DNA of 64,000 nt from Puccinia triticina. Lineage: Eukaryota; Basidiomycota; Pucciniomycetes; Pucciniales; Pucciniaceae. A model generated the notes under the pieces. It searched no databases and was not told where the DNA came from. It worked only from the letters and a program-made list of their open reading frames with translations. Made by a program: the position numbers and the translations under genes. Below are positions 1 to 64,000 of the stretch, piece after piece (within the stretch, counting starts at the first letter, position 1; each line of letters starts with the position of its first letter). Location of the stretch: assembly GCF_026914185.1 (NCBI RefSeq), contig NC_070560.1, forward strand, positions 1,524,001 to 1,588,000, written 5' to 3'.

Positions 1-74
1 TACATATCTCAGATTTTCATTTTTCTTTTCCCCTCCCCGAACTGCTGCCGGCCTAGCACCGGCCAGAGTTCCAT
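1..74 (-). repeat. Relic LTR end at left window edge
   Basis: Positions 38-74 read almost like the inner end of the LTR family seen complete at 41549-42398 and, more distantly, at 1098-1825: a Gly/Ala-rich GC block followed by a GAGTTCCA terminus. In the intact copies this terminus is GTTCCACA. The orientation matches minus-strand elements. The rest of the LTR lies outside the window. The call rests on a short similarity and the lost terminal CA, so it is a relic at best. Confidence 0.4.
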
Positions 75-1097
75 AGCGGGGGCTAGTTTTAACCTGTTGG
101 ATAACAATGGCCCAAAAGCAATATCATTGTGGTTTGAAGAACAAGTGTAGAGGATGTTGTATCTATACTCCCAGTAGTTGGGATTGAAATCAAAGATGGG
201 ACCAATAGACTGACCCGGGCGGGGATGGACAAGTTTGAAGAGCTTGAATGGCTGGGAATTGTGATCTTCTTTGATACCCAGGTGGGTTGCGATTCTTGAT
301 GATGAACAGTGAAAGAAGGGATAGATGAAGGGACTTGGTGGGAAGAAGAGGGGGAATTGAGGTTCAATGATAACGGTACACAAGAAAACCTGAGGGTGAT
401 GCAAGGAAGGAGAACCCAAGGTGAATCCAAGGAAGTGATGGGCAAGTGGTCCAAGGATCTAAGGCCGGTGTGGTGAACAAAAGAAGTCACTGTGTAAGAA
501 ATTTCAGGACCTCCGCTGCTCCGAGATGTTTCCTGGGTAAAGTTGGGTGATCTGGGAAAATCTGCTCTGCTCTGCAAGTATGTGTAGGGGTGCCATGATC
601 AAAAGAATAAGTCAAGTAACGTATAAATAACCGCAAAGACACGTAGAGAAGCCGCAATAAACCGTAAAATCCGCCATAAAGTACACAAAAGACAACTACA
701 CAAGTCAAAACAACTCCGCCGCAAGTAGTAATATCTCCACCATAAAGAATCCGTACCAGAGTAACCAGAATGAAGTAATAAGTCCGTAAAAGAATTAAAC
801 AACATGAGATGATGGATTGATGGGAGGGAAAACTCCCCCCCCCCCCCCTCCGTACAAATGGGAAAAAAAATGTGAGAAAGAAAACCATCCTCCTCCGCCC
901 GCCTCTCACGCACACCATCCGCCAAGCCCCGCTCCCACAACCACGCACTTCATCCACCCATTCCTCTCTCACGCGGATCTTCTGTCAACATCGCCGCACA
1001 TCATTGCCCACTGTTGGACTCCTCTTGCCTTAGCTTCCTCGCCCCTGTCTAGCCTTCAATGCCGGTATCCCACACGCCGCCTCCACCCCAGCTACGC
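75..1097. other. No supported gene; degenerate repeat flank
   Basis: I see no recognisable gene here. The longest minus-strand open frames (89-577 and 487-972) match no family I know and are low-complexity (Ser/Thr-rich, then Gly/Arg-rich). At 600-810 there is a stretch rich in CCGYAA-like words. At 828-850 there is a C/T homopolymer run. The TTTTAACC word near 85 resembles the repeated motif at 2036-2390, which suggests, weakly, that 75-600 is the inside of another decayed member of that element family. Confidence 0.4.
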
Positions 1098-1825
1098 TGT
1101 GGAACTCCTACCGTGCCAGGCGGTAGGCAGAGCGTTGAGGGGATAGGTGCTGTTGAGGCTGCCCTTGTGGGTGGTCCGAGAAATGAGATGAGGATTGAAA
1201 AGAGTGATAGCGTTGGGGGGGGGGGATTTTTGAGAGACAACGGGGATGGAATACCGTCGGCGGTGGTTGGTTTGTTGAGGATCGAATGATGATGATAAGG
1301 GGATCAGGAATAGTGCTGGGGATACTGCCAGCGGATCAGAAAAAAAGGTGATGGAATTTCTCTTGGATCAGAGCAAGTCCCATGCCGTCCCATCCTCCAA
1401 GTTCAAACTCAAACTTGGACTCTGGGGAGTGACATGTCACAGGACATGTCATCACATCCCTAACTACAAACATCAAACAAGAAAAGAGGAAAAGGAAGAA
1501 ACACCACAACACTCAAACAAGAAACAAACCATAATAAGAAAGGAAGAAACCAAGGAAAGGAACAGAAAGAGCAAAGGAGAAAAACAAACAACACAAACAA
1601 CCAAAACAAAACCCACATGACTCATGTGTTAGGACCAAGAAACATGAAAAAGAGCATAAAGAAAAATAAGGGGAAAGAGATCTTGAGGATGAATCTTGAA
1701 GGATATTGAGAATGAGGGGCTTGATGAGAATCTTGAGGCTGAGGAGTTTTGCTGTTGGGATTTCTGATCTTGATGGATTCAGGATTTTGATGATCTTGAG
1801 GGCCTGTACTGGTTTGAACACCACA
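1098..1825 (-). repeat. 3' LTR of the gag-only element
   Basis: This LTR is nearly identical to 18011-18737; the few differences include one extra G in a G-run. It contains a purine-rich block (1470-1615) of AAACAA and AAAGGAAG words. For a minus-strand element this left copy is the 3' LTR. The short open frames inside it have no family similarity and are treated as chance. Confidence 0.9.
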
Positions 1826-2032
1826 TCCACCCACCATTTGCAGTCTGTCCCTAGACTGCGCCACGCATTCCTAGATCAAGAGAAGACAAAAGGGGAAGAA
1901 CCCGTGGGCCGCTCACAAATGTGGCAAATCGTAGAGTTTTTGACAAAGCGGTAGAAACTACCCGAGAGGTGCACACATTGGGAGGACTTACTTTGATACT
2001 CCTATGCCTCCACAGAAAACCCAAACAACGCG

Positions 2033-2395
2033 GAACTAGTTTACCCTCATTGCGGAGGCGGACTTGAGGAGAGCAGAGACATTCTGCAGGATCAGAATTG
2101 GGAAAGGAATCAAAAGACAGATGAGGATCGCCTAGTTTATTCTCATTGCGGAGACGGATCTGAGATTGAAAAGGAAGGTTGTTGATTGGTGGGATCAGAG
2201 GAGGATTGGGAAGCTATTTTAACCTCATCTCGGAGGCGGATCGGAGACGGTGAAGATAGTTTAACCTCATCTCGGAGGCAGGGAGTCAGATTGGATTGGA
2301 AAGGGGAAAGGGGATAGTTTAACCTCTTCTCAGAGGCCGTTGGAACCGGGGATCGGGAAAGATAGTTTAACCTCATCTCGGAGGGTGGCAGGCAG
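2033..2395. repeat. Dispersed array of an AGTTTAACCTC..GGAGGC motif
   Basis: Six copies of a roughly 22-bp word, AGTTTAACCTCATCTCGGAG or close variants, start near 2036, 2134, 2217, 2258, 2316 and 2364, with uneven spacing of 41-97 bp. On the minus strand the last copy encodes an LRDEVKLS peptide at the end of the Gag-like protein. Further copies lie beyond its stop and in other frames, so conservation follows the DNA/RNA word and not the protein. A related word is repeated in the unrelated non-coding element at 7701-7818. Confidence 0.75.
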
Positions 2396-3742
2396 GATCA
2401 AATTCTCGGCTAATGGACGGAGCTGGATACTAGAACGGAGATCAGGATCTGAATTGGATATCGGCAAAGAAGACCGATGATTGGCAGGATTAAGCACGGG
2501 TTGAGAGGAACGGATTGATGAACAGGATTGGGAACCGGAGAGGACAGATTGTTTGAGCTCTTTCCGGGAGTCGTCAGAATCAAAGGTTGGAGAGGAAACA
2601 AAACACCCCACAGTCGGGTGGAGCAAATGACCAAGAAATTTGACTGAATTCCCAGGAATCGCCTCAGTCGGAGCGACGGCAACAGACACAGATGTTGATG
2701 ACTTCTTCTTAGCAGACGTGGGCACAGACAGACCAGGGCCTATCATCTTGGATATCTTCTTCAGGACCGAGTCTACAGCCTGCGCCGACGGAGTATGAAA
2801 CAGTGGGGACTCAAGTTCAGGTTGATTAAACCCAGGGACCGGTGAATTGCGGATCGGGCGGCGAGGATGAGGCTGGGAATCTGACGGAACTCCGAAGGAC
2901 ATTGGCTTATAACTCTCGTTCCTAGTCGAACCAGAAGCCTGAGATTGAGACAGAGACTGCGCCGGAACCACTGGCGGAAAATGCATCTGTAGAGCACCAC
3001 AACCACTCCTATATGTCGCGTGATCAGGACTAGCAGACGGACCCGAGGCTCGAAATAACGCCACTATGCTCCGGATCGGGCGAGTTGGATCAAAAGGAAT
3101 TAGAGCTCCACTCGGAAGGAAGTAGTTGTGCCCCTTCTGATCAATGAGGCCGCCTTCTTTGTCCTTCTGAAGCGCATCGCAGCGGGCCGTGCCATGGCCT
3201 TCCACGTGACAATAAAAGCAAATCACTCGTTTTTTACCGGCGGAGGCGGAGGCGGGGGGAGAGGAAAGAACCCTCTTCAGTCGCTGCTCCAAAGACTCAA
3301 GCTTTTCTAGGCGGTCGTCCAACAACCGCAGCATCCTTGAAACTTCATCTACGATAGACGACAGTCGAGTGGGCGGGGTCACAGGGACAGGATCAAATTT
3401 TCTAGGGGATTTGATAGTCGGGGTAGTCTGTTCTAGCAAAGCTTCCTCCGCCGCCGCGCGGATGTCCTCGAAAGGCGGGAATTTGAAGAACTTTTTGCTG
3501 ACAAACATCAGCTTGTTGCTCTTGAACAGGATGAGCTGAATCTTCTCTTGAAACTTTGATGAAAAAGCCTGATAAAAACACGAGCGGATCTCGTTGACCG
3601 TCTTGATAAGTCCTTTCCGCAGCAGTCCAGACTGAATCGGATCCCAAACTCTCTGGAATGCTTCATATTCCACGGCATCAGAGATTCCACCTTTCCGCAC
3701 CCAAGACTGGATCACCGCGTCCAGGTCGCACCAGGATACCAT
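2330..3742 (-). CDS. Gag-like protein with CCHC zinc knuckle
   Basis: Structural protein of the gag-only LTR element, expected to bind element RNA and form cytoplasmic particles. ATG is at 3742; an open frame extends a little upstream to a TTTTAG that resembles a 3' splice site, so an extra upstream exon is possible. About 470 residues. The first third is helical, with a Leu/Arg heptad stretch ending in LEKLESLEQRLKRVL. Then comes a CCHC knuckle CFYCHVEGHGTARC (C-x2-C-x4-H-x4-C), followed by a conserved-looking block with YFLPSGALIPFDPTRPIR. The C-terminal half is Ser/Pro-rich and probably disordered. No protease motif follows the knuckle. The knuckle-plus-YFLP arrangement is one I associate with rust-fungal gypsy Gags (recollection, not checked). 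The frame is intact. Confidence 0.75.
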   Translation of the reverse strand: MVSWCDLDAVIQSWVRKGGISDAVEYEAFQRVWDPIQSGLLRKGLIKTVNEIRSCFYQAFSSKFQEKIQLILFKSNKLMFVSKKFFKFPPFEDIRAAAEEALLEQTTPTIKSPRKFDPVPVTPPTRLSSIVDEVSRMLRLLDDRLEKLESLEQRLKRVLSSPPASASAGKKRVICFYCHVEGHGTARCDALQKDKEGGLIDQKGHNYFLPSGALIPFDPTRPIRSIVALFRASGPSASPDHATYRSGCGALQMHFPPVVPAQSLSQSQASGSTRNESYKPMSFGVPSDSQPHPRRPIRNSPVPGFNQPELESPLFHTPSAQAVDSVLKKISKMIGPGLSVPTSAKKKSSTSVSVAVAPTEAIPGNSVKFLGHLLHPTVGCFVSSPTFDSDDSRKELKQSVLSGSQSCSSIRSSQPVLNPANHRSSLPISNSDPDLRSSIQLRPLAENLILPATLRDEVKLSFPIPGSNGL

Positions 3743-4431
3743 CTTCAATCCGAGAAGCTCCGGCTGATCCTCAAAATTGCGGAGGGGGAGATGAATGCGG
3801 GGACGATGACACTAAAAGAAAGATCGGAACGTTCCTCGCGGCTCACGTATGTGGCAAATGTAATGCTTCGATAATGCGTAGAAGAGCCTCGGAGGTGCTA
3901 CTAGTGGAGGGGACTTACTTTTATACCTCTGTGCCCCGCTGGTAACACAAATCCTGAGCAGTCGGGTCCTGAGAAGATTGAACTGGATTGAATTCTCAGC
4001 AGTCTTGAATTGATGAATTCGGGAATCCTGAGAGACTCGGCTTGTGGGTGGAAGAAGGATCTTGCGCGAGAGCTCGTAGCCTGGGGGATCGGATGAAGAC
4101 TCGGATGGCTTTGTAGACGACTTCGAAACGTCTGACAGCAAGATTCCCCCACCAGAGAGGTATACAAGCTGGAGGGCTCTTCAAATGATGGGAGGGACTC
4201 GGTAGGCTGTCTAGATGATCGGCAGGGCCAATTGGGGCTCGATAGATGATCTGGGATGGTCCGGTCGCCTCTCGAGGTCGGTGGGGAGGTCTTCAGACTC
4301 CCTGGTTGCTGCTACCAGAAGGAAGGCGAGAGGTGAGCCGGCGAGCGATCCGTCTGGGAGCAATCGAGTGGACTTGTATAGATCGGCGGAGGGAGGAGAG
4401 CTAAAAGATTGTTCCGGGCTGGCTATTCGTG
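3743..4431. other. Internal leader of the gag-only element, no gene
   Basis: This is continuous with 17442-18010 across the copia-1 insertion, and together they form the 5' leader of the minus-strand element. No open frame of recognisable family is seen. The leader is rich in CTTGGATCC-like words. The copia-1 target site CTTTC is at 4432-4436. Confidence 0.5.
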
Positions 4432-4436
4432 CTTTC

Positions 4437-4634
4437 TGTTAATTTACATGAAGTTCTTGCGCGCACTCCTCGCGCGCACTCCACGCTGCATTATGAATAC
4501 GCAGCAGTTGTTCAATTTTCACTCGCATCTTAATCATCATGAAAATAAACCTAACTCAAACCTAAGCAATACTTTCCAGACAACAAAACTCAACCCCGAA
4601 TCGCCACGCGCTTGCTAGTCTTTTCTTCACGCGT
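4437..4634 (+). repeat. 5' LTR of copia-1, first segment
   Basis: First 198 bp of the 5' LTR, ending in the target site GCGT of the nested element. It matches 16485-16669 except for a 13-bp direct duplication of a GCGCGCACTCC word near 4459-4483 that is absent from the 3' LTR. The LTR resumes at 11323-12093. Confidence 0.9.
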
Positions 4635-6129
4635 TGTAGGACTCTTGTGGGACACTAAATGTTTATTTGGTGAAAATATCCTCTGAGGGGGAAATAAATT
4701 GCTAATAGGTTGAAAGGCTATTACAACTTACGGGTGGTTTGAAAGACCTGCCCCTCTAATGGTACTATGCAAATAACTAAGAGTCTTGTAATCAATATTT
4801 ATAAAGATGTGGCTGATTCCAAGATAGATCTTACTTTTGTATAGTAATCTCTATCAGACCTAGATTCCTCAAATCACTATTCTTGCAGATCTGTTACAAC
4901 TTCTGATGCTAGAGGGATAATGTAATCCAGTGGGATCAATTATGTAAAATACAATTGTTGTTGATGTTGGGTTGTTGATGAGAAGGTTGGTAATGATCTC
5001 TTCCTTAAGCAATCTCTTGATAAGGCACTTTAATCAATACTAGAGCTCCTGGTTGCTACGACACTACTACTACTTGTCATAATTGTTGTTGATGAAGTTG
5101 GTAATAATCTCTTCCTTAGCAATCTCTTGATAAGGCACTTTAATCAATACTAGAGCTCCTGGTTGCTACGACACTACTACTACTTGTTATAATTGTTGTT
5201 GATGAAGTTGGTAATAATCTCTTCCTTAACAATCTCTTGATAAGGCACTTTAATTACTACTAGAGCTCCTGACTACTACTACTACTACTGACTCAAACTT
5301 AACACTACCACTACCACTACCACTACCACTAAACTACCACTAAACTACCACTAAACTACCACTGTAACTAAACTAACCACTGTGACCAAACCTCTGTAGG
5401 CTGATTGCAACACTAACTAACTACCGTAACTAACTAACCACTGTGACCAAACCTCTGTAGGCTGATGATGAAAAGTCTGGTGAGGGGGGAAAGGGCCTCC
5501 TTATATATTGAAGGGTGAGGGATTTTTGCTCCAGGGAAGCTCCTCATGAGGGATTATTGCTGCAGGGGATCTCAACTACACAGCCTCTCATGCATGTACT
5601 GCGCTGCATGTGCAAACAACGAGGGGTTTATGCTGCAGGAGACGCTCAACTACACAGCATCTGCATGCGTGTGCTGCACTGCCTTACAAACAATGAAGGA
5701 TTTATGCTGCAGGAGACGCCTCCTATACATCTTATCTACCTGCATATGATGTGCTTCATGTACAAACAATGAGGGATTTATGCTGCGGGAGGCACTTCCT
5801 GTACAGCTTATCTACCTGCATATGCTTCACTATGCGTACAAACAATGAGGGATATATGCTGCATGAGGCGCTTGAGCTACACAGCACTTTCATGCATGTA
5901 CTGCGCTGCATGATGTCATGTGTTGCTATGCAACCAAGCCATCTTCCATCCTCTTCCACACACTCTGCATCCACTGTCCAACCTGTTCCATTCCCAATGT
6001 TGAGGGTCAAGGCCTCTCCTCCCATCTTGCTCCTTCTTCCCTACTTCCCCCGCACTGTATTACACACTCCCTCTACTATAATACCTCTGCAATGGGCTTT
6101 TGGCATTGTCACGCATATGGAACACCACA
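4635..6129 (-). repeat. LTR of the non-coding element, left copy
   Basis: 1495 bp. It holds three tandem units of about 110 bp (from 4986, 5098 and 5208, each starting TTGGTAATRATCTCTTCC). Next is a microsatellite-like CTA/CCACTA tract (5266-5370). Then come several ~85-bp units built on GAGGGATTTATGCTGCAGG (5513-5870). It differs from the right copy by an 11-bp repeat unit and a few substitutions. The short plus-strand open frames recur in all three copies only because the LTRs are so similar. Confidence 0.92.
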
Positions 6130-7700
6130 TCCCCCCCCAACTTAATGCTGTCCACAGCATTCGTGACAAATGCCAAAAGAACCTGCTCAACTATTCACTG
6201 AAAAGAATCCTCAAATTGTTGTGATTTCCATTTGCCCCAATCCAATACGCCATGTTCTGTTTTTGTGCGTCCAACAGATGTCGTCCTAGTATACCCAAGT
6301 GCCAGTTGAAATAAAGAACTCCCGAATTACTGATTCATCTCCCCTCCCTACAAACTAGGTCCAATTCCAAGTGCCCAACGTCAACCTTCACCACTCAATC
6401 TCCACTGTAATCCCAGGTGTCATTCTCTGATGCCCATCCACGATCCAATGCAAGACGAAAAAAAACATTCCAAATTCAATCCCTCTTCTTCTTCATTCTA
6501 ATGACATTGTCCCAAGGAAAAGGCCCGTTTATTCCACAAAAGGTTGTTGAACATTAGTATTCAATAAGGTCTAGACTCCTTTGTCCTTTCCGCATGATAC
6601 CCACCCAATCTGATTCTCCAGATAGTCCAATCCTGATGCCCGCAATTGATGAACCCCGCTAATCCGCAAATTCCTATCTCGTCCCGTTATTTGGCCGTAC
6701 GTTTCCAACGTCCATTCCACGCCATCCACATTGCCTGTTTGTATTTTCCTGTTCCAAATATGAATTCATCCGTTCTCCTATCCCTTTAATCTCCTAATGA
6801 ATGACTACTGCTGTGCTAAATTGCTTGTAATTTGTGTTGAATTGGCCCACCCTATTCCCTCAGCTAAACAAAGGAAACTGTTTGCCTACCAAATGCTTTC
6901 CAATATTCTAGATCATTATTGTAAAAGGAACCATATAATCCCACCAATCAGTAATATATATCCTACTGTACTGTCACAACACCTTATGAGTATGCATGTT
7001 TCCGCTAATACCGTCCATCCTTGTGATATTCCAATCCGCTCCGAGTCCATATTCACACGCCAAAAGATCCTCAATGCCCTATATCATCACACCAGTCTCA
7101 AATTTCTGCCCCATAGGATTACAGATTCATCTATCCTCCCTACTAGCTAGTCCCAGTCCCAGGCCCGTAATGCCCTCTGCATATCCACGCCTTATTCCGC
7201 TTCCTCTATATCCGCATCCGTCCAAAAGAAAAGGCTAGCCACCTGCCAGGTTGATTGGGGAAACAAACAAACATTCTTTATCTTCTACGTTTCCGGAATA
7301 ATTTCATCCTTCACCCGTTGATCAATAACACTACTCATTCTCCAAAACTAATCTTCTAGTATCCAATCTCCTAACGTCCACATTATGAATCCCGCTCGTC
7401 CTATGTCACACTGTTGGTCCTGTTGTCCCAATATATTACTTTAATAATCCTTCCACGTTGTCCACTTCTTCTGAGAGTTTCTTCCTATCCCAAAGTTGTC
7501 CTTCTTGTTGTACTCCAAGCATGGCTTCAAAGGTTGTGTCTCTTGATGTCTGATGTTGCCTTCCTTACTAGAATTCAAATCTGAAGTTTTGAAGTTTTCC
7601 AAGACCTGTCCGCTACGCTGTAACTCTTCTTTAGGTTTGAATATGTAATTCCCTAATCTGCCGTACTTTATACTGAGGAGCTAAAGAATGTGTAAACATA

Positions 7701-7818
7701 GCAGTTTTATCTCTTGCTGAGGAGACAAAAGCAGTTTCATCTCTTGCTGAGGAGAGCTAGGCAGTTTTAACTCTTGCCAAGGAGGCCTAGGCAGTTTTAC
7801 CTCTTGCCAAGGAGGCAG
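7701..7818. repeat. Four tandem 30-bp units
   Basis: Units start at 7701, 7731, 7761 and 7791, exactly 30 bp apart, each beginning GCAGTTTYA and containing CTCTTGCYRAGGAG. On the minus strand they read CTCC..GCAAGAGRTAAAACTGC. The core resembles the AGTTTAACCTC..CGGAGG repeats of the gag-only element at 2033-2395. Confidence 0.85.
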
Positions 7819-9428
7819 TAGATAAATGTTGAAATCCATGCTCCACTATTGCCTGTCCAAATTGGTGATGTCCTACTACCTATTCCTTGCGCGCCATCGC
7901 GCGTCGCTTCCATTCTGTCTTGAATCTTGATTATGTAGCAATCTAAACTCGCCCCGTTGCGCCCGGTCCGCTCCCCGAAGTTAAGTCCGATGGTTACCGG
8001 ACTTTGCCGGACTTGAAAAAGACGGCTCAGCCCGCCTGGTTCCATCTTACCTGTCGATTGCCTCCCTTCCCTCGTTGGCTTCATTCGCTGCTGGTAAGTT
8101 CTTCGTTCCTTGTTTCTAAATTTCTATCTGCTTTTATATTAGCTGCTCATCGTTCTCCTTTCCTTACAGACCACACTTGCAACTCATTTTTACTAGTTCC
8201 AATCAGCGGATCAATTGCTACTGCTCGTTTGTAATATGCTCCTCTGCTCGAATAAGGTAAACCTTTACTTGCATGCTTTAATCCATGCCAGATCCGAATC
8301 GTTCCAAAAGATATGAAGCTGGGTCGAACCAATTAACAAACAGACTGTCTATCATGTTTACTGCGCTTGCTGACACCTGCCGTTGCTGAAATGAATCTTT
8401 TTTTTTTTTTTTTTTTTTTTTATTCTTACTAGCTGCACTGCTTATGCAAAGCCTCGCCATCCTACCGTCGCCGATATTCTGACCGATTCAATATGCAGCT
8501 GTCAAACCCGATTGTCGTACGTATACCTCCATCTTCCTTGCCACTCGCTTCCGGCCATTGTACCCGCCAATGTCCGCCTTGTTGTCATCGCCAGTTACTA
8601 CATATCCATCCTCTCGTCGTCACTACAACTGCTTGTCTCCTACTGCCCATCTGTTGTACTATATGGCCTTCGCTTCGCTGATCCCCTGGCCAATCCTGTC
8701 TGTAACCGTCAAGCCCAATCATTCTATTTATCGCTCCGTCGTCCTTGCCACTTGCCCTAAGACATTCTACTCGTCGGTCTCCCTCCTATCGTCCCTGCTA
8801 GCTTGTTGTATCTCTGTTCATCGGTTCTCCGCCTCGTCCAGCTAAAAAAAAATATCCCTTTGCCTACAATCTGCCTAACTAAGCTCTCTGATGTTCTTGC
8901 TGTCCTTTGCTATGTTTTGAACCAGCCTTTTCTACATCCAAGAATTTCATAAATCCAAAGGCAAGAACCCACCTGAAAGAGAACTCATACTGCCTTCTTG
9001 AAACTAGGCAAGTCATGAACTCATCACCTGGGCTTGACCCAGGTGCAATTGATTAAGCCAAGTGAGTTGTGAGCTGCAAAATACTGAATAAGTCTACCTC
9101 TGATATAAGATTCTGGAAGACCTACACTACAATCTGGATACTAACTTGCAATAATGTACTAAAAAAGAGAAAATGAGATCAGCCTTGCTTCATTATAACA
9201 CTATAATAACCTAGAGAAAAATATATCTTCATGTACAATATTTCATGTTGTCCTTAAGGGTAGGTGTTATGCTGCAATTGCAGAATTAACACCTCATTTC
9301 CCAAGGCAATACTCTATATACACCAGCACCTGCTTCTCTTGATGTGTGTTTTCCAAAAAATCCTATCCCTGCTGTCAAAAATACTATCCTTACTTTCCCA
9401 AATTCTTGTTCACGTCCTTTGTCCTTGA

Positions 9429-9715
9429 TCAAATTCCTATCCTCTCCCCCCTCTTTATTAGCCAAAAGATCCTATCCTTGCTGTTTGAAATCCTATCCTT
9501 GCCGTTTGAAATCCTATCCTTGTTGTCCGTGATCCAATGCCTGTTGGCCAAAATCCTATCCTTGTCCTGCAAAAGCCTTTCCTCGTCTTCCAAAATCCTA
9601 GCCTCTTCGTCCAAAATCCTCTCCTCGTCGTCCAAAATCCTATCCTTGTTTTTCAAACTCCTATCCTTGTCGTCCAAAATCCTAGCCTCTTTGTTCAAAA
9701 TCCTGTCAACTTCGT
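9429..9715 (-). repeat. 21-bp minisatellite readable as a heptad-repeat peptide
   Basis: At least ten units of 21 bp, typified by ATCCTATCCTTG plus 9 variable bases. The minus-strand frame 9429-9749 is open and gives seven-residue repeats of the form DRILDDE, ERILDEE, ARILEDE, a pattern that would make a highly charged coiled coil. No ATG precedes the repeats: an in-frame TAA lies just upstream. Translation would therefore need frameshifting or another start. It may be a decayed gag or simply a minisatellite whose length is a multiple of three. Confidence 0.7.
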
Positions 9716-9818
9716 CCCGTCTATGATCCACGCCGCCACTATTTTCCACAGTTGGTTGAAGTTAGTGATGATCTGCTTAAATTGGTTGATGACTTGATGA
9801 TCTTGCTGAAGGTAATCG

Positions 9819-9836
9819 GCCACTGTTGGGACACCA
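9819..9836 (-). promoter_or_regulatory. Putative primer-binding site of the LARD-type element
   Basis: On the minus strand, TGGTGTCCCAACAGTGGC starts two bases inside the right LTR, the usual place and form (TGG start, complement of CCA) of a tRNA primer site. I cannot name the tRNA. The complement would give an acceptor 3' strand TTGGGAC followed by ACCA. Confidence 0.45.
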
Positions 9837-9838
9837 GA

Positions 9839-11322
9839 TGTAGGACTCTTGTGGGACACTAAATGTTTATTTGGTGAAAATATCCTCTGAGGGGGAAATA
9901 AATTGCTAATAGGTTGAAAGGCTATTACAACTTACGGGTGGTTTGAAAGACCTGCCCCTCTAATGGTACTATGCAAATAACTAAGAGTCTTGTAATCAAT
10001 ATTTATAAAGATGTGGCTGATTCCAAGATAGATCTTACTTTTGTATAGTAATCTCTATCAGACCTAGATTCCTCAAATCACTATTCTTGCAGATCTGTTA
10101 CAACTTCTGATGCTAGAGGGATAATGTAATCCAGTGGGATCAATTATGTAAAATACAATTGTTGTTGATGTTGGGTTGTTGATGAGAAGGTTGGTAATGA
10201 TCTCTTCCTTAAGCAATCTCTTGATAAGGCACTTTAATCAATACTAGAGCTCCTGGTTGCTACGACACTACTACTACTTGTCATAATTGTTGTTGATGAA
10301 GTTGGTAATAATCTCTTCCTTAGCAATCTCTTGATAAGGCACTTTAATCAATACTAGAGCTCCTGGTTGCTACGACACTACTACTACTTGTTATAATTGT
10401 TGTTGATGAAGTTGGTAATAATCTCTTCCTTAACAATCTCTTGATAAGGCACTTTAATTACTACTAGAGCTCCTGACTACTACTACTACTACTGACTCAA
10501 ACTTAACACTACCACTACCACTACCACTACCACTAAACTACCACTAAACTACCACTGTAACTAAACTAACCACTGTGACCAAACCTCTGTAGGCTGATTG
10601 CAACACTAACTAACTACCGTAACTAACTAACCACTGTGACCAAACCTCTGTAGGCTGATGATGAAAAGTCTGGTGAGGGGGGAAAGGGCCTCCTTATATA
10701 TTGAAGGGTGAGGGATTTTTGCTCCAGGGAAGCTCCTCATGAGGGATTATTGCTGCAGGGGATCTCAACTACACAGCCTCTCATGCATGTACTGCGCTGC
10801 ATGTGCAAACAACGAGGGGTTTATGCTGCAGGAGACACTCAACTACACAGCATCTGCATGCGTGTGCTGCACTGCCTTACAAACAATGAGGGATTTATGC
10901 TGCAGGAGACGCCTCCTATACATCTTATCTACCTGCATATGATGTGCTTCATGTACAAACAATGAGGGATTTATGCTGCGGGAGGCACTTCCTGTACAGC
11001 TTATCTACCTGCATATGCTTCACTATGCGTACAAACAATGAGGGATATATGCTGCATGAGGCGCTTGAGCTACACAGCACTTTCATGCATGTACTGCGCT
11101 GCATGATGTCATGTGTTGCTATGCAACCAAGCCATCTTCCATCCTCTTCCACACACTCTGCATCCACTGTCCAACCTGTTCCATTCCCAATGTTGAGGGT
11201 CAAGGCCTCTCCTCCCATCTTGCTCCTTCTTCCCTACTTCCCCCGCACTGTATTACACACTCCCTCTACTATAATACCTCTGCAATGGGCTTTTGGCATT
11301 GTCACGCATATGGAACACCACA
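9839..11322 (-). repeat. LTR of the non-coding element, right copy
   Basis: 1484 bp, nearly identical to 4635-6129; it lacks one 11-bp unit of the CCACTA tract. If the primer site at 9819-9836 is right, this is the 5' LTR. It abuts the duplicated GCGT at 11323. Confidence 0.92.
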
Positions 11323-12093
11323 GCGTTTATATCATCATCACCATGAAGAAGAGACTAGTAAGTGGAAAACACCTCCATCAAAATTTCCCCGCAACAAAAT
11401 CCCCTGCTCAATCAAAAACTAACAATCATCCTTTTCCATGCTTTTATTCATTTTATATTTTGTACATACTTAGATTCAATTCTCTTGCGCGTCCTTCACC
11501 GATCCATCCCAATCAATCAAAAACAAAATCACTGCATTACTGCAGGTATGCCCAACCCCCAATCTCATATTCTATCCTATCAATCTCCTTGTTCCTATTC
11601 AACAAATGTTCTTATTCTTTTATCCTTTTCATCTATTCTCAGGTGTGTGTGTGCAGAGTTGTTGTTGTAGCTGTTGAGAGTCGTTGTCTTATTCCAGGAT
11701 CAAATCTTATATTGTTCAGGTTCAATTATAAATTTCTTTTCCTTATAACATCTATGTTTTTCATTACATCACTATCAATAAAAATATACGCGTTTATATC
11801 ATCATCACCGTGAAGAAGAGACTAATTCAATTCTCTTGCGCATCCTTCACCGATCCATCCCAATCAACCAAAAACAAAATCACTGCATTACTGCAGGTGT
11901 GTGTGTGCAGAGTCGTTGTCGTAGCTGTTGAGAGTTGTTGTCTTATTCCAGGATCAAATCTTATATTGTTCAGGTGTGTGTGTGCAGAGTCGTTGTCGTA
12001 GCTGTTGAGAGTCGTTGTCTTATTCCAGGATCAAATCTTATATTGTTCAGGTGTATCAATTTTCCTGAGTGCGAATTCTATCGGAAATTTACA
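11323..12093 (+). repeat. 5' LTR of copia-1, second segment
   Basis: This continues the LTR interrupted at 4634 (the first four bases are the duplicated GCGT). It contains a 77-bp unit starting AGGTGTGTGTGTGCAG, present at 11641, 11895 and 11972, the last two in strict tandem. The LTR ends with GGAAATTTACA at 12093. The same units occur in the 3' LTR (16985, 17239, 17316). Confidence 0.9.
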
Positions 12094-12108
12094 TGGTAGC
12101 AAGAGATC
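12094..12108 (+). promoter_or_regulatory. Primer-binding site of copia-1
   Basis: TGGTAGCAAGAGATC begins directly after the LTR. Its first eight bases are the complement of a TGCTACCA end, as in eukaryotic initiator tRNA-Met. Beyond that I cannot confirm the match. The Gag ATG follows at 12110. Confidence 0.6.
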
Positions 12109-12109
12109 A

Positions 12110-12889
12110 ATGGCCGAACAACCTCAATCAGAGCAAGCCAGAATTCGCGCTCTCCAAAAGACAGCAGCTAAAAATGCGACAAACCGAGGCGGATTAGTCC
12201 TAAGCGCCGACCAAGCTCACGCTTTTGCTTTATCGTCAACCCTTAACAAGATAAGAGGCGTTGATGATTTGACCGACAAAAATTATATGGTCTGGTCGAA
12301 GCAAATATCGGGAGCACTTGACACGCTTTTCTTTCAAGCATACCTTTTAGAACCAAATTTCGAAGACTACGCTATCGGCCCTGAGATTAATGAGATCAAT
12401 AAACGAAGCATACTTGAATTCATGTTCTCAAGGATGGATGAAGACAACTCAGTCAGATTCCGCGCTCTACTCGATGAAGTTGAAATCCCGCTGATCCGAG
12501 AAATGATCGAACCCACTGAAGAAGAACTCGAAATCGACCCAGAGGCAGAAGCAAGACCCGGAAAAATGGTAAAGTCCATGAGACGTGGACCCGCACACCT
12601 CTGGACAATTGTAAAATATTTCTATCAGTCCGACAACGAAGCCAACCTGTACCTAATCCAAGCCAAAATCGAAAAATTTCAACAAGACTACAAGACATCA
12701 ATATCAGCACACATTGATGAATTCCTCAAACTCAAAAATGAATTCGTAAATCGCGGCGGCAATCCAGACAAAACTTATCTAGGCTGTCGTATACTCCACT
12801 CCATGCACAGCTCACATCACACCGAAGTCCGAGATATTCTCAAGAAAACTAAGCCAATAACCAGTAGAACAGTGATCGCAGCTCTCTGA
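12110..12889 (+). CDS. copia-1 Gag (N-terminal part of the polyprotein)
   Basis: Structural protein of copia-1. ATG at 12110 is two bases after the primer site; upstream in-frame codons lie in the LTR and are not conserved, so this start is preferred. 259 codons read a copia-type Gag: an N-terminal helix-rich segment, a DLTDKNYMVWSKQISGAL block typical of the UBN2/DUF4219 family, and an LYLIQAKIEKFQQDYKTS stretch. The frame ends at a TGA (12887-12889). The same frame continues without a break into Pol, so the stop is either a recent mutation or a readthrough signal. Confidence 0.8.
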   Translation: MAEQPQSEQARIRALQKTAAKNATNRGGLVLSADQAHAFALSSTLNKIRGVDDLTDKNYMVWSKQISGALDTLFFQAYLLEPNFEDYAIGPEINEINKRSILEFMFSRMDEDNSVRFRALLDEVEIPLIREMIEPTEEELEIDPEAEARPGKMVKSMRRGPAHLWTIVKYFYQSDNEANLYLIQAKIEKFQQDYKTSISAHIDEFLKLKNEFVNRGGNPDKTYLGCRILHSMHSSHHTEVRDILKKTKPITSRTVIAAL

Positions 12890-12949
12890 CAATATGAGGA
12901 CGAGAACAAAGAATTCCAGTTCGCGACCAATGGAAAGCTAAGCGATGGC

Positions 12950-15900
12950 ATGAACAACCTGAAACTAGCCGGTAACACTTCCAAAAGTCATCAATCCAGT
13001 AACGGTCAAAATAGGATTCGATGCAATCCGACCAACTGCCAAGGCCCACACCCAGCAAGCAAATGCTTCAAAAGACCCGAAAACGCGAAAGCAGAACGCG
13101 AATGGTTTGAATCCCGAGGACTCAATGCTCCAAAATCAAACGCTAATTTAGTTAAAGCAGCAGAACTTCCTCCAGAACCTGTAAAAACGATCGAAACACC
13201 CGTTGCTAGTCACACAAGCACGCCAACCGTCAAGAAGAAGAAAGAATATGTCTTCATGGCTTACGGTAGCGAAGTTAACCTAGTACATCCCAAGTTCGAA
13301 GCAATCTGGGATACCGGCGCTTCCAATCACATGTTCAATGACTATCGTTTCTTCAAAAACGTCAAGAACAATTCGAAGCCCATTGATTCTATCATGACAG
13401 CCGGCTTCGAGGAACTGAAAGTTGAAGCTAGCGGACAAGTAATCATTCAAGGCGTAACCATCGAGCAATTCACCCTTCAAGATGCTCTGTATATTCCGTC
13501 GCTTCAAAACAATTTCATTGCTGCAGGCGCCCTGAAACAAAAAGGGGCACTTGAAGTCGAAGACCCCAAAGACTCGAATAAATTCATCATTGTTTTCGAC
13601 GATGAGACTTTTCTCCGTGGCCGATACGTGAACAATTTGATGGTCGTCAGGATCGAACCGGTCAGCCTTTATTCAAAACTCATTAAGATTGAAAATGAAA
13701 CTGACACCTCCACATATAACACAGATCACAACCGACTAGGTCATCTGAATCCAACTTATCTCAAGAAGACCATGAATAGTCAACAACCGGATAACCCATC
13801 GTGTGAAACATGCAAGCTGAGTAAATCCACTAGACTGCCACTCACTGGAATCAAGCCGTACACAAAAAATCCCCTAGACAACATACATATAGATCTCAGC
13901 GGCATCATCCGAGCTCCATGTATTTTCAATCATTCATACTTCATGCTTGTAATCAATGAATATACCAGAATGTGCTTCATTTTCTTCTTGAAATCAAAAA
14001 CCAAAGAAGAGGTCTTGAATGCAATTAACTCGTTTATAACACGCGCTGAGAGACATTGTGACAGGAAGGTCAAAATGATTACCACTGATGGCGGTAGTGA
14101 ATTCATTAATTCACTCTTGATTCCATATTGTGAATCACTTGGCATTGTTAAGAACACCACCGCTCCGTATACCCCTCAGCAGAACGGTCTAGTTGAACGA
14201 TTCATGCGTACAATTGCGACCAAGGCACGATCGCTGATGCTGCAAAGCGGGGTCCCTACAAGATACTGGAGCCTTGCATGCGATGCCGCAGTATTTATAC
14301 AAAATCGGATCTTCAACCGTTCCAGGAACGGACTCCCACAATTGGCGTATGAACTATGGTACGGACATAGACCAAATCTGAACTACATAAAGACTTTTGG
14401 GTGCCTATCATTCATTCACAATCGCAAAGAGCAAATGGATAACAAGTTCAGCCCAACTTCGCGAAAGGGATTCTTAGTCGGATTTGACGAGTTCAATAAA
14501 AATTACCTCATCTTTGACTACGAAAATCATCGGATCATAAATACTCATGATGTAACTTTCAATGAAGATTCTTCCCCAGAGAGAGGCGAACTGGATCTGG
14601 AGGATTTCCAAATTGATGTCGAAGAAGAGGACCAGGAACAAACAACATCCAAAACTACAGACGACCCACAGATCAAACCTGTTTCTGATGATGCTGATTC
14701 CGAATGTGATTCAAATTCTTCCTTGCCGTTTGAACAAACTCCCCTTCCCACGAAAATCAAAGTCATTCCGCCAAAACCACCGATAGATCATCCTGACCAC
14801 CCAGATTATGTGTGCCGATCTACGCGCATTAGTCAACTTCCCAGAAGAGCTTACCGAGCAAACGCTTCAGCACAATGTAATAACACAGAAATCTCGGATC
14901 CCAAATTCAAACCAAAACATTTCAAAGACATACAACAATCAAAGTTCAAGAAACGTTGGATGGAGGCGTGCAAGAAGGAAATCAAAGGCATGAAGGACAA
15001 AAACATCTATAGTCTAACAAACCGTCCTCGAAATCGCAAAGTAATCAAGGGACGTTGGGTGTTCAAAGTCAAGACGCTCCTGGACGGCAGCATCGACAAA
15101 TATAAGGCAAGATTTGTAGCAAAGGGTTATACCCAGGAGGAAGGAATAGACTACGACCAAACCTTCTCCCCAACAGTTAAACCATCGTCCCTGCGCTTAA
15201 TCATTGCCCTAGCAGCCCGAAACAACTGGGTGATTGAACAGATGGACGCGGTGGCCGCCTTCCTTAACAGCGATCTTGATGAGGAAATTTATCTTGAGCA
15301 ACCAGCCGGCTTCAACTTCTCAGGAAAGGATCAAGTTTGGCGACTGCACAAATCAATTTACGGTCTTAAGCGATCGGCGCGTCTGTGGCACACTGAAGTG
15401 GAAAATTACCTCAAGGAAATTGGATTCATTAAAACAGAAGCGGACTCCTGTGTTTTCTTTCGCAATAAAGAAGGAAAAATCAGTATCATATACTTACACG
15501 TCGATGATATGATCATCACTGGCGATGAAATCAAACTCGTGAAGGATGAAATCAAAAACAAGTGGGCTATGGAAGATCTTGGTGTCGCGAAGTTTGCCGT
15601 AGGAATCGAGATTGAAAGGGACCAACAGGGAAACTATGCACTACATCAGCAGGGAATGATCAAGAACGTCCTAGAAAAATTTGATATGAGTAACTGCCGC
15701 CCCGCATCGACCCCCTTCGGATACAACATGAAACTTGTCAAATCATCAGACGAAGAATCACAATCCTTCACTCGACAAAATCAACAATATCGGAAGGCTG
15801 TCGGGTCTCTGATGTACATTGCTATTTGTACTCGCCCTGATATCAGTTTTGCAGTCGGTGTCCTCTCAAGATTCCTCGAGAAACCTAACCAAAAACATTG

Positions 15901-16477
15901 GGACGCTTTCATACACGTTCTCCAATACCTAAAATCCACAATCACCCTCAGAATCACGTACCAATCCCATCGTGGTTCAGACCTATCAGCCAACCCAGGG
16001 TGGAATTTCCCCGAAGTTGCTAGCAATGCCGACTGGGCTGGTGATAGATCATCATTGCGCTTGACCACGGGATATGTATTTAAATTCATGGATGGGGCTA
16101 TAAGCTGGCGAAGCCGTCTTCAGCCAACAGTTGCTTTATCCTCAACAGAAGCTGAATATTGTGCGATAACCAAAGCCGGTCAAGAGGCTCTCTGGCTAAT
16201 GAAGCTTATGAAGGAACTTCAAATACCGATCAAGACCCCATTGGAAATGATTTGTGACAATTTAAGCGCTATCCACCTAGCACAAAACCCGGTCCACCAC
16301 GGACGAGTTAAACATGTTGCGATAGAACATCACTGGATCCGAGAACATGTCCAAGAAGGCACCTTCAAGATGAAGCACGTATATACTTCCAACATGATAG
16401 CTCACCAAAAATCTCGGAAAGACCCCCTTCTCAAAATTTCGTCAAATGATTGGTTTAAAAGATGCCGTTCAAATTGA
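12950..16477 (+). CDS. copia-1 Pol: zinc finger, protease, integrase, RT, RNase H
   Basis: Polyprotein of copia-1, in the same frame as Gag. The frame is open from 12890; the first ATG is at 12950. Approximate residues from that ATG: variant zinc finger CNPTNCQGPHPASKC (25-39), aspartic protease DTGASNHM (118), GAG-pre-integrase NRLGHLNP with CETC (260-285), and integrase Asp/Asp/Glu in HIDLSG (313), TDGGSEF (377) and NGLVERF (413). They continue with reverse transcriptase HVDDM (850) and RNase H with SNADWAGD (1025) and STEAEY (1063). There is no frameshift. Near the C-terminus the usual IAD-x-TK motif reads MIAHQKSRKDPL, so its Asp is missing. The stop is seven bases before the 3' LTR. Apart from the upstream TGA this copy looks complete. 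Confidence 0.92.
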   Translation: MNNLKLAGNTSKSHQSSNGQNRIRCNPTNCQGPHPASKCFKRPENAKAEREWFESRGLNAPKSNANLVKAAELPPEPVKTIETPVASHTSTPTVKKKKEYVFMAYGSEVNLVHPKFEAIWDTGASNHMFNDYRFFKNVKNNSKPIDSIMTAGFEELKVEASGQVIIQGVTIEQFTLQDALYIPSLQNNFIAAGALKQKGALEVEDPKDSNKFIIVFDDETFLRGRYVNNLMVVRIEPVSLYSKLIKIENETDTSTYNTDHNRLGHLNPTYLKKTMNSQQPDNPSCETCKLSKSTRLPLTGIKPYTKNPLDNIHIDLSGIIRAPCIFNHSYFMLVINEYTRMCFIFFLKSKTKEEVLNAINSFITRAERHCDRKVKMITTDGGSEFINSLLIPYCESLGIVKNTTAPYTPQQNGLVERFMRTIATKARSLMLQSGVPTRYWSLACDAAVFIQNRIFNRSRNGLPQLAYELWYGHRPNLNYIKTFGCLSFIHNRKEQMDNKFSPTSRKGFLVGFDEFNKNYLIFDYENHRIINTHDVTFNEDSSPERGELDLEDFQIDVEEEDQEQTTSKTTDDPQIKPVSDDADSECDSNSSLPFEQTPLPTKIKVIPPKPPIDHPDHPDYVCRSTRISQLPRRAYRANASAQCNNTEISDPKFKPKHFKDIQQSKFKKRWMEACKKEIKGMKDKNIYSLTNRPRNRKVIKGRWVFKVKTLLDGSIDKYKARFVAKGYTQEEGIDYDQTFSPTVKPSSLRLIIALAARNNWVIEQMDAVAAFLNSDLDEEIYLEQPAGFNFSGKDQVWRLHKSIYGLKRSARLWHTEVENYLKEIGFIKTEADSCVFFRNKEGKISIIYLHVDDMIITGDEIKLVKDEIKNKWAMEDLGVAKFAVGIEIERDQQGNYALHQQGMIKNVLEKFDMSNCRPASTPFGYNMKLVKSSDEESQSFTRQNQQYRKAVGSLMYIAICTRPDISFAVGVLSRFLEKPNQKHWDAFIHVLQYLKSTITLRITYQSHRGSDLSANPGWNFPEVASNADWAGDRSSLRLTTGYVFKFMDGAISWRSRLQPTVALSSTEAEYCAITKAGQEALWLMKLMKELQIPIKTPLEMICDNLSAIHLAQNPVHHGRVKHVAIEHHWIREHVQEGTFKMKHVYTSNMIAHQKSRKDPLLKISSNDWFKRCRSN

Positions 16478-16484
16478 GGGGGAC

Positions 16485-17436
16485 TGTTAATTTACATGAA
16501 GTTCTTGCGCGCACTCCACGCTGCATTATGAATACGCAGCAGTTGTTCAATTTTCACTCGCATCTTAATCATCATGAAAATAAACCTAACTCAAACCTAA
16601 GCAATACTTTCCAGACAACAAAACTCAACCCCGAATCGCCACGCGCTTGCTAGTCTTTTCTTCACGCGTTTATATCATCATCACCATGAAGAAGAGACTA
16701 GTAAGTGGAAAACACCTCCATCAAAATTTCCCCGCAACAAAATCCCCTGCTCAATCAAAAACTAACAATCATCCTTTTCCATGCTTTTATTCATTTTATA
16801 TTTTGTACATACTTAGATTCAATTCTCTTGCGCGTCCTTCACCGATCCATCCCAATCAATCAAAAACAAAATCACTGCATTACTGCAGGTATGCCCAACC
16901 CCCAATCTCATATTCTATCCTATCAATCTCCTTGTTCCTATTCAACAAATGTTCTTATTCTTTTATCCTTTTCATCTATTCTCAGGTGTGTGTGTGCAGA
17001 GTCGTCGTCGTAGCTGTTGAGAGTTGTTGTCTTATTCCAGGATCAAATCTTATATTGTTCAGGTTCGATTATAAATTTCTTTTCCTTATAACATCTATGT
17101 TTTTCATTACATCACTATCAATAAAAATATACGCGTTTATATCATCATCACCGTGAAGAAGAGACTAATTCAATTCTCTTGCGCGTCCTTCACCGATCCA
17201 TCCCAATTAATCAAAAACAAAATCACTGCATTACTGCAGGTGTGTGTGTGCAGAGTCTTCGTCGTAGCTGTTGAGAGTCGTTGTCTTATTCCAGGATCAA
17301 ATCTTATATTGTTCAGGTGTGTGTGTGCAGAGTCGTCGTCGTAGCTGTTGAGAGTCGTTGTCTTATTCCAGGATCAAATCTTATATTGTTCAGGTGTATC
17401 AATTTTCCTGAGTGCGAATTCTATCGGAAATTTACA
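16485..17436 (+). repeat. 3' LTR of copia-1
   Basis: 952 bp, preceded by a purine tract (GAGGGGGA, 16475-16482) fit to prime plus-strand synthesis. It keeps the empty target site of the LARD-type element (ACGCGTTTATATC near 16663). Internal 77-bp units start at 16985, 17239 and 17316. Confidence 0.92.
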
Positions 17437-17441
17437 CTTTC

Positions 17442-17958
17442 CAATCGGTTGGCCGCGCAGAAGAGCAGCTAGAGATCGAGATTGAAAACAAAGAGACACA
17501 ATTTGAACAATCCGCCTGGGCTTGATCTTCTGAGGCTGTTCGGGTCCTGAAACGATCTCGGAACGATCCTGAAACAATGAGGAAAAGGAGAGCCGGAGCT
17601 TTTGTTCCTTCCTGCCTCGCAAAATACCTAAACACTCCTCCACTAACGCAGATGAACACCTCGTCTTCCTTGTGTGAACCACGGTCTTGATCCTCGAGCA
17701 ATGAGACGGAAATCCTGAGAACGTCCGCGCGATATATCCACCAACACAGGCCGTTTGCGCTGTCCGATCGGTTGTCTTGCGTCCAACTCAACGAGAATCC
17801 TGACAGATAGCGAGCAGACTGAGTCTTGATCTTCAAAGAAAGGGATCTGGAAGTTCTGAACAGAGGACTCTTCAGCAAAAAGGTAGCTAAGAAAAATCCC
17901 GAATAAAAGTAAAGAGATCCTCAATTAATTGATCACCGTCCGTCTCAAAATCCTGAGG
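17442..17958. other. 5' leader of the gag-only element, no gene
   Basis: This stretch lies between the copia-1 insertion and the primer site of the gag-only element. Three overlapping minus-strand open frames exist but share no family. I see only leader sequence. Confidence 0.5.
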
Positions 17959-18008
17959 CGAGACTGTAAATCTTGAGGTCGCTGGTTCAATCCCGGCTCG
18001 GGGGACCA
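17959..18008 (-). promoter_or_regulatory. Extended tRNA-Tyr primer-binding site
   Basis: The plus strand carries the 3' part of a mature tRNA-Tyr. It has an anticodon arm CGAGA-CTGTAAA-TCTTG with anticodon GTA, variable loop AGGTC, T arm GCTGG-TTCAATC-CCGGC, acceptor strand TCGGGGG, A, then CCA at 18006-18008. Two bases later the LTR begins. The 18 bases 17991-18008 are an ordinary primer site for the minus-strand element. The extra 32 bases of tRNA identity are unusual. No intron follows the anticodon, so the source is spliced tRNA, not a gene. Confidence 0.85.
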
Positions 18009-18010
18009 AA

Positions 18011-18737
18011 TGTGGAACTCCTACCGTGCCAGGCGGTAGGCAGAGCATTGAGGGGATAGGTGCTGTTGAGGCTGCCCTCGTGGGTGGTCCGAGAAATGAG
18101 ATGAGGATTGAAAAGAGTGATAGCGTTGGGGGGGGGGATTTTTGAGAGACGACGGGGATGGAATACCGTCGGCGGTGGTTGGTTTGTTGAGGATTGAATG
18201 ATGATGATAAGGGGATCAGGAATAGTGCTGGGGATACTGCCAGCGGATCAGAAAAAAAGGTGATGGAATTTCTCTTGGATCAGAGCAAGTCCCATGCCGT
18301 CCCATCCTCCAAGTTCAAACTCAAACTTGGACTCTGGGGAGTGACATGTCACAGGACATGTCATCACATCCCTAACTACAAACATCAAACAAGAAAAGAG
18401 GAAAAGGAAGAAACACCACAACACTCAAACAAGAAACAAACCATAATAAGAAAGGAAGAAACCAAGGAAAGGAACAGAAAGAGCAAAGGAGAAAAACAAA
18501 CAACACAAACAACCAAAACAAAACCCACATGACTCATGTGTTAGGACCAAGAAACATGAAAAAGAGCATAAAGAAAAATAAGGGGAAAGAGATCTTGAGG
18601 ATGAATCTTGAAGGATATTGAGAATGAGGGGCTTGATGAGAATCTTGAGGCTGAGGAGTTTTGCTGTTGGGATTTCTGATCTTGATGGATTCAGGATTTT
18701 GATGATCTTGAGGGCCTGTACTGGTTTGAACACCACA
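18011..18737 (-). repeat. 5' LTR of the gag-only element
   Basis: 727 bp, near-identical partner of 1098-1825, next to the tRNA-Tyr primer site. It is followed by the duplicated ACGC (18738-18741). Confidence 0.9.
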
Positions 18738-19150
18738 ACGCCCGCTGACGTAGCCCGCTTTGGCTGCCACAGCTTCTCCCGGTCACAGCCTATATTACTA
18801 TCCAGTCCGCGCCGGCTTGCTTGAGTTGAGTCCAGCTCCGCCGTTGACATAGCCCTGCCGCCGCCTCGTGAACATTTTCCGCACTGTGCCGCTCCGCGCC
18901 AGACTTGCGGAATCCGCAGCCTGCAACCTCCGCAAACCCGTGCGGAAAATTTGGGTCCCCCGACCCGGTTTTAGCATCACACCGGTTAGGTTTCAGTTGG
19001 TGATAAGAAGACACCAGGAAAAAAATATAGCCACTTGATGGCAAGTGACATGATGCAGCTTTGGTTTCTGCTCCATAGCTGCTCCAAGTCTGCTCCACCA
19101 GCACTTTTAGAGCTTACAGGACTGCACCAGAGCACTCAATGTGGCACCAG
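18738..19150. other. Flank of the gag-only element, no gene
   Basis: GC-rich at first (CCGCCG words to about 18960), then mixed. No open frame of known family and no clear repeat ends were found. Confidence 0.4.
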
Positions 19151-19360
19151 AGATGGCCATTTTGCACCAGCTGGCGGGTACCCGCTACCTTTCAGGATGA
19201 AACTGTGTGCCCTGGCAGGTAACCAGGGCTGTTGTGGAGCAAATTCCTCGAATTTTTACTAGGATTGAACATCCCACACTGCCATGGGAACCTGCAAGGG
19301 CACACAGTTGCCTTGTGAAAGGTGGGGGGTACCCGCCAGCGGGTGCAAAATGACCATCTC
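19151..19360. repeat. Imperfect foldback, 70-bp arms
   Basis: The arm 19151-19221 (GATGGCCATTTTGCACC, GGCGGGTACC, ACTGTGTGCCC) is the near reverse complement of 19290-19360 (GGGCACACAGT, GGTACCCGCC, GGGTGCAAAATGACCATC). A 68-bp spacer lies between. It could be a MITE or a transcribed hairpin. No target duplication was recognised. Confidence 0.75.
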
Positions 19361-19379
19361 TATGTGGCACAGTAAGCTC

Positions 19380-20190
19380 AAGCTGATCCTAAATTTTTCC
19401 CAGGAACAGCTGAAGCTCATCAAAAGCTGAGCAGTAAGCATTGAATGGGCCAAAGCTGATCATTGGGTGAGCCTGAGCCACAGCTTAGCATTGGCTATTC
19501 CAAGTCTGATAAAAAGCCAAGTGTCAGCTGGACCAAGAATATTCCAAATCTTAGCATCAGCTTAGCCAATAATGGTCTGAAGCTGAGCATCATCTTGGAA
19601 AAGGCTTTTGCAGAGCTGAGGATCATCTGGGACAATACTGTTCCAAAGATTAACACCAGCTGGGACAAGAATTTTCAAAATCTAAGCATCAGCTGAGCCA
19701 ATACTGGTCCAAAGCTGAGCATTGGCTAAGCCAAGGCTGTTTCAAAGCTGAGAATCAGATGTTTTAACACTATTCAAAAAATGATCATAACCTGAGCCAA
19801 GGCTGTCCCACAGCTGAGCATCAGCTGAGCCAAGGCTGGTACACAGATGAGCATCAGCTATTGCAGGAGTGGTCAGAAGCTGAGCATTGGCTGGGACAAG
19901 ATTTATCCAAAGCTGAAAATCAGCTGAGCCAATACTGGTCCAAAGCTGAGCATTTACTGAGCCAATGATAGTCCTAATCTGAGTCTAAGCTGAGCCATGA
20001 CTGGACCAAAGCTGAGAATCAGCTGGGCCAGGACTAGTTCAAAGCTGAGCATGAGCTGGACACTAAAGCTGAGCATGAGCTGGAAACTAAAGCTGAGCAT
20101 GAGCTGGGCACCAAAGCTGAGCATGAGCTGGGAGCCAAAGCTGAGTATCAGCTGACCAGAAATGAGGATTAGTGGTGCCCAGCCAAAACT
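19380..20190. repeat. Minisatellite of AAGCTGAGCATCAGCTG words
   Basis: More than twenty copies of an AGCTGAGCATCAGCTG-like word are separated by CCAAGGCTG or TGGTCCAA spacers, with irregular spacing of about 27-50 bp. Near 20040-20160 it turns into a tighter 27-bp tandem (AAAGCTGAGCATGAGCTGG). Each word is itself partly palindromic (AGCT...AGCT). The plus-strand frame 19463-19696 is a by-product. Confidence 0.8.
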
Positions 20191-20711
20191 CAGGATCTCC
20201 TTGTGGAAATTCTGAAAGGTAAGTAGATGGGGGGGGGGGGGGGAGATGTGGTTAGATAGGACCCTGGAAACCCCCTATAAAGGGGGGTAATGTAAAATCC
20301 AGAATTTCACCAAAATTCATACATTTTTTCACTTGATTCATACACGTTTCATGCCTACCCTCAGGGGATTTTCCGGTTTTTCATAAATTTTTAATGCCTA
20401 CCATTGTTGCCGAGGGGGGGGGGGGGGGGGGGGTGGCACAAAAAAAAAAATCTTGGAGGCACCAAAAGTAAGGGCCTATGCTTCAATTTTGCAAAATTTA
20501 CACTTTTCTTGTCCTCTATACAAACAAAGAAAACAATAGGAGGGTTCAATTGTTGAAAATCTTCACTTTTGGGCTCAAGAAGGCCTTCTGGTAAATTGCA
20601 GCTTGAGTTTTAAGAAGTACTAGAGTATAAGGCGACTACACTGCTGCAATTTGCAGGGTACAGACCATGTTGTAACTGCTGTGCTGAAAAAAGTGCAGCA
20701 GAGTGGTTAGC
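20191..20711. other. Homopolymer-rich spacer, no gene
   Basis: G15 at about 20229-20243, G20 at about 20414-20433, A10 soon after. Nothing else was recognised. Confidence 0.5.
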
Positions 20712-20800
20712 TGTCAGCCGGGCTACTACAATAAGTTAGAGCCTGGCTAAATATTTGTATTACTAGAGGCCAAGGCGGCTTCGCCGCTGCAAATCTGAGG
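20712..20800 (+). repeat. Fragment of a gypsy LTR related to gypsy-2
   Basis: It starts TGTCAGCCGGGCTAC, identical over 15 bases to the start of the gypsy-2 LTR (47844), followed by a looser match around AGAGCC. No matching right end was found, so it is a truncated relic or a distant family member. Confidence 0.45.
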
Positions 20801-21071
20801 TGTAATTTCTAAGGAAAAAAAGCAAAAGAAAGTAAACCAACTGCTGCTTTCCTAGACCAACAGTGGGTATGGATGCTCACCCAATGAGCAGAAGCTATCT
20901 GATTTTAAATATAGTATTAGGGAGTTTCAAGTGGCTAGGAGCCCCTCACATCCACTTTTGTGACTTGAAGGTCAACTTTTTTCTCAAACACCAAGTGGCA
21001 AAAGCCCATCCAAGTCGGCTTTTCCTACATCCCCTGGGCAGCTCTTTATTATTTCTTTATTTCAAGAACAT

Positions 21072-21227
21072 TGGAGGACTTGCCGTTGCCTAAAAGGCTT
21101 GATTTAGAGGAGGCCGCTAAACCTTGTTTGCTGGTGAAAACTTGATATCAATCAATTTTCACCAGCCAGTAAGGTTTAGCCTGTCCCTCTAGATTAAGCG
21201 GTTTAGCCAACGCAAAGTCCTCCATCA
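21072..21227. repeat. MITE-like foldback
   Basis: The outer ends GGAGGACTTGCCGTTG and CAACGCAAAGTCCTCC are inverted repeats. The inner arms GGTGAAAA and TTTTCACC flank a CTTGATATCAATCAA centre. Nearly the whole 155 bp can pair with a few bulges. Confidence 0.7.
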
Positions 21228-21603
21228 TCAAGCAACAATATCTAAAGTTAGATGCAAGCAATTTTGGATTGTCTGTGATACATAAGTTATATAAGCGCTT
21301 CCTTGCTCTCCTGTGCTGTGGGAAAAATGCCACGGTAACCACAGTCAACATGAGGCAAGCCGTTTTTATATCTGTTCCCATCGACTGATTGCTTGTGAAT
21401 TCTCTGTTCACACATTGGTACTTTGGCACATGTACACCAGGGGTGGCTCCGGGCGCCTACAAGTTGCCTTGTTTGGCGCCTTGAAGACGTCAATTTACAA
21501 TTCAGTAGCATATGTTTTCGCCTGCAAGGCGTCACTCAGGTGCCCCATGGGGGAGTTGTGGACTCCGAGGCTGATCCAAATGCGCCTAGGAGACGACTAC
21601 CCG

Positions 21604-21790
21604 GCGATATGAAGGCGCCCTCAAGCCGCCTTTGAAACGTCTCCTGAGCCAAGTTGTCTCCAAAGCAGATTGAAATCCCTCGCAGGCGACTGCCTACCAA
21701 GATGAAGGCGCCCTCAAGCCGCCTTTGAAAAATCTCCCGAGCCAAGGCATCTCCCGGGAGGATTCAAATCCGCCTCTCAGGCAAGTGATC
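21604..21790. repeat. Degenerate tandem pair of about 95 bp
   Basis: GATGAAGGCGCCCTCAAGCC and its downstream TTTGAAA..TCTCCYGAGCCAAG occur at about 21609 and 21700. No gene was seen between 21228 and 21980. Confidence 0.6.
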
Positions 21791-21980
21791 AGCAGGATGA
21801 GGGAGTTAATGCTTGCTTTTGTTAAGATGAGGGAGGTAATACTTGCTTTTGTTCGACAAGAAAAATGTTACAAGCCAAAAAAGCAAGAAGAACAAGGTTT
21901 TATTGGATGGAAGTTGGGTCACATTAAGTAAAGGAGAGGAGCGGTGTTACCCTTCTTTATTTTTGTTTGAAGCAAAATAG

Positions 21981-22821
21981 TGTCAGAATTCAGGCCCAAG
22001 AGACCCGAGCCCAAAAGACCCTGAAGCAACCCTCACTTCTTCATCTCCATCAACAGCTTCAGAACTTCTCTTGTCTCTCGCCGCCCAACTCAAGCCATCT
22101 CAACAGACAGGACCAGCTCATTGTAAGTAACCAGTCCCAAGTCTAAGTATATCACAACAACCAATGCAGCTTAACCGGTTTGGATAAAAATACTAATTAG
22201 TCCCTTTCAAATACCGTCTGAACCAGGCCACGAGCTCACCCAAAACAACCAGGAAGAACAATCTACCCTGGGCGATGAACAGCCCAATATTCAACCAAAC
22301 ACCATGCTCGTCTCGTAAGAAACACCAGGACCCTGTGGCTCAAACCAGGCCAAAAACACAACTGTACGTGTCTCGCAGATGAATCACCTGCATGACTCAA
22401 GAAGCTTAAATAGTTGATCTCAATCCTTCTTTTCGTTCATCCTCAGCTCTTGTCCACTTCCCTTCGACTGCACACAAGCTCAAATCAGCCCATAAACCCT
22501 TCCCCTTTATCTTAGCTCAGACCAGCCTTTTTCAACACCTCTCATTGACTCCAGTTTCATTTTTTCACTTTCATCATCAGCAGCTTGCAACGACCTCGTA
22601 CCGCACTCGTGCCATTCTCGGACCTTTCCTTTTTCTTATCTCTCAAACACATTCTTGTTCTCATACTTAGCCGTTTCACCTAAAACCGTTATCTTAGTTG
22701 TCTACCACTGCCCTTAAGGTACAAATTGTTACTTGTTTCTTTTTCTTACTCTCTCCTCTCATGAAGATCACCATGAGCTGACAAAGATGAAATTAAACCC
22801 TTAAGTTTTGCTATTCTCACA
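21981..22821 (+). repeat. 5' LTR of copia-2
   Basis: 841 bp, the same length as the 3' LTR and about 98-99% identical by eye. It is immediately followed by a half-tRNA primer site. Confidence 0.93.
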
Positions 22822-22836
22822 GATTTACAGTCTCGA
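22822..22836 (+). promoter_or_regulatory. Half-tRNA-Tyr primer-binding site of copia-2
   Basis: GATTTACAGTCTCGA follows the LTR with no gap. Its complement TCGAGACTGTAAATC is the anticodon stem and loop of tRNA-Tyr (anticodon GTA), as seen independently at 17959-17973. The primer 3' end would fall at about tRNA position 40. Drosophila copia is known to use an anticodon-cleaved half of initiator tRNA-Met ending at about position 39, so the mechanism is known but the tRNA differs. Confidence 0.8.
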
Positions 22837-22892
22837 GGCTTTTCAAACGAACAAACCCCTCAAATCAAACGACTTAAAAGGGCAGCAAAGAA

Positions 22893-25800
22893 ATGGCATC
22901 AAGCGTTGCAACCAAGGAAGAACTTGCTTGTCTCCTCACTCTACAGGGAGACACCAACTACGCCCTCTGGTTCCTTCACATGCGGACATTCATGAAAAAC
23001 AAGGACCTTTGGGGAGCGATCAACACCAAACCCGGAGCAAACCCCGCCCGCGCCTTGAAAAAGCAACTCAATGACGCTGCAGGAGTCATCAGCATGAAGA
23101 TCTGCAATCGACTCTATCCCAGCCTTGTCACTGAAGAAAACAAAGACAACGGCTTTCTCTTATGGCGAAAAATCACTACCCAGTACTCAAGGTACACGGC
23201 CCATCAATTCAGCAGATGCACCACGGCATGGGATAATCTCCGATTCAACGGACACATGCTCGACTTTCTAGATGGTCTTGACCGATGCCTCACCAATTTT
23301 GCCGCTATAGGCAAGCCACGCAACAGCCGAGACATTTGCGGATATATTGTTGCCAAGCTTGGATCCTCTCGCCGTGCCCTCACCAACTCATTTCTTATGC
23401 AGCCTGACCTCATGCGCAATCATGAGCTACTCATAGGCAAATTACGGGATATTGCTGAAGAGGAGGAACCAACCAAACGAAAATCTCCATCCGAGAAAAC
23501 CGCGATTGCACTCAGCGCCCGGACCAGGCCTCCTCCTGGTTGCCAAAACGGTCAACACAATCCAGAGGCAGCACATACTGAGGATCAGTGCTGGGCACTT
23601 CATCCCAAGAAACGACCTGTCAGGAAGCCTTGCACCAACCCCACTCAGCACAATACCGTTGCCTCAGAACAACCACCTCCTGCAACATTGACATCCAATT
23701 TCAAGCGTCCGGCGTTTGCCAATGTTACCATGGCCAGTCTCTTTTCAGCCAGCCCCTCCTTACTTCCAACTGTCTTGGACTTGGGAGCCTCGCATCACAT
23801 GTTCAATAACATGGCCTTCTTCGTGGAGACAATTGACTGCAACACTCCAATCAGCACTGGGAAGAACTCCATCGATCTCACGGCTACAAAAATTGGTACT
23901 GCCAGCATCGTGGACTCAAAGGGGAGAATTGTTTCCCTCATGGACTGCCTCTTCGTGCCAGGGTTGACTCGCAACCTGCTATCCATGGGCAGATTTCTCA
24001 GCAAGACCGTCAGCATGTCCAGGCAGGGTGATTCGTGCTTTGTTGCAATCGATGGATCCATCAGCTTCAACTGTCTTCTTCGAAATGATATTCTGGAGCT
24101 CAAAGACAGTATCGGCCCAATTCCTGCCACCACTACTGCCCTCGTGACCAGTACTCATTCGCAAGAGACCACCCCATTTCAAATGTGGCACGCTAGATTA
24201 GGACACGCCGGGATAACCAGAATCAAGCAAGCGGTGTCTGATCACAGCCTCATCAACGATGCAGCTTGCAACACATGCATGAAGGGCAAGGCCTGTCACA
24301 CGTCCTTCAAAAGCCACTTTGACAAGACCTCTCATCCCCTGGAAGTTGTTCATGGCGATTTGGTTGGACCCATTACGCCAGCCACCAACGCCGCCGGCGC
24401 CAGGTACTTTTTGACCTTGGTGGATCAGCACACGGGATACATCAGTGTCACGCTTCTGAAACGAAAATCCGAAGCCACCGCGGCAATCGCCAACTTCAAA
24501 ACTTTCTTCGAACGGCAAACTGATCATCTCATCAAAAAATTTGTGACGGACGGAGGCGGCGAATTTTGCAACAAGCTTCTGTCTGAAACTCTTCGAGCCG
24601 AAGGCATCCAGCACAACATCTCGCCACCCTACACCCCCCAGCACAACGGCATCGCTGAGCGTGCGAACAAAACCATAATTAACATGACCAGATGCATGTT
24701 GCTTCAGTCCGGGCTTGCGAAAGAGTGGTGGGGAGAGGCTGTTCTGACCGCCATGTCGACCACCAACTGTCTACCTTCCCTCGGCAAAAGCAAGATAAGT
24801 CCCATTGAGCAGCTCTTTAGCAAATCTCCCAATATGTCGTTCATTCGACCCTTCGGCTGCAAGATGTGGGTGATCAAGCCCAACCACCTCCGGATGACCA
24901 AGTTCGAACCCATCTCATGGGAGGGAATACTACTTGGATACACCAACAACTACTCGGCATACAGGATTGTGCGTCTAGAGGACAAAAAGGTGGTCGAGAC
25001 AAAGCACGCATACTTTGATGAATTGAAATTCCCCTCCTTGACCGCCATCAACCCTAGTTCTGATCTCTGTCCCAACAGTCCACTTCCTGACTTCTCTGGT
25101 GATCCGCCACTCCCTCTATCCAACGACGATAGCAATGAAGATGAGGAACTTCCGGCTTCCGAAGAGCACAATGGTGAACCACTCCCCAGCTCGGACGACG
25201 ACAGCAATCGGATGTCCATTGATGAGGAAAAGGCACCTGAGCGCCCTAGACAACGGTTAATTCTTCGCCTCGGTCCTCACCCCACGCAAGTCACAAGCGA
25301 AATTGACACCTCAAACATCGTTCATCACCCTAGACGAGCTCCTGTGTCGTACTCCACCTTGACAATAGAGCCCAGCAATCACTTTCAGGCCATGCAATGC
25401 AATGAGCATGAACATTGGAAGGCTGCCGAACTCAAGGAAATTCAGAACATGCGGGAGCACAACGTATGGACAGAGATTCCTCGTCTACCATCTCACTCAA
25501 CCATCCCCTCCACCTGGGCGTACAAGAAAAAGTTGGGCGCGGATAACCAGGTCACTGAATACAAAGCCAGGATCTGCGCGCAGGGCTTTGGTCAAACCTA
25601 TGGCCTCAACTTTGAAATGAAATACGCTCCCACTGGAAAACCTTCCTCCCTTCGCATACCGCTCTCTCACGCTGTCACCCATCGGCTCAAAATCCATCAA
25701 CTTGACGTAAAAAGTGCCTTTCTTACCTGCAATCTCGAGGAGACAGTCTACATGTTGCCTCCCCCTGGCTACAAAAGTGATGACAACATTGTTCTTCACC

Positions 25801-26664
25801 TCAACAAGGCGATCTACGGGCTTAAACAGGCGTCTTTGGCTTGGTACAAAAGACTCAGCTCCTTTCTTGCCTCCATCGGTTTCTTGGTCTCGATTGCGGA
25901 TCCCTGCGTATTCTGGCGCTCCCTCCCCAAGCCTCTTTGGATCTTTGCGCACGTGGATGACTTGATCATCGTTGGGGAGGACCCGGAGCCCTTTTGCTCT
26001 CAAATGTCCTCCGAGTTCTCCATCAAATACATGGGGGATGCAGCCTTTCTGCTTGGGATGAAACTCGATCGCGGGGAGTCTGGATTCACTCTACATCAAT
26101 CACAATACGTGGAACGGAAGCTAGTCGAGTTCAACGTGGCCTCTCTTCCCAGCGCCTCGTGCCCGCTCGATCCTCGCACGCACCTATCCAAAGCATCTGA
26201 GTCTGTCATTTGGCGCTTGACACCCCTCAACGTTAACTACAGGGTGCTCATCGGATCGCTCAACTACCTGAGTATATTGACAGGCCCCGACATCTCTTCC
26301 GCTGTCAGTAAACTATCTCAGTTTCTGGAACATCCTGGGCTCTCGCATTACATGGCGGCTGTCCAAGTCTTTCGGTACCTAAAAGGCACCATCAACCGCG
26401 GCATCACTTTCTTCGCCTCCAGCCCGTCTCCTCTACTTGCCTCCGTCGACGCAGACTGGGGCAACTGCCCTGATACGCGTCGCTCGCACACGGGCTACGT
26501 TGTAACTTGGAACGATCACTTAGTGTCCTGGAAGTCAACCAAACAGTGCACTGTTTCGCTCTCATCGTCGGAAGCGGAGTACAAAGCTCTCACGGACGTA
26601 AGCAAGGAGTTAGCCTGGTTGAGCAACCTGATGAAGGAAGTCTTTCCTGATCCATCTCAAGGGC
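22893..26664 (+). pseudogene. copia-2 Gag-Pol, interrupted
   Basis: Single-frame copia polyprotein from ATG 22893. Approximate residues: Gag (1-200), zinc-binding CQNGQHNPEAAHTEDQCW (about 212-229), protease DLGASHHM (about 294), GAG-pre-integrase MWHARLGH (430), and integrase HGDLVGP (486), TDGGGEF (550), NGIAERA (590). Next come reverse transcriptase HVDDLIIVG (1020) and RNase H DADWGNC (1185) and SSEAEY (1225). The copia frame ends at 26664, where gypsy-1 is inserted; the apparent extension to a stop at 26693 is gypsy LTR. The rest of RNase H lies at 35294-35577, where the continuing frame has a TGA at 35305-35307. The gene was therefore already dead or damaged independently of the insertion. 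The protease has Leu in place of the usual Thr/Ser after its Asp. Confidence 0.9.
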
Positions 26665-27748
26665 TGTCAGCGGCAGCGATACCAAGACAATAGTCTTCTA
26701 GCTACGCTGGCTGCAAGGATGAGATAGAGATTTAAGACTAAGCCCGGATGTTTCTAGAAAAACACCGGGAAGTAGAAATAGTTTTATTTTTAATACGGAG
26801 GGGCTTGACTTTAGAGAAAGTCAAGAGTATTTAAGTGCCCTCCGTTAAGATTTCAGGGCCTGTAGAACAGGGGTGGTAGAGTGCCTGAAGTAGCGGGGGC
26901 CTGTAATACAGGTTTGGTTTGCTAATATAACCCCAGAACAGATCTTTTCTAACAAAGAATCTGAGAAAAATAAGGAAAGTTAAGCAGACTCACTAAGAAA
27001 CTAGGATTTCGAGGAAGCTAGCTGAGAGTCGGCTGAAAGTTCCTTTTGCGATGAACAGCGGAATCTAGAGGGGAGGCGATGAGAAGCGTACCACCACGTA
27101 AATTCTAAGACTTCAGGCGAATCGGACAAGACAAATGGGTAAGCAGGACGAAGTTTGAGGTCAAATGTTTACTGGGAAGGTTTTGTCGGGATGTCTGAAG
27201 ATGTCTCCTCTTTCTTTGGCGGAGAATAGTCTCTTTATATAGAATTCTCTATGGATCTCTTACTTCACCGTAGAGATCCAGGTCTCTAGGGATCATTCGC
27301 GACTTTCCGCGGGAGCTCATCTCTTCGTCATGACTTCTTGTCACGGAGATGAGCCCTTCTTTTTTTTAGGGAAGCTAAGATGAGCGCTTTCTATGCTACC
27401 GCAAGTCTTCTTCGTAATGTTTTGCTTATGTCTCTTGTTTTAGCGATCATAGTCGCATGTCTCCCATTGCGAGTGTAGCAGCTTTCTTGAGCTATCTTAG
27501 TTTCAAACGTTTTTTTGTATTCTTTTGTACTTCTGTGCCTCCTTTCTTATTTTAAGGAGGCGCTATTTATTTATGTATTTTTCTCTTTATACTTAGATTT
27601 TTTATTACACATATTCCTTTTTAGAGGAATGTGCTTTTTTCTTTGGTTTTTCTATACTTGCTTTGTAACAGCATTCTAAACTCGCTTTGTAACAGTATTT
27701 TTTTTTTATGTATCTTTCAGCTAACTCTGGTACAGTAGCTAGCTGACA
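26665..27748 (-). repeat. 3' LTR of gypsy-1
   Basis: 1084 bp. On the minus strand it is preceded by the polypurine tract TGCGGGGGAA (27749-27758). Confidence 0.94.
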
Positions 27749-27791
27749 TTCCCCCGCACAAAGATAAGTCTTCTTCGAAGAAGATAGGGAG

Positions 27792-30700
27792 CTAGGCATT
27801 TCTTTTTGTGGCTCTGTAATTTCTCAAAAGGATCGGCCCGTCTGGAATGTTATTTTCAGGGAGCCATTCATCTTTGTCGGCTGAAAGTCCTTTATATCTG
27901 ACAAGGTAAAGCCGTGTATCCTTTCCGTTGAGTCTTGCTTTTTTATCTTTGAGAATCTTGGCTACTTTAAGGCGCGATGCAGTGGGTTCTTCCTCTATTG
28001 GTACCGGAATCCGGTCAGGGTGATCATTTCCTGTACGGTTGTTAAAGTGTTTGACCAGGCTGACTGGGAAAACAGGGTGTTTCTTGGAGAATTCCTCACT
28101 CAAAATCACTTCTACCGCATTGTTACCGTGCAGATTAATGATGGGAAAGGGTCCTACGAACGCTGGTTTGAGCTTTTTATTACCTCCTAAGTTATTAAAA
28201 TTAACCGTAGAGAGCATAACTAAGTCGCCTATTTGAAAGTCAGGTTCTTTATGAGACTGATCCCATCTCTGTTTATTGTATGCTACAGCCTCTTCGACAC
28301 ATTGAGCTGCATGTTTCGTGGTAATGTCAAGCATAGCTTTGAAATCCACCGCGGTTGGGTGCGCTTGAGGTAAAGAGTTATTAATTGCTGCCACTGGCAT
28401 ACGCAGAACCCAACCTCTCTCGAGGACAAACGGGATCTCTTTTGTAGTAGAATGCCTCCGGCTATTGTATGCTATCTCAAGGGCTGGGAGGAGGTTAACC
28501 CAGTCGTGGGTATATCCATCATGGTTCTTAAACTCCAGCCCAAGGGCACAGAATCGCCGCAACATATCTTCCAATGTCTGTATCATCCTTTCGGCTAGTC
28601 TGTCTGTTTGAGGATGATAGGCAGTGGAGAAGGCTAACTTAGTACCGAGCATGTCATGGAGGTTCCTCCAAAACTCTGAGGTGAATTTCGGATCACGATC
28701 ACTGATGATTACACGAGGTATTCCCACATCAGAAAGGATTCTGTTCCAGTTGGTCATCGCGACTTCCATCGCGGTATCGTCTTTATGATTCGGTATAAAG
28801 CGGGTTCTTTTAGAGAACCTGTCTACTATAACTATAACAGAGTTATATGAGTAAGGTCCTCCGGGAGGGAGTCCGGTAACAAAATCCATGTTGATAATTT
28901 CCCACCTTGCTTTAGGTTCTTCAATAGTCTGGAGCAAACCGAACCTTTTACCTGTTAATTTATTTGATGTTTGACAGGTGCGGCAACTAGAAACATACTC
29001 TTTGATTTCTTGCTTCCATTCGGGCCACCAAGCTGTTTGGCTAACTCTTTTGATCGTTCTATCTAACGAAAAGTGACCCGCGCTAATGTTATCATGACAT
29101 TCAGACAAGATGTCTTTAATTTGGTTTTTATCCTGCAAGACAATAACACTGGAATGTCGGTGACGATAATAGAGTACTCCATCCAGCAATGTGAACTTAC
29201 CTTGCTTGTACGGCACAAGGATATACTCAGGCATGCTCGCTATGAGTTCTGGGGAGCTGTTCTTGTTATCTAATATGTTCATGAGTTTCATTAGATCAGG
29301 GTTTTGCTCGTAACTGAGGCGGACTAGATCAAAGAAGGCGTCGTCAATATCACAGACGTGAATCCCTAGTATCGGAAAAACGTCTTCATCCTCTGGATTG
29401 TAAGCCGGATTATCAGGTGTATTAGGCAGCGCCCATCTACTGAGACCGTCGGCATTCAAGTGTTTAGCTCCCGCTCTGTGTAGGATAGTCATGTGCCCTC
29501 GATAAAGCTGTATAGCTATCTGCCATCGCAACATGTGTCGATTTGGAGTCTTCATATTCATCAGGGTTTTTACCGCTGTACAATCTGTTATAACTACTAC
29601 GTTGCATCCTTCTAAGTAATAGTGCAACTTCTCCAGTGCCCAGACCAAACAAAGGCACTCCATTTGGCTAGCGCCGTACCTTCTCTCAGTCTTCCTTACT
29701 TGCCGGGATATAAATAGAATAGGTTTCTCTGTTGGGATACCATCTATTACAAATTCTTGGTGCAAGGCTGCTCCAATTCCTTCAAAGCAAGCGTCAATAT
29801 ATAGTATGAAGGGGAGACTGTAATCTGGTTGAGCTAACACCGGGGCAGAAGTCATTAATTCCCTTAATAATGCGTAGGCTTCCACTCGCGTATGAGTCAT
29901 CTCGAAGATTGCATCTTTGCTGCATAATTCATATAAGCACTTTGTTACGTTTGCAAAACGGGGTATATATTGACGATAATAGCTGCAAAAGCCTAAGAAA
30001 GATTGCATCTCGGTGATAGTTTGTGGCATATCTTTGAGAAGGACAGCTGCGACCCTATTCTGATCAATAGCTAAGGATAGGCCGGACACTATATGTCCTA
30101 GCGCTTTCAACTCGGAAAACCCAAAATTGCATTTTTTGATGGATAACTTCAAACCAGCTTTAGCTATACGCTGTAGAATGATACCCAACTTTTGTATATG
30201 ATCCTCCCATGTTTTGGAGAATAGAATAATATCGTCTATATAGACCATCAGCCATCCTTGGCGGATGAACTCCCCTAGTATGCTATCCATCATGCGCTGA
30301 AAGTTTGATGGGGCGTTCTTGATGCCGAATGGCATACGCAAGTACTCATACACACCTAAGTGACAGATAATACGCATATACTGTCTGCTGTCTGCTTTAA
30401 TGGGGATTTGATGGAATCCTTTGAGAACATCCATAGTAGTGATGTATCTTGCTTGAGCCAGATTATTCAGTGAATGATCTATTCTCGGGATCGGATAGTA
30501 GTCAGCCTTGGTGTAGTTGTTAAGAGCCCTAAAATCACCTACCATGCGTGATTTATCATTGTGCCAAGCTATGAGCACCGGAGTGGTAATATTAACTTGT
30601 TCATTATGACCTACCTTCCTGATAACTCCTAAAAGGAGGAGTTCCTCTATATGCAATTCCAAGGCTTCTCTTGACTTTGGACTAGCTGGATAAGGAGCTC

Positions 30701-33551
30701 TTCTGAGAATAGGAGGGTACGGTGGTTGACAAGTAAGTTCTAGTTTAATATCGTGCCCTTTAACGTCACCTATTGGGTGCTCATTAGTGCAAAAAGCGTT
30801 GATGTGTTCATAACAGGTGTTTAAAACATCTAATTGTTGTTCTTTCGTAAGTTTTTCGCTGACCGCCGCTCGAGAAAGGTAGTCCTTTTTAAATTCTTCT
30901 GCTGCTTCTGACGGCTTTATTTCTTTAGAGGGATTGTTTTTTAGCCCTTGAGGCATGATATTACATATTTGGAATTTTCTTTTTGTGTCTCCTCCGATGG
31001 TGAAGAAGCGACCTCTACTTTGGAAGATGTCGAATCCGTACATACAAAAAGCATCATTGCCTAATATAAAGTAATCACACAGCGCGTCTTGTAGGACCAC
31101 GAACTCAAGATCAAGTTTGAGGGATCCTTTTGAGTGAGGGAAAATCAATGGTATCGGTATTACTCCCAGCGGATTCATAGTGGAATTACAACTACTAAAT
31201 TTGGCTTTAGGAGTGGGTAAAAGACTCTGCTTCCACTCAGGATATAAGGAGTCTAAAAATGGTGCGCTGACACACGAGCAGAAAGCTCCTATATCTAACA
31301 ATATTTTGCATTCTTGTCCTGTGAATAATGCTGTCGTATAGCTAGTCTGCCCCAGGGTGTAACTCATTCCTGGTGCAGGTTTATTAGTAAATAATTTAGC
31401 TTGTGAGATATGTCCGACTGGCATCGAGGCATCCCATTTCTGAGGTAAAAGAGAATCTCCATGAATGGAGTTAATGTTGATTTCGTCACCCATATCAGCC
31501 TGTATTACCATAGTACGAGCTCCTTCCTCCTCGGGCTCTGTTCGGATAATATTGAACATTGACTCTTTATCTGATTCTTCTTCCGAATCGTAATTAATGT
31601 TATTAATTCTCTTACGGGGGTTAGGACACTCTGGTCGTCGATGTCCTTTCTCCCCACAATTATAACATTCGATAGCAGTATTCTTTTTAGGGATTTCCAC
31701 TGAAGCGTTTTTAGGCGCTTCTTCTTTAAGGGTTTTCTCCAAGGTAGTCTGGGGTTCTTTATAACTTCTCTGTAATCCCGTATGTTCTACTATCTCTTCC
31801 ATAACTCCTATAAGTTTGGTAAGATTGATATCTAAGTTATGTATACGGCATCGGACGGCATGTTCCATTGAACCTCTACATTGATTCAATATTTTCTCGT
31901 TTATTGTTAATCTGGAAGCGTTGCGGTCCATGCATAGAATCCTTTTCTTTTGAGTTAAACACCACTTGTGGGCTTGGTGTTTAGCTGCGTCAAAGTAATC
32001 GGTTTCAAAGGCTTTGCGCATCCTATTTTCCCATATACGTGTACCAAATTGCTCATGGATGAGCTCCTTCCATTCTTTCCAAGTTATATCTCTTTCTGAT
32101 TCATTAACGTTAACAAACCAATCTAGCGCTACTCCTTCAAACAGGCGCGGTAATCGGCTAATTACTACTAGCTCATCCGCCTTATAGGATTTGAGGATAT
32201 GATCAATATATTTTATAAAATTTACATGATCGTATTCTCCCTCTCCACTAAATTTTGGCCAATCTTTGATTGGGGGGAGTAGTTTGTTGAGGGTTGTCAT
32301 GTCAGGGATTCCTCCTGTGTAAGGACTCCTGGTGAACTCTGTCCGGCGGAACTCAGGTTTTTCATCCATAGGAGGAGGATTCATAAAAGGATTATTAAAA
32401 AGAGGATCCTCTCTCTTATTTTCTTCGGGATCAGGGAATTTTGCTGAAGGGGTATCGGTGGAGAGATTGAAATGTGGGGGCTCATCTTTACTCTTCTGCA
32501 GTAATTGGTCAATTTTCAAAGAGTTTATATTGCTCCTTTTGATTAGTTCATTCACTGCATTTATTAGATTAATTTGTGAGCGGTTATCTTGTTTGGTTTT
32601 TGATTTATATTCTTGGAGAAATGTTTCTAAATCAGACCTAACAGGAGCTTTACACGATGATTTCTCCAAATTGCTAAGTCTCTCGGCTATGTCTTCTATG
32701 GCGATCTCAATCGCTTTTGAGTTATCTTCTGTGTTGCTTAGTTTTTTGTTAATATCCAACATGATAGTTTTTAACTCAGGAATAGCTATGTAGGGTTCTA
32801 AAGATCTTTCCAAAGCTCTCTTAAAAGTGGTTTCCATGACATTTCTTAAGTCAGTATGGCACATTTTAATACTGGCTATTATATTTTTGTGACTTTTAGT
32901 GTTATTCTCGCTCATATTGGCCATGTTATTATATACATTGGTAAAAAATGAAAGGAAATCTTTGCTGCTTAGTCCATGTTGTTGTAGGCTTGGTCTAGAG
33001 TCTCCGCTACTCGCATCAGCCTCTTCCATTGTTTGGGGTTGTGGCCCTTCTTCATATTGCTGGAAGTGGAGCTCCTCTTCTTGCCTTTGTCGGCGTTCTT
33101 TGCCGGAAACATGAACTTCATGACCGTCCACGGATTCCATCCTTGGACGTGAGCTTCGAGTTCGTGCTGCTTCATGATTTTCTGGCAGGATTTTTGTGAT
33201 TCCTGAGCTTTGCAAAGTAACGCTCTGAGCTCCTCGCTCGCGCCAAGGGGCTGGGATTTCGCGCATTCTAGCCAGAGTTTCACGTGCTCTTTGACCAGGT
33301 GTTGGGTTAACTCGAGCTTTGTCATTTTCGAAGTGTCTATGATTACCTTTTCTAGGTGTCTCTGGGTACTGCCCAAGGAGGGGACTATCTCGTCTACTTC
33401 CATTGCTCCGGCTGTCGACGTACTCGGATTCGGAGCTGGAGCCGCGTTCTTTTTCTTCGGCTCTTGTCGGACTGTTACCACGCTGTCTGATCTTCCGAGT
33501 CGCGGCGGGGAGAGGGCCTTCAAGTTCAGGTCTGCTGGATCTGGTAGTCAT
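27792..33551 (-). CDS. gypsy-1 Gag-Pol polyprotein with C-terminal chromodomain
   Basis: 1919-residue single-frame polyprotein from ATG 33551. Approximate residues: Arg/Ser-rich N-terminus (1-210, overlapping a second coding frame), coiled-coil region (220-370), Gag core with [15 protein letters not shown] (about 450), CCHC knuckle [14 protein letters not shown] (627), protease LLDIGAFC (748), reverse transcriptase YIDDIILF (1102) and RNase [12 protein letters not shown] (1246). Integrase has an HHCC finger (1492-1525), then [12 protein letters not shown] (1555), SDRDPKF (1617) and the Glu of LAERMIQ (1653). A chromodomain ([16 protein letters not shown]; 1863-1905) should steer integration to marked chromatin. 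The protease second residue is Ile, not Ser/Thr, as in gypsy-2. The frame is intact throughout. Confidence 0.95.
32969..33523 (-). CDS. Overprinted frame in the gypsy-1 gag region
   Basis: A second frame, +1 relative to Gag-Pol, is open from just after the Gag-Pol start to a stop at 32969-32971. It encodes a basic, helix-rich protein ending [19 protein letters not shown]. The gypsy-2 element carries the same protein at the same place and in the same relative frame ([15 protein letters not shown] and WKRLM are shared), whereas the Gag-Pol frame over the same bases is poorly conserved. There is no ATG near the start; the first is the GAM-EVDE methionine about 25 codons in. Expression could use that ATG, +1 frameshifting after the conserved TRSSRPxLEGPL, or splicing. 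Confidence 0.65.
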
Positions 33552-33597
33552 TTTATGTATTAGTTTTTCTATTCTTTATTAATGAGTAAGAGAATGA

Positions 33598-33747
33598 CTA
33601 ACAGAAACCTTCGTCTAATTCCTCGTCGGAGAAAGTATCGCTGGCTGCGCGGTGAGCGTCACGGGAGGCAGTCGCTGAAGTCTGATCTATAGAAGTCACT
33701 ATAGTAATGATACTAGTTAGTGAGTTTTCTTTAGATGAAATATGTTT

Positions 33748-33778
<31 letters not shown>

Positions 33779-34534
33779 CGTACTTTTAAGAAAACGTTCG
33801 TATTCTCTTTGCTTTCTAGTAGCTCTGTGGTTGGCTACTAAGAACTGAAATTCAATCTTAGCTTCTACGTCCCTAAGATGATTTTTCTCGATACGAAGAT
33901 TGGCTATCTGAAGTTGTTCTTTGTAAGTGAGAAGCTCCCAGTCGGACGGTTTGTAGTTGGCTCGAAATTCTTCGGATCTGATTCTAAGATAATTGAGATA
34001 GTATCTTATTAGTTCTGCGTTTTCTTCGAGATCATGATTCACTTTTTTTTTTTTTTTTTTTTTTAAGGAAATATAAGAAGAATTTTTGTTTTTTAGTATT
34101 TTTATCAGGTAGGAAGAGGATGAGTTTTGATTTGTTTGGTTTTTTGTATAGTAGTATCCTAGGGTAGGCGGTTTAGAGGATAAGTTCCCGGCCAGACCCC
34201 CAATTGTCAGCGGCAGCGATACCAAGACAATAGTCTTCTAGCTACGCTGGCTGCAAGGATGAGATAGAGATTTAAGACTAAGCCCGGATGTTTCTAGAAA
34301 AACACCGGGAAGTAGAAATAGTTTTATTTTTAATACGGAGGGGCTTGACTTTAGAGAAAGTCAAGAGTATTTAAGTGCCCTCCGTTAAGATTTCAGGGCC
34401 TGTAGAACAGGGGTGGTAGAGTGCCTGAAGTAGCGGGGGCCTGTAATACAGGTTTGGTTTGCTAATATAACCCCAGAACAGATCTTTTCTAACAAAGAAT
34501 CTGAGAAAAATAAGGAAAGTTAAGCAGACTCACT
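33598..34534 (-). CDS. Spliced leader protein of gypsy-1
   Basis: Predicted from splice signals and by comparison with gypsy-2. The coding exons are 33784-34041 and 33598-33698, separated by an 85-bp intron with donor GTACGT, branch CTAAC and acceptor CTATAG. The first coding exon begins TGAATCATG after an AG. A strong donor GTGAGT, preceded by A at 34534 in the LTR, would supply the A of an AUG. The product is about 119 residues: a conserved helical core (NAELIRYYLNYL, EEF, DVEAKI) and an acidic tail (SDEELDEG). The same exon layout, intron phase and acidic tail occur in gypsy-2. The function is unknown. The first intron would remove the LTR end and the primer site. An A-run lies just before the acceptor and weakens it. 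Confidence 0.55.
33699..33783 (-). other. Intron in the gypsy-1 leader gene
   Basis: 85 bp, donor GTACGT, branch-like CACTAACT, acceptor CTATAG. Phase 1, with A before and TG after the junction, exactly as in the gypsy-2 intron 49682-49757. It contains a poly-T/poly-A stretch (about 33747-33778). Confidence 0.65.
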
Positions 34535-35288
34535 AAGAAACTAGGATTTCGAGGAAGCTAGCTGAGAGTCGGCTGAAAGTTCCTTTTGCGATGAACAGCG
34601 GAATCTAGAGGGGAGGCGATGAGAAGCGTACCACCACGTAAATTCTAAGACTTCAGGCGAATCGGACAAGACAAATGGGTAAGCAGGACAAAGTTTGAGG
34701 TCGAATGTTTACTGGGAAGGTTTTGTCGGGATGTCTGAAGATGTCTCCTCTTTCTTTGGCGGAGAATAGTCTCTTTATATAGAATTCTCTATGGATCTCT
34801 TACTTCACCGTAGAGATCCAGGTCTCTAGGGATCATTCGCAACTTTCCGCGGGAGCTCATCTCTTCGTCATGACTTCTTGTCACGGAGATGAGCCCTTCT
34901 TTTTTTTAGGGAAGCTAAGATGAGCGCTTTCTATGCTACCGCAAGTCTTCTTCGTAATGTTTTGCTTATGTCTCTTGTTTTAGCGATCATAGTCGCATGT
35001 CTCCCATTGCGAGTGTAGCAGCTTTCTTGAGCTATCTTAGTTTCAAACGTTTTTTTGTATTCTTTTGTACTTCTGTGCCTCCTTTCTTATTTTAAGGAGG
35101 CGCTATTTATTTATGTATTTTTCTCTTTATACTTAGATTTTTTATTACACATATTCCTTTTTAGAGGAATGTGCTTTTTTCTTTGGTTTTTCTATACTTG
35201 CTTTGTAACAGCATTCTAAACTCGCTTTGTAACAGTATTTTTTTTTTATGTATCTTTCAGCTAACTCTGGTACAGTAGCTAGCTGACA
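34205..35288 (-). repeat. 5' LTR of gypsy-1
   Basis: 1084 bp. On the minus strand it has a TATATAAAG box at about 34774-34782 and, 240 bases downstream, a consensus donor A|GTGAGT at 34534/34533. The LTR end is followed (34204 downward) by ATTGGGGGTCTGGCCGGGAA, the same 20 bases that follow the gypsy-2 LTR. Confidence 0.94.
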
Positions 35289-35293
35289 AGGGC

Positions 35294-35577
35294 CATCGGT
35301 GATTTGAATCGACAATCGAGGCGCCATTGATCTGGCTCACAGTCAAACCAGCCAGAACAGCTTCAGGACCAAGCATATGGACCTCAGGCTTCACTTTGTC
35401 CGGGAGCTAATTCAGTCAAAAGTCGTCCGCCTGCAATTTGTCTCATTGGCAGGCAACATCGCCGACTTTCCCACTAAACCCGTCGGCCGCAGCAAGATCG
35501 CTCGTGCTCTGCGATGTCTAACTGGGGACGCCTCCAGCATCTCTGCTTCGCGCTCCAACGCACGAAGCACGGCAGCC
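35294..35577 (+). pseudogene. C-terminal RNase H fragment of copia-2
   Basis: This continues the copia-2 Pol frame after the gypsy-1 insertion. It reads IDNRGAIDLAHS, the distal catalytic region, then KHMDLRLHFVREL and the IADFPTKP motif that ends copia Pols. A TGA at 35305-35307 interrupts the frame just before IDNRGAI. The frame then runs on into the 3' LTR (to 35727). Confidence 0.85.
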
Positions 35578-36418
35578 TGTCAGAATTCAGGCCCAAGAGA
35601 CCCGAGCCCGAAAGACCCTGAAGCAACCCTCACTTCTTCATCTCCATCGACAGCTTCAGAACTTCTCTTGTCTCTCGCCGCCCAACTCAAGCCATCTCAA
35701 CAGACAGGACCAGCTCATTGTAAGTAACCAGTCCCAAGTCTAAGTATATCACAACAACCAATGCAGCTTAACCGGTTTGGATAAAAATACTAATTAGTCC
35801 CTTTCAAATACCGTCTGAACCAGGCGACGAGCTCACCCAAAACAACCAGCAAGAACAATGTACCCTGGGCGATGAACAGCCCAATATTCAACCGAACACC
35901 ATGGTTGTCTCGTAAGAAACACCAGGACCCTGTGGCTCAAACCAGGTCAAAAACACAACTGTACGTGTCTCGCAGATGAATCACCTGCATGACTCAAGAA
36001 GCTTAAATAGTTGATCTCAATCCTTCTTTTCGTTCATCCTCAGCTCTTGTCCACTTCCCTTTGACTGCACACAAGCTCAAATCAGCCCATAAACCCTTCC
36101 CCTTTATCTTAGCTCAGACCAGCCTTTTTCAACACCTCTCATTGACTCCAGTTTCATTTTTTCACTTTCATCATCAGCAGCTTGCAACGACCTCGTACCG
36201 CACTCGTGCCATTCTCGGACCTTTCCTTTTTCTTATCTCTCAAACATATTCTTGTTCTCATACTTAGCCGTTTCACCTAAAACCGTTATCTTAGTTGTCT
36301 ACCACTGCCCTTAAGGTACAAATTGTTACTTGTTTCTTTTTCTTACTCTCTCCTCTCATGAAGATCACCATGAGCTGACAAAGATGAAATTAAACCCTTA
36401 AGTTTTGCTATTCTCACA
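35578..36418 (+). repeat. 3' LTR of copia-2
   Basis: 841 bp, flanked on the right by the duplicated AATAG. No obvious polypurine tract precedes it. Confidence 0.93.
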
Positions 36419-36423
36419 AATAG

Positions 36424-38500
36424 GAAGAAAGTGGATTGAAGCCGTCAAGCTTGTTAGTCTTGACGACGATTCTGCGGGCAAAGTGGAGAGCATCCTGAAC
36501 CTGGCCGGTCATGCTCAAGCCTACAACCGGCAAAGCAAAGCCGTTGGTTGGCCGTGCAGACGTACTTAAACAGTCTTTCAGGGGCACAAGCTTTGTCGTA
36601 CTGCACCGGGCCGTTGGAATTAACCAGGACAACCTTGCAGGGTCGTGTACGGCTAACAATGGGAGAGTATAGACAAGCAAGTTGGCCGACCAGAATTCCG
36701 GCCGGATTGGTCCGCCCATACCACCAAAAATACACCCTGATGTTTCAGTCAAAATTTCCCCCGAGGATTGTGATCTCAATCCTACCTTCCACTGGTCCTT
36801 CATTGAGCACCAGCTTTCTAATTCAAGGTTGTGCCATTGTTGAATCGCTCCCAGACAATTGTGATTGATCAGGATTCAGCCCCGGGTGGATGCTGACTGA
36901 TCCTCCACGTGCCTCGGCTGGATCCTGGGCAGCCGAAGCCTTGGGCCTGGCGCCTGTGGCTGAAGCTTGCAATAGAATACTTGACAAGACGTTCCAATTT
37001 GATAGAGTGCTACCTAATACGCACATAGAAGAGTTTTGAGCCTGAGACCTGGTCTGTGAGACGTTGTTGGGGTGATTGGATTGAGTGCTGATTTCGTGCT
37101 ATCCTCTCTGCTACAGGAGGGGAGTAATTGAGATACTCTGGGACTCAGACCGGAGGCTCCCCCTATGGGTTGAAGCGCTCCATGCGAGGTCAGTGTCTTG
37201 GCCCTGAAAAATCAGCCAGGCCTGCATCAGGGTTGTCTCTTCTGTTTGGATGAAGGGGCAGAGGTGGGGGCGGTACCACACCAGGTGTTGAGCTCAATCT
37301 GGCAGTTCAGCGCCTTCTTGGGAAAATAGCTGGTCAGTTGTTGGAATGTGGAGTGGGAGACAGTTGGCCGGCCAACAGCCTTGAAGTGATGGAGAGGGCG
37401 AGATTGCAGTGGAATCTACCTTCATCGGCAGGGCTGCATGGTTTGTAACTGGGGCAGTGGCGTGGCGGTGGCTTTTTGTTGTTGCATGGGATGCGGTGGA
37501 GCTGCTGTATTGAGTTGGTCGGTGGGTATAAATAGGAGGTCCTTGGGTTCAATAAATCCCCAGGGCGTCCCCTGCCGCTGTACATTCAGCGTGTGGTTTG
37601 TCCTCACCCCCTCTCCTGTTGCACTTGCACAGTTTGAGGGGTTAAAATTGTTGGCCCCCCTTTGCATAATGCCTTCAATGCGGCGCGCTGGTGGTCATCC
37701 TCTCACCATTTTTTAACCCTGCTAGACAGGGATGGATGGTGGGCCACAGTGCATCAGCTTGCTGGGTGCAGATTATTGTCCTATTTTTGGCTGTTATAAT
37801 ATTGTGTTTTTTTCTTATTAATTTTGATATTTGTAGAGGAAAAACCCTAAGTTTTCTTTTCTGGAAGTTGTAGAAGGGAAACCCTTGATTTTTTTTTGTG
37901 TTTTTTTGTGATTTGTAGGGGAAACCCTTGAATTATTGTTTTGTGATTCAGAGGCTTTAATAAACTTGGATATGTAGTAACAGTAAAAGAGTAAAGACAA
38001 AACAATATACACTACCTTTTTGTATCATTAGTAGCGGCACAGAGCGCCGCGCACAAAAGAGAAAAATACATTTATTATTGAATATTAAGTGCGGAGCAGA
38101 GCGCCGCTCAAAAGAATATTTATTATGCATCCCCTTGACTGCGGAATAGAGTTGAGGAGACATTTGACAAAACTCCTGCCAAAAGAATTGGCCGGAGAAG
38201 GAACATATCTATGTTCAAAACCCGTTCTCAGGCCAAGAGAACGGGTTTGCAATTCTTGAAATATACAAATGACAATAGAAACTTCGATTGGAAACAGCCG
38301 GAGGAGAGTAGTACTGCTTCTCCCCCGGCTGAAGATGAACAACCAAAAAAAACAACACAAGGAGTAGAACTCTTCCTCGGACCGAGGAAGAGAACCACTT
38401 GTTGTTGAGTAAAAGGAACAGGAGTGATGTGAATAGAACACTTGATTACTCCTTTCAGAACTAGTCTTTCCCGCGGCCGAAAAGCTGCGAGGAATTTGCA
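36424..38500. other. Long stretch without a supported gene
   Basis: Minus-strand open frames at 36414-36803 and 36823-37026 resemble protein text but show no domain I know and have no convincing start or splice structure. A TATAAATAGG box occurs at about 37526. G/T-rich words follow from 37720 to 37990. An old pseudogene or unrecognised repeat is likely. Confidence 0.4.
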
Positions 38501-39027
38501 AAACAAAAAAGGCGACCCCACCGGTTGCTGCAAGATTATATAAAGGGAGGCTTTTGAGCAAGTAAAAGCCTCCCCAGATTCATACCAACCATTTTGCAGT
38601 ACCGCCAGCCTTGCCCTCGTCTATCCAACTTGTTTGCCAGCCTGCCCGTCCTTCGATCTCGGTTCCTTTGAGTCATCTGTTGCCTTTTTTGTTGCGGACT
38701 CTCTCTCCGAGTAAGTCTGCTATTTTTGTTTTCATATCGGGATTTTATCCCAAAGCATCTCCTGGGAACGTTTTATACATTCTAAATACCCCCTTAACTG
38801 GGCCCCAGACATCACAGGCTTTAAAACACCTCTGCGCACCCGTGCGCAGACCCTGTAAGACTTTTGGGGGGCACTTAAACACCCCAGGCGCTCCTGGCCC
38901 CTCCGTTAAACCCCATTTTGGGTTCATTAAAAATAACTTCAAAGTTATTCTGCACTTTTCACCGCGCTTTTGCCGCACGCACCACCGCACCGCTGCGCAG
39001 TCAAGGTAGCTCTGGGCTCATAACCTG
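38500..39027 (+). repeat. Diverged gypsy LTR relic (gypsy-2 relatives)
   Basis: The order of blocks matches the 3' half of the gypsy-2 LTR: TATATAAAGGGAGG (38537), donor-like CCGA|GTAAGTC (38710/38711), GGGATTTTATCCC, GGCCCCAGACATCACAGG, CCCTGTAAGAC, GGGGGGCACTTAA and CCCCTCCGTTAAACCCCAT. It ends near CTCATAACCTGTA. The left boundary could not be placed. It preserves the A|GTAAGT donor used in my model of the leader gene. Confidence 0.65.
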
Positions 39028-39048
39028 TAAAGACTGTAAAATGAAGAT

Positions 39049-39133
39049 GTGTCTGGTGAGAGTCGAACTCACGACCTCAGCTATGCTGAGACACATACTA
39101 GAGTGCTGCCTTTACCAACTAGGCTACAGACGC
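39049..39133 (-). tRNA. tRNA-like gene, probably type II, possibly decayed
   Basis: Acceptor GCGTCTG/CAGACAC (one C-A mismatch), then TA, D stem GCCT/AGGC with loop AGTTGGTAA, a six-pair hairpin CTCAGC-ATA-GCTGAG in the place of a long variable arm, T arm GTGAG-TTCGACT-CTCAC, discriminator A. The A box (TAGCCTAGTTGG) and B box (GAGTTCGACTC) are good, and a TTTT terminator follows within 12 bases. The anticodon arm is poor (GCAC/GTGT with an oversized or short loop containing CTAGTA), so the isotype is uncertain: Leu(TAG)-like by discriminator and long arm. It may be a pseudogene. Confidence 0.6.
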
Positions 39134-40445
39134 TGTAGGACTTGTGTGGGACACTAAATATAATTTGGTGAAAATATCCTCTGAGGGGGAAATAAATTGC
39201 TAATAGGTTGAAAGGCTATTACAACTTACGGGTGGTTTGAAAGACCTGCCCCTCTAATGGTACTATGCAAATAACTAAGAGTCTTGTAATCAATATTTAT
39301 AAAGATGTGGCTGATTCCAAGATAGATCTTACTTTTGTATAGTAATCTCTATCAGACCTAGATTCCTCAAATCACTATTCTTGCAGATCTGTTACAACTT
39401 CTGATGCTGGAGGGATAATGTAATCCAGTGGGATCAATTATGTAAAATACAATTGTTGTTGATGTTGGGTTGTTGATGAGAAGGTTGGTAATGATCTCTT
39501 CCTTAAGCAATCTCTTGATAAGGCACTTTAATCAATACTAGAGCTCCTGGTTGCTACTACACTACTACTACTTGTTATAATTGTTGTTGATGAAGTTGGT
39601 AATAATCTCTTCCTTAACAATCTCTTGATAAGGCACTTTAATTACTACTAGAGCTCCTGACTACTACTACTACTACTGACTCAAACTTAACACTACCACT
39701 ACCACTACCACTACCACTAAAATACCACTAAACTACCACTGTAACTAAACTAAACACTGTGACCAAACCTCTGTAGGCTGATGGGGAAAAGTCTGGTGAG
39801 GGGGGAAAGGGCCTCCTTATATATTGAAGGGTGAGGGATTTTTGCTCCAGGGAAGCTCCTCATGAGGGATTATTGCTGCAGGGGATCTCAACTACACAGC
39901 CTCTCATGCATGTACTGCGCTGCATGTGCAAACAACGAGGGGTTTATGCTGCAGGAGACACTCAACTACACAGCATCTGCATGCGTGTGCTGCACTGCCT
40001 TACAAACAATGAGGGATTTATGCTGCAGGAGACGCCTCCTATACATCTTATCTACCTGCATATGATGTGCTTCATGTACAAACAATGAGGGATTTATGCT
40101 GCGGGAGGCACTTCCTGTACAGCTTATCTACCTGCATATGCTTCACTATGCATACAAACAATGAGGGATATATGCTGCATGAGGCACTTGAGCTACACAG
40201 CACTTTCATGCATGTACTGCGCTGCATGATGTCATGTGTTGCTATGCAACCAAGCCATCTTCCATCCTCTTCCACACACTCTGCATCCACTGTCCAACCT
40301 GTTCCATTCCCAATGTTGAGGGTCAAGGCCTCTCCTCCCATCTTGCTCCTTCTTCCCTACTTCCCCCGCACTGTATTACACACTCCCTCTACTATAATAC
40401 CTCTGCAATGGGCTTTTGGCATTGTCACGCATATGGAACACCACA
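39134..40445 (-). repeat. Solo LTR of the LARD-type family, abutting the tRNA-like gene
   Basis: 1312 bp, same ends (TGTAGGACT, GAACACCACA) and content as 4635-6129, but with one fewer 110-bp unit. It is flanked by ACGC (39130-39133, 40446-40449). No internal sequence remains, so LTR-LTR recombination is likely. The left ACGC is the first four bases of the tRNA-like gene, so the LTR joins its position 1. Confidence 0.9.
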
Positions 40446-40449
40446 ACGC

Positions 40450-41548
40450 TTGTGGCTGCCAGCTGGGTGGTTGGTTGGTAGTGCTCATGGGTCAATCCAA
40501 CAGCCCTCCATACTGTGGTGATACATCATGGTAGCAGACTAACAGACAACTCAACATGTAGCAATGTGATGGCTGTGCTGGACAAAATGGCCGCTTTTTT
40601 TATTGTACCGCGGCGGTTACAATATGCTACAGTGCTTGGCTATTCCCCAAAAATTTCAGGAGCTTTAGAACAACTCAAGAGTATTTGTGTCAAGATTGCT
40701 TGAAGCTGTGCCAGTGGTGAACTACACCATTGTTGTAAGAGACAGAGAACCAAGCAAGTCAACAGATACAACCAGCAGAATTTGATGTCAGCCAGAAAGT
40801 ACAAAAAATAATATTCTGCACTGTCATTTCTCTCATTGATCAGAGCGGGAGGGGGTTTAGAAATTTACTTAGATAATTAACAATGTTTGATTTTAAAGTA
40901 ATAGAGCTTTACAATCAAACATTGTTAATTCTAATTATTGGCCCATGTATATCAAATTCTGACTCAGATTTGATAACAGCTGGTGAGATACTTGTCTAGT
41001 CAGGATCTGACAGCTGCATATCACAGAGGAGGCCTATCCAGGATGAACAAAAAGGGTTTGGCCAGTCCGCCAATAAAATAGGAGGGAGGTGGTAGCATCA
41101 AGGCAGGGATCAGTGGTCGGGGACGTCCAAGATGATTGGCAAGAACATATGATGGGCAATTATATGTGCCAGTGTTCTTCCAAAGATCCTCCTTGATTAT
41201 GCTGAGTGCCCCGGTCAGGCCAGTCTGCGTGAGAACTTCGTCGGGGATGAGAGTGGTGTCCGGAGGACGCGGCCAGCAGCAGCACTCACTGGGACGGAGA
41301 GCAGAATACAATAGGAGCTTGTCAATGTCGCAGACGGGACCATTGGCGGGGGTGTGCGCCAAACCAGGAACTTTTGGATCACTACCTGGGGCCAACAGAT
41401 GTTTGGGAATCCCAACCCAATGGGCTTTGGCTGCTTCAGACAGGGATGAGCCAGCGGCTTCTGGGACTGAAAATTAGGCTGACGCTTGTATTGGCATCTG
41501 CCTTGGCCATGCTTGGGGTGCCTGGTCAAGCATTCTCCGGCTGCACGG
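40450..41548. other. No supported gene; contains a perfect foldback
   Basis: AATTAACAATGTTTGATT at 40875-40892 and its exact reverse complement at 40913-40930 form an 18-bp perfect stem with a 20-base loop. A minus-strand open frame (41021-41395) has no ATG and no domain I recognise. Confidence 0.45.
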
Positions 41549-42398
41549 TGTGGTGATCAATCTCGTGGCGCCGCTGGCGCATTCAGTTTCCAATCTTTTT
41601 CTTTTCACTCCCCTCTTCTCAGATTTCCACTCTTACTTCCTCTCAGCTCACCAGCTTTTGTTTTCAGCTTTCTTGGTCCTAACACAGCGCCTGCTGTGGG
41701 TTTTATTTCATTGTTTGGTTTTTGGTTTCTGTTTCTTTCTTGTTTGTCATTGCCTGCCCTAAGTGTTTTCTGTCTTTTCCCTTTTTCTCTTTTTCTGTTT
41801 TGTTTCACTTTTGGTTCTTTTCTTTCTGCTTCCTATCACTGTGTTTTCCTTCTTTCTGTGTTGTTTTCTTTTTTCCTTCTGTTTCTCCTGGTTTTTGTCG
41901 CGCGCTTGTGCGCGCGGGGGTATGATGACTTGTCCGCAGCATGTTACAGTCCCCAGAGTCTGAGTTCAGCTCGAACTCAGATGATGGGGCGGCATGGAAT
42001 TCGTCTGAACCATAAAATTTGTCTCAGATCATCCATCAGTCAGAAGAATCCCGAATCTTAATTCTATTGATCCTCTTGTTTGCCGATATACTCGCGGAGC
42101 TTCTGAGTTTCTCCTCTCAGCCCCGCGCCAATCCTCTTCCAGATTCCCCCCCCCCCCTTAGATCACTTTTCTCCGGCTAAGTTCGCCGGCTTTTCTTTTC
42201 CCTCAGACTCACAACACCAAAACCACCGCCGACGGAAATCTACTTTCTGTCGTCTCTCAAAAATCCCCCTTCCCAAACGCTACCCCCTTCAAATCCCAGA
42301 ATCCTCAGTTTTTTTCCCGGACCACCGCGAAGGCAGCGCATCAGCGCAACATCCCTTCCAGTAACTGCCGACGGCCCAGCACTGGTCGGAGTTCCACA
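41549..42398 (-). repeat. Solo LTR related to the gag-only element
   Basis: On the minus strand it starts TGTGGAACTCC at the right and ends CACCACA at the left. Shared blocks with 1098-1825 include GTCGGCGGTGGTTTTGG and TGAGAGACGAC, and the middle is a T/C-rich stretch corresponding to the purine-rich middle of that LTR. The flanks ACGG and CCGG are not an exact duplication. It is diverged, with no internal region. Confidence 0.7.
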
Positions 42399-43130
42399 CC
42401 GGGAGGGACTCCTCCCGGTCAACAGTCTCGTATATCAGTCAATCAGGAGGAGTCCCTCCCGGTCAACAGCCATATTGAGCAGTCAACCAGGAGGAGTCCC
42501 TCCCGGTCAACAACTATATACAGCAGTCAACCGGGAGGGACTCTCCCGATTGACAGCCATATTAAGAAGTCAACCGGGAGGAGTCCCTCCCGGTTGACTG
42601 CTGTATATAGTTGTCGACTGGGAGGGACTCTCCCAGTCAACAGGTTTATATTGTGGTCGCCCGGGAGGGACTCCTCCCGGTTGACAGTCACATATATCAG
42701 TTGATCGGGAGGAGTCCCTCCCGGTCGACCCCAATATGAACCAGCCGACCGGGAGGAGTCCCTCCCGGTTGACGTCCCTCCCGGTTGACTGCTGTATATA
42801 GTTGTCGACTGGGAGGGACTCTCCCAGTCAACAGGTTTATATTGTGGTCGCCCGGGAGGGACTCCTCCCGGTTGACAGTCACATATATCAGTTGATCGGG
42901 AGGAGTCCCTCCCGGTCGACCCCAATATGAACCAGCCGACCGGGAGGAGTCCCTCCCGGTTGACAGCCATATCAAGCAGTCCTCCTGGTTGACCACAATA
43001 TAAACCTGTTGACCGGGAGAGTCCCTCCGGGTCAACAACTATATACAGCAGTTGACCGGGAGGGACTCCTCCTGGTCAACAGGTTGTATTGTGTTGATGA
43101 CCGGGAGGGCTTCCTTCTGGTCGACACGGT
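42399..43130. repeat. Palindrome array 1 (CCGGGAGG..CCTCCCGG)
   Basis: About twelve hairpins of the form GTTGACCGGGAGG-AGTC-CCTCCCGGTCAAC or shortened versions are spaced about 50-60 bp apart by AT-rich spacers (CATATTGAGCAG, TATATACAGCAG). A 191-bp block (42583-42773) is duplicated in tandem at 42774-42964. The long minus-strand open frame here is a repeat artefact. Confidence 0.85.
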
Positions 43131-43756
43131 TGTTTTTGTTGTGTTGTCGACCAGGAGGGATTTACACGCGTGAATGTATGCCCTTGTTGACCAGGGGGGA
43201 TTCCTGCTAGTCGACACGGGCGCGTATTCTTGCCAACATAGGGGGCATTCTTCCCAGGGGCTGGTCAACAAGCCAGCATGGATGACCTTGACGCGCAGGA
43301 GGGACAAGGATGTGTAGAGCACCCAGCTTAGCATTTGCCTCAGGAAGGATATGCACCTCAGACTGTTTGTACCTCAGTCTAGTGTGTTGTGCACTGAGGA
43401 CTCAAGCTGAGGAACTTCCAAACATTCCAGGGTGTACCACCTGGGATTAATTTGTATGAGCCTGGTATGAACTAGGTATGAACTTGAGTATGCTGCATGT
43501 CAACTGACAGCACTTTCTTGAGTTTTTTTCATAGTGATGTGATCTGGGTAGATGTTTGAGACTAGGAGGAGGGTTTATCCAAGAGAGGGGTAGTGTGGGA
43601 ATAGGTATCCACAGTATGGCCATTGAGTGGGGATGTTGAGGGCATTGGGCATTGCTGACAAGGGAGCCAGAGGTATGGGATTCACTCTTGAGGTGTGACA
43701 GCCTTTTGATTGATGGTTGCTGGTTTTCTGGGTAGATCAGGATTGGCTTATCACAC
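43131..43756. other. Spacer without gene
   Basis: A few decayed copies of the array-1 word lie up to about 43260, then unique-looking sequence. ATGTCAACTGACAGCA near 43497 recurs near 57790. No gene was recognised. Confidence 0.4.
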
Positions 43757-44887
43757 CAGGGTGGTAAACCGGGTTGCTATCCCGCATTTACCAACCCAAA
43801 CCCAAAAAACACCACCCACTGGGGGTGCCAAACGAGTTTCTATTTTGGCTTGGGAGCTAAAAATCTCAATTGGGTTGCTATGTTTGGCAACCCACTAGCA
43901 ACTCAATAGCGAATTGCCCAAGCTCATCCACCCCACCCTACCCACCATCAGAAGTGCCTACACCTACCCTAGAACAACTACAAATATGTACCCTCCACCA
44001 AACTGGTCATCAAGAGCACTGCAAGCTATCAATGACTGGCTGTCCTGCTAACTGCCTGCCCGGTCATCAAGAGCATCAAAAGCAATCAATGACCAGCTAC
44101 ACATATAACCAACCATTGAGAATATTTCAAGATCTCAATGACTGGCTATACTGGTGATAAAGAGCTCTCTCAATGACGGGGTATACCGGTCATTGAGAGC
44201 CCTCTCGATGACTGGATATACAGTTGTTGAGAGCTCTCTTGATTGGTATATACCAGTCATCAAGAGTGTTCTCAATGACTGACTATACCATTCATTGAGA
44301 GAGCTCTTGATGACTGATGTGACCGTTCATCAAGAGAGCTCTCAATGACTGGAGAGAGCTCTCAATGACTGGAGAGAGCTCTCAATGACCGGAGAGAGCT
44401 CTTGATGACTGGAGAGAGATCTCAATGACTGGCTACACCGGTCATCAAGAGCAATGACTGACTATACCGTTCATTGTAAGCTCTCTTGATGACTGGATAT
44501 ACAGTCATTGAGCTCTCTCAATTGGCTATACCAATCATTGAGAGCCTTGCAAGCTATCAATGACTGGCTATGTATTCTGGTCATTGAGAGCCTTGCAGCA
44601 AGCCATTGACAACTGGCTATACCAGTCATCAAGAGCTTGGCAAGCCATCAGTGGCCAGCTATACCGGTCCTAGGGACCTTTTCAAGCTATCACCAATTGG
44701 TGACTGGCTGTATTGTTCATTAGGTTTGTTGTAACTCCATTTGATGACTTGGTCATCTTGGAGTTCTTCTGGATTATAGCAACCACAGGTGTGCGCCAGA
44801 GCTGCGCGGGTTGCTATATGCAAAAATTGAGTTGCCATCCCGGGTTTTTAGCAGCCTGCTTTTACCTCCCCGGGTGGAGATGCTCTT
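43757..44887. mobile_element. Candidate MITE carrying palindrome array 2
   Basis: The left end (ACCAGGGTGGTAAACCGGGTTGCTA) is an imperfect inverse of the right end (TAGCAGCCTGCTTTTACC..CCCGGGTGGAGATGCTC). TTA occurs at both outer edges, which would fit a 3-bp duplication. Inside, 43990-44740 is an array of GAGAGCTCTCAATGACTGG and TATACCGGTCATCAAGAGC words in inverted pairs. The TIRs are imperfect, so superfamily and exact ends are uncertain. Confidence 0.5.
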
Positions 44888-44957
44888 AGTTTGACCCCGC
44901 ACCTGCATTGGGTTGGATCAACCGGGGATTAACTTAACCCGGAGCTCTGTTTGGAGC

Positions 44958-45088
44958 TAGTGGGGTCTAAATGTAGACCCCACTAATCCTGGGACCAATC
45001 CCAAAATGAATATGCATCATGCTTTTCAGCATGAACTTTATGTGTTTAGGTGCCAAACACATAACATATAGGCACCTAAGCACATAAA
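44958..45088. repeat. Two short foldbacks
   Basis: 44958-44985 is TAGTGGGGTCTA and its exact inverse around AATG. 45037-45054 (TTTATGTGTTTAGGTGCC) and 45071-45088 are inverse copies with one mismatch. Both may belong to one decayed MITE. No gene was supported from 45089 to 45518. Confidence 0.65.
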
Positions 45089-45518
45089 CTCCGACAGCCT
45101 TGGACCCACTAATCCCCACCCATGCGGATGGCCAATAGTATTACCTTATTCCAATTCAAACTTAACCCAAGTCCCTTGCTGCTGCGGGCGCCTGGTCTTG
45201 CGAAGCAAGCCTCCAATAGCCCTTGGCAGGAGGGACTTCGGCGCTATCGCCCCTTTTTGGCATGCCAAGATTCTGAGTTTGGCTGGGTGGTTTCTTCAAA
45301 CCATCACAGTTCCTTGCACTCAGAGCCTAAAGGCCTAAAATATTGCTAGACACAAAGCCTTGCGTCTTGCCTATCATCCAATACAATCTGAGTTCTGTTG
45401 CACAACCTCTTCAAGTGCAAATAAATCATCCAAGTAACTCAAACCTTGGAGTTTACCAAAGTTGAGTGTCAGCCACTGAGACAATTATCCATGTGTCTAC
45501 AATGATAATTACAAGTCA

Positions 45519-46342
45519 CACTGCGGGAATCTTGCTGTCGCTGCGGGCCACAGCAACATCATAACGCTGCATATCAGAATGCAGTGTCAGCTGCAGCGAC
45601 ATCTGGCCGGCTGATTTGCCTTTGGACAGCCGGCCACCAATACATAACAACCTCTCAATGACTGGTCCTTGTGCCGGCCATTGAGAGGATTACACACTCC
45701 TCTCACTCCTCTCGGTGACCAGCTCATGGACCGGTCATTGGGAGGAGTCCACACTCCTCTTGATGCCAGCACACACCGGCGTCAAGAGGAGTACAGACAC
45801 CTCTTGATGGCCGGCACAACAACCGGTCACTGAGAGGAGTACACACTCCTCTCAATGGCTGTCCCAAGGCCCGGTCATCTGGAGGAGTACATACACACTT
45901 CCCTCAATGGACGGCACAGACCGGGCATTGAGGTGCATCTACTCCTCTCGACGCCGGCCTGTGTTGGCATTGAGAGGAGTATGGATTCCTCCTCCCAATG
46001 ACCGGTCCTTGTGCTGGTCATTGAGAGGAGTGTGGACTCCTCCTCCCAATGACCAGTTGTTATGCTGGTCATCAAGAGGAGTGTGGACAACTCTCAATGG
46101 CCGGCACAAGGACTCCTCCTGATGGCCGGTCCTTGGGCCAGCCATTGAGAGGAGTGCGTACTCCTCTTGGTGACCGGTCGTTGTGCTGGCCATCAAGAGG
46201 TGCGTTGTGTGTACATACCCCGGTGGCCGGCTGATGGACAGCCGGCCAAGTGTTGCTGCAATACTTGTTGCGCGGGGTTTGAATCCCCACTGAATTGTCA
46301 GATGTCGCTGCGGTCCGCAGCAATATCGAGATGCCTGCAGTG
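45519..46342. mobile_element. CACTA-like MITE carrying palindrome array 3
   Basis: It starts CACTGCGGGAATCTTGCTG and ends with the inverse of CACTGCAGGCATCTCGATA; the inverted similarity runs about 40 bp and includes GCTGCGG and CAGC blocks. TCA flanks both ends (45516-45518, 46343-46345), the 3-bp duplication expected of the CACTA superfamily. Subterminal GGCCGGCTG words are inverted as well. The middle (45640-46250) is an array of CTCTCAATGACCGG / CCGGTCATTGAGAG palindromes. There is no transposase, so it is non-autonomous. Confidence 0.75.
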
Positions 46343-46675
46343 TCATGTAACCCAATGGCTAAAGGCTACCTTAAGGTTGATCTTGATCTTGTGTAAGATC
46401 ATGTGTTCAACCCCTCCCGTTGTCTTATAATATCACTTTTGTTGCAATCATTGATTTATATGTACTAAACTATATGATTTCACACTTATTATGTATTTAC
46501 GTTGATTTAGAATAATAATGTACTAATGGAGTATATTTCTCTATGGATTTACCATACATAGAGAGATTACATAATTATTCATGTAATTCCTCCTCTGAAT
46601 TCCGTGGACCTCTTCACCCTCCTTGGAGTTAAGGATCCCTCTGGTGCCTTGACTCAAAGGAGAATCAGGTCCCTG

Positions 46676-46860
46676 TAATATAAAAGGGGGGGATCTTTCC
46701 CCCAAGATTATTACCATACAAACCCGTGCACCTTACTAGAATCATAGTGAGTGGGGTTTTACAATAATCAACTAACCTTTCTTCTTTTACAGCCTCAGTC
46801 CCTTTCGTGTATTTTCCTAGGTACAGGTGGGTGTTATAACACCTGTAACCTAGAAGATAA
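46676..46860 (+). promoter_or_regulatory. LTR-like promoter with a short intron-like unit
   Basis: AATATAAAAGGGGG (about 46677) is followed by GTGAGT at 46747, CTAAC and TTTTACAG ending at 46792, together a canonical 46-bp intron. A palindromic GGTGTTATAACACC-type word follows near 46826-46842. The layout resembles LTR promoters with an untranslated intron. No paired LTR was found. Confidence 0.35.
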
Positions 46861-47154
46861 GAAGCTCATTCCTTATAAGCTACGGCGCCTGGCTCAAGTT
46901 ATTGCCATGTCCCCTTACATTTGTAAGGGAGCTAGCCCCTCAGCTGTTCAGCGTCGAGGTGTGGTTTCTTCCCATTGGTCTTTAAGGTTATAGTGTGGCC
47001 CCTCTTTCCGCTGGCCGCTACTCAGCTGCTACAGCGCGCATAAAAACCCATCAACTCCGTGTCACCTAAGAGACCAGAGCTGACATTGAGTAAAAGAGAA
47101 GATCTGTGCTCAATGAATTCATACACAGGGTTTTTTTTTTTTTTGACTTACAGT

Positions 47155-47345
47155 CAGCTCTCTGAGCCCTTGATTGCCGGCACAGACCGGCCAATGAGAC
47201 CATACAACCCTCTGGATGACCGGTACAGACCGGTCATCAAGGGGATATGTACAACGCCCTGGATGACTGGTACAGACCGGTCATTGAAGGGATATGCACA
47301 ACCCTCAATGACCGGTCTGTGCCAGTCATTGAGGGGACTCAACCT
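47155..47345. repeat. Palindrome array 4 (GACCGGTACAGACCGGTC)
   Basis: Four units of about 60 bp, each centred on TGACCGG-TACAGA-CCGGTCA or a variant, flanked by CCCTC/GAGGG. The core matches arrays 2 and 3. Confidence 0.8.
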
Positions 47346-47565
47346 GACTGGCGGGTGCTCTTTGGAGACATCTGAGGTGGATTTGTTGTTGGGCATGTTG
47401 GGACAGTTTTTCCTAATGCTTGTTCGGGGGTTGCAGCCTTGGTTTCATCCATCTCTTCTCTACTCACCGGCGCATTGGTGAGCACAGTCCTCAAACTAGC
47501 TACACCTTAGGCAAGGTGGGGTAATTGAATGAGGGCCCGTGTTAGATTATGAATCTGGTAACTCA

Positions 47566-47636
47566 GGCTTCGTAGCTTAGTGGTAAAGCAGGCACCTAGA
47601 GCTAGCCCAACCCGGGTTCAAGTCCTGGTGGAGCCA
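47566..47636 (+). ncRNA. tRNA-like unit inside the TRIM LTR
   Basis: GGCTTCG pairs fully with TGGAGCC (two G-U pairs), then TA, D arm GCTT-AGTGGTA-AAGC, T arm CCGGG-TTCAAGT-CCTGG, discriminator A. The A box TAGCTTAGTGG and B box GGTTCAAGTCC match the polymerase III consensus. TTTT follows 5 bases after the unit. The anticodon arm keeps only three pairs (GGC/GCC), so it is a tRNA-derived promoter and not a working tRNA. A second copy starts at 47776 and was broken by gypsy-2 at 47843. Confidence 0.75.
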
Positions 47637-47650
47637 TTCCTTTTCTGACA

Positions 47651-47666
47651 GATTTACAGTCTTGAG
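47651..47666 (+). promoter_or_regulatory. Half-tRNA-Tyr primer-binding site of the TRIM
   Basis: GATTTACAGTCTTGAG starts directly after the LTR. Its complement CTCAAGACTGTAAATC is the anticodon arm of tRNA-Tyr. The first 12 bases are identical to the copia-2 site at 22822. Confidence 0.8.
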
Positions 47667-47786
47667 CTCAAAGAGCCAAGTGTACCTGCAGAGGAGAGAG
47701 CACACTAGCGGGTTTAGGAGAGCCTTAGAGCATCCAGATTCTGGGAGGATGTTATATTATGAATCTGGTAACTCAGGCTTCGTAGC

Positions 47787-47818
<32 letters not shown>

Positions 47819-47843
47819 AACCCGGGTTCAAGTCCTGGTGGAG

Positions 47844-49093
47844 TGTCAGCCGGGCTACCATTCTAGAATAGAGCCCCGCCTGCAGCTCCGGTAGCGCAGC
47901 CAAGAGCACCGTAAACCGGGTGCAGAGCAGACCGCAGCGCGGATCTCTGCGCAGCATAGATTTGTTTTAAATTGTTTTAAATATTACAAATAGCTTCCTA
48001 GAGAAGCTAGACACCAACGGGACCGCCGCGCGGTCCAGAATCTCTTCTGTACAATATATCCCAACTAGGTACAAGTAACAAAAACAAGGGAGCATGTATA
48101 AAAAGACCCACTCAGAAGACCCACGTAATACTCAGCAGACAGCCACTGGTTGCGCGAAAACTACGTGGGCTTGTTAGCGGCTAAATCACTCAGCCACGCG
48201 ATACAGAGTACTGTAGTACCTGGTCGCATGGAAACAACAGCCGCCAGTAGGCGGCTAAACAATCAAGCCACGCGACTCAGAGAACTACAGTACCTGGTCG
48301 CGTGGTAGCAATCTTCTTCCGAGCTCCGTCGCAGCAACAGTAGCGGAAAGACTCGGACACGAATCGCCGAAGAGCTCCGCATAGGAACCGACTCCTAGTG
48401 ATCCTCCACTCGAGAGCAGAGGATCTCTAGCGTGTCATTTCGAGTAGAACTCTTTAAACGAGTTCCGAGAAGAAAGAATCTTCCTTGTGACCGGTATCCA
48501 AGAGATACGGGTCTTGCGAGTAGCAAGACCAGTAAAGAGGCTGTGCCTTCCAAAAAAATGTATTGGAAGGCCATCCAGGAGAATAGCGAGCCGACGAGCC
48601 TCCCAGAAACAGCATAAAAGCCGGTGTTGGGAGGACTCTGGCTCCCCAGAATCGTCAATCACTTTAACCGCCCAGCAGCGCACTACTTCGCCGAACATAT
48701 TCGTTGATCAGTTCGCTCTCAGCTTGTGTTAGATTGTTTTTAGATTCATTGCTCGTCGCTGGACTCCTGCTCCAACAGTAAGTCCAGCTCATTTTCTCTT
48801 TATCATCTCGGGAGTAATCCCCATCAATTATATACTTGGGAACTTGTCGAACAACCCCCGCTTGTCGGACCCCAGACAACACAGGACATACTACCCCTGC
48901 TTGTCAGGCCCTGTAAGAACCGCCCCGGAGGGCACCTTAACCATTCCGCTGCTCTCGCGGCCCCTCCGTTACATCCCATCAGGGATATAAATCTTTATAA
49001 ACCATCATCTTACCGCATCTACAGACGCGCCCACTCGCCGCAGTCACTCGTGTAGCTAGAGGACTTCGTGTCTTGGCATCACCGAGCCTGACA
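47844..49093 (+). repeat. 5' LTR of gypsy-2
   Basis: 1250 bp. TATA-like boxes lie at 48097-48105 (TATAAAAAG) and about 48612 (CATAAAAG). A consensus splice donor A|GTAAGT lies at 48777/48778, conserved in the LTR relic at 38711. Confidence 0.94.
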
Positions 49094-49861
49094 ATTGGGG
49101 GTCTGGCCGGGAACTTATCCCAAAAAACCAGAAAAAATCCTACTATTTCGTCTATCTGACGATTAACCAAACCAAACCTACCTCTAAAATTCTTTTAGCT
49201 TACATCACCGTTAGATTGTGTCTAGAAAACTCTGCAGTTTGAGCACGGCGCGCTATATCGCACCATTAGATTGACCTTTTAGTCTAGTAAAGCTCAAAAA
49301 CCGCGCTCTTTCGCGCGCAACTTACCCCTGAACAATTCTGAAGCTACTAATCCTTCAGAATTATCTCCTATCATCTCTTTACTCGCTTTTGAACCTCCCT
49401 AACTTGCTTTTTGCGTTCTTATTTTTCCACATCAGTGGCTCATTTACAACAGAACGCCGAGCTGATTCAATATTACCTCCGCTATCTTAAACTCAGAAAC
49501 GAAGAGTTTATTAAAAACTACCAGCCGGACGACTTTGAAAAGTTAACCTGCGAAGAAAGAATCCAACTCGGCACGATCCTAGTTGAAAAGAGCAAGAAAA
49601 AAGATTTAGAGGCTCGAATCACTCTGAACTTTCTACTCAACGAACACCGGTTGAATAGAATTCAAAGAAAAAAGGAAAGAAGTAAATCGCTTTTTTTTTT
49701 GCGTACTTAAAAATTTACTTTGAAAAATTCTAACAAATTATTGATTCTTCCGCTTAGTGGCCGAACAAAACAAGGAAAAAACAAGCTCCTTTACTGCAAA
49801 AGAAGCCGAGAAGTTTGAGAATCCCGTATTAAGCGATTCTGAAGCGGACGAACTCGGTTAG
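48777..49861 (+). CDS. Spliced leader protein of gypsy-2
   Basis: Predicted exons: an LTR exon ending at 48777 (A), then 49436-49681, then 49758-49861. Intron 1 (48778-49435) has donor GTAAGT, branch CTAAC and a pyrimidine-rich acceptor CATCAG. Joining A to TG makes the start codon in a good context (CAACATGG). Intron 2 (49682-49757) has donor GTAAAT, branch CTAAC and acceptor GCTTAG. The product is about 116 residues: helical core NAELIQYYLRYLKLRNEEF and KKKDLEARITLNFL, and acidic tail LSDSEADELG. It resembles the gypsy-1 leader protein throughout. The coding exon has no ATG of its own at the right place, which supports the spliced start. Function is unknown; subgenomic expression from the LTR promoter is inferred. 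Confidence 0.6.
49094..49113 (+). promoter_or_regulatory. Putative primer region of gypsy-2
   Basis: ATTGGGGGTCTGGCCGGGAA follows the LTR, identical to the 20 bases after the unrelated-looking gypsy-1 LTR. The conservation implies function. I cannot name a tRNA ending in the complement, so self-priming or an unusual tRNA are both open. Confidence 0.5.
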
Positions 49862-49936
49862 TCCAAGTTTCTCTTGCAAATAATCCGTATAAAAACACTA
49901 AAACATAAATAAATAAATAAAAAAACATAAACTAAC

Positions 49937-52900
49937 ATGTCCACCCGATCGAGCAGACCCGATCTCGAAGGACCTCTGTCCACCCCCAAGAGGCATCCTA
50001 GACAAGCCACCGGCGGCGGAAGCCGAGGAAGTGGCGGAAGAGGAGGAAGCCGCGGAGGAGGAGGAAGCCGCGGAGGTAGCCGTCGAGCCTCCCAAGGAGA
50101 AGACTCCGAAGCTGAGCTCCCTGAAGTTCAAGAAGAAGAACCCAGCTCCGGTTCCGAGTACCTCGACGACCACCTCGACCAATCCGGCGAGGACTATCCT
50201 CAAGACGAAAGAACAGCTAATCAAGCTGGACAAGACCAAGGACTTAGTCCGCGACCACGTCCTGAACTGGCAGGAGTGTGTAGCTCTCCAAGCGAAAGGA
50301 GGAGCGACAGAAGAGCTGCGAACAGCTCTCCGCAGAGCTCAAGAGAGCCAGAAAATGGCGCAGAAGTTGATGGCTCAAAAACAGCTAGAGTCTTACGTCG
50401 AGGGTTGGAATCCTTGGACGGTGATGAAGCAACTCTACCCAGCCAGAAACACCGGGAAAAAGCGCAAAGCACCCCCAACTCAAGCAGCCAGAGACAACGT
50501 CATCCGATGGAAGCGTCTGATGAAGGTGGCGGACACACTAGACAAAGCTTACGATCACCTACAATAGACAGAGACTTTATTTTTTCTTTGTTTGAGAATG
50601 TATACAGTAATCTAGACAAATTACATTACAACTCAAATAATTACCATAAAACTACTGTCTCCAAAATTATTGATTGTTATAAAGCCACGAGTAACATGAT
50701 TGAGACCGGCGTAAAAAAATCTCTGGAATTGTCCCAAGAACCTTTTGTTAAGATCCCAGAACTGAGAGAAATAGTTCAGAAAACTGAGAGAGAACTCCGT
50801 GACATAGTTAAAACTGTTGCTGCAGTAAGAGACTCCAATCTCACAGCGCAGGACAAATTAACTGATCTTGACATCAGCCTGGCGGACTTCAAAAATGAAG
50901 TAATCACCATGATTAAATCTGAGATAATGGTAGCTCAGCGTGAGCGTGAGGAGCACCAATCTGCTCAGTTACGAATTCTAATTGACCTTGTCAGTAACCA
51001 GGATGACACAATCAAAGAAGTTGCCAAACAAATCACTCAGTCTGTTTCGGAACAAATTAGCACTTTGAAACTTGAGATTAAGTCCCTTAAACAGGCAGCC
51101 TCTGGGATTCAAACTCCGCCCCACATGACCAATAAGGCGGAATCCATTGTTCAAGAAGAATTACAATTTAATAACCCTTTCTTGAACACAAAAGAGAGAG
51201 TCTTTCAAAATAAAGAAAGATCAATGCCTCCCAAAAAAGAGGAACCTGTTGAACAAACCCCTCCTTACCAAAACCAAGCAAGACAGACCACATCATATTT
51301 GAGCAACTTTGATATTTTCGCAATGAACAAACTCTTGCCACCCATCAAAGAATGGCCCAAATTCACCGGCGAAGGAGAATATGATCACATATACTTTATG
51401 AATTACATAGATCATCTCCTTGAGTCCTACGAAGCGTCAGATGAAATAGTGACATCCAGATTACCCCGATTGTTTGAAGGCATGGCCTTAGATTGGTTTG
51501 TAGGAAAAAAGAAATCAGTTGGCAAAATCAGCTGGAAGGAATGGAAGAAACTGATCCACTTACAATACGGCACTGACGTCTGGGAAGATAAAATGCTTGC
51601 CGCATATGAAACCGATTTCTTTGACCCTATGAAACATGTGCCTTACAAATGGTGCTTGACACAAAAGAAGAGAATTGACTGCATATATGATCAACCTTCT
51701 CAAAAATTTGTCACCAAGAAAATATTGAAAAAGTGTCGGGGTGACTTAGAGCATGATGTAATGTGTCGCCTGCGGGATCCTGACGTAGACTTAGCAGAGT
51801 TAGCCTCAGTTATAGAATTGGTGATTGCTGCAAAAGGTTTAGATAAGAAGCCCAAATCTTATGAAGAAAGAAAGAGTGCTGTGTATAGAGATAATGCGCC
51901 CACCGGCACAAAACCTGCTGAAACTGCGCCAAAGAAGGCTAATATTCCTGAGTGTTATAATTGCGGGGAAAAGGGCCATAAGAGACCTGAGTGCCCCAAA
52001 CCCCGCAGAAGGATTAATAACATTGAGGTGTTTACAGATGACGAAGGCGACTCTGACACTGGATCCCAGTTTGATATAGTACATTTTGAAAATGACCGGG
52101 AGAGTGTCACCGGGGATTGTGGCTCCGAACCAATAGCCCGCTGCAACGTGATTCAAGCAGACTTGGGTGACCCCCTTCACATTACAGTAATCCAAGGTGA
52201 TTCAAACTTGCCACAAAAATGGAACCCTTCCGCTGGAGTCGGACATGTATCTGATGCCAAATTGATGACTAATAAGCCAGAAGAAGGTATGAGTTATACC
52301 CTAGGCAAAACAAGTTACACTACTGTTCTCTATGATGGTAAAGAAGTTAAAGCTCTCCTAGACATTGGAGCCTTCTGTTCATGTACCAGTACCAACTTGT
52401 TGAGCCGGTACTATCCAAGATGGCGGGAGAAATTACTCCCAACCCCGCGTGCCAAGTTTAGTAGTTGTAATGCTGCACTTAAGCCTATAGGAGTTGTAAA
52501 GATGCCACTAATTTTCCCGCACACCAAGGGTTCACTTAGACTACATATAGAATTTGTAGTGTTAGAAGATGCTGTGTGTGATTACCTAATCTTGGGGAAT
52601 GATGCATTCTGTCTTTACGGGATAGATGTTTTCCAAAGTAAAGACAGGTTCTACACTATAGGTGGAGATTGGAAAAGGAAGTTTGAGATATGTAACATCA
52701 ATTTTCAGAGCCCTGTAAAAGGAAACCAAGACGAGAAAGAGCTGAACCGTTTCCGTCAAGATTACATGTCTCAAGCTGCTGTCAGTGACACACTGAGCAA
52801 AGACCAACATCTAGATGTGTTAAAAATTTGCTTTGAACATGAAGAAGCTTTTTGCACAAAAGAGGAGCCCATAGGCAATATCTCCGGACATGACATTGAG

Positions 52901-55849
52901 ATAGAACTTACTTGCAAACCTCCTTATCCCCCCGCGCTAAGGAGAGCGGCGTATCCCTCGAGCTCTAAGTCCCGCGAAGCACTAGAAATTCACATTAAGG
53001 AACTTCTAGAACTTAAAGTATTGAGGAAAGTAGGCCATAATGAGCAAGTGGAAATAACTACACCAGTAATAATAGCATGGCATAATGAGAAGTCCCGCAT
53101 GGTAGGAGACTTTCGAGCGCTTAACAATTATACGAAAGCGGATAATTACCCTATCCCCCGTATAGACCACTCGTTACATAACTTGGCTAACGCGAAGTTT
53201 ATCACGACAATGGACGTGCTTAAAGGTTTCCACCAAATTCCTATTAAGGAAGAGAGTAGGCAATTTATGAGAATTATCTGCCACTTAGGTGTTTACGAAT
53301 ATTTGCGCATGCCTTTTGGTATTAAAAATGCGCCGTCCCACTTTCAGCGTATGATGGATACCATATTCGGATCTTTTATCCGACAAAGCTGGATGATGGT
53401 GTATATAGATGACATCATCATATATTCTACGGACTGGGAGGAACATCTTGAGAAAATAAGATTAGTACTCAAAACGGCAATAAAATCCGGTTTGAAAATG
53501 TCCATTAAGAAATGCAACTTTGGATTCAAAGAACTTAAAGCCTTAGGCCATATTGTCTCAGGTTTATCACTAGCTATAGATCAAAATAGAGTGGCGGCAG
53601 TACTACTCAAACCTATGCCACAGACTATTACGGAAATGCAGTCATTTCTTGGATTCTGTAGCTATTACCGTCAACACATCCCTAGGTTTGCAAACATAAC
53701 CAAAAGTTTGTATGAACTATGTAGCAAGGATGTATTTTTTGAGATGACCTACGGGAGAGTAGAAGACTATGAGCAGCTAAAGAGACTCATAACCACTGCC
53801 CCTGTCTTAGCTCAACCAGATTACGCTCTACCATTCATCCTGTACATAGATGCTTGTTTTGAGGGAATAGGCGCCGCGTTACACCAAGAATTCATTATAG
53901 ATGGAGTACCGGTAGAAAAACCAATCTTGTTCATATCAAGACAAGTCCGTAAAACAGAGATGAGATACGGCGCTAGTCAGATGGAATGTCTCTGCCTTGT
54001 TTGGGCATTAGAAAAATTACACTACTATCTGGAAGGTTGTAAAATCATAGTAGTCACCGACTGTACTGCTGTGAAAACTCTCATGAATATGAAAACACCT
54101 AACCGTCACATGCTCAGATGGCAAATCGCAATTCAGCAATATAGAGGCCACATGACTATAATTCATAGAGCGGGAGCTAAGCATACTAATGCCGACGGAC
54201 TAAGTAGATGGGCTCTACCCAATACTCCAGATAACCCAGCGTACGACCCAGAAGATGAGGATGTATTTCCAATCTTAGGCATTCATGTATGTGACATTGA
54301 TGATGTATTCTTCGAAGAGGTCAGAGTTAGTTACAGTGAAGATATGGAGCTAGTTAAATTAATCAATATATTGGACAATGAAAACAGCGCGCCAGAATTG
54401 ATTGCTAGTCTACCGGAGAAATGGCTGACTCCTTACAAAGCCGGACAATTCACACTCTTAGACGGCATAATTTATTTTCGCCATAGACATTCTAGCGTAA
54501 TTGTGCTAAGCAAAGAGAGTCACATAAAAAATATGTTACAAGAATGCCATGACAATGTTGGTTCCGGTCACTTCTCCGAAGAGCGTACCGTTGAAAGAGT
54601 CAAACAAACCGCCTGGTGGATTGACTGGAAAACCCAGGTTAAAGAATATGTTAAGTCATGTGAAATTTGCCAGAAGTCTAACAAGCAAACCGGCAAGAGA
54701 TTTGGATTATTACAAACCATTGCGGAACCAAAAACGCGGTGGGAAATAATCAACATGGATTTTGTAACTGGCCTACCCCCTGGAGGACCTTTCTCCTACA
54801 ACTCTGTTCTAGTAGTAGTAGACAGGTTCTCAAAAAGAGCCAGGTTTATCCCGCATCATAAAGATGATACAGCTATGGAAGTAGCCATATTATTTTGGAA
54901 TAGAATAATGGCTGACGTAGGTATCCCAAAAATTATTATAAGTGACAGGGACCCTAAATTTACATCAGAATTTTGGCGAAACTTGCATGATATGCTGGGT
55001 ACTAAACTAGCTTTTTCCACTGCATACCATCCGCAGACAGATGGCCTAGCAGAACGCATGATACAAACATTAGAAGACCTACTCAGAAGGTTCTGTGCGT
55101 TTGGATTAGAGTTTAAAAACAGTGACGGGTACACGCATGATTGGGTCAACCTGTTGCCAGCATTAGAGATGGCATATAATAGCAGCAAACATTCTACTAC
55201 AAAAGAAACGCCCTACATCTTAGAAAGAGGATGGATACCGCGGTTACCTAAGGATACTATTAATGATAAATTACCTGTAGCCCACCCAACCGCCGCGGAC
55301 TTCAAAAAGATGTTAGACGCAACAAATTCTCACGCAGCCAGATGTGTCCAAGAAGCAGCAGAGTATAGTAAAACTCGCTGGGACAAAAGTCACAAAGAAC
55401 CTGAATTCCAAATAGGAGATCCAGTGCTTCTGTCCACAGTGAACTTTAATAATCTGGGAGGTAGCAGAAAACTGAAACCCGCGTTTGTGGGACCTTTTGT
55501 CATTAAGAACCTACACGGTAAAAATGCAGTAGAAGTAATTTTGACAGAAGAATTCAGTAGGAAACACCCTGTGTTTCCCGTAAGCCTTATCAAGAAATAT
55601 GTTGCAAGAGCAAATGAAGTGGTCCCCAAACCGTTACCGGTACCCATAGAAGAACCTTCAAAGAAAGAACAACTTAAGGTACATAAGATCCTCAAAGATA
55701 AAAAGGAGAGGATTTCAGGAAAAGATACAAGGTTATACCTTGTAAGATACAGAAACCAATCTGCAGATAAAGATGAATGGCTGCCAGAAGACAACATCCC
55801 GGACGGTGCAATTCACCTACGTAGCTACAGAGCTTCTAAACGTAAATAA
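49937..55849 (+). CDS. gypsy-2 Gag-Pol polyprotein with C-terminal chromodomain
   Basis: 1970-residue single-frame polyprotein from ATG 49937. Approximate residues: Gly/Arg/Ser-rich N-terminus (1-210) overlapping a second conserved frame, coiled-coil segment (230-390), Gag core with [13 protein letters not shown] (about 510), CCHC knuckle [14 protein letters not shown] (672), protease [10 protein letters not shown] (806), reverse transcriptase YIDDIIIY (1155) and RNase [12 protein letters not shown] (1301). Integrase has a zinc finger (1543-1578), [11 protein letters not shown] (1606), SDRDPKF (1668) and the Glu of LAERMIQ (1703). The chromodomain ([16 protein letters not shown]) is at 1913-1961. 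It is closely related to gypsy-1 Pol but clearly a separate family by its LTRs. Frame intact; purine tract GTGGTGGGGAA precedes the 3' LTR. Confidence 0.95.
49938..50567 (+). CDS. Overprinted frame in the gypsy-2 gag region
   Basis: The frame +1 to Gag-Pol is open from the Gag start to a TAG at 50565-50567. It carries an acidic Glu/Ala-rich stretch (from about 50031), a [13 protein letters not shown] linker, then a helix-rich domain with [27 protein letters not shown] and [15 protein letters not shown]. The last 110 residues match the gypsy-1 overprinted frame far better than the two Gag frames match each other, and both stop at the same homologous point. No ATG precedes the conserved domain, so +1 frameshifting soon after initiation, non-AUG initiation or splicing would be needed. 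Confidence 0.65.
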
Positions 55850-55898
55850 TTTTAGAAAGTCAGCTAAGTTAAGAGTAACTTATCTTGGTGGTGGGGAA

Positions 55899-57135
55899 TG
55901 TCAGCCGGGCTACCATTCTAGAATAGAGCCCCGCCTGCAGCTCCGGTAGCGCAGCCAAGAGCACCGTAAACCGGGTGCAGAGCAGACCGCAGCGCGGATC
56001 TCTGCGCAGCATAGATTTGTTTTAAATTGTTTTAAATATTACAAATAGCTTCCTAGAGAAGCTAGACACCAACGGGACCGCCGCGCGGTCCAGAATCTCT
56101 TCTGTACAATATATCCCAACTAGGTACAAGTAACAAAAACAAGGGAGCATGTATAAAAAGACCCACGTAATACTCAGCAGACAGCCACTGGTTGCGCGAA
56201 AACTACGTGGGCTTGTTAGCGGCTAAATCACTCAGCCACGCGATACAGAGTACTGTAGTACCTGGTCGCATGGAAACAACAGCCGCCAGTAGGCGGCTAA
56301 ACAATCAAGCCACGCGACTCAGAGAACTACAGTACCTGGTCGCGTGGTAGCAATCTTCTTCCGAGCTCCGTCGCAGCAACAGTAGCGGAAAGACTCGGAC
56401 ACGAATCGCCGAAGAGCTCCGCATAGGAACCGACTCCTAGTGATCCTCCACTCGAGAGCAGAGGATCTCTAGCGTGTCATTTCGAGTAGAACTCTTTAAA
56501 CGAGTTCCGAGAAGAAAGAATCTTCCTTGTGACCGGTATCCAAGAGATACGGGTCTTGCGAGTAGCAAGACCAGTAAAGAGGCTGTGCCTTCCAACAAAA
56601 TGTATTGGAAGGCCATCCAGGAGAATAGCGAGCCGACGAGCCTCCCAGAAACAGCATAAAAGCCGGTGTTGGGAGGACTCTGGCTCCCCAGAATCGTCAA
56701 TCACTTTAACCGCCCAGCAGCGCACTACTTCGCCGAACATATTCGTTGATCAGTTCGCTCTCAGCTTGTGTTAGATTGTTTTTAGATTCATTGCTCGTCG
56801 CTGGACTCCTGCTCCAACAGTAAGTCCAGCTCATTTTCTCTTTATCATCTCGGGAGTAATCCCCATCAATTATATACTTGGGAACTTGTCGAACAACCCC
56901 CGCTTGTCGGACCCCAGACAACACAGGACATACTACCCCTGCTTGTCAGGCCCTGTAAGAACCGCCCCGGAGGGCACCTTAACCATTCCGCTGCTCTCGC
57001 GGCCCCTCCGTTACATCCCATCAGGGATATAAATCTTTATAAACCATCATCTTACCGCATCTACAGACGCGCCCACTCGCCGCAGTCACTCGTGTAGCTA
57101 GAGGACTTCGTGTCTTGGCATCACCGAGCCTGACA
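55899..57135 (+). repeat. 3' LTR of gypsy-2
   Basis: 1237 bp, followed by the duplicated TGGAG and the last 17 bases of the TRIM LTR. Confidence 0.94.
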
Positions 57136-57162
57136 TGGAGCCATTCCTTTTCTGACAGCCCG

Positions 57163-57890
57163 TACTCTGGCAATCTACTGATCTCTCTTACTGAGTTGGT
57201 TAATTCTTTGTGACTATTTTTGCTTGGTTAATTTCTCAGAGGATATATGTGGCAGTACATACAGATAAAAAAATACAAGGCTCTTGAATAGTATCTTGCG
57301 CTGACAAGCAGTCAAAAAAAAAAAACAGGAATGTTGTCCTGTGAAAATTGTACAAGGAAGAGAGTGAAAAGAGGCATAAAAACCCATTCTTGGTGCGCCA
57401 GAATGGGGAGGTACGGTCGTCCCTCCTGACGGAGGCTCGCTTCGCGAGTTCAGCCTACCCCCTGGGGGCCCCAAGTCTTGAGGGACTTTGTTAAGTTTGA
57501 TTCCAATTGTAATCCAAGCTAGTTAGCCCAGGCTAATCTAGCCACGGATGTGGATGCTCTCAGATAGTCCCGCACGGTGGAGATGCTCTAAGCCTTGCAT
57601 GCACTTCACGCATGGCTCTCGCCAGCAAGTGCTCGCGAGGCTTTGTTAAGCTAGAAGGCAGCAGGCGGTGTTTAGCTGAACCTTTTTAATAGGTTACTTC
57701 AACAATGCTTCTATGCACAGTGACTGTGCAAAGAAATATTGTTAGGTACTTTGGGGGAGTTTGAATGGTCATTATCCTGAAGCATCTTGCATGTCAACTG
57801 ACAGCAGTTGCCCAACTTTTTCTTGTAGTGCGCTGCCCACCCTGTTACTGATACAGAGCACAAAGGGAAAGAAAGATTCAAAGACAAAAA
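57163..57890. other. Host flank, no gene
   Basis: GGAGATGCTCTAAG (about 57570) and GATGCTCTC words resemble the right end of the MITE at 43757-44887. An A13 run lies near 57314. No coding signal was recognised. Confidence 0.4.
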
Positions 57891-59014
57891 TCATAAAGTG
57901 GTTCTAAACATCCCAATTGTTGTGACAATCAATAAAGCAGAGACAACAAAGGTGGTGAGGCCAATCGACCTTCTGCTGTGAGGAAATTTTCCCGTTTGTA
58001 AGACTTGCTGAACCCGAAAATATCTATGCGTACCTGAAGATTGGGACCCCCAAAAACCGAAATCAGTCCACAGTTGCGCGTAGGAACAGAAAAGGTGATG
58101 CAAAAAGAGTTACCCACCAATGAAAAGAAAGAACAATCCAATGCACACATAACAATTTCCGATCACGCTGGCAAGACTTTTAGTCCGTTTTATCGAATCA
58201 ACATTTTCATGAATCTCGTCGATTACGGATTGAAGGTTGATCAAATTCTGATTGATTTGGTTGAGCGAGAATTGAATTGAGTTGGATGGGTCAGAAAGCC
58301 CAGACAAATTTCCACTTGAAAATGATGGATGTGATAAGGGATCGATGATTGGTTGGACCAAGGTAATTATTTTTTTAACTTGAGCAACCTTGATTTGTTT
58401 GGAAAGTCGTGATAATTGAACAAGTGCTGTACATTGTCAAAGCCGAAGACATCGAATGCGATAAGTTTAAGATGATGTTTAACGGACGACTCAAAATCAT
58501 AAGCAAAACTCACCGATGCCTATGGACGTTAGGCTCAATGAAGTCCTGAACCAGGCCAGAAAGGTTCGCTCATTGGCTAAATGGTCTCTATTGAAAAAGA
58601 GCAGAACAATAGGTAAGCAAACTGAATGCTGTTTTGAAAGTTGACGCCGATGAATAGAGACACCAACCTGGCAACACTTGACTTGTTTTCAAGCCACGCA
58701 ACGGGTGAGAGCACTTTTGACCAGGATTTCAACCCTGCAATTAACACGGGTGGAAATAAGCGGGGTTCAGCACTAGCATCAGCTAGCAGATGGGATACAT
58801 AGCTTGGAACAGGCATACAATGTTCAGAAGTTTGTCCAGTCTGAGTTTGATTGTTCAATGGATGCTGTGAATCAATGGGCGATTGAAGTTCTTCATGTTC
58901 CTGATGATGGCATGGAGTTGATGCTCGATCAATCGGGCAAGCTTCCGTCAGCCCTGGCACGTTTTTGCGTCTTTCGTCAGTTTCCTGGGTCGTGTCCGTT
59001 GTACTATGAACCAT
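57891..59014 (-). CDS. DUF202 family membrane protein
   Basis: Five exons on the minus strand: 58819-59014, 58668-58734, 58514-58587, 58118-58378, 57891-58033. Donors are GTATGC, GTTGGT, GTGAGT and GTGGGT. Phases agree throughout and the sum is 741 nt (246 residues). Domains: a polar N-terminus (1-65), then the DUF202 signature ANERTFLAWFRTSLSL (about 92-107) leading into membrane helix 1. A loop follows with LNQINQNLINLQ. Helix 2 (SVIGNCYVCIGLFFLFIG), HRYF, and helix 3 (LTTFVVSALLIVTTIGMF) end the protein. Three helices and the HRYF..GKFP..R spacing are typical of fungal DUF202 proteins, whose biochemical role is not established. The acceptor of exon 4 is chosen to keep frame; it could be a few bases off. 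It is probably divergently transcribed from the PA28 gene. Confidence 0.87.
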
Positions 59015-59380
59015 GGAAAGTCTCCGTCGCTTTGTAGAGCTCCTTTAATAGGGCTTCGTTTCCGTTGATCAAAGGGTGTCATTGTCATGAATGTCTGTAC
59101 ATTTGTCAGCTGCGCTTCGGGCCTCCGAAACTCCGAAACTCTGTTGGCTCGCGTCTTGTCACTGCTCGGGGAGCCTACCTGTCACATCTGTGTAGTGTGA
59201 CAGTCCTGAGCAAATATATTCTGCACGGTCCGAGAGAGGTCCTCGAAGCCCATCGGATGCTCTGCCGGACCGGACCTGTTTCGGATCAATACCCGATGGG
59301 TTACATGTTTGCCAACAGTCGCATTTCAACAGGATTTATCCGCTTGTCCCGCGGAACAACCTGACAAGAAAGGCAAGAAG
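59015..59380. promoter_or_regulatory. Divergent intergenic region between DUF202 and PA28 genes
   Basis: 366 bp separate the two start codons, which point away from each other, so it should hold both promoters and 5' UTRs. No clear TATA box was seen. A spliced 5' UTR is possible on either side. Confidence 0.5.
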
Positions 59381-60742
59381 ATGGCAACCACTAACGCCCT
59401 GTGGACCGAAGCAACTGACAAGACCGTACAAAATCAACTGAAGAACTGGACGCAAGAGATCGAGCAGAAAGGCAAAGAGGCAATTCACGTTCGATTGCCA
59501 GCAAAAGTTAAGCTCTATTCATCCTCTATAATCCTTGAAAAGTTTGAGATTTCAAAGCTCCGCCAATCACGCGGCATTTTTCGTTCGTTTGTTAATGTCC
59601 GATTTCAACTTTTTCAGATATTGGAGATCAATCATGTCCTAGAGAACTTTTCCGACTCTACTCTGGGACAGTTAGTTCCTACCGAACCAGCTTTATCTTC
59701 GCCTCCTGATGAGCCTGATAACAACACAGGTCGGAAGAAACGAAAAGTTACCAATGGCAAAGAAACCCAACCACCAACAACCGATCACACCGCTCCTGGT
59801 GGAGTTAAAAACCCTAGCCGTGCGACATACATCCGTTTATCAATAATTTGCAACCTCATCAACAAGCTGCACACTAACGATCTATCATCGACTCCTCTTA
59901 TTTTCAGACGTGGCCAGCAATCCAAAAGTGAACGCGCACTACATCTTCTTGAGGACACATTGGGAGGAACTGATCAATATCACGAATGCAATCAAAATTC
60001 ACATCAATTTATTGGTTCCTAAGATAGTGAGATCATACTTATCGTTCTGATATGCTTGGACAGGCGATCAATAACCGATAAACAATTTTGTGCTCCATTT
60101 TGATCTAAAAATCGAAATACGACAAAATTCAGGAAGATGGAGATACGTTTGGTGTTCAAGTCCAAGAAGAGTGTCTCTCAGAGCTTTCACGCGCACAGGA
60201 CAGTGGATATAAGTAGGTAGAGCTTTTCAACTCTTGTCTAATACAGCCTGAAATTGGTGATTGAAATCACTACGGTCGTATAAACTAGTCTGCTCGAAGC
60301 ACAGCTCAAACATAACATGTCGCGAGCCAAGTTGGCGTCTAAATTGATCAAGTACCCAAATGTTGAAGATTATCAACTTGCCTTGGTTTGTCTATCCTCT
60401 CACAATCAGTCATTCTGAAACCAGCCACAAGTGAAGCAGCACGTACAACCTTGCATGTGATTTTTTATCAAATCAAAGTCAAAACAGCTCTGATCCTATT
60501 CTTCTTCACCACTGTCCCAGCAAGAACATGATCGCAAATCGATTTTCTTATGTCGTCAACATCTACTGGATCTCAGAAACATCTACGCCCTTTTGACCGA
60601 TCTACTTCATAAGAACATTGTCAAAATTACCAAACCGAAAGGTGCTAACTCCGATGGCATGTAGGTTGTTTCATCCATCAATCTCTTTCCTTTATTCTTA
60701 ACCAAAAAACTTATAAATTATTTATTATGTCACAGGTATTGA
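59381..60742 (+). CDS. PSME3: Proteasome activator PA28-gamma (REG-gamma) homologue
   Basis: Subunit of the heptameric ring that caps the 20S proteasome and opens its gate without ATP, usually nuclear. Seven exons: 59381-59506, 59618-59819, 59908-60026, 60133-60212, 60289-60385, 60521-60660, 60736-60742; 771 nt, 256 residues, against about 254 in human PSME3. Matches to the family by recall: helix 1 region KILEINHVLENF, basic patch GRKKRKV in the variable linker (likely nuclear localisation), activation-loop block EDGDTFGVQVQEE, SRAKLASKLIKYPNVEDY, and the C-terminal helix LRNIYALLTDLLHKNIVKI. The protein ends in Tyr, the residue that docks into the proteasome alpha ring in PA28-gamma. The exon 2/3 junction (donor GTGCGA) is the least certain. 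Confidence 0.9.
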
Positions 60743-62456
60743 AGGTGTTGACGAATCAGTCACTTTTTCAAAAGTGTACTTGCTTACCTCCACCAATTAT
60801 TTGGCACGATGGATGATGGTCAAACTCCTCAGATGTATCTTTCTCCGTGTTCGTGATTTCCAACCCAGTGCTACTGGATTTCCAAATGTCACTTCTCCGC
60901 TCCAGGTCTGCTCATGAAATGAAAAGTAGGATACATCCCACGGAAGAGGTTTGAGAGCTTCGGCAAAAATTGCCTAATCCAACTGGCATGTCCACCGGAT
61001 TACCGTTTCATTGAACCCATATAATTTACTTAAGAGTAGTGCAGAAGCTTATCACATTGGAAATATCTGTCATCTCCGTGGTGCTGTCTATATCCCTCAA
61101 TCACAACGCTATGTGTAACCTGATCTGACTAAAATGTATTTTGAGCAAGATGAATTTCATCAAAGAAGCCTGGAAGTGAACAATCAATTTACAAAGCCAA
61201 GCTACATGAGCGTCCAATTCAACAGGTGTGGTTTGAATCTTGGTTTGGTTGGAATGGCAGCCCACCATTCCAAGACCAGGAGAAAGCTTCAAGTTCTGCG
61301 CAATTATCACCCATCCCAACACTGATTTCAAGCTATAAGCTCGCCTCCGTGTTCCCCGGGCCTCGAGCTCCCTTGCGAAGGAGGACTAGACGACTGAACT
61401 ACTTCCGGCCGAAGGCCACTCGGTGGGTCAAAATTATTCACGCCAAGTTCAGGTTTTCAAGCAGTGGAAGGCATTTTGCTCAAATCTTTTTACTGAGCAC
61501 GGCCCCAGGTAATCAAGCTGTAAAAAATGATCAATTTGAAGGGATGAAGTTCATCAACAACAGTTATTTACTGAAATATCTGCCACGGGCAAGATTTAAC
61601 CACAGACTAGCAGTACCTGGCACGGGCAGGGTTCAGCCAAAGTGCAACTCGGAACCATCATCCACCACGCACTCATCCTCCAAGGAGGTATGTAATGCCG
61701 CTCCTCATGACAGACAAAATTGGATAAGATCAACCCGAGAGTACTTTTATTTCATTGACGAAAGCCTTCGCGTTTTTGGTGGGTCGGGTTCAACTGAGCG
61801 TCGGGAGAATCTTACATTAGGGACAGTAGTCGTCAGCAATCCTCCGAGCGAGTTGTTGTTTTCAACTTGGTACTTGGACAGCTCGATGTCTTTCCGGAGG
61901 CTTTGGCCACTCCCAACCTGATTCAGCAAGTTTTCGTTTTGAGTACTTTCTCGAATGTCCAGTGCTTTGGATACGTTCTTGAAGTGAAACGCACCAGAGC
62001 GAACATATTTATTGTGAACTCCACTATGCATCGGAAAAACTAGTCTGGCCTTAAATCGCACGGGATTTTTCAGAGCTCATGTTGAAGCTTGCTTCAAGGC
62101 GACTGAGTTGCTGGGCGGCTGGTCACGATTGGACCAGCCTCTCCCAGCTCCCTGTTGCGATTCACATACAATGAAAGGAGATCGTCCAAAAGATCATGTC
62201 AAGGAAAAATTAGAAGTAATGAGTCAAAAATTTAAGGCACTGTGTTGGCTTGTCGACCCAAGACTTGTCGACACTTGTCGACGAATCTCAATCAATGCAA
62301 TTGGGATGTCGTTCCGCAATTTTCGGGATTCGCTGACGACGCATAATCAATTTCAGCCCCCCCCCCCATGGCCGGTCAAATCCCTAGATACCGAAAATGA
62401 TAAATTACCGTCATATGGGCTCGTTGGCCAAACTAATTAACGTCTTGTATCATCTA
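60743..62456. other. Between genes; no supported gene
   Basis: The first part is presumably the PA28 3' UTR. A plus-strand open frame (61226-61921) starts with GTG and shows no domain; a minus-strand frame (61747-62061) is likewise unrecognised. C9 run near 62357. Confidence 0.4.
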
Positions 62457-63344
62457 TCATCTAATTAACGAGGTCATTGAAAACAGTAAAATGAATGCCA
62501 AGATGAAATAAGCCTGGGTACGACAGTAAACTTTCAGAAGCCTTTGGGATTGACCACTCCCGGAGGTAAGCGTTAAATGGTGTTCCGTCTTCTCAGTAGA
62601 GTTGACAGTCTCGGTCGCAGATAAGGTTCGGTTTGTAACTCCGCTTGCTCTTGCTAGTAGGATTAACCTTTTCCGATCGATTACAGTGCAGTTCAAACAA
62701 TTCCTCAGGATCTGCGCAGGTGAAGAACAAGAACAGTAAGCCCCACCGCTGCTTTTTGTACAGCTGCTCATCAAAATGCGGTACGTACTTGAGTCAAGTA
62801 GAATTCAATTTCCCTCACTTTTCCCCCCAACCTGGCTCTTTGAAAGTTGAGAACAAATCCTGGCCTGTTTGGTTTGGTATCGAAGCCAAAAATAATAGGG
62901 GCGCTTGATTTCATAAGCTGATCAAGTTGTCGGTAAAATCAATCCCAAGATTTGGTGATCAGACATACCCTTTTGATAAGCTCAAAATCTTGGCTGCTGA
63001 CTGGTTGCTTAACACACGTAGTGCAATGTCCATGGCGCCATAGATTTTCCAATAAGTTGTCAGAAGTAAAACTTCATCCTTCGCCATTTGCTTTCGTCTC
63101 TCTCCTTGCCTTATGTGTTCTTCCTCGTCCGTCAAATTTTCCCCAGGCTCAAACTGAGAGCTACCTCCAGTGCCTGATCCTTTTTCCAACGCCACTTTGT
63201 GCTCCAATTGAAATATAAATTTATCTATCGCGAATCCCACGGAGCTCTTGTTGTCTAAGGAACTTTGAAAATCGATAGACGACTGGTATGAAACAACACA
63301 AAATTCATCAGTTTTTGCTTCTGCTATTACTCCAATTCCGTTTT
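62457..63344 (-). CDS. Multi-exon gene of unknown function (5' end not defined)
   Basis: Three exons join in frame on the minus strand with consensus signals: 62969-63344 (possibly longer), 62789-62903, 62457-62711. Donors GTATGT and GTACGT, acceptors ATCAAG and GCGCAG. Readable stretches include KDEVLLLTTYWKIYGAMDIA, APIIFGFDTKPNRPGF and KVREIEFYLTQ. The C-terminus has a likely membrane helix (AYFILAFILLFSMTSL), though another intron could remove it. I do not recognise the family. The first visible acceptor (TCAAAG at 63345) implies an upstream exon I could not place. Confidence 0.5.
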
Positions 63345-63474
63345 CTTTGATTAAAGATGTGATAAAATGATCGTTAAGCGAGTTATCAAGAGTCAAGTTG
63401 GGAATTATTTACATAAGTGACTCCATTCAGTTCCAAATCCGGTATTCCTGGTATGGGCTGTTTCTAATCAAAAG

Positions 63475-63775
63475 AAGATTCACACCGAGGAACATGAAAT
63501 GAAGAAGAGGGAAAAAATTGGTTCAGCTGTCCACAACCATGTCATGTCACTCGTAAAGCTTGTTATACCAGAAGAAAGTCGAGAGAAAATATGATATTGT
63601 TACCGCATCATTGACACATGAAACCTCTGAAAACCTGTCTATCGAAAGCGGGCTAACTTTCTCTTTCCAGTACAACGAGTTGCCGTTCGAGTTGTTACTA
63701 CCAATTACGTCGCTGATGAAACAAGGAATTCGGGATTTATTTGACGACTTGAAATTGAAACTGGAGGAGTTGTAG
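63475..63775 (+). CDS. Candidate terminal exons of an unknown plus-strand gene
   Basis: 63475-63552 and 63671-63775 join in frame across a 118-bp intron (donor GTAAAG, branch GCTAAC, acceptor TTCCAG). They read a charged helix (HEMKKREKIGSAVHNH) then NELPFELLLPITSLMKQGI and KLKLEEL before a TAG. The first exon is preceded by a branch-like CTAAT and an AG. Upstream exons were not found, and the opposite strand is also open here, so this is tentative. Confidence 0.3.
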
Positions 63776-64000
63776 GTACTAAATATGCTTGGATTTTTCA
63801 ACAGCTCAGTCGAAATCGTTTTTGGGATATTAAATGATGCGCAGATAAAGAGTACTGTGCGCATGGAGCAGAGGAGGCGATTTTTGTCATAAGTCAGTTT
63901 CTTGACTTCATCCTTTGGTATATTAGTTTTAGAAGAATCATTTCAGTGAGAATTTTATTATTGTCCTGAAGGGATCATGCTTTCCAATTTCGTAGACTAT
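63776..64000. other. Right edge, no gene recognised
   Basis: GATGCGCAG (63837-63845) could be another 3' splice site after a GTACTA donor at 63776. Nothing further can be supported before the window ends. Confidence 0.3.

What the first reader, a model, noticed from the sequence alone, without database searches (positions are those of the whole stretch)
47540..57157. A 321-bp LTR retrotransposon whose LTRs are a tRNA-like polymerase III unit
Seen: 111-bp LTRs, 99-bp interior, GCCCG duplication, half-tRNA-Tyr primer site, purine tract, and in each LTR an almost complete tRNA fold with consensus A and B boxes and a nearby TTTT. Known: plant Cassandra elements carry 5S RNA in their LTRs. I do not recall a tRNA-bearing equivalent in fungi (not checked). 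Inference: a hybrid of SINE-type transcription and LTR-type reverse transcription. It would solve the promoter problem of an element too small to hold a polymerase II promoter.
Basis: partly seen in the sequence, partly recalled or inferred. Interest (0 to 1): 0.88.

Follow-up and report, generated by a model that had tools for sequence, protein, structure and literature searches.

The report
Tiny retrotransposon with tRNA-like ends
A 321-base mobile element in a rust-fungus-like genome carries a tRNA-like, polymerase III-type control region in each of its two repeated ends; elements of this kind were named Helenus in 2024, so the kind is known.

Summary
The window carries a 321-bp element (111-bp LTR, 99-bp interior, 111-bp LTR) flanked by GCCCG; a 9.3-kb Gypsy element splits its 3' LTR. 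Two programs call a tRNA inside the LTR. The primer site matches the host's spliced tRNA-Tyr at 17 of 19 bases; the three long stretches fetched at other such sites are Copia. The anticodon stem is broken. Polymerase III transcription is inferred, not shown. The LTR's T4 terminator is weak, which would let polymerase leave the 5' LTR. Side finding of more interest: a DNA transposon with CACTG ends and 3-bp duplications repeatedly lies in A boxes of tRNAs and tRNA-like TRIMs; Dada, the known tRNA-targeting transposon, differs in duplications and ends.

The parts
47535..47539 (.). 5-bp target site duplication GCCCG, left copy
47540..47650 (+). 5' LTR, 111 nt, TG...CA
   Evidence: same borders in paralogues that are not truncated
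47566..47636 (+). tRNA-like unit in the 5' LTR (acceptor, D and T stems paired, anticodon stem broken)
   Evidence: ARAGORN; Rfam RF00005 43.8 bits; pair counts
47573..47584 (+). A box (TAGCTTAGTGGT)
   Evidence: tRNA positions 8-19 in the Rfam alignment, (box limits recalled)
47615..47625 (+). B box (GGTTCAAGTCC)
   Evidence: Rfam alignment; variants counted
47641..47644 (+). T4, the only run of four T in the LTR; presumed weak polymerase III terminator
   Evidence: 54 of 59 LTRs have a run of exactly four, 5 have three, none longer
47651..47669 (+). primer binding site, complementary at 17 of 19 bases to the spliced anticodon region of host tRNA-Tyr
47743..47749 (+). polypurine tract GGGAGGA
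   Evidence: sequence; last 9 bases of other interiors tallied
47750..47843 (+). 3' LTR, first 94 nt (including most of its tRNA-like unit)
47844..57135 (+). later-inserted Gypsy (chromodomain) element with one 1,970-aa open frame at 49937-55849; its duplication TGGAG is at 47839-47843 and 57136-57140
57141..57157 (+). 3' LTR, last 17 nt, with T4 at 57148-57151
57158..57162 (.). 5-bp target site duplication GCCCG, right copy

Best explanation
It is a copy of a Helenus-type TRIM (TRIMp3): a non-coding LTR retrotransposon moved in trans by a Copia element. Proposed cycle. (1) Inferred: polymerase III starts near the tRNA-like unit of the 5' LTR, guided by its A and B boxes. (2) Inferred: it passes the weak T4 in the 5' LTR, reads the 99-nt interior, and stops at or after the T4 of the 3' LTR, giving an RNA with the tRNA-like repeat (R) at both ends, a U3 of about 25 nt and a U5 of about 6 nt. 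(3) Primer site shown, use inferred: a Copia reverse transcriptase starts there with the anticodon region of spliced tRNA-Tyr as primer. (4) Sequence shown, use inferred: plus-strand synthesis starts at GGGAGGA. (5) Footprint shown: integration leaves a 5-bp duplication. (6) Products shown, route inferred: LTR-LTR recombination leaves solo LTRs and three-LTR arrays. The window copy was later split by a Gypsy element.
For: 49 paralogous loci fetched. Of 30 with both ends on one strand, 23 have identical 5-bp flanks: 12 of 16 two-LTR copies, 9 of 12 solo LTRs, 2 of 2 three-LTR arrays; controls 0 of 30 (flanks 5 bp further out) and 1 of 870 (mispaired). tRNA-like unit inside the LTR; in 44 distinct LTRs the acceptor, D and T stems are paired in 95, 99 and 97% of cells. 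Primer site versus five intron-bearing host tRNA-Tyr genes: 17 of 19. Three long stretches fetched at other places with this primer site (covering 4 of the 37 non-TRIM places among 67) carry Copia domains: RVT_2 in L099 (3e-50) and L100 (1e-32), Copia gag in L098. T4: 54 of 59 LTRs have exactly four T and none more; 18 of 18 tails of a second TRIM family have four; 15 of 26 host tRNA calls, picked by isotype after the list was seen, have five or more. In yeast, T4 supports very little pausing (PMC9278858, passages). Same kind in print: PMC10886601.
Against: No transcript data, so polymerase III use is unproven. Mean site diversity of the A box (0.027) is lowest but hardly below the 5' flank (0.031) and the anticodon arm (0.032), and that of the B box (0.084) is among the highest, its CpG being changed in 45 of 59 LTRs; so variation within the family does not show selection on the promoter. 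7 of 30 copies lack identical 5-bp flanks. RNA folding gives no stable cloverleaf. No Copia element sharing more than the primer site was found. The two T4 families are only two independent observations, 11 of the 26 host tRNA calls also have four or fewer T, and PMC9278858 notes that a nearby RNA structure can help release at weak T runs.
Confidence: 0.85

Rival explanations
1. A tandem SINE pair, or two tRNA-derived SINEs that happen to lie 210 bp apart, moved by a LINE.
For: A tRNA-like head with A and B boxes is the usual SINE2 promoter (general knowledge); three-unit tandem arrays exist.
Against: Termini are TG...CA without a tail in the window copy; flanking duplications are exactly 5 bp in 23 of 30 copies; single 111-bp units also have them (9 of 12); primer site and purine tract lie at the LTR borders; the two units of intact copies lie 210 bp apart on many chromosomes.
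Confidence: 0.02
2. A TRIM whose tRNA-like part is a passenger: an old SINE or tRNA insertion now carried along, with transcription driven by polymerase II.
For: The B-box CpG is changed in 45 of 59 LTRs and the boxes show no clear excess conservation within the family; the cloverleaf is thermodynamically weak.
Against: Only 26 nt of LTR lie upstream of the tRNA-like unit, little room for a polymerase II promoter; a second TRIM family in the same genome also has a tRNA-like unit in its LTR; [quoted passage not shown]
Confidence: 0.15
3. A functional tRNA-Ser(AGA) gene pair that was duplicated.
For: ARAGORN assigns anticodon AGA to both units.
Against: Two of the five anticodon-stem pairs form in 0 and 1 of 44 distinct LTRs; it is a dispersed repeat with target duplications.
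Confidence: 0.01

Closest known systems
Helenus (Kojima 2024, PMC10886601)
   Same: TRIM with a tRNA-like sequence in the LTR, 5-bp duplications in fungi, primer sites on the anticodon loop of spliced tRNAs including tRNA-Tyr, Copia elements with the same primer sites, solo LTRs; Table 1 lists ten Puccinia species.
   Different: No difference in kind found. Whether this exact family is among the published consensus sequences could not be checked (no supplement look-ups, no Repbase here). The T4 and A-box-transposon observations were not seen in the parts of the paper that I read.
Cassandra (plant TRIM with 5S RNA in the LTR; PMC7215508, passages)
   Same: Polymerase III-type small-RNA promoter in the LTR, non-coding, tandem arrays.
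   Different: Carries 5S RNA, not tRNA.
Ajax (nemertean TRIM with a partial 5S sequence; PMC10886601)
   Same: LTR with a polymerase III-type promoter, 5-bp duplications.
   Different: 5S-derived; animal.
tRNA-derived SINEs (SINE2)
   Same: tRNA-like promoter unit.
   Different: No LTRs or primer site; moved by non-LTR retrotransposons (PMC10886601 introduction).

Membership tests
Helenus | tRNA-like sequence within each LTR | tested here: met
   ARAGORN and Rfam calls at LTR positions 27-97
Helenus | box A with TRGCY and YGG, box B with GGTTC (most Helenus LTRs) | tested here: met
   TAGCT...TGG and GGTTC in the window copy; but 16 of 59 LTRs read GGTTTGA at box B
Helenus | TRIM size, no coding capacity (published range 311-1263 bp) | tested here: met
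   321 bp
Helenus | primer site and polypurine tract between two LTRs | tested here: met
Helenus | fungal form: 5-bp target duplications | tested here: met
   window copy and 23 of 30 copies with both ends
Helenus | fungal form, most families: primer site complementary to an anticodon loop of a spliced tRNA | tested here: met
   17 of 19 bases to five host tRNA-Tyr genes, across the intron junction
Helenus | autonomous Copia elements with the same primer site | tested here: met
   three of three fetched long stretches have Copia domains; nothing longer than 18-20 bases shared
Helenus | sequence identity to a named published family | not testable with these tools
   consensus sequences are in the supplement and Repbase; neither was available
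Helenus | polymerase III transcription | not testable with these tools
   no RNA or occupancy data; not shown in PMC10886601 either
Cassandra | 5S RNA sequence in the LTR | tested here: not met
   only RF00005 (tRNA) reached its gathering score in 47530-47850
SINE2 | no LTR pair and no fixed-length duplication (recalled) | tested here: not met
   LTR pairs and exact 5-bp duplications
functional tRNA gene | intact anticodon stem | tested here: not met
   two of five pairs form in 0 and 1 of 44 distinct LTRs

The most novel reading that the evidence does not exclude
The tRNA-like LTRs are landing pads for a DNA transposon family that none of the papers listed in my searches appears to describe: inverted ends CACTGC..GCAAACAGGTG, 3-bp duplications, end pairs spaced 111-112 bp and 1.05-2.5 kb, inserting in both orientations into the A-box region (about nucleotides 12-18) of tRNA-type polymerase III units. 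It would be a second route, beside Dada (6-7-bp duplications and, for its U1 and U6 types, no terminal inverted repeats), by which DNA transposons use polymerase III genes as sites, with Helenus multiplying the targets.
Probability: 0.5. Interest if true: 0.65.

Novelty: already known. Interest (0 to 1): 0.38.

Why it matters
As a TRIM it is an independent confirmation that a fungal Helenus behaves as an LTR retrotransposon (solo LTRs and arrays within one 5-bp duplication, primer site on spliced tRNA-Tyr), and it warns that tRNA counts in such genomes can be inflated. It adds two testable points: the terminators in two LTR families are runs of four T, weak enough for read-through of the 5' LTR; and the A boxes are repeatedly hit by one DNA transposon family, which would make polymerase III promoters a shared refuge for unrelated mobile elements.

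Tried and rejected
Tandem SINE, chance tRNA pair and functional tRNA gene were tested and rejected (see rivals). Host tRNA-Tyr was missed by three pattern searches because I first used an anticodon stem recalled from yeast; a looser pattern gave six places, five of them tRNA-Tyr genes and one (L101) not a tRNA. A longer region shared with an autonomous Copia was sought and not found: the 99-nt interior gave 42 matches (40 of 41 candidates scored); 41 lie in the window copy or the TRIM loci fetched here, one (C4:1817440) was not followed, and a diverged interior seen at L065 is not in that list. Selection on the boxes within the family was looked for by site diversity and not clearly seen. tRNA genes beside insertions were sought with ARAGORN in 60 flanks of 30 copies: none. 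A transposase for the A-box transposon was sought in the middle 2.8 kb of a 4.48-kb end pair (no open frame above 102 aa) and in three frames of other copies (no Pfam match). The pattern test was written after seeing the flanks; the BLAST test used tRNA references fetched before and is the fairer one.

Full report
OBSERVATION. LTRs of 111 nt (47540-47650; 47750-47843 plus 57141-57157), a 99-nt interior, TG...CA ends and GCCCG duplications are in the sequence. The 9.6-kb span is due to a 9,292-bp Gypsy element inside the 3' LTR, with TGGAG duplications, one 1,970-aa frame and RVT_1, RNase H, integrase and chromo domains. ARAGORN and Rfam each call a tRNA in both LTRs.

HOST. The genome has 122.8 Mb in 18 contigs. 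Chromosome haplotype assemblies of Puccinia triticina have 18 chromosomes and 121.8-123.8 Mb (PMC10627818, passages). A second TRIM with a tRNA-like unit, whose anticodon I read by eye as AGT (ARAGORN leaves the isotype open), and a 207-nt interior resembles what PMC10886601 says of LTR-1_PTrit. The host is therefore probably a Puccinia, possibly P. triticina; no call names it.

PARALOGUES. A pattern from the B-box stretch gave 75 places at up to 3 mismatches, reversed control 0. I fetched 49 loci. In copies that are not truncated, LTR and interior matches mostly run from base 1 to 111 and 1 to 99. For 30 loci with both element ends on one strand, 23 have identical 5-bp flanks: 12 of 16 two-LTR copies, 9 of 12 solo LTRs and 2 of 2 three-LTR arrays; one further copy matches at 4 of 5. 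Controls: 0 of 30 for flanks 5 bp further out, 1 of 870 for mispaired flanks. The other 19 loci were left out of that count: 17 lack an end and 2 have mixed strands. Three-LTR arrays within one duplication are what unequal recombination between the LTRs of one insertion would give, the reciprocal of a solo LTR (inference).

tRNA-LIKE UNIT. Of 63 LTRs collected (61 from the loci, 2 from the window), 59 are 111 nt long and 44 of these distinct. Acceptor, D and T stems are paired in 95, 99 and 97% of cells; the anticodon stem averages 60%, two of its pairs forming in 0 and 1 of 44. So the promoter parts are kept but not a working tRNA. The minimum-energy fold is not a cloverleaf and is not more stable than shuffles. 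Mean site diversity is 0.027 in the A box, 0.031 in the 5' flank, 0.032 in the anticodon arm and 0.084 in the B box; no test of selection was made. The B-box CpG reads CG in 14, CA in 29 and TG in 16 of 59 LTRs, as expected from decay of a methylated CpG (inference).

PRIMING AND PARTNER. Five host tRNA-Tyr genes with introns were found. The 19-nt primer site is complementary to 17 of 19 bases of the spliced tRNA, its first 12 bases perfectly, and spans the intron junction, so the primer would be spliced tRNA cut in the anticodon arm. Sixty-seven places carry the primer site at up to 2 mismatches, against 2 for the reversed pattern; by their coordinates 30 belong to the TRIM loci and 37 do not. 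I fetched three long stretches that cover 4 of those 37. All three are Copia: RVT_2 in L099 and L100 (3e-50, 1e-32) and Copia gag in L098. They share 18-20 bases with the TRIM interior and no LTR similarity beyond chance matches of 10 bases. The interior alone gave 42 matches in the genome, 41 of them in the TRIM copies seen here.

TERMINATOR. The only run of at least four T in the window LTR is T4 at LTR positions 102-105; 54 of 59 LTRs have exactly four T there, 5 have three, none more. In the second TRIM family 18 of 18 tails (nine loci) have exactly four. Of 26 host tRNA calls of nuclear type (Asp, Lys, Tyr, Leu, Gln, Ile; out of 36 calls, chosen after the list was seen), 15 have five or more T within 30 nt, 5 have four and 6 fewer. 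In yeast, T4 is rarely a primary terminator and supports very little pausing, though a nearby RNA structure can help (PMC9278858, passages). Three of 31 full interiors hold a T4. A weak terminator would let polymerase III leave the 5' LTR, read the interior and end in the 3' LTR. This is an inference from sequence and rests on two families.

KNOWN KIND. Kojima 2024 (PMC10886601; seen: outline and abstract, search passages, the text from the start into section 3.7, the Discussion, and the figure legends and tables) defines Helenus as TRIMs with a tRNA-like LTR sequence, in fungi with 5-bp duplications, mostly anticodon-loop primer sites including tRNA-Tyr, and Copia partners; 113 families in Pucciniales; umbrella name TRIMp3. 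A search for Helenus with TRIM and retrotransposon returned that paper alone. The present element meets every Helenus feature that I could test. Whether this exact family is already in Repbase could not be checked.

SIDE FINDING: A-BOX TRANSPOSON. Several LTR copies are split at the same TTA of the A box by inserts with ends CACTGC...GCAGTG. The end CACCTGTTTGCnnGCAGTG occurs 36 times exactly in the genome, reversed control 0. Four of the 36 lie in this one TRIM family. Flanks of 33 were fetched and read; the other three had been seen in TRIM loci. By a pattern written after seeing them, 20 of 33 look like a tRNA cut in its D arm, against 1.7% of 127,800 window positions. By BLAST to tRNAs fetched beforehand plus the two TRIM LTRs, 12 of 33 match, 11 of them from the first base beside the insert (4 to TRIM LTRs; three rest on only 15 bases, E 6e-4; one is a tRNA-Asp at 97% over 60 bases), against 8 of 660 control stretches, all eight lying in TRIM copies of the window; 21 of 33 have no match. 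From the listed part (311 ends at up to 2 mismatches, reversed control 8) I picked end pairs by eye. Of 12 pairs noted, eight were examined on both flanks here; for P1 and P4 one flank and for P8 (L150) both had been seen before, for the other five none. 7 of 8 have a 3-bp duplication, and 4 of 8 restored sites are called tRNA by ARAGORN; P5 has no 3-bp duplication; P1, P3 and P6 look tRNA-like only by eye. Two 111-112-bp inserts in TRIM LTRs also have TTA on both sides; one of these two restored sites is called tRNA. No transposase was found. CACTG ends with 3-bp duplications suggest the CACTA superfamily (recalled). Dada, the known DNA transposon group of tRNA and snRNA genes, has 6-7-bp duplications, and several of its families sit at tRNA nucleotides 8-13; its U1 and U6 types lack terminal inverted repeats (PMC3706591, passages; PMC8869645, passages and section 15). 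Searches (5 listed; 2 listed; 10 listed of 47) showed no paper evidently about a CACTA-type element targeting tRNA genes; I judged by titles and abstract starts only, and most subscription papers are not held.

VERDICT. The side finding deserves its own follow-up.

Noticed in passing
L050, L051, L066, L085, L146 (same site as L093); L150 (C8:1057339-1058582); L117-L149; L153-L164: DNA transposon family with CACTG-type inverted ends and 3-bp duplications that repeatedly lies inside the A-box region of tRNAs, tRNA-like TRIM LTRs and other tRNA-like repeats, in both orientations. No transposase found.
   Followed up: partly
window 39004-39134 and 40446-40556, minus strand: Part of a second tRNA-bearing TRIM (215-bp LTR, about 207-nt interior; nine further loci L108-L116 each show an LTR pair). 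The LTR is split by a 1.31-kb insert whose 4-5-bp duplication falls at the first bases of the tRNA-like unit, reminiscent of polymerase III start-site targeting.
   Followed up: partly
L085 (114-nt LTR) and L088: TTATAA in place of TTA at the same A-box site, resembling excision footprints of the A-box transposon.
   Followed up: no
59 LTRs of the family, LTR positions 80-81: The CpG of the B box is changed in 45 of 59 LTRs (CA 29, TG 16), the pattern expected from CpG deamination, which may disable promoters of old copies.
   Followed up: partly
window 47166-47337: Array of about 45-bp repeats with palindromic ACCGGT cores just upstream of the TRIM; 69-84% similar to stretches in L150-L152, within or beside copies of the A-box transposon.
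   Followed up: partly
L052, L066, L080: Three-LTR, two-interior tandem arrays; the two with both ends intact (L052, L080) lie within one shared 5-bp duplication.
   Followed up: yes
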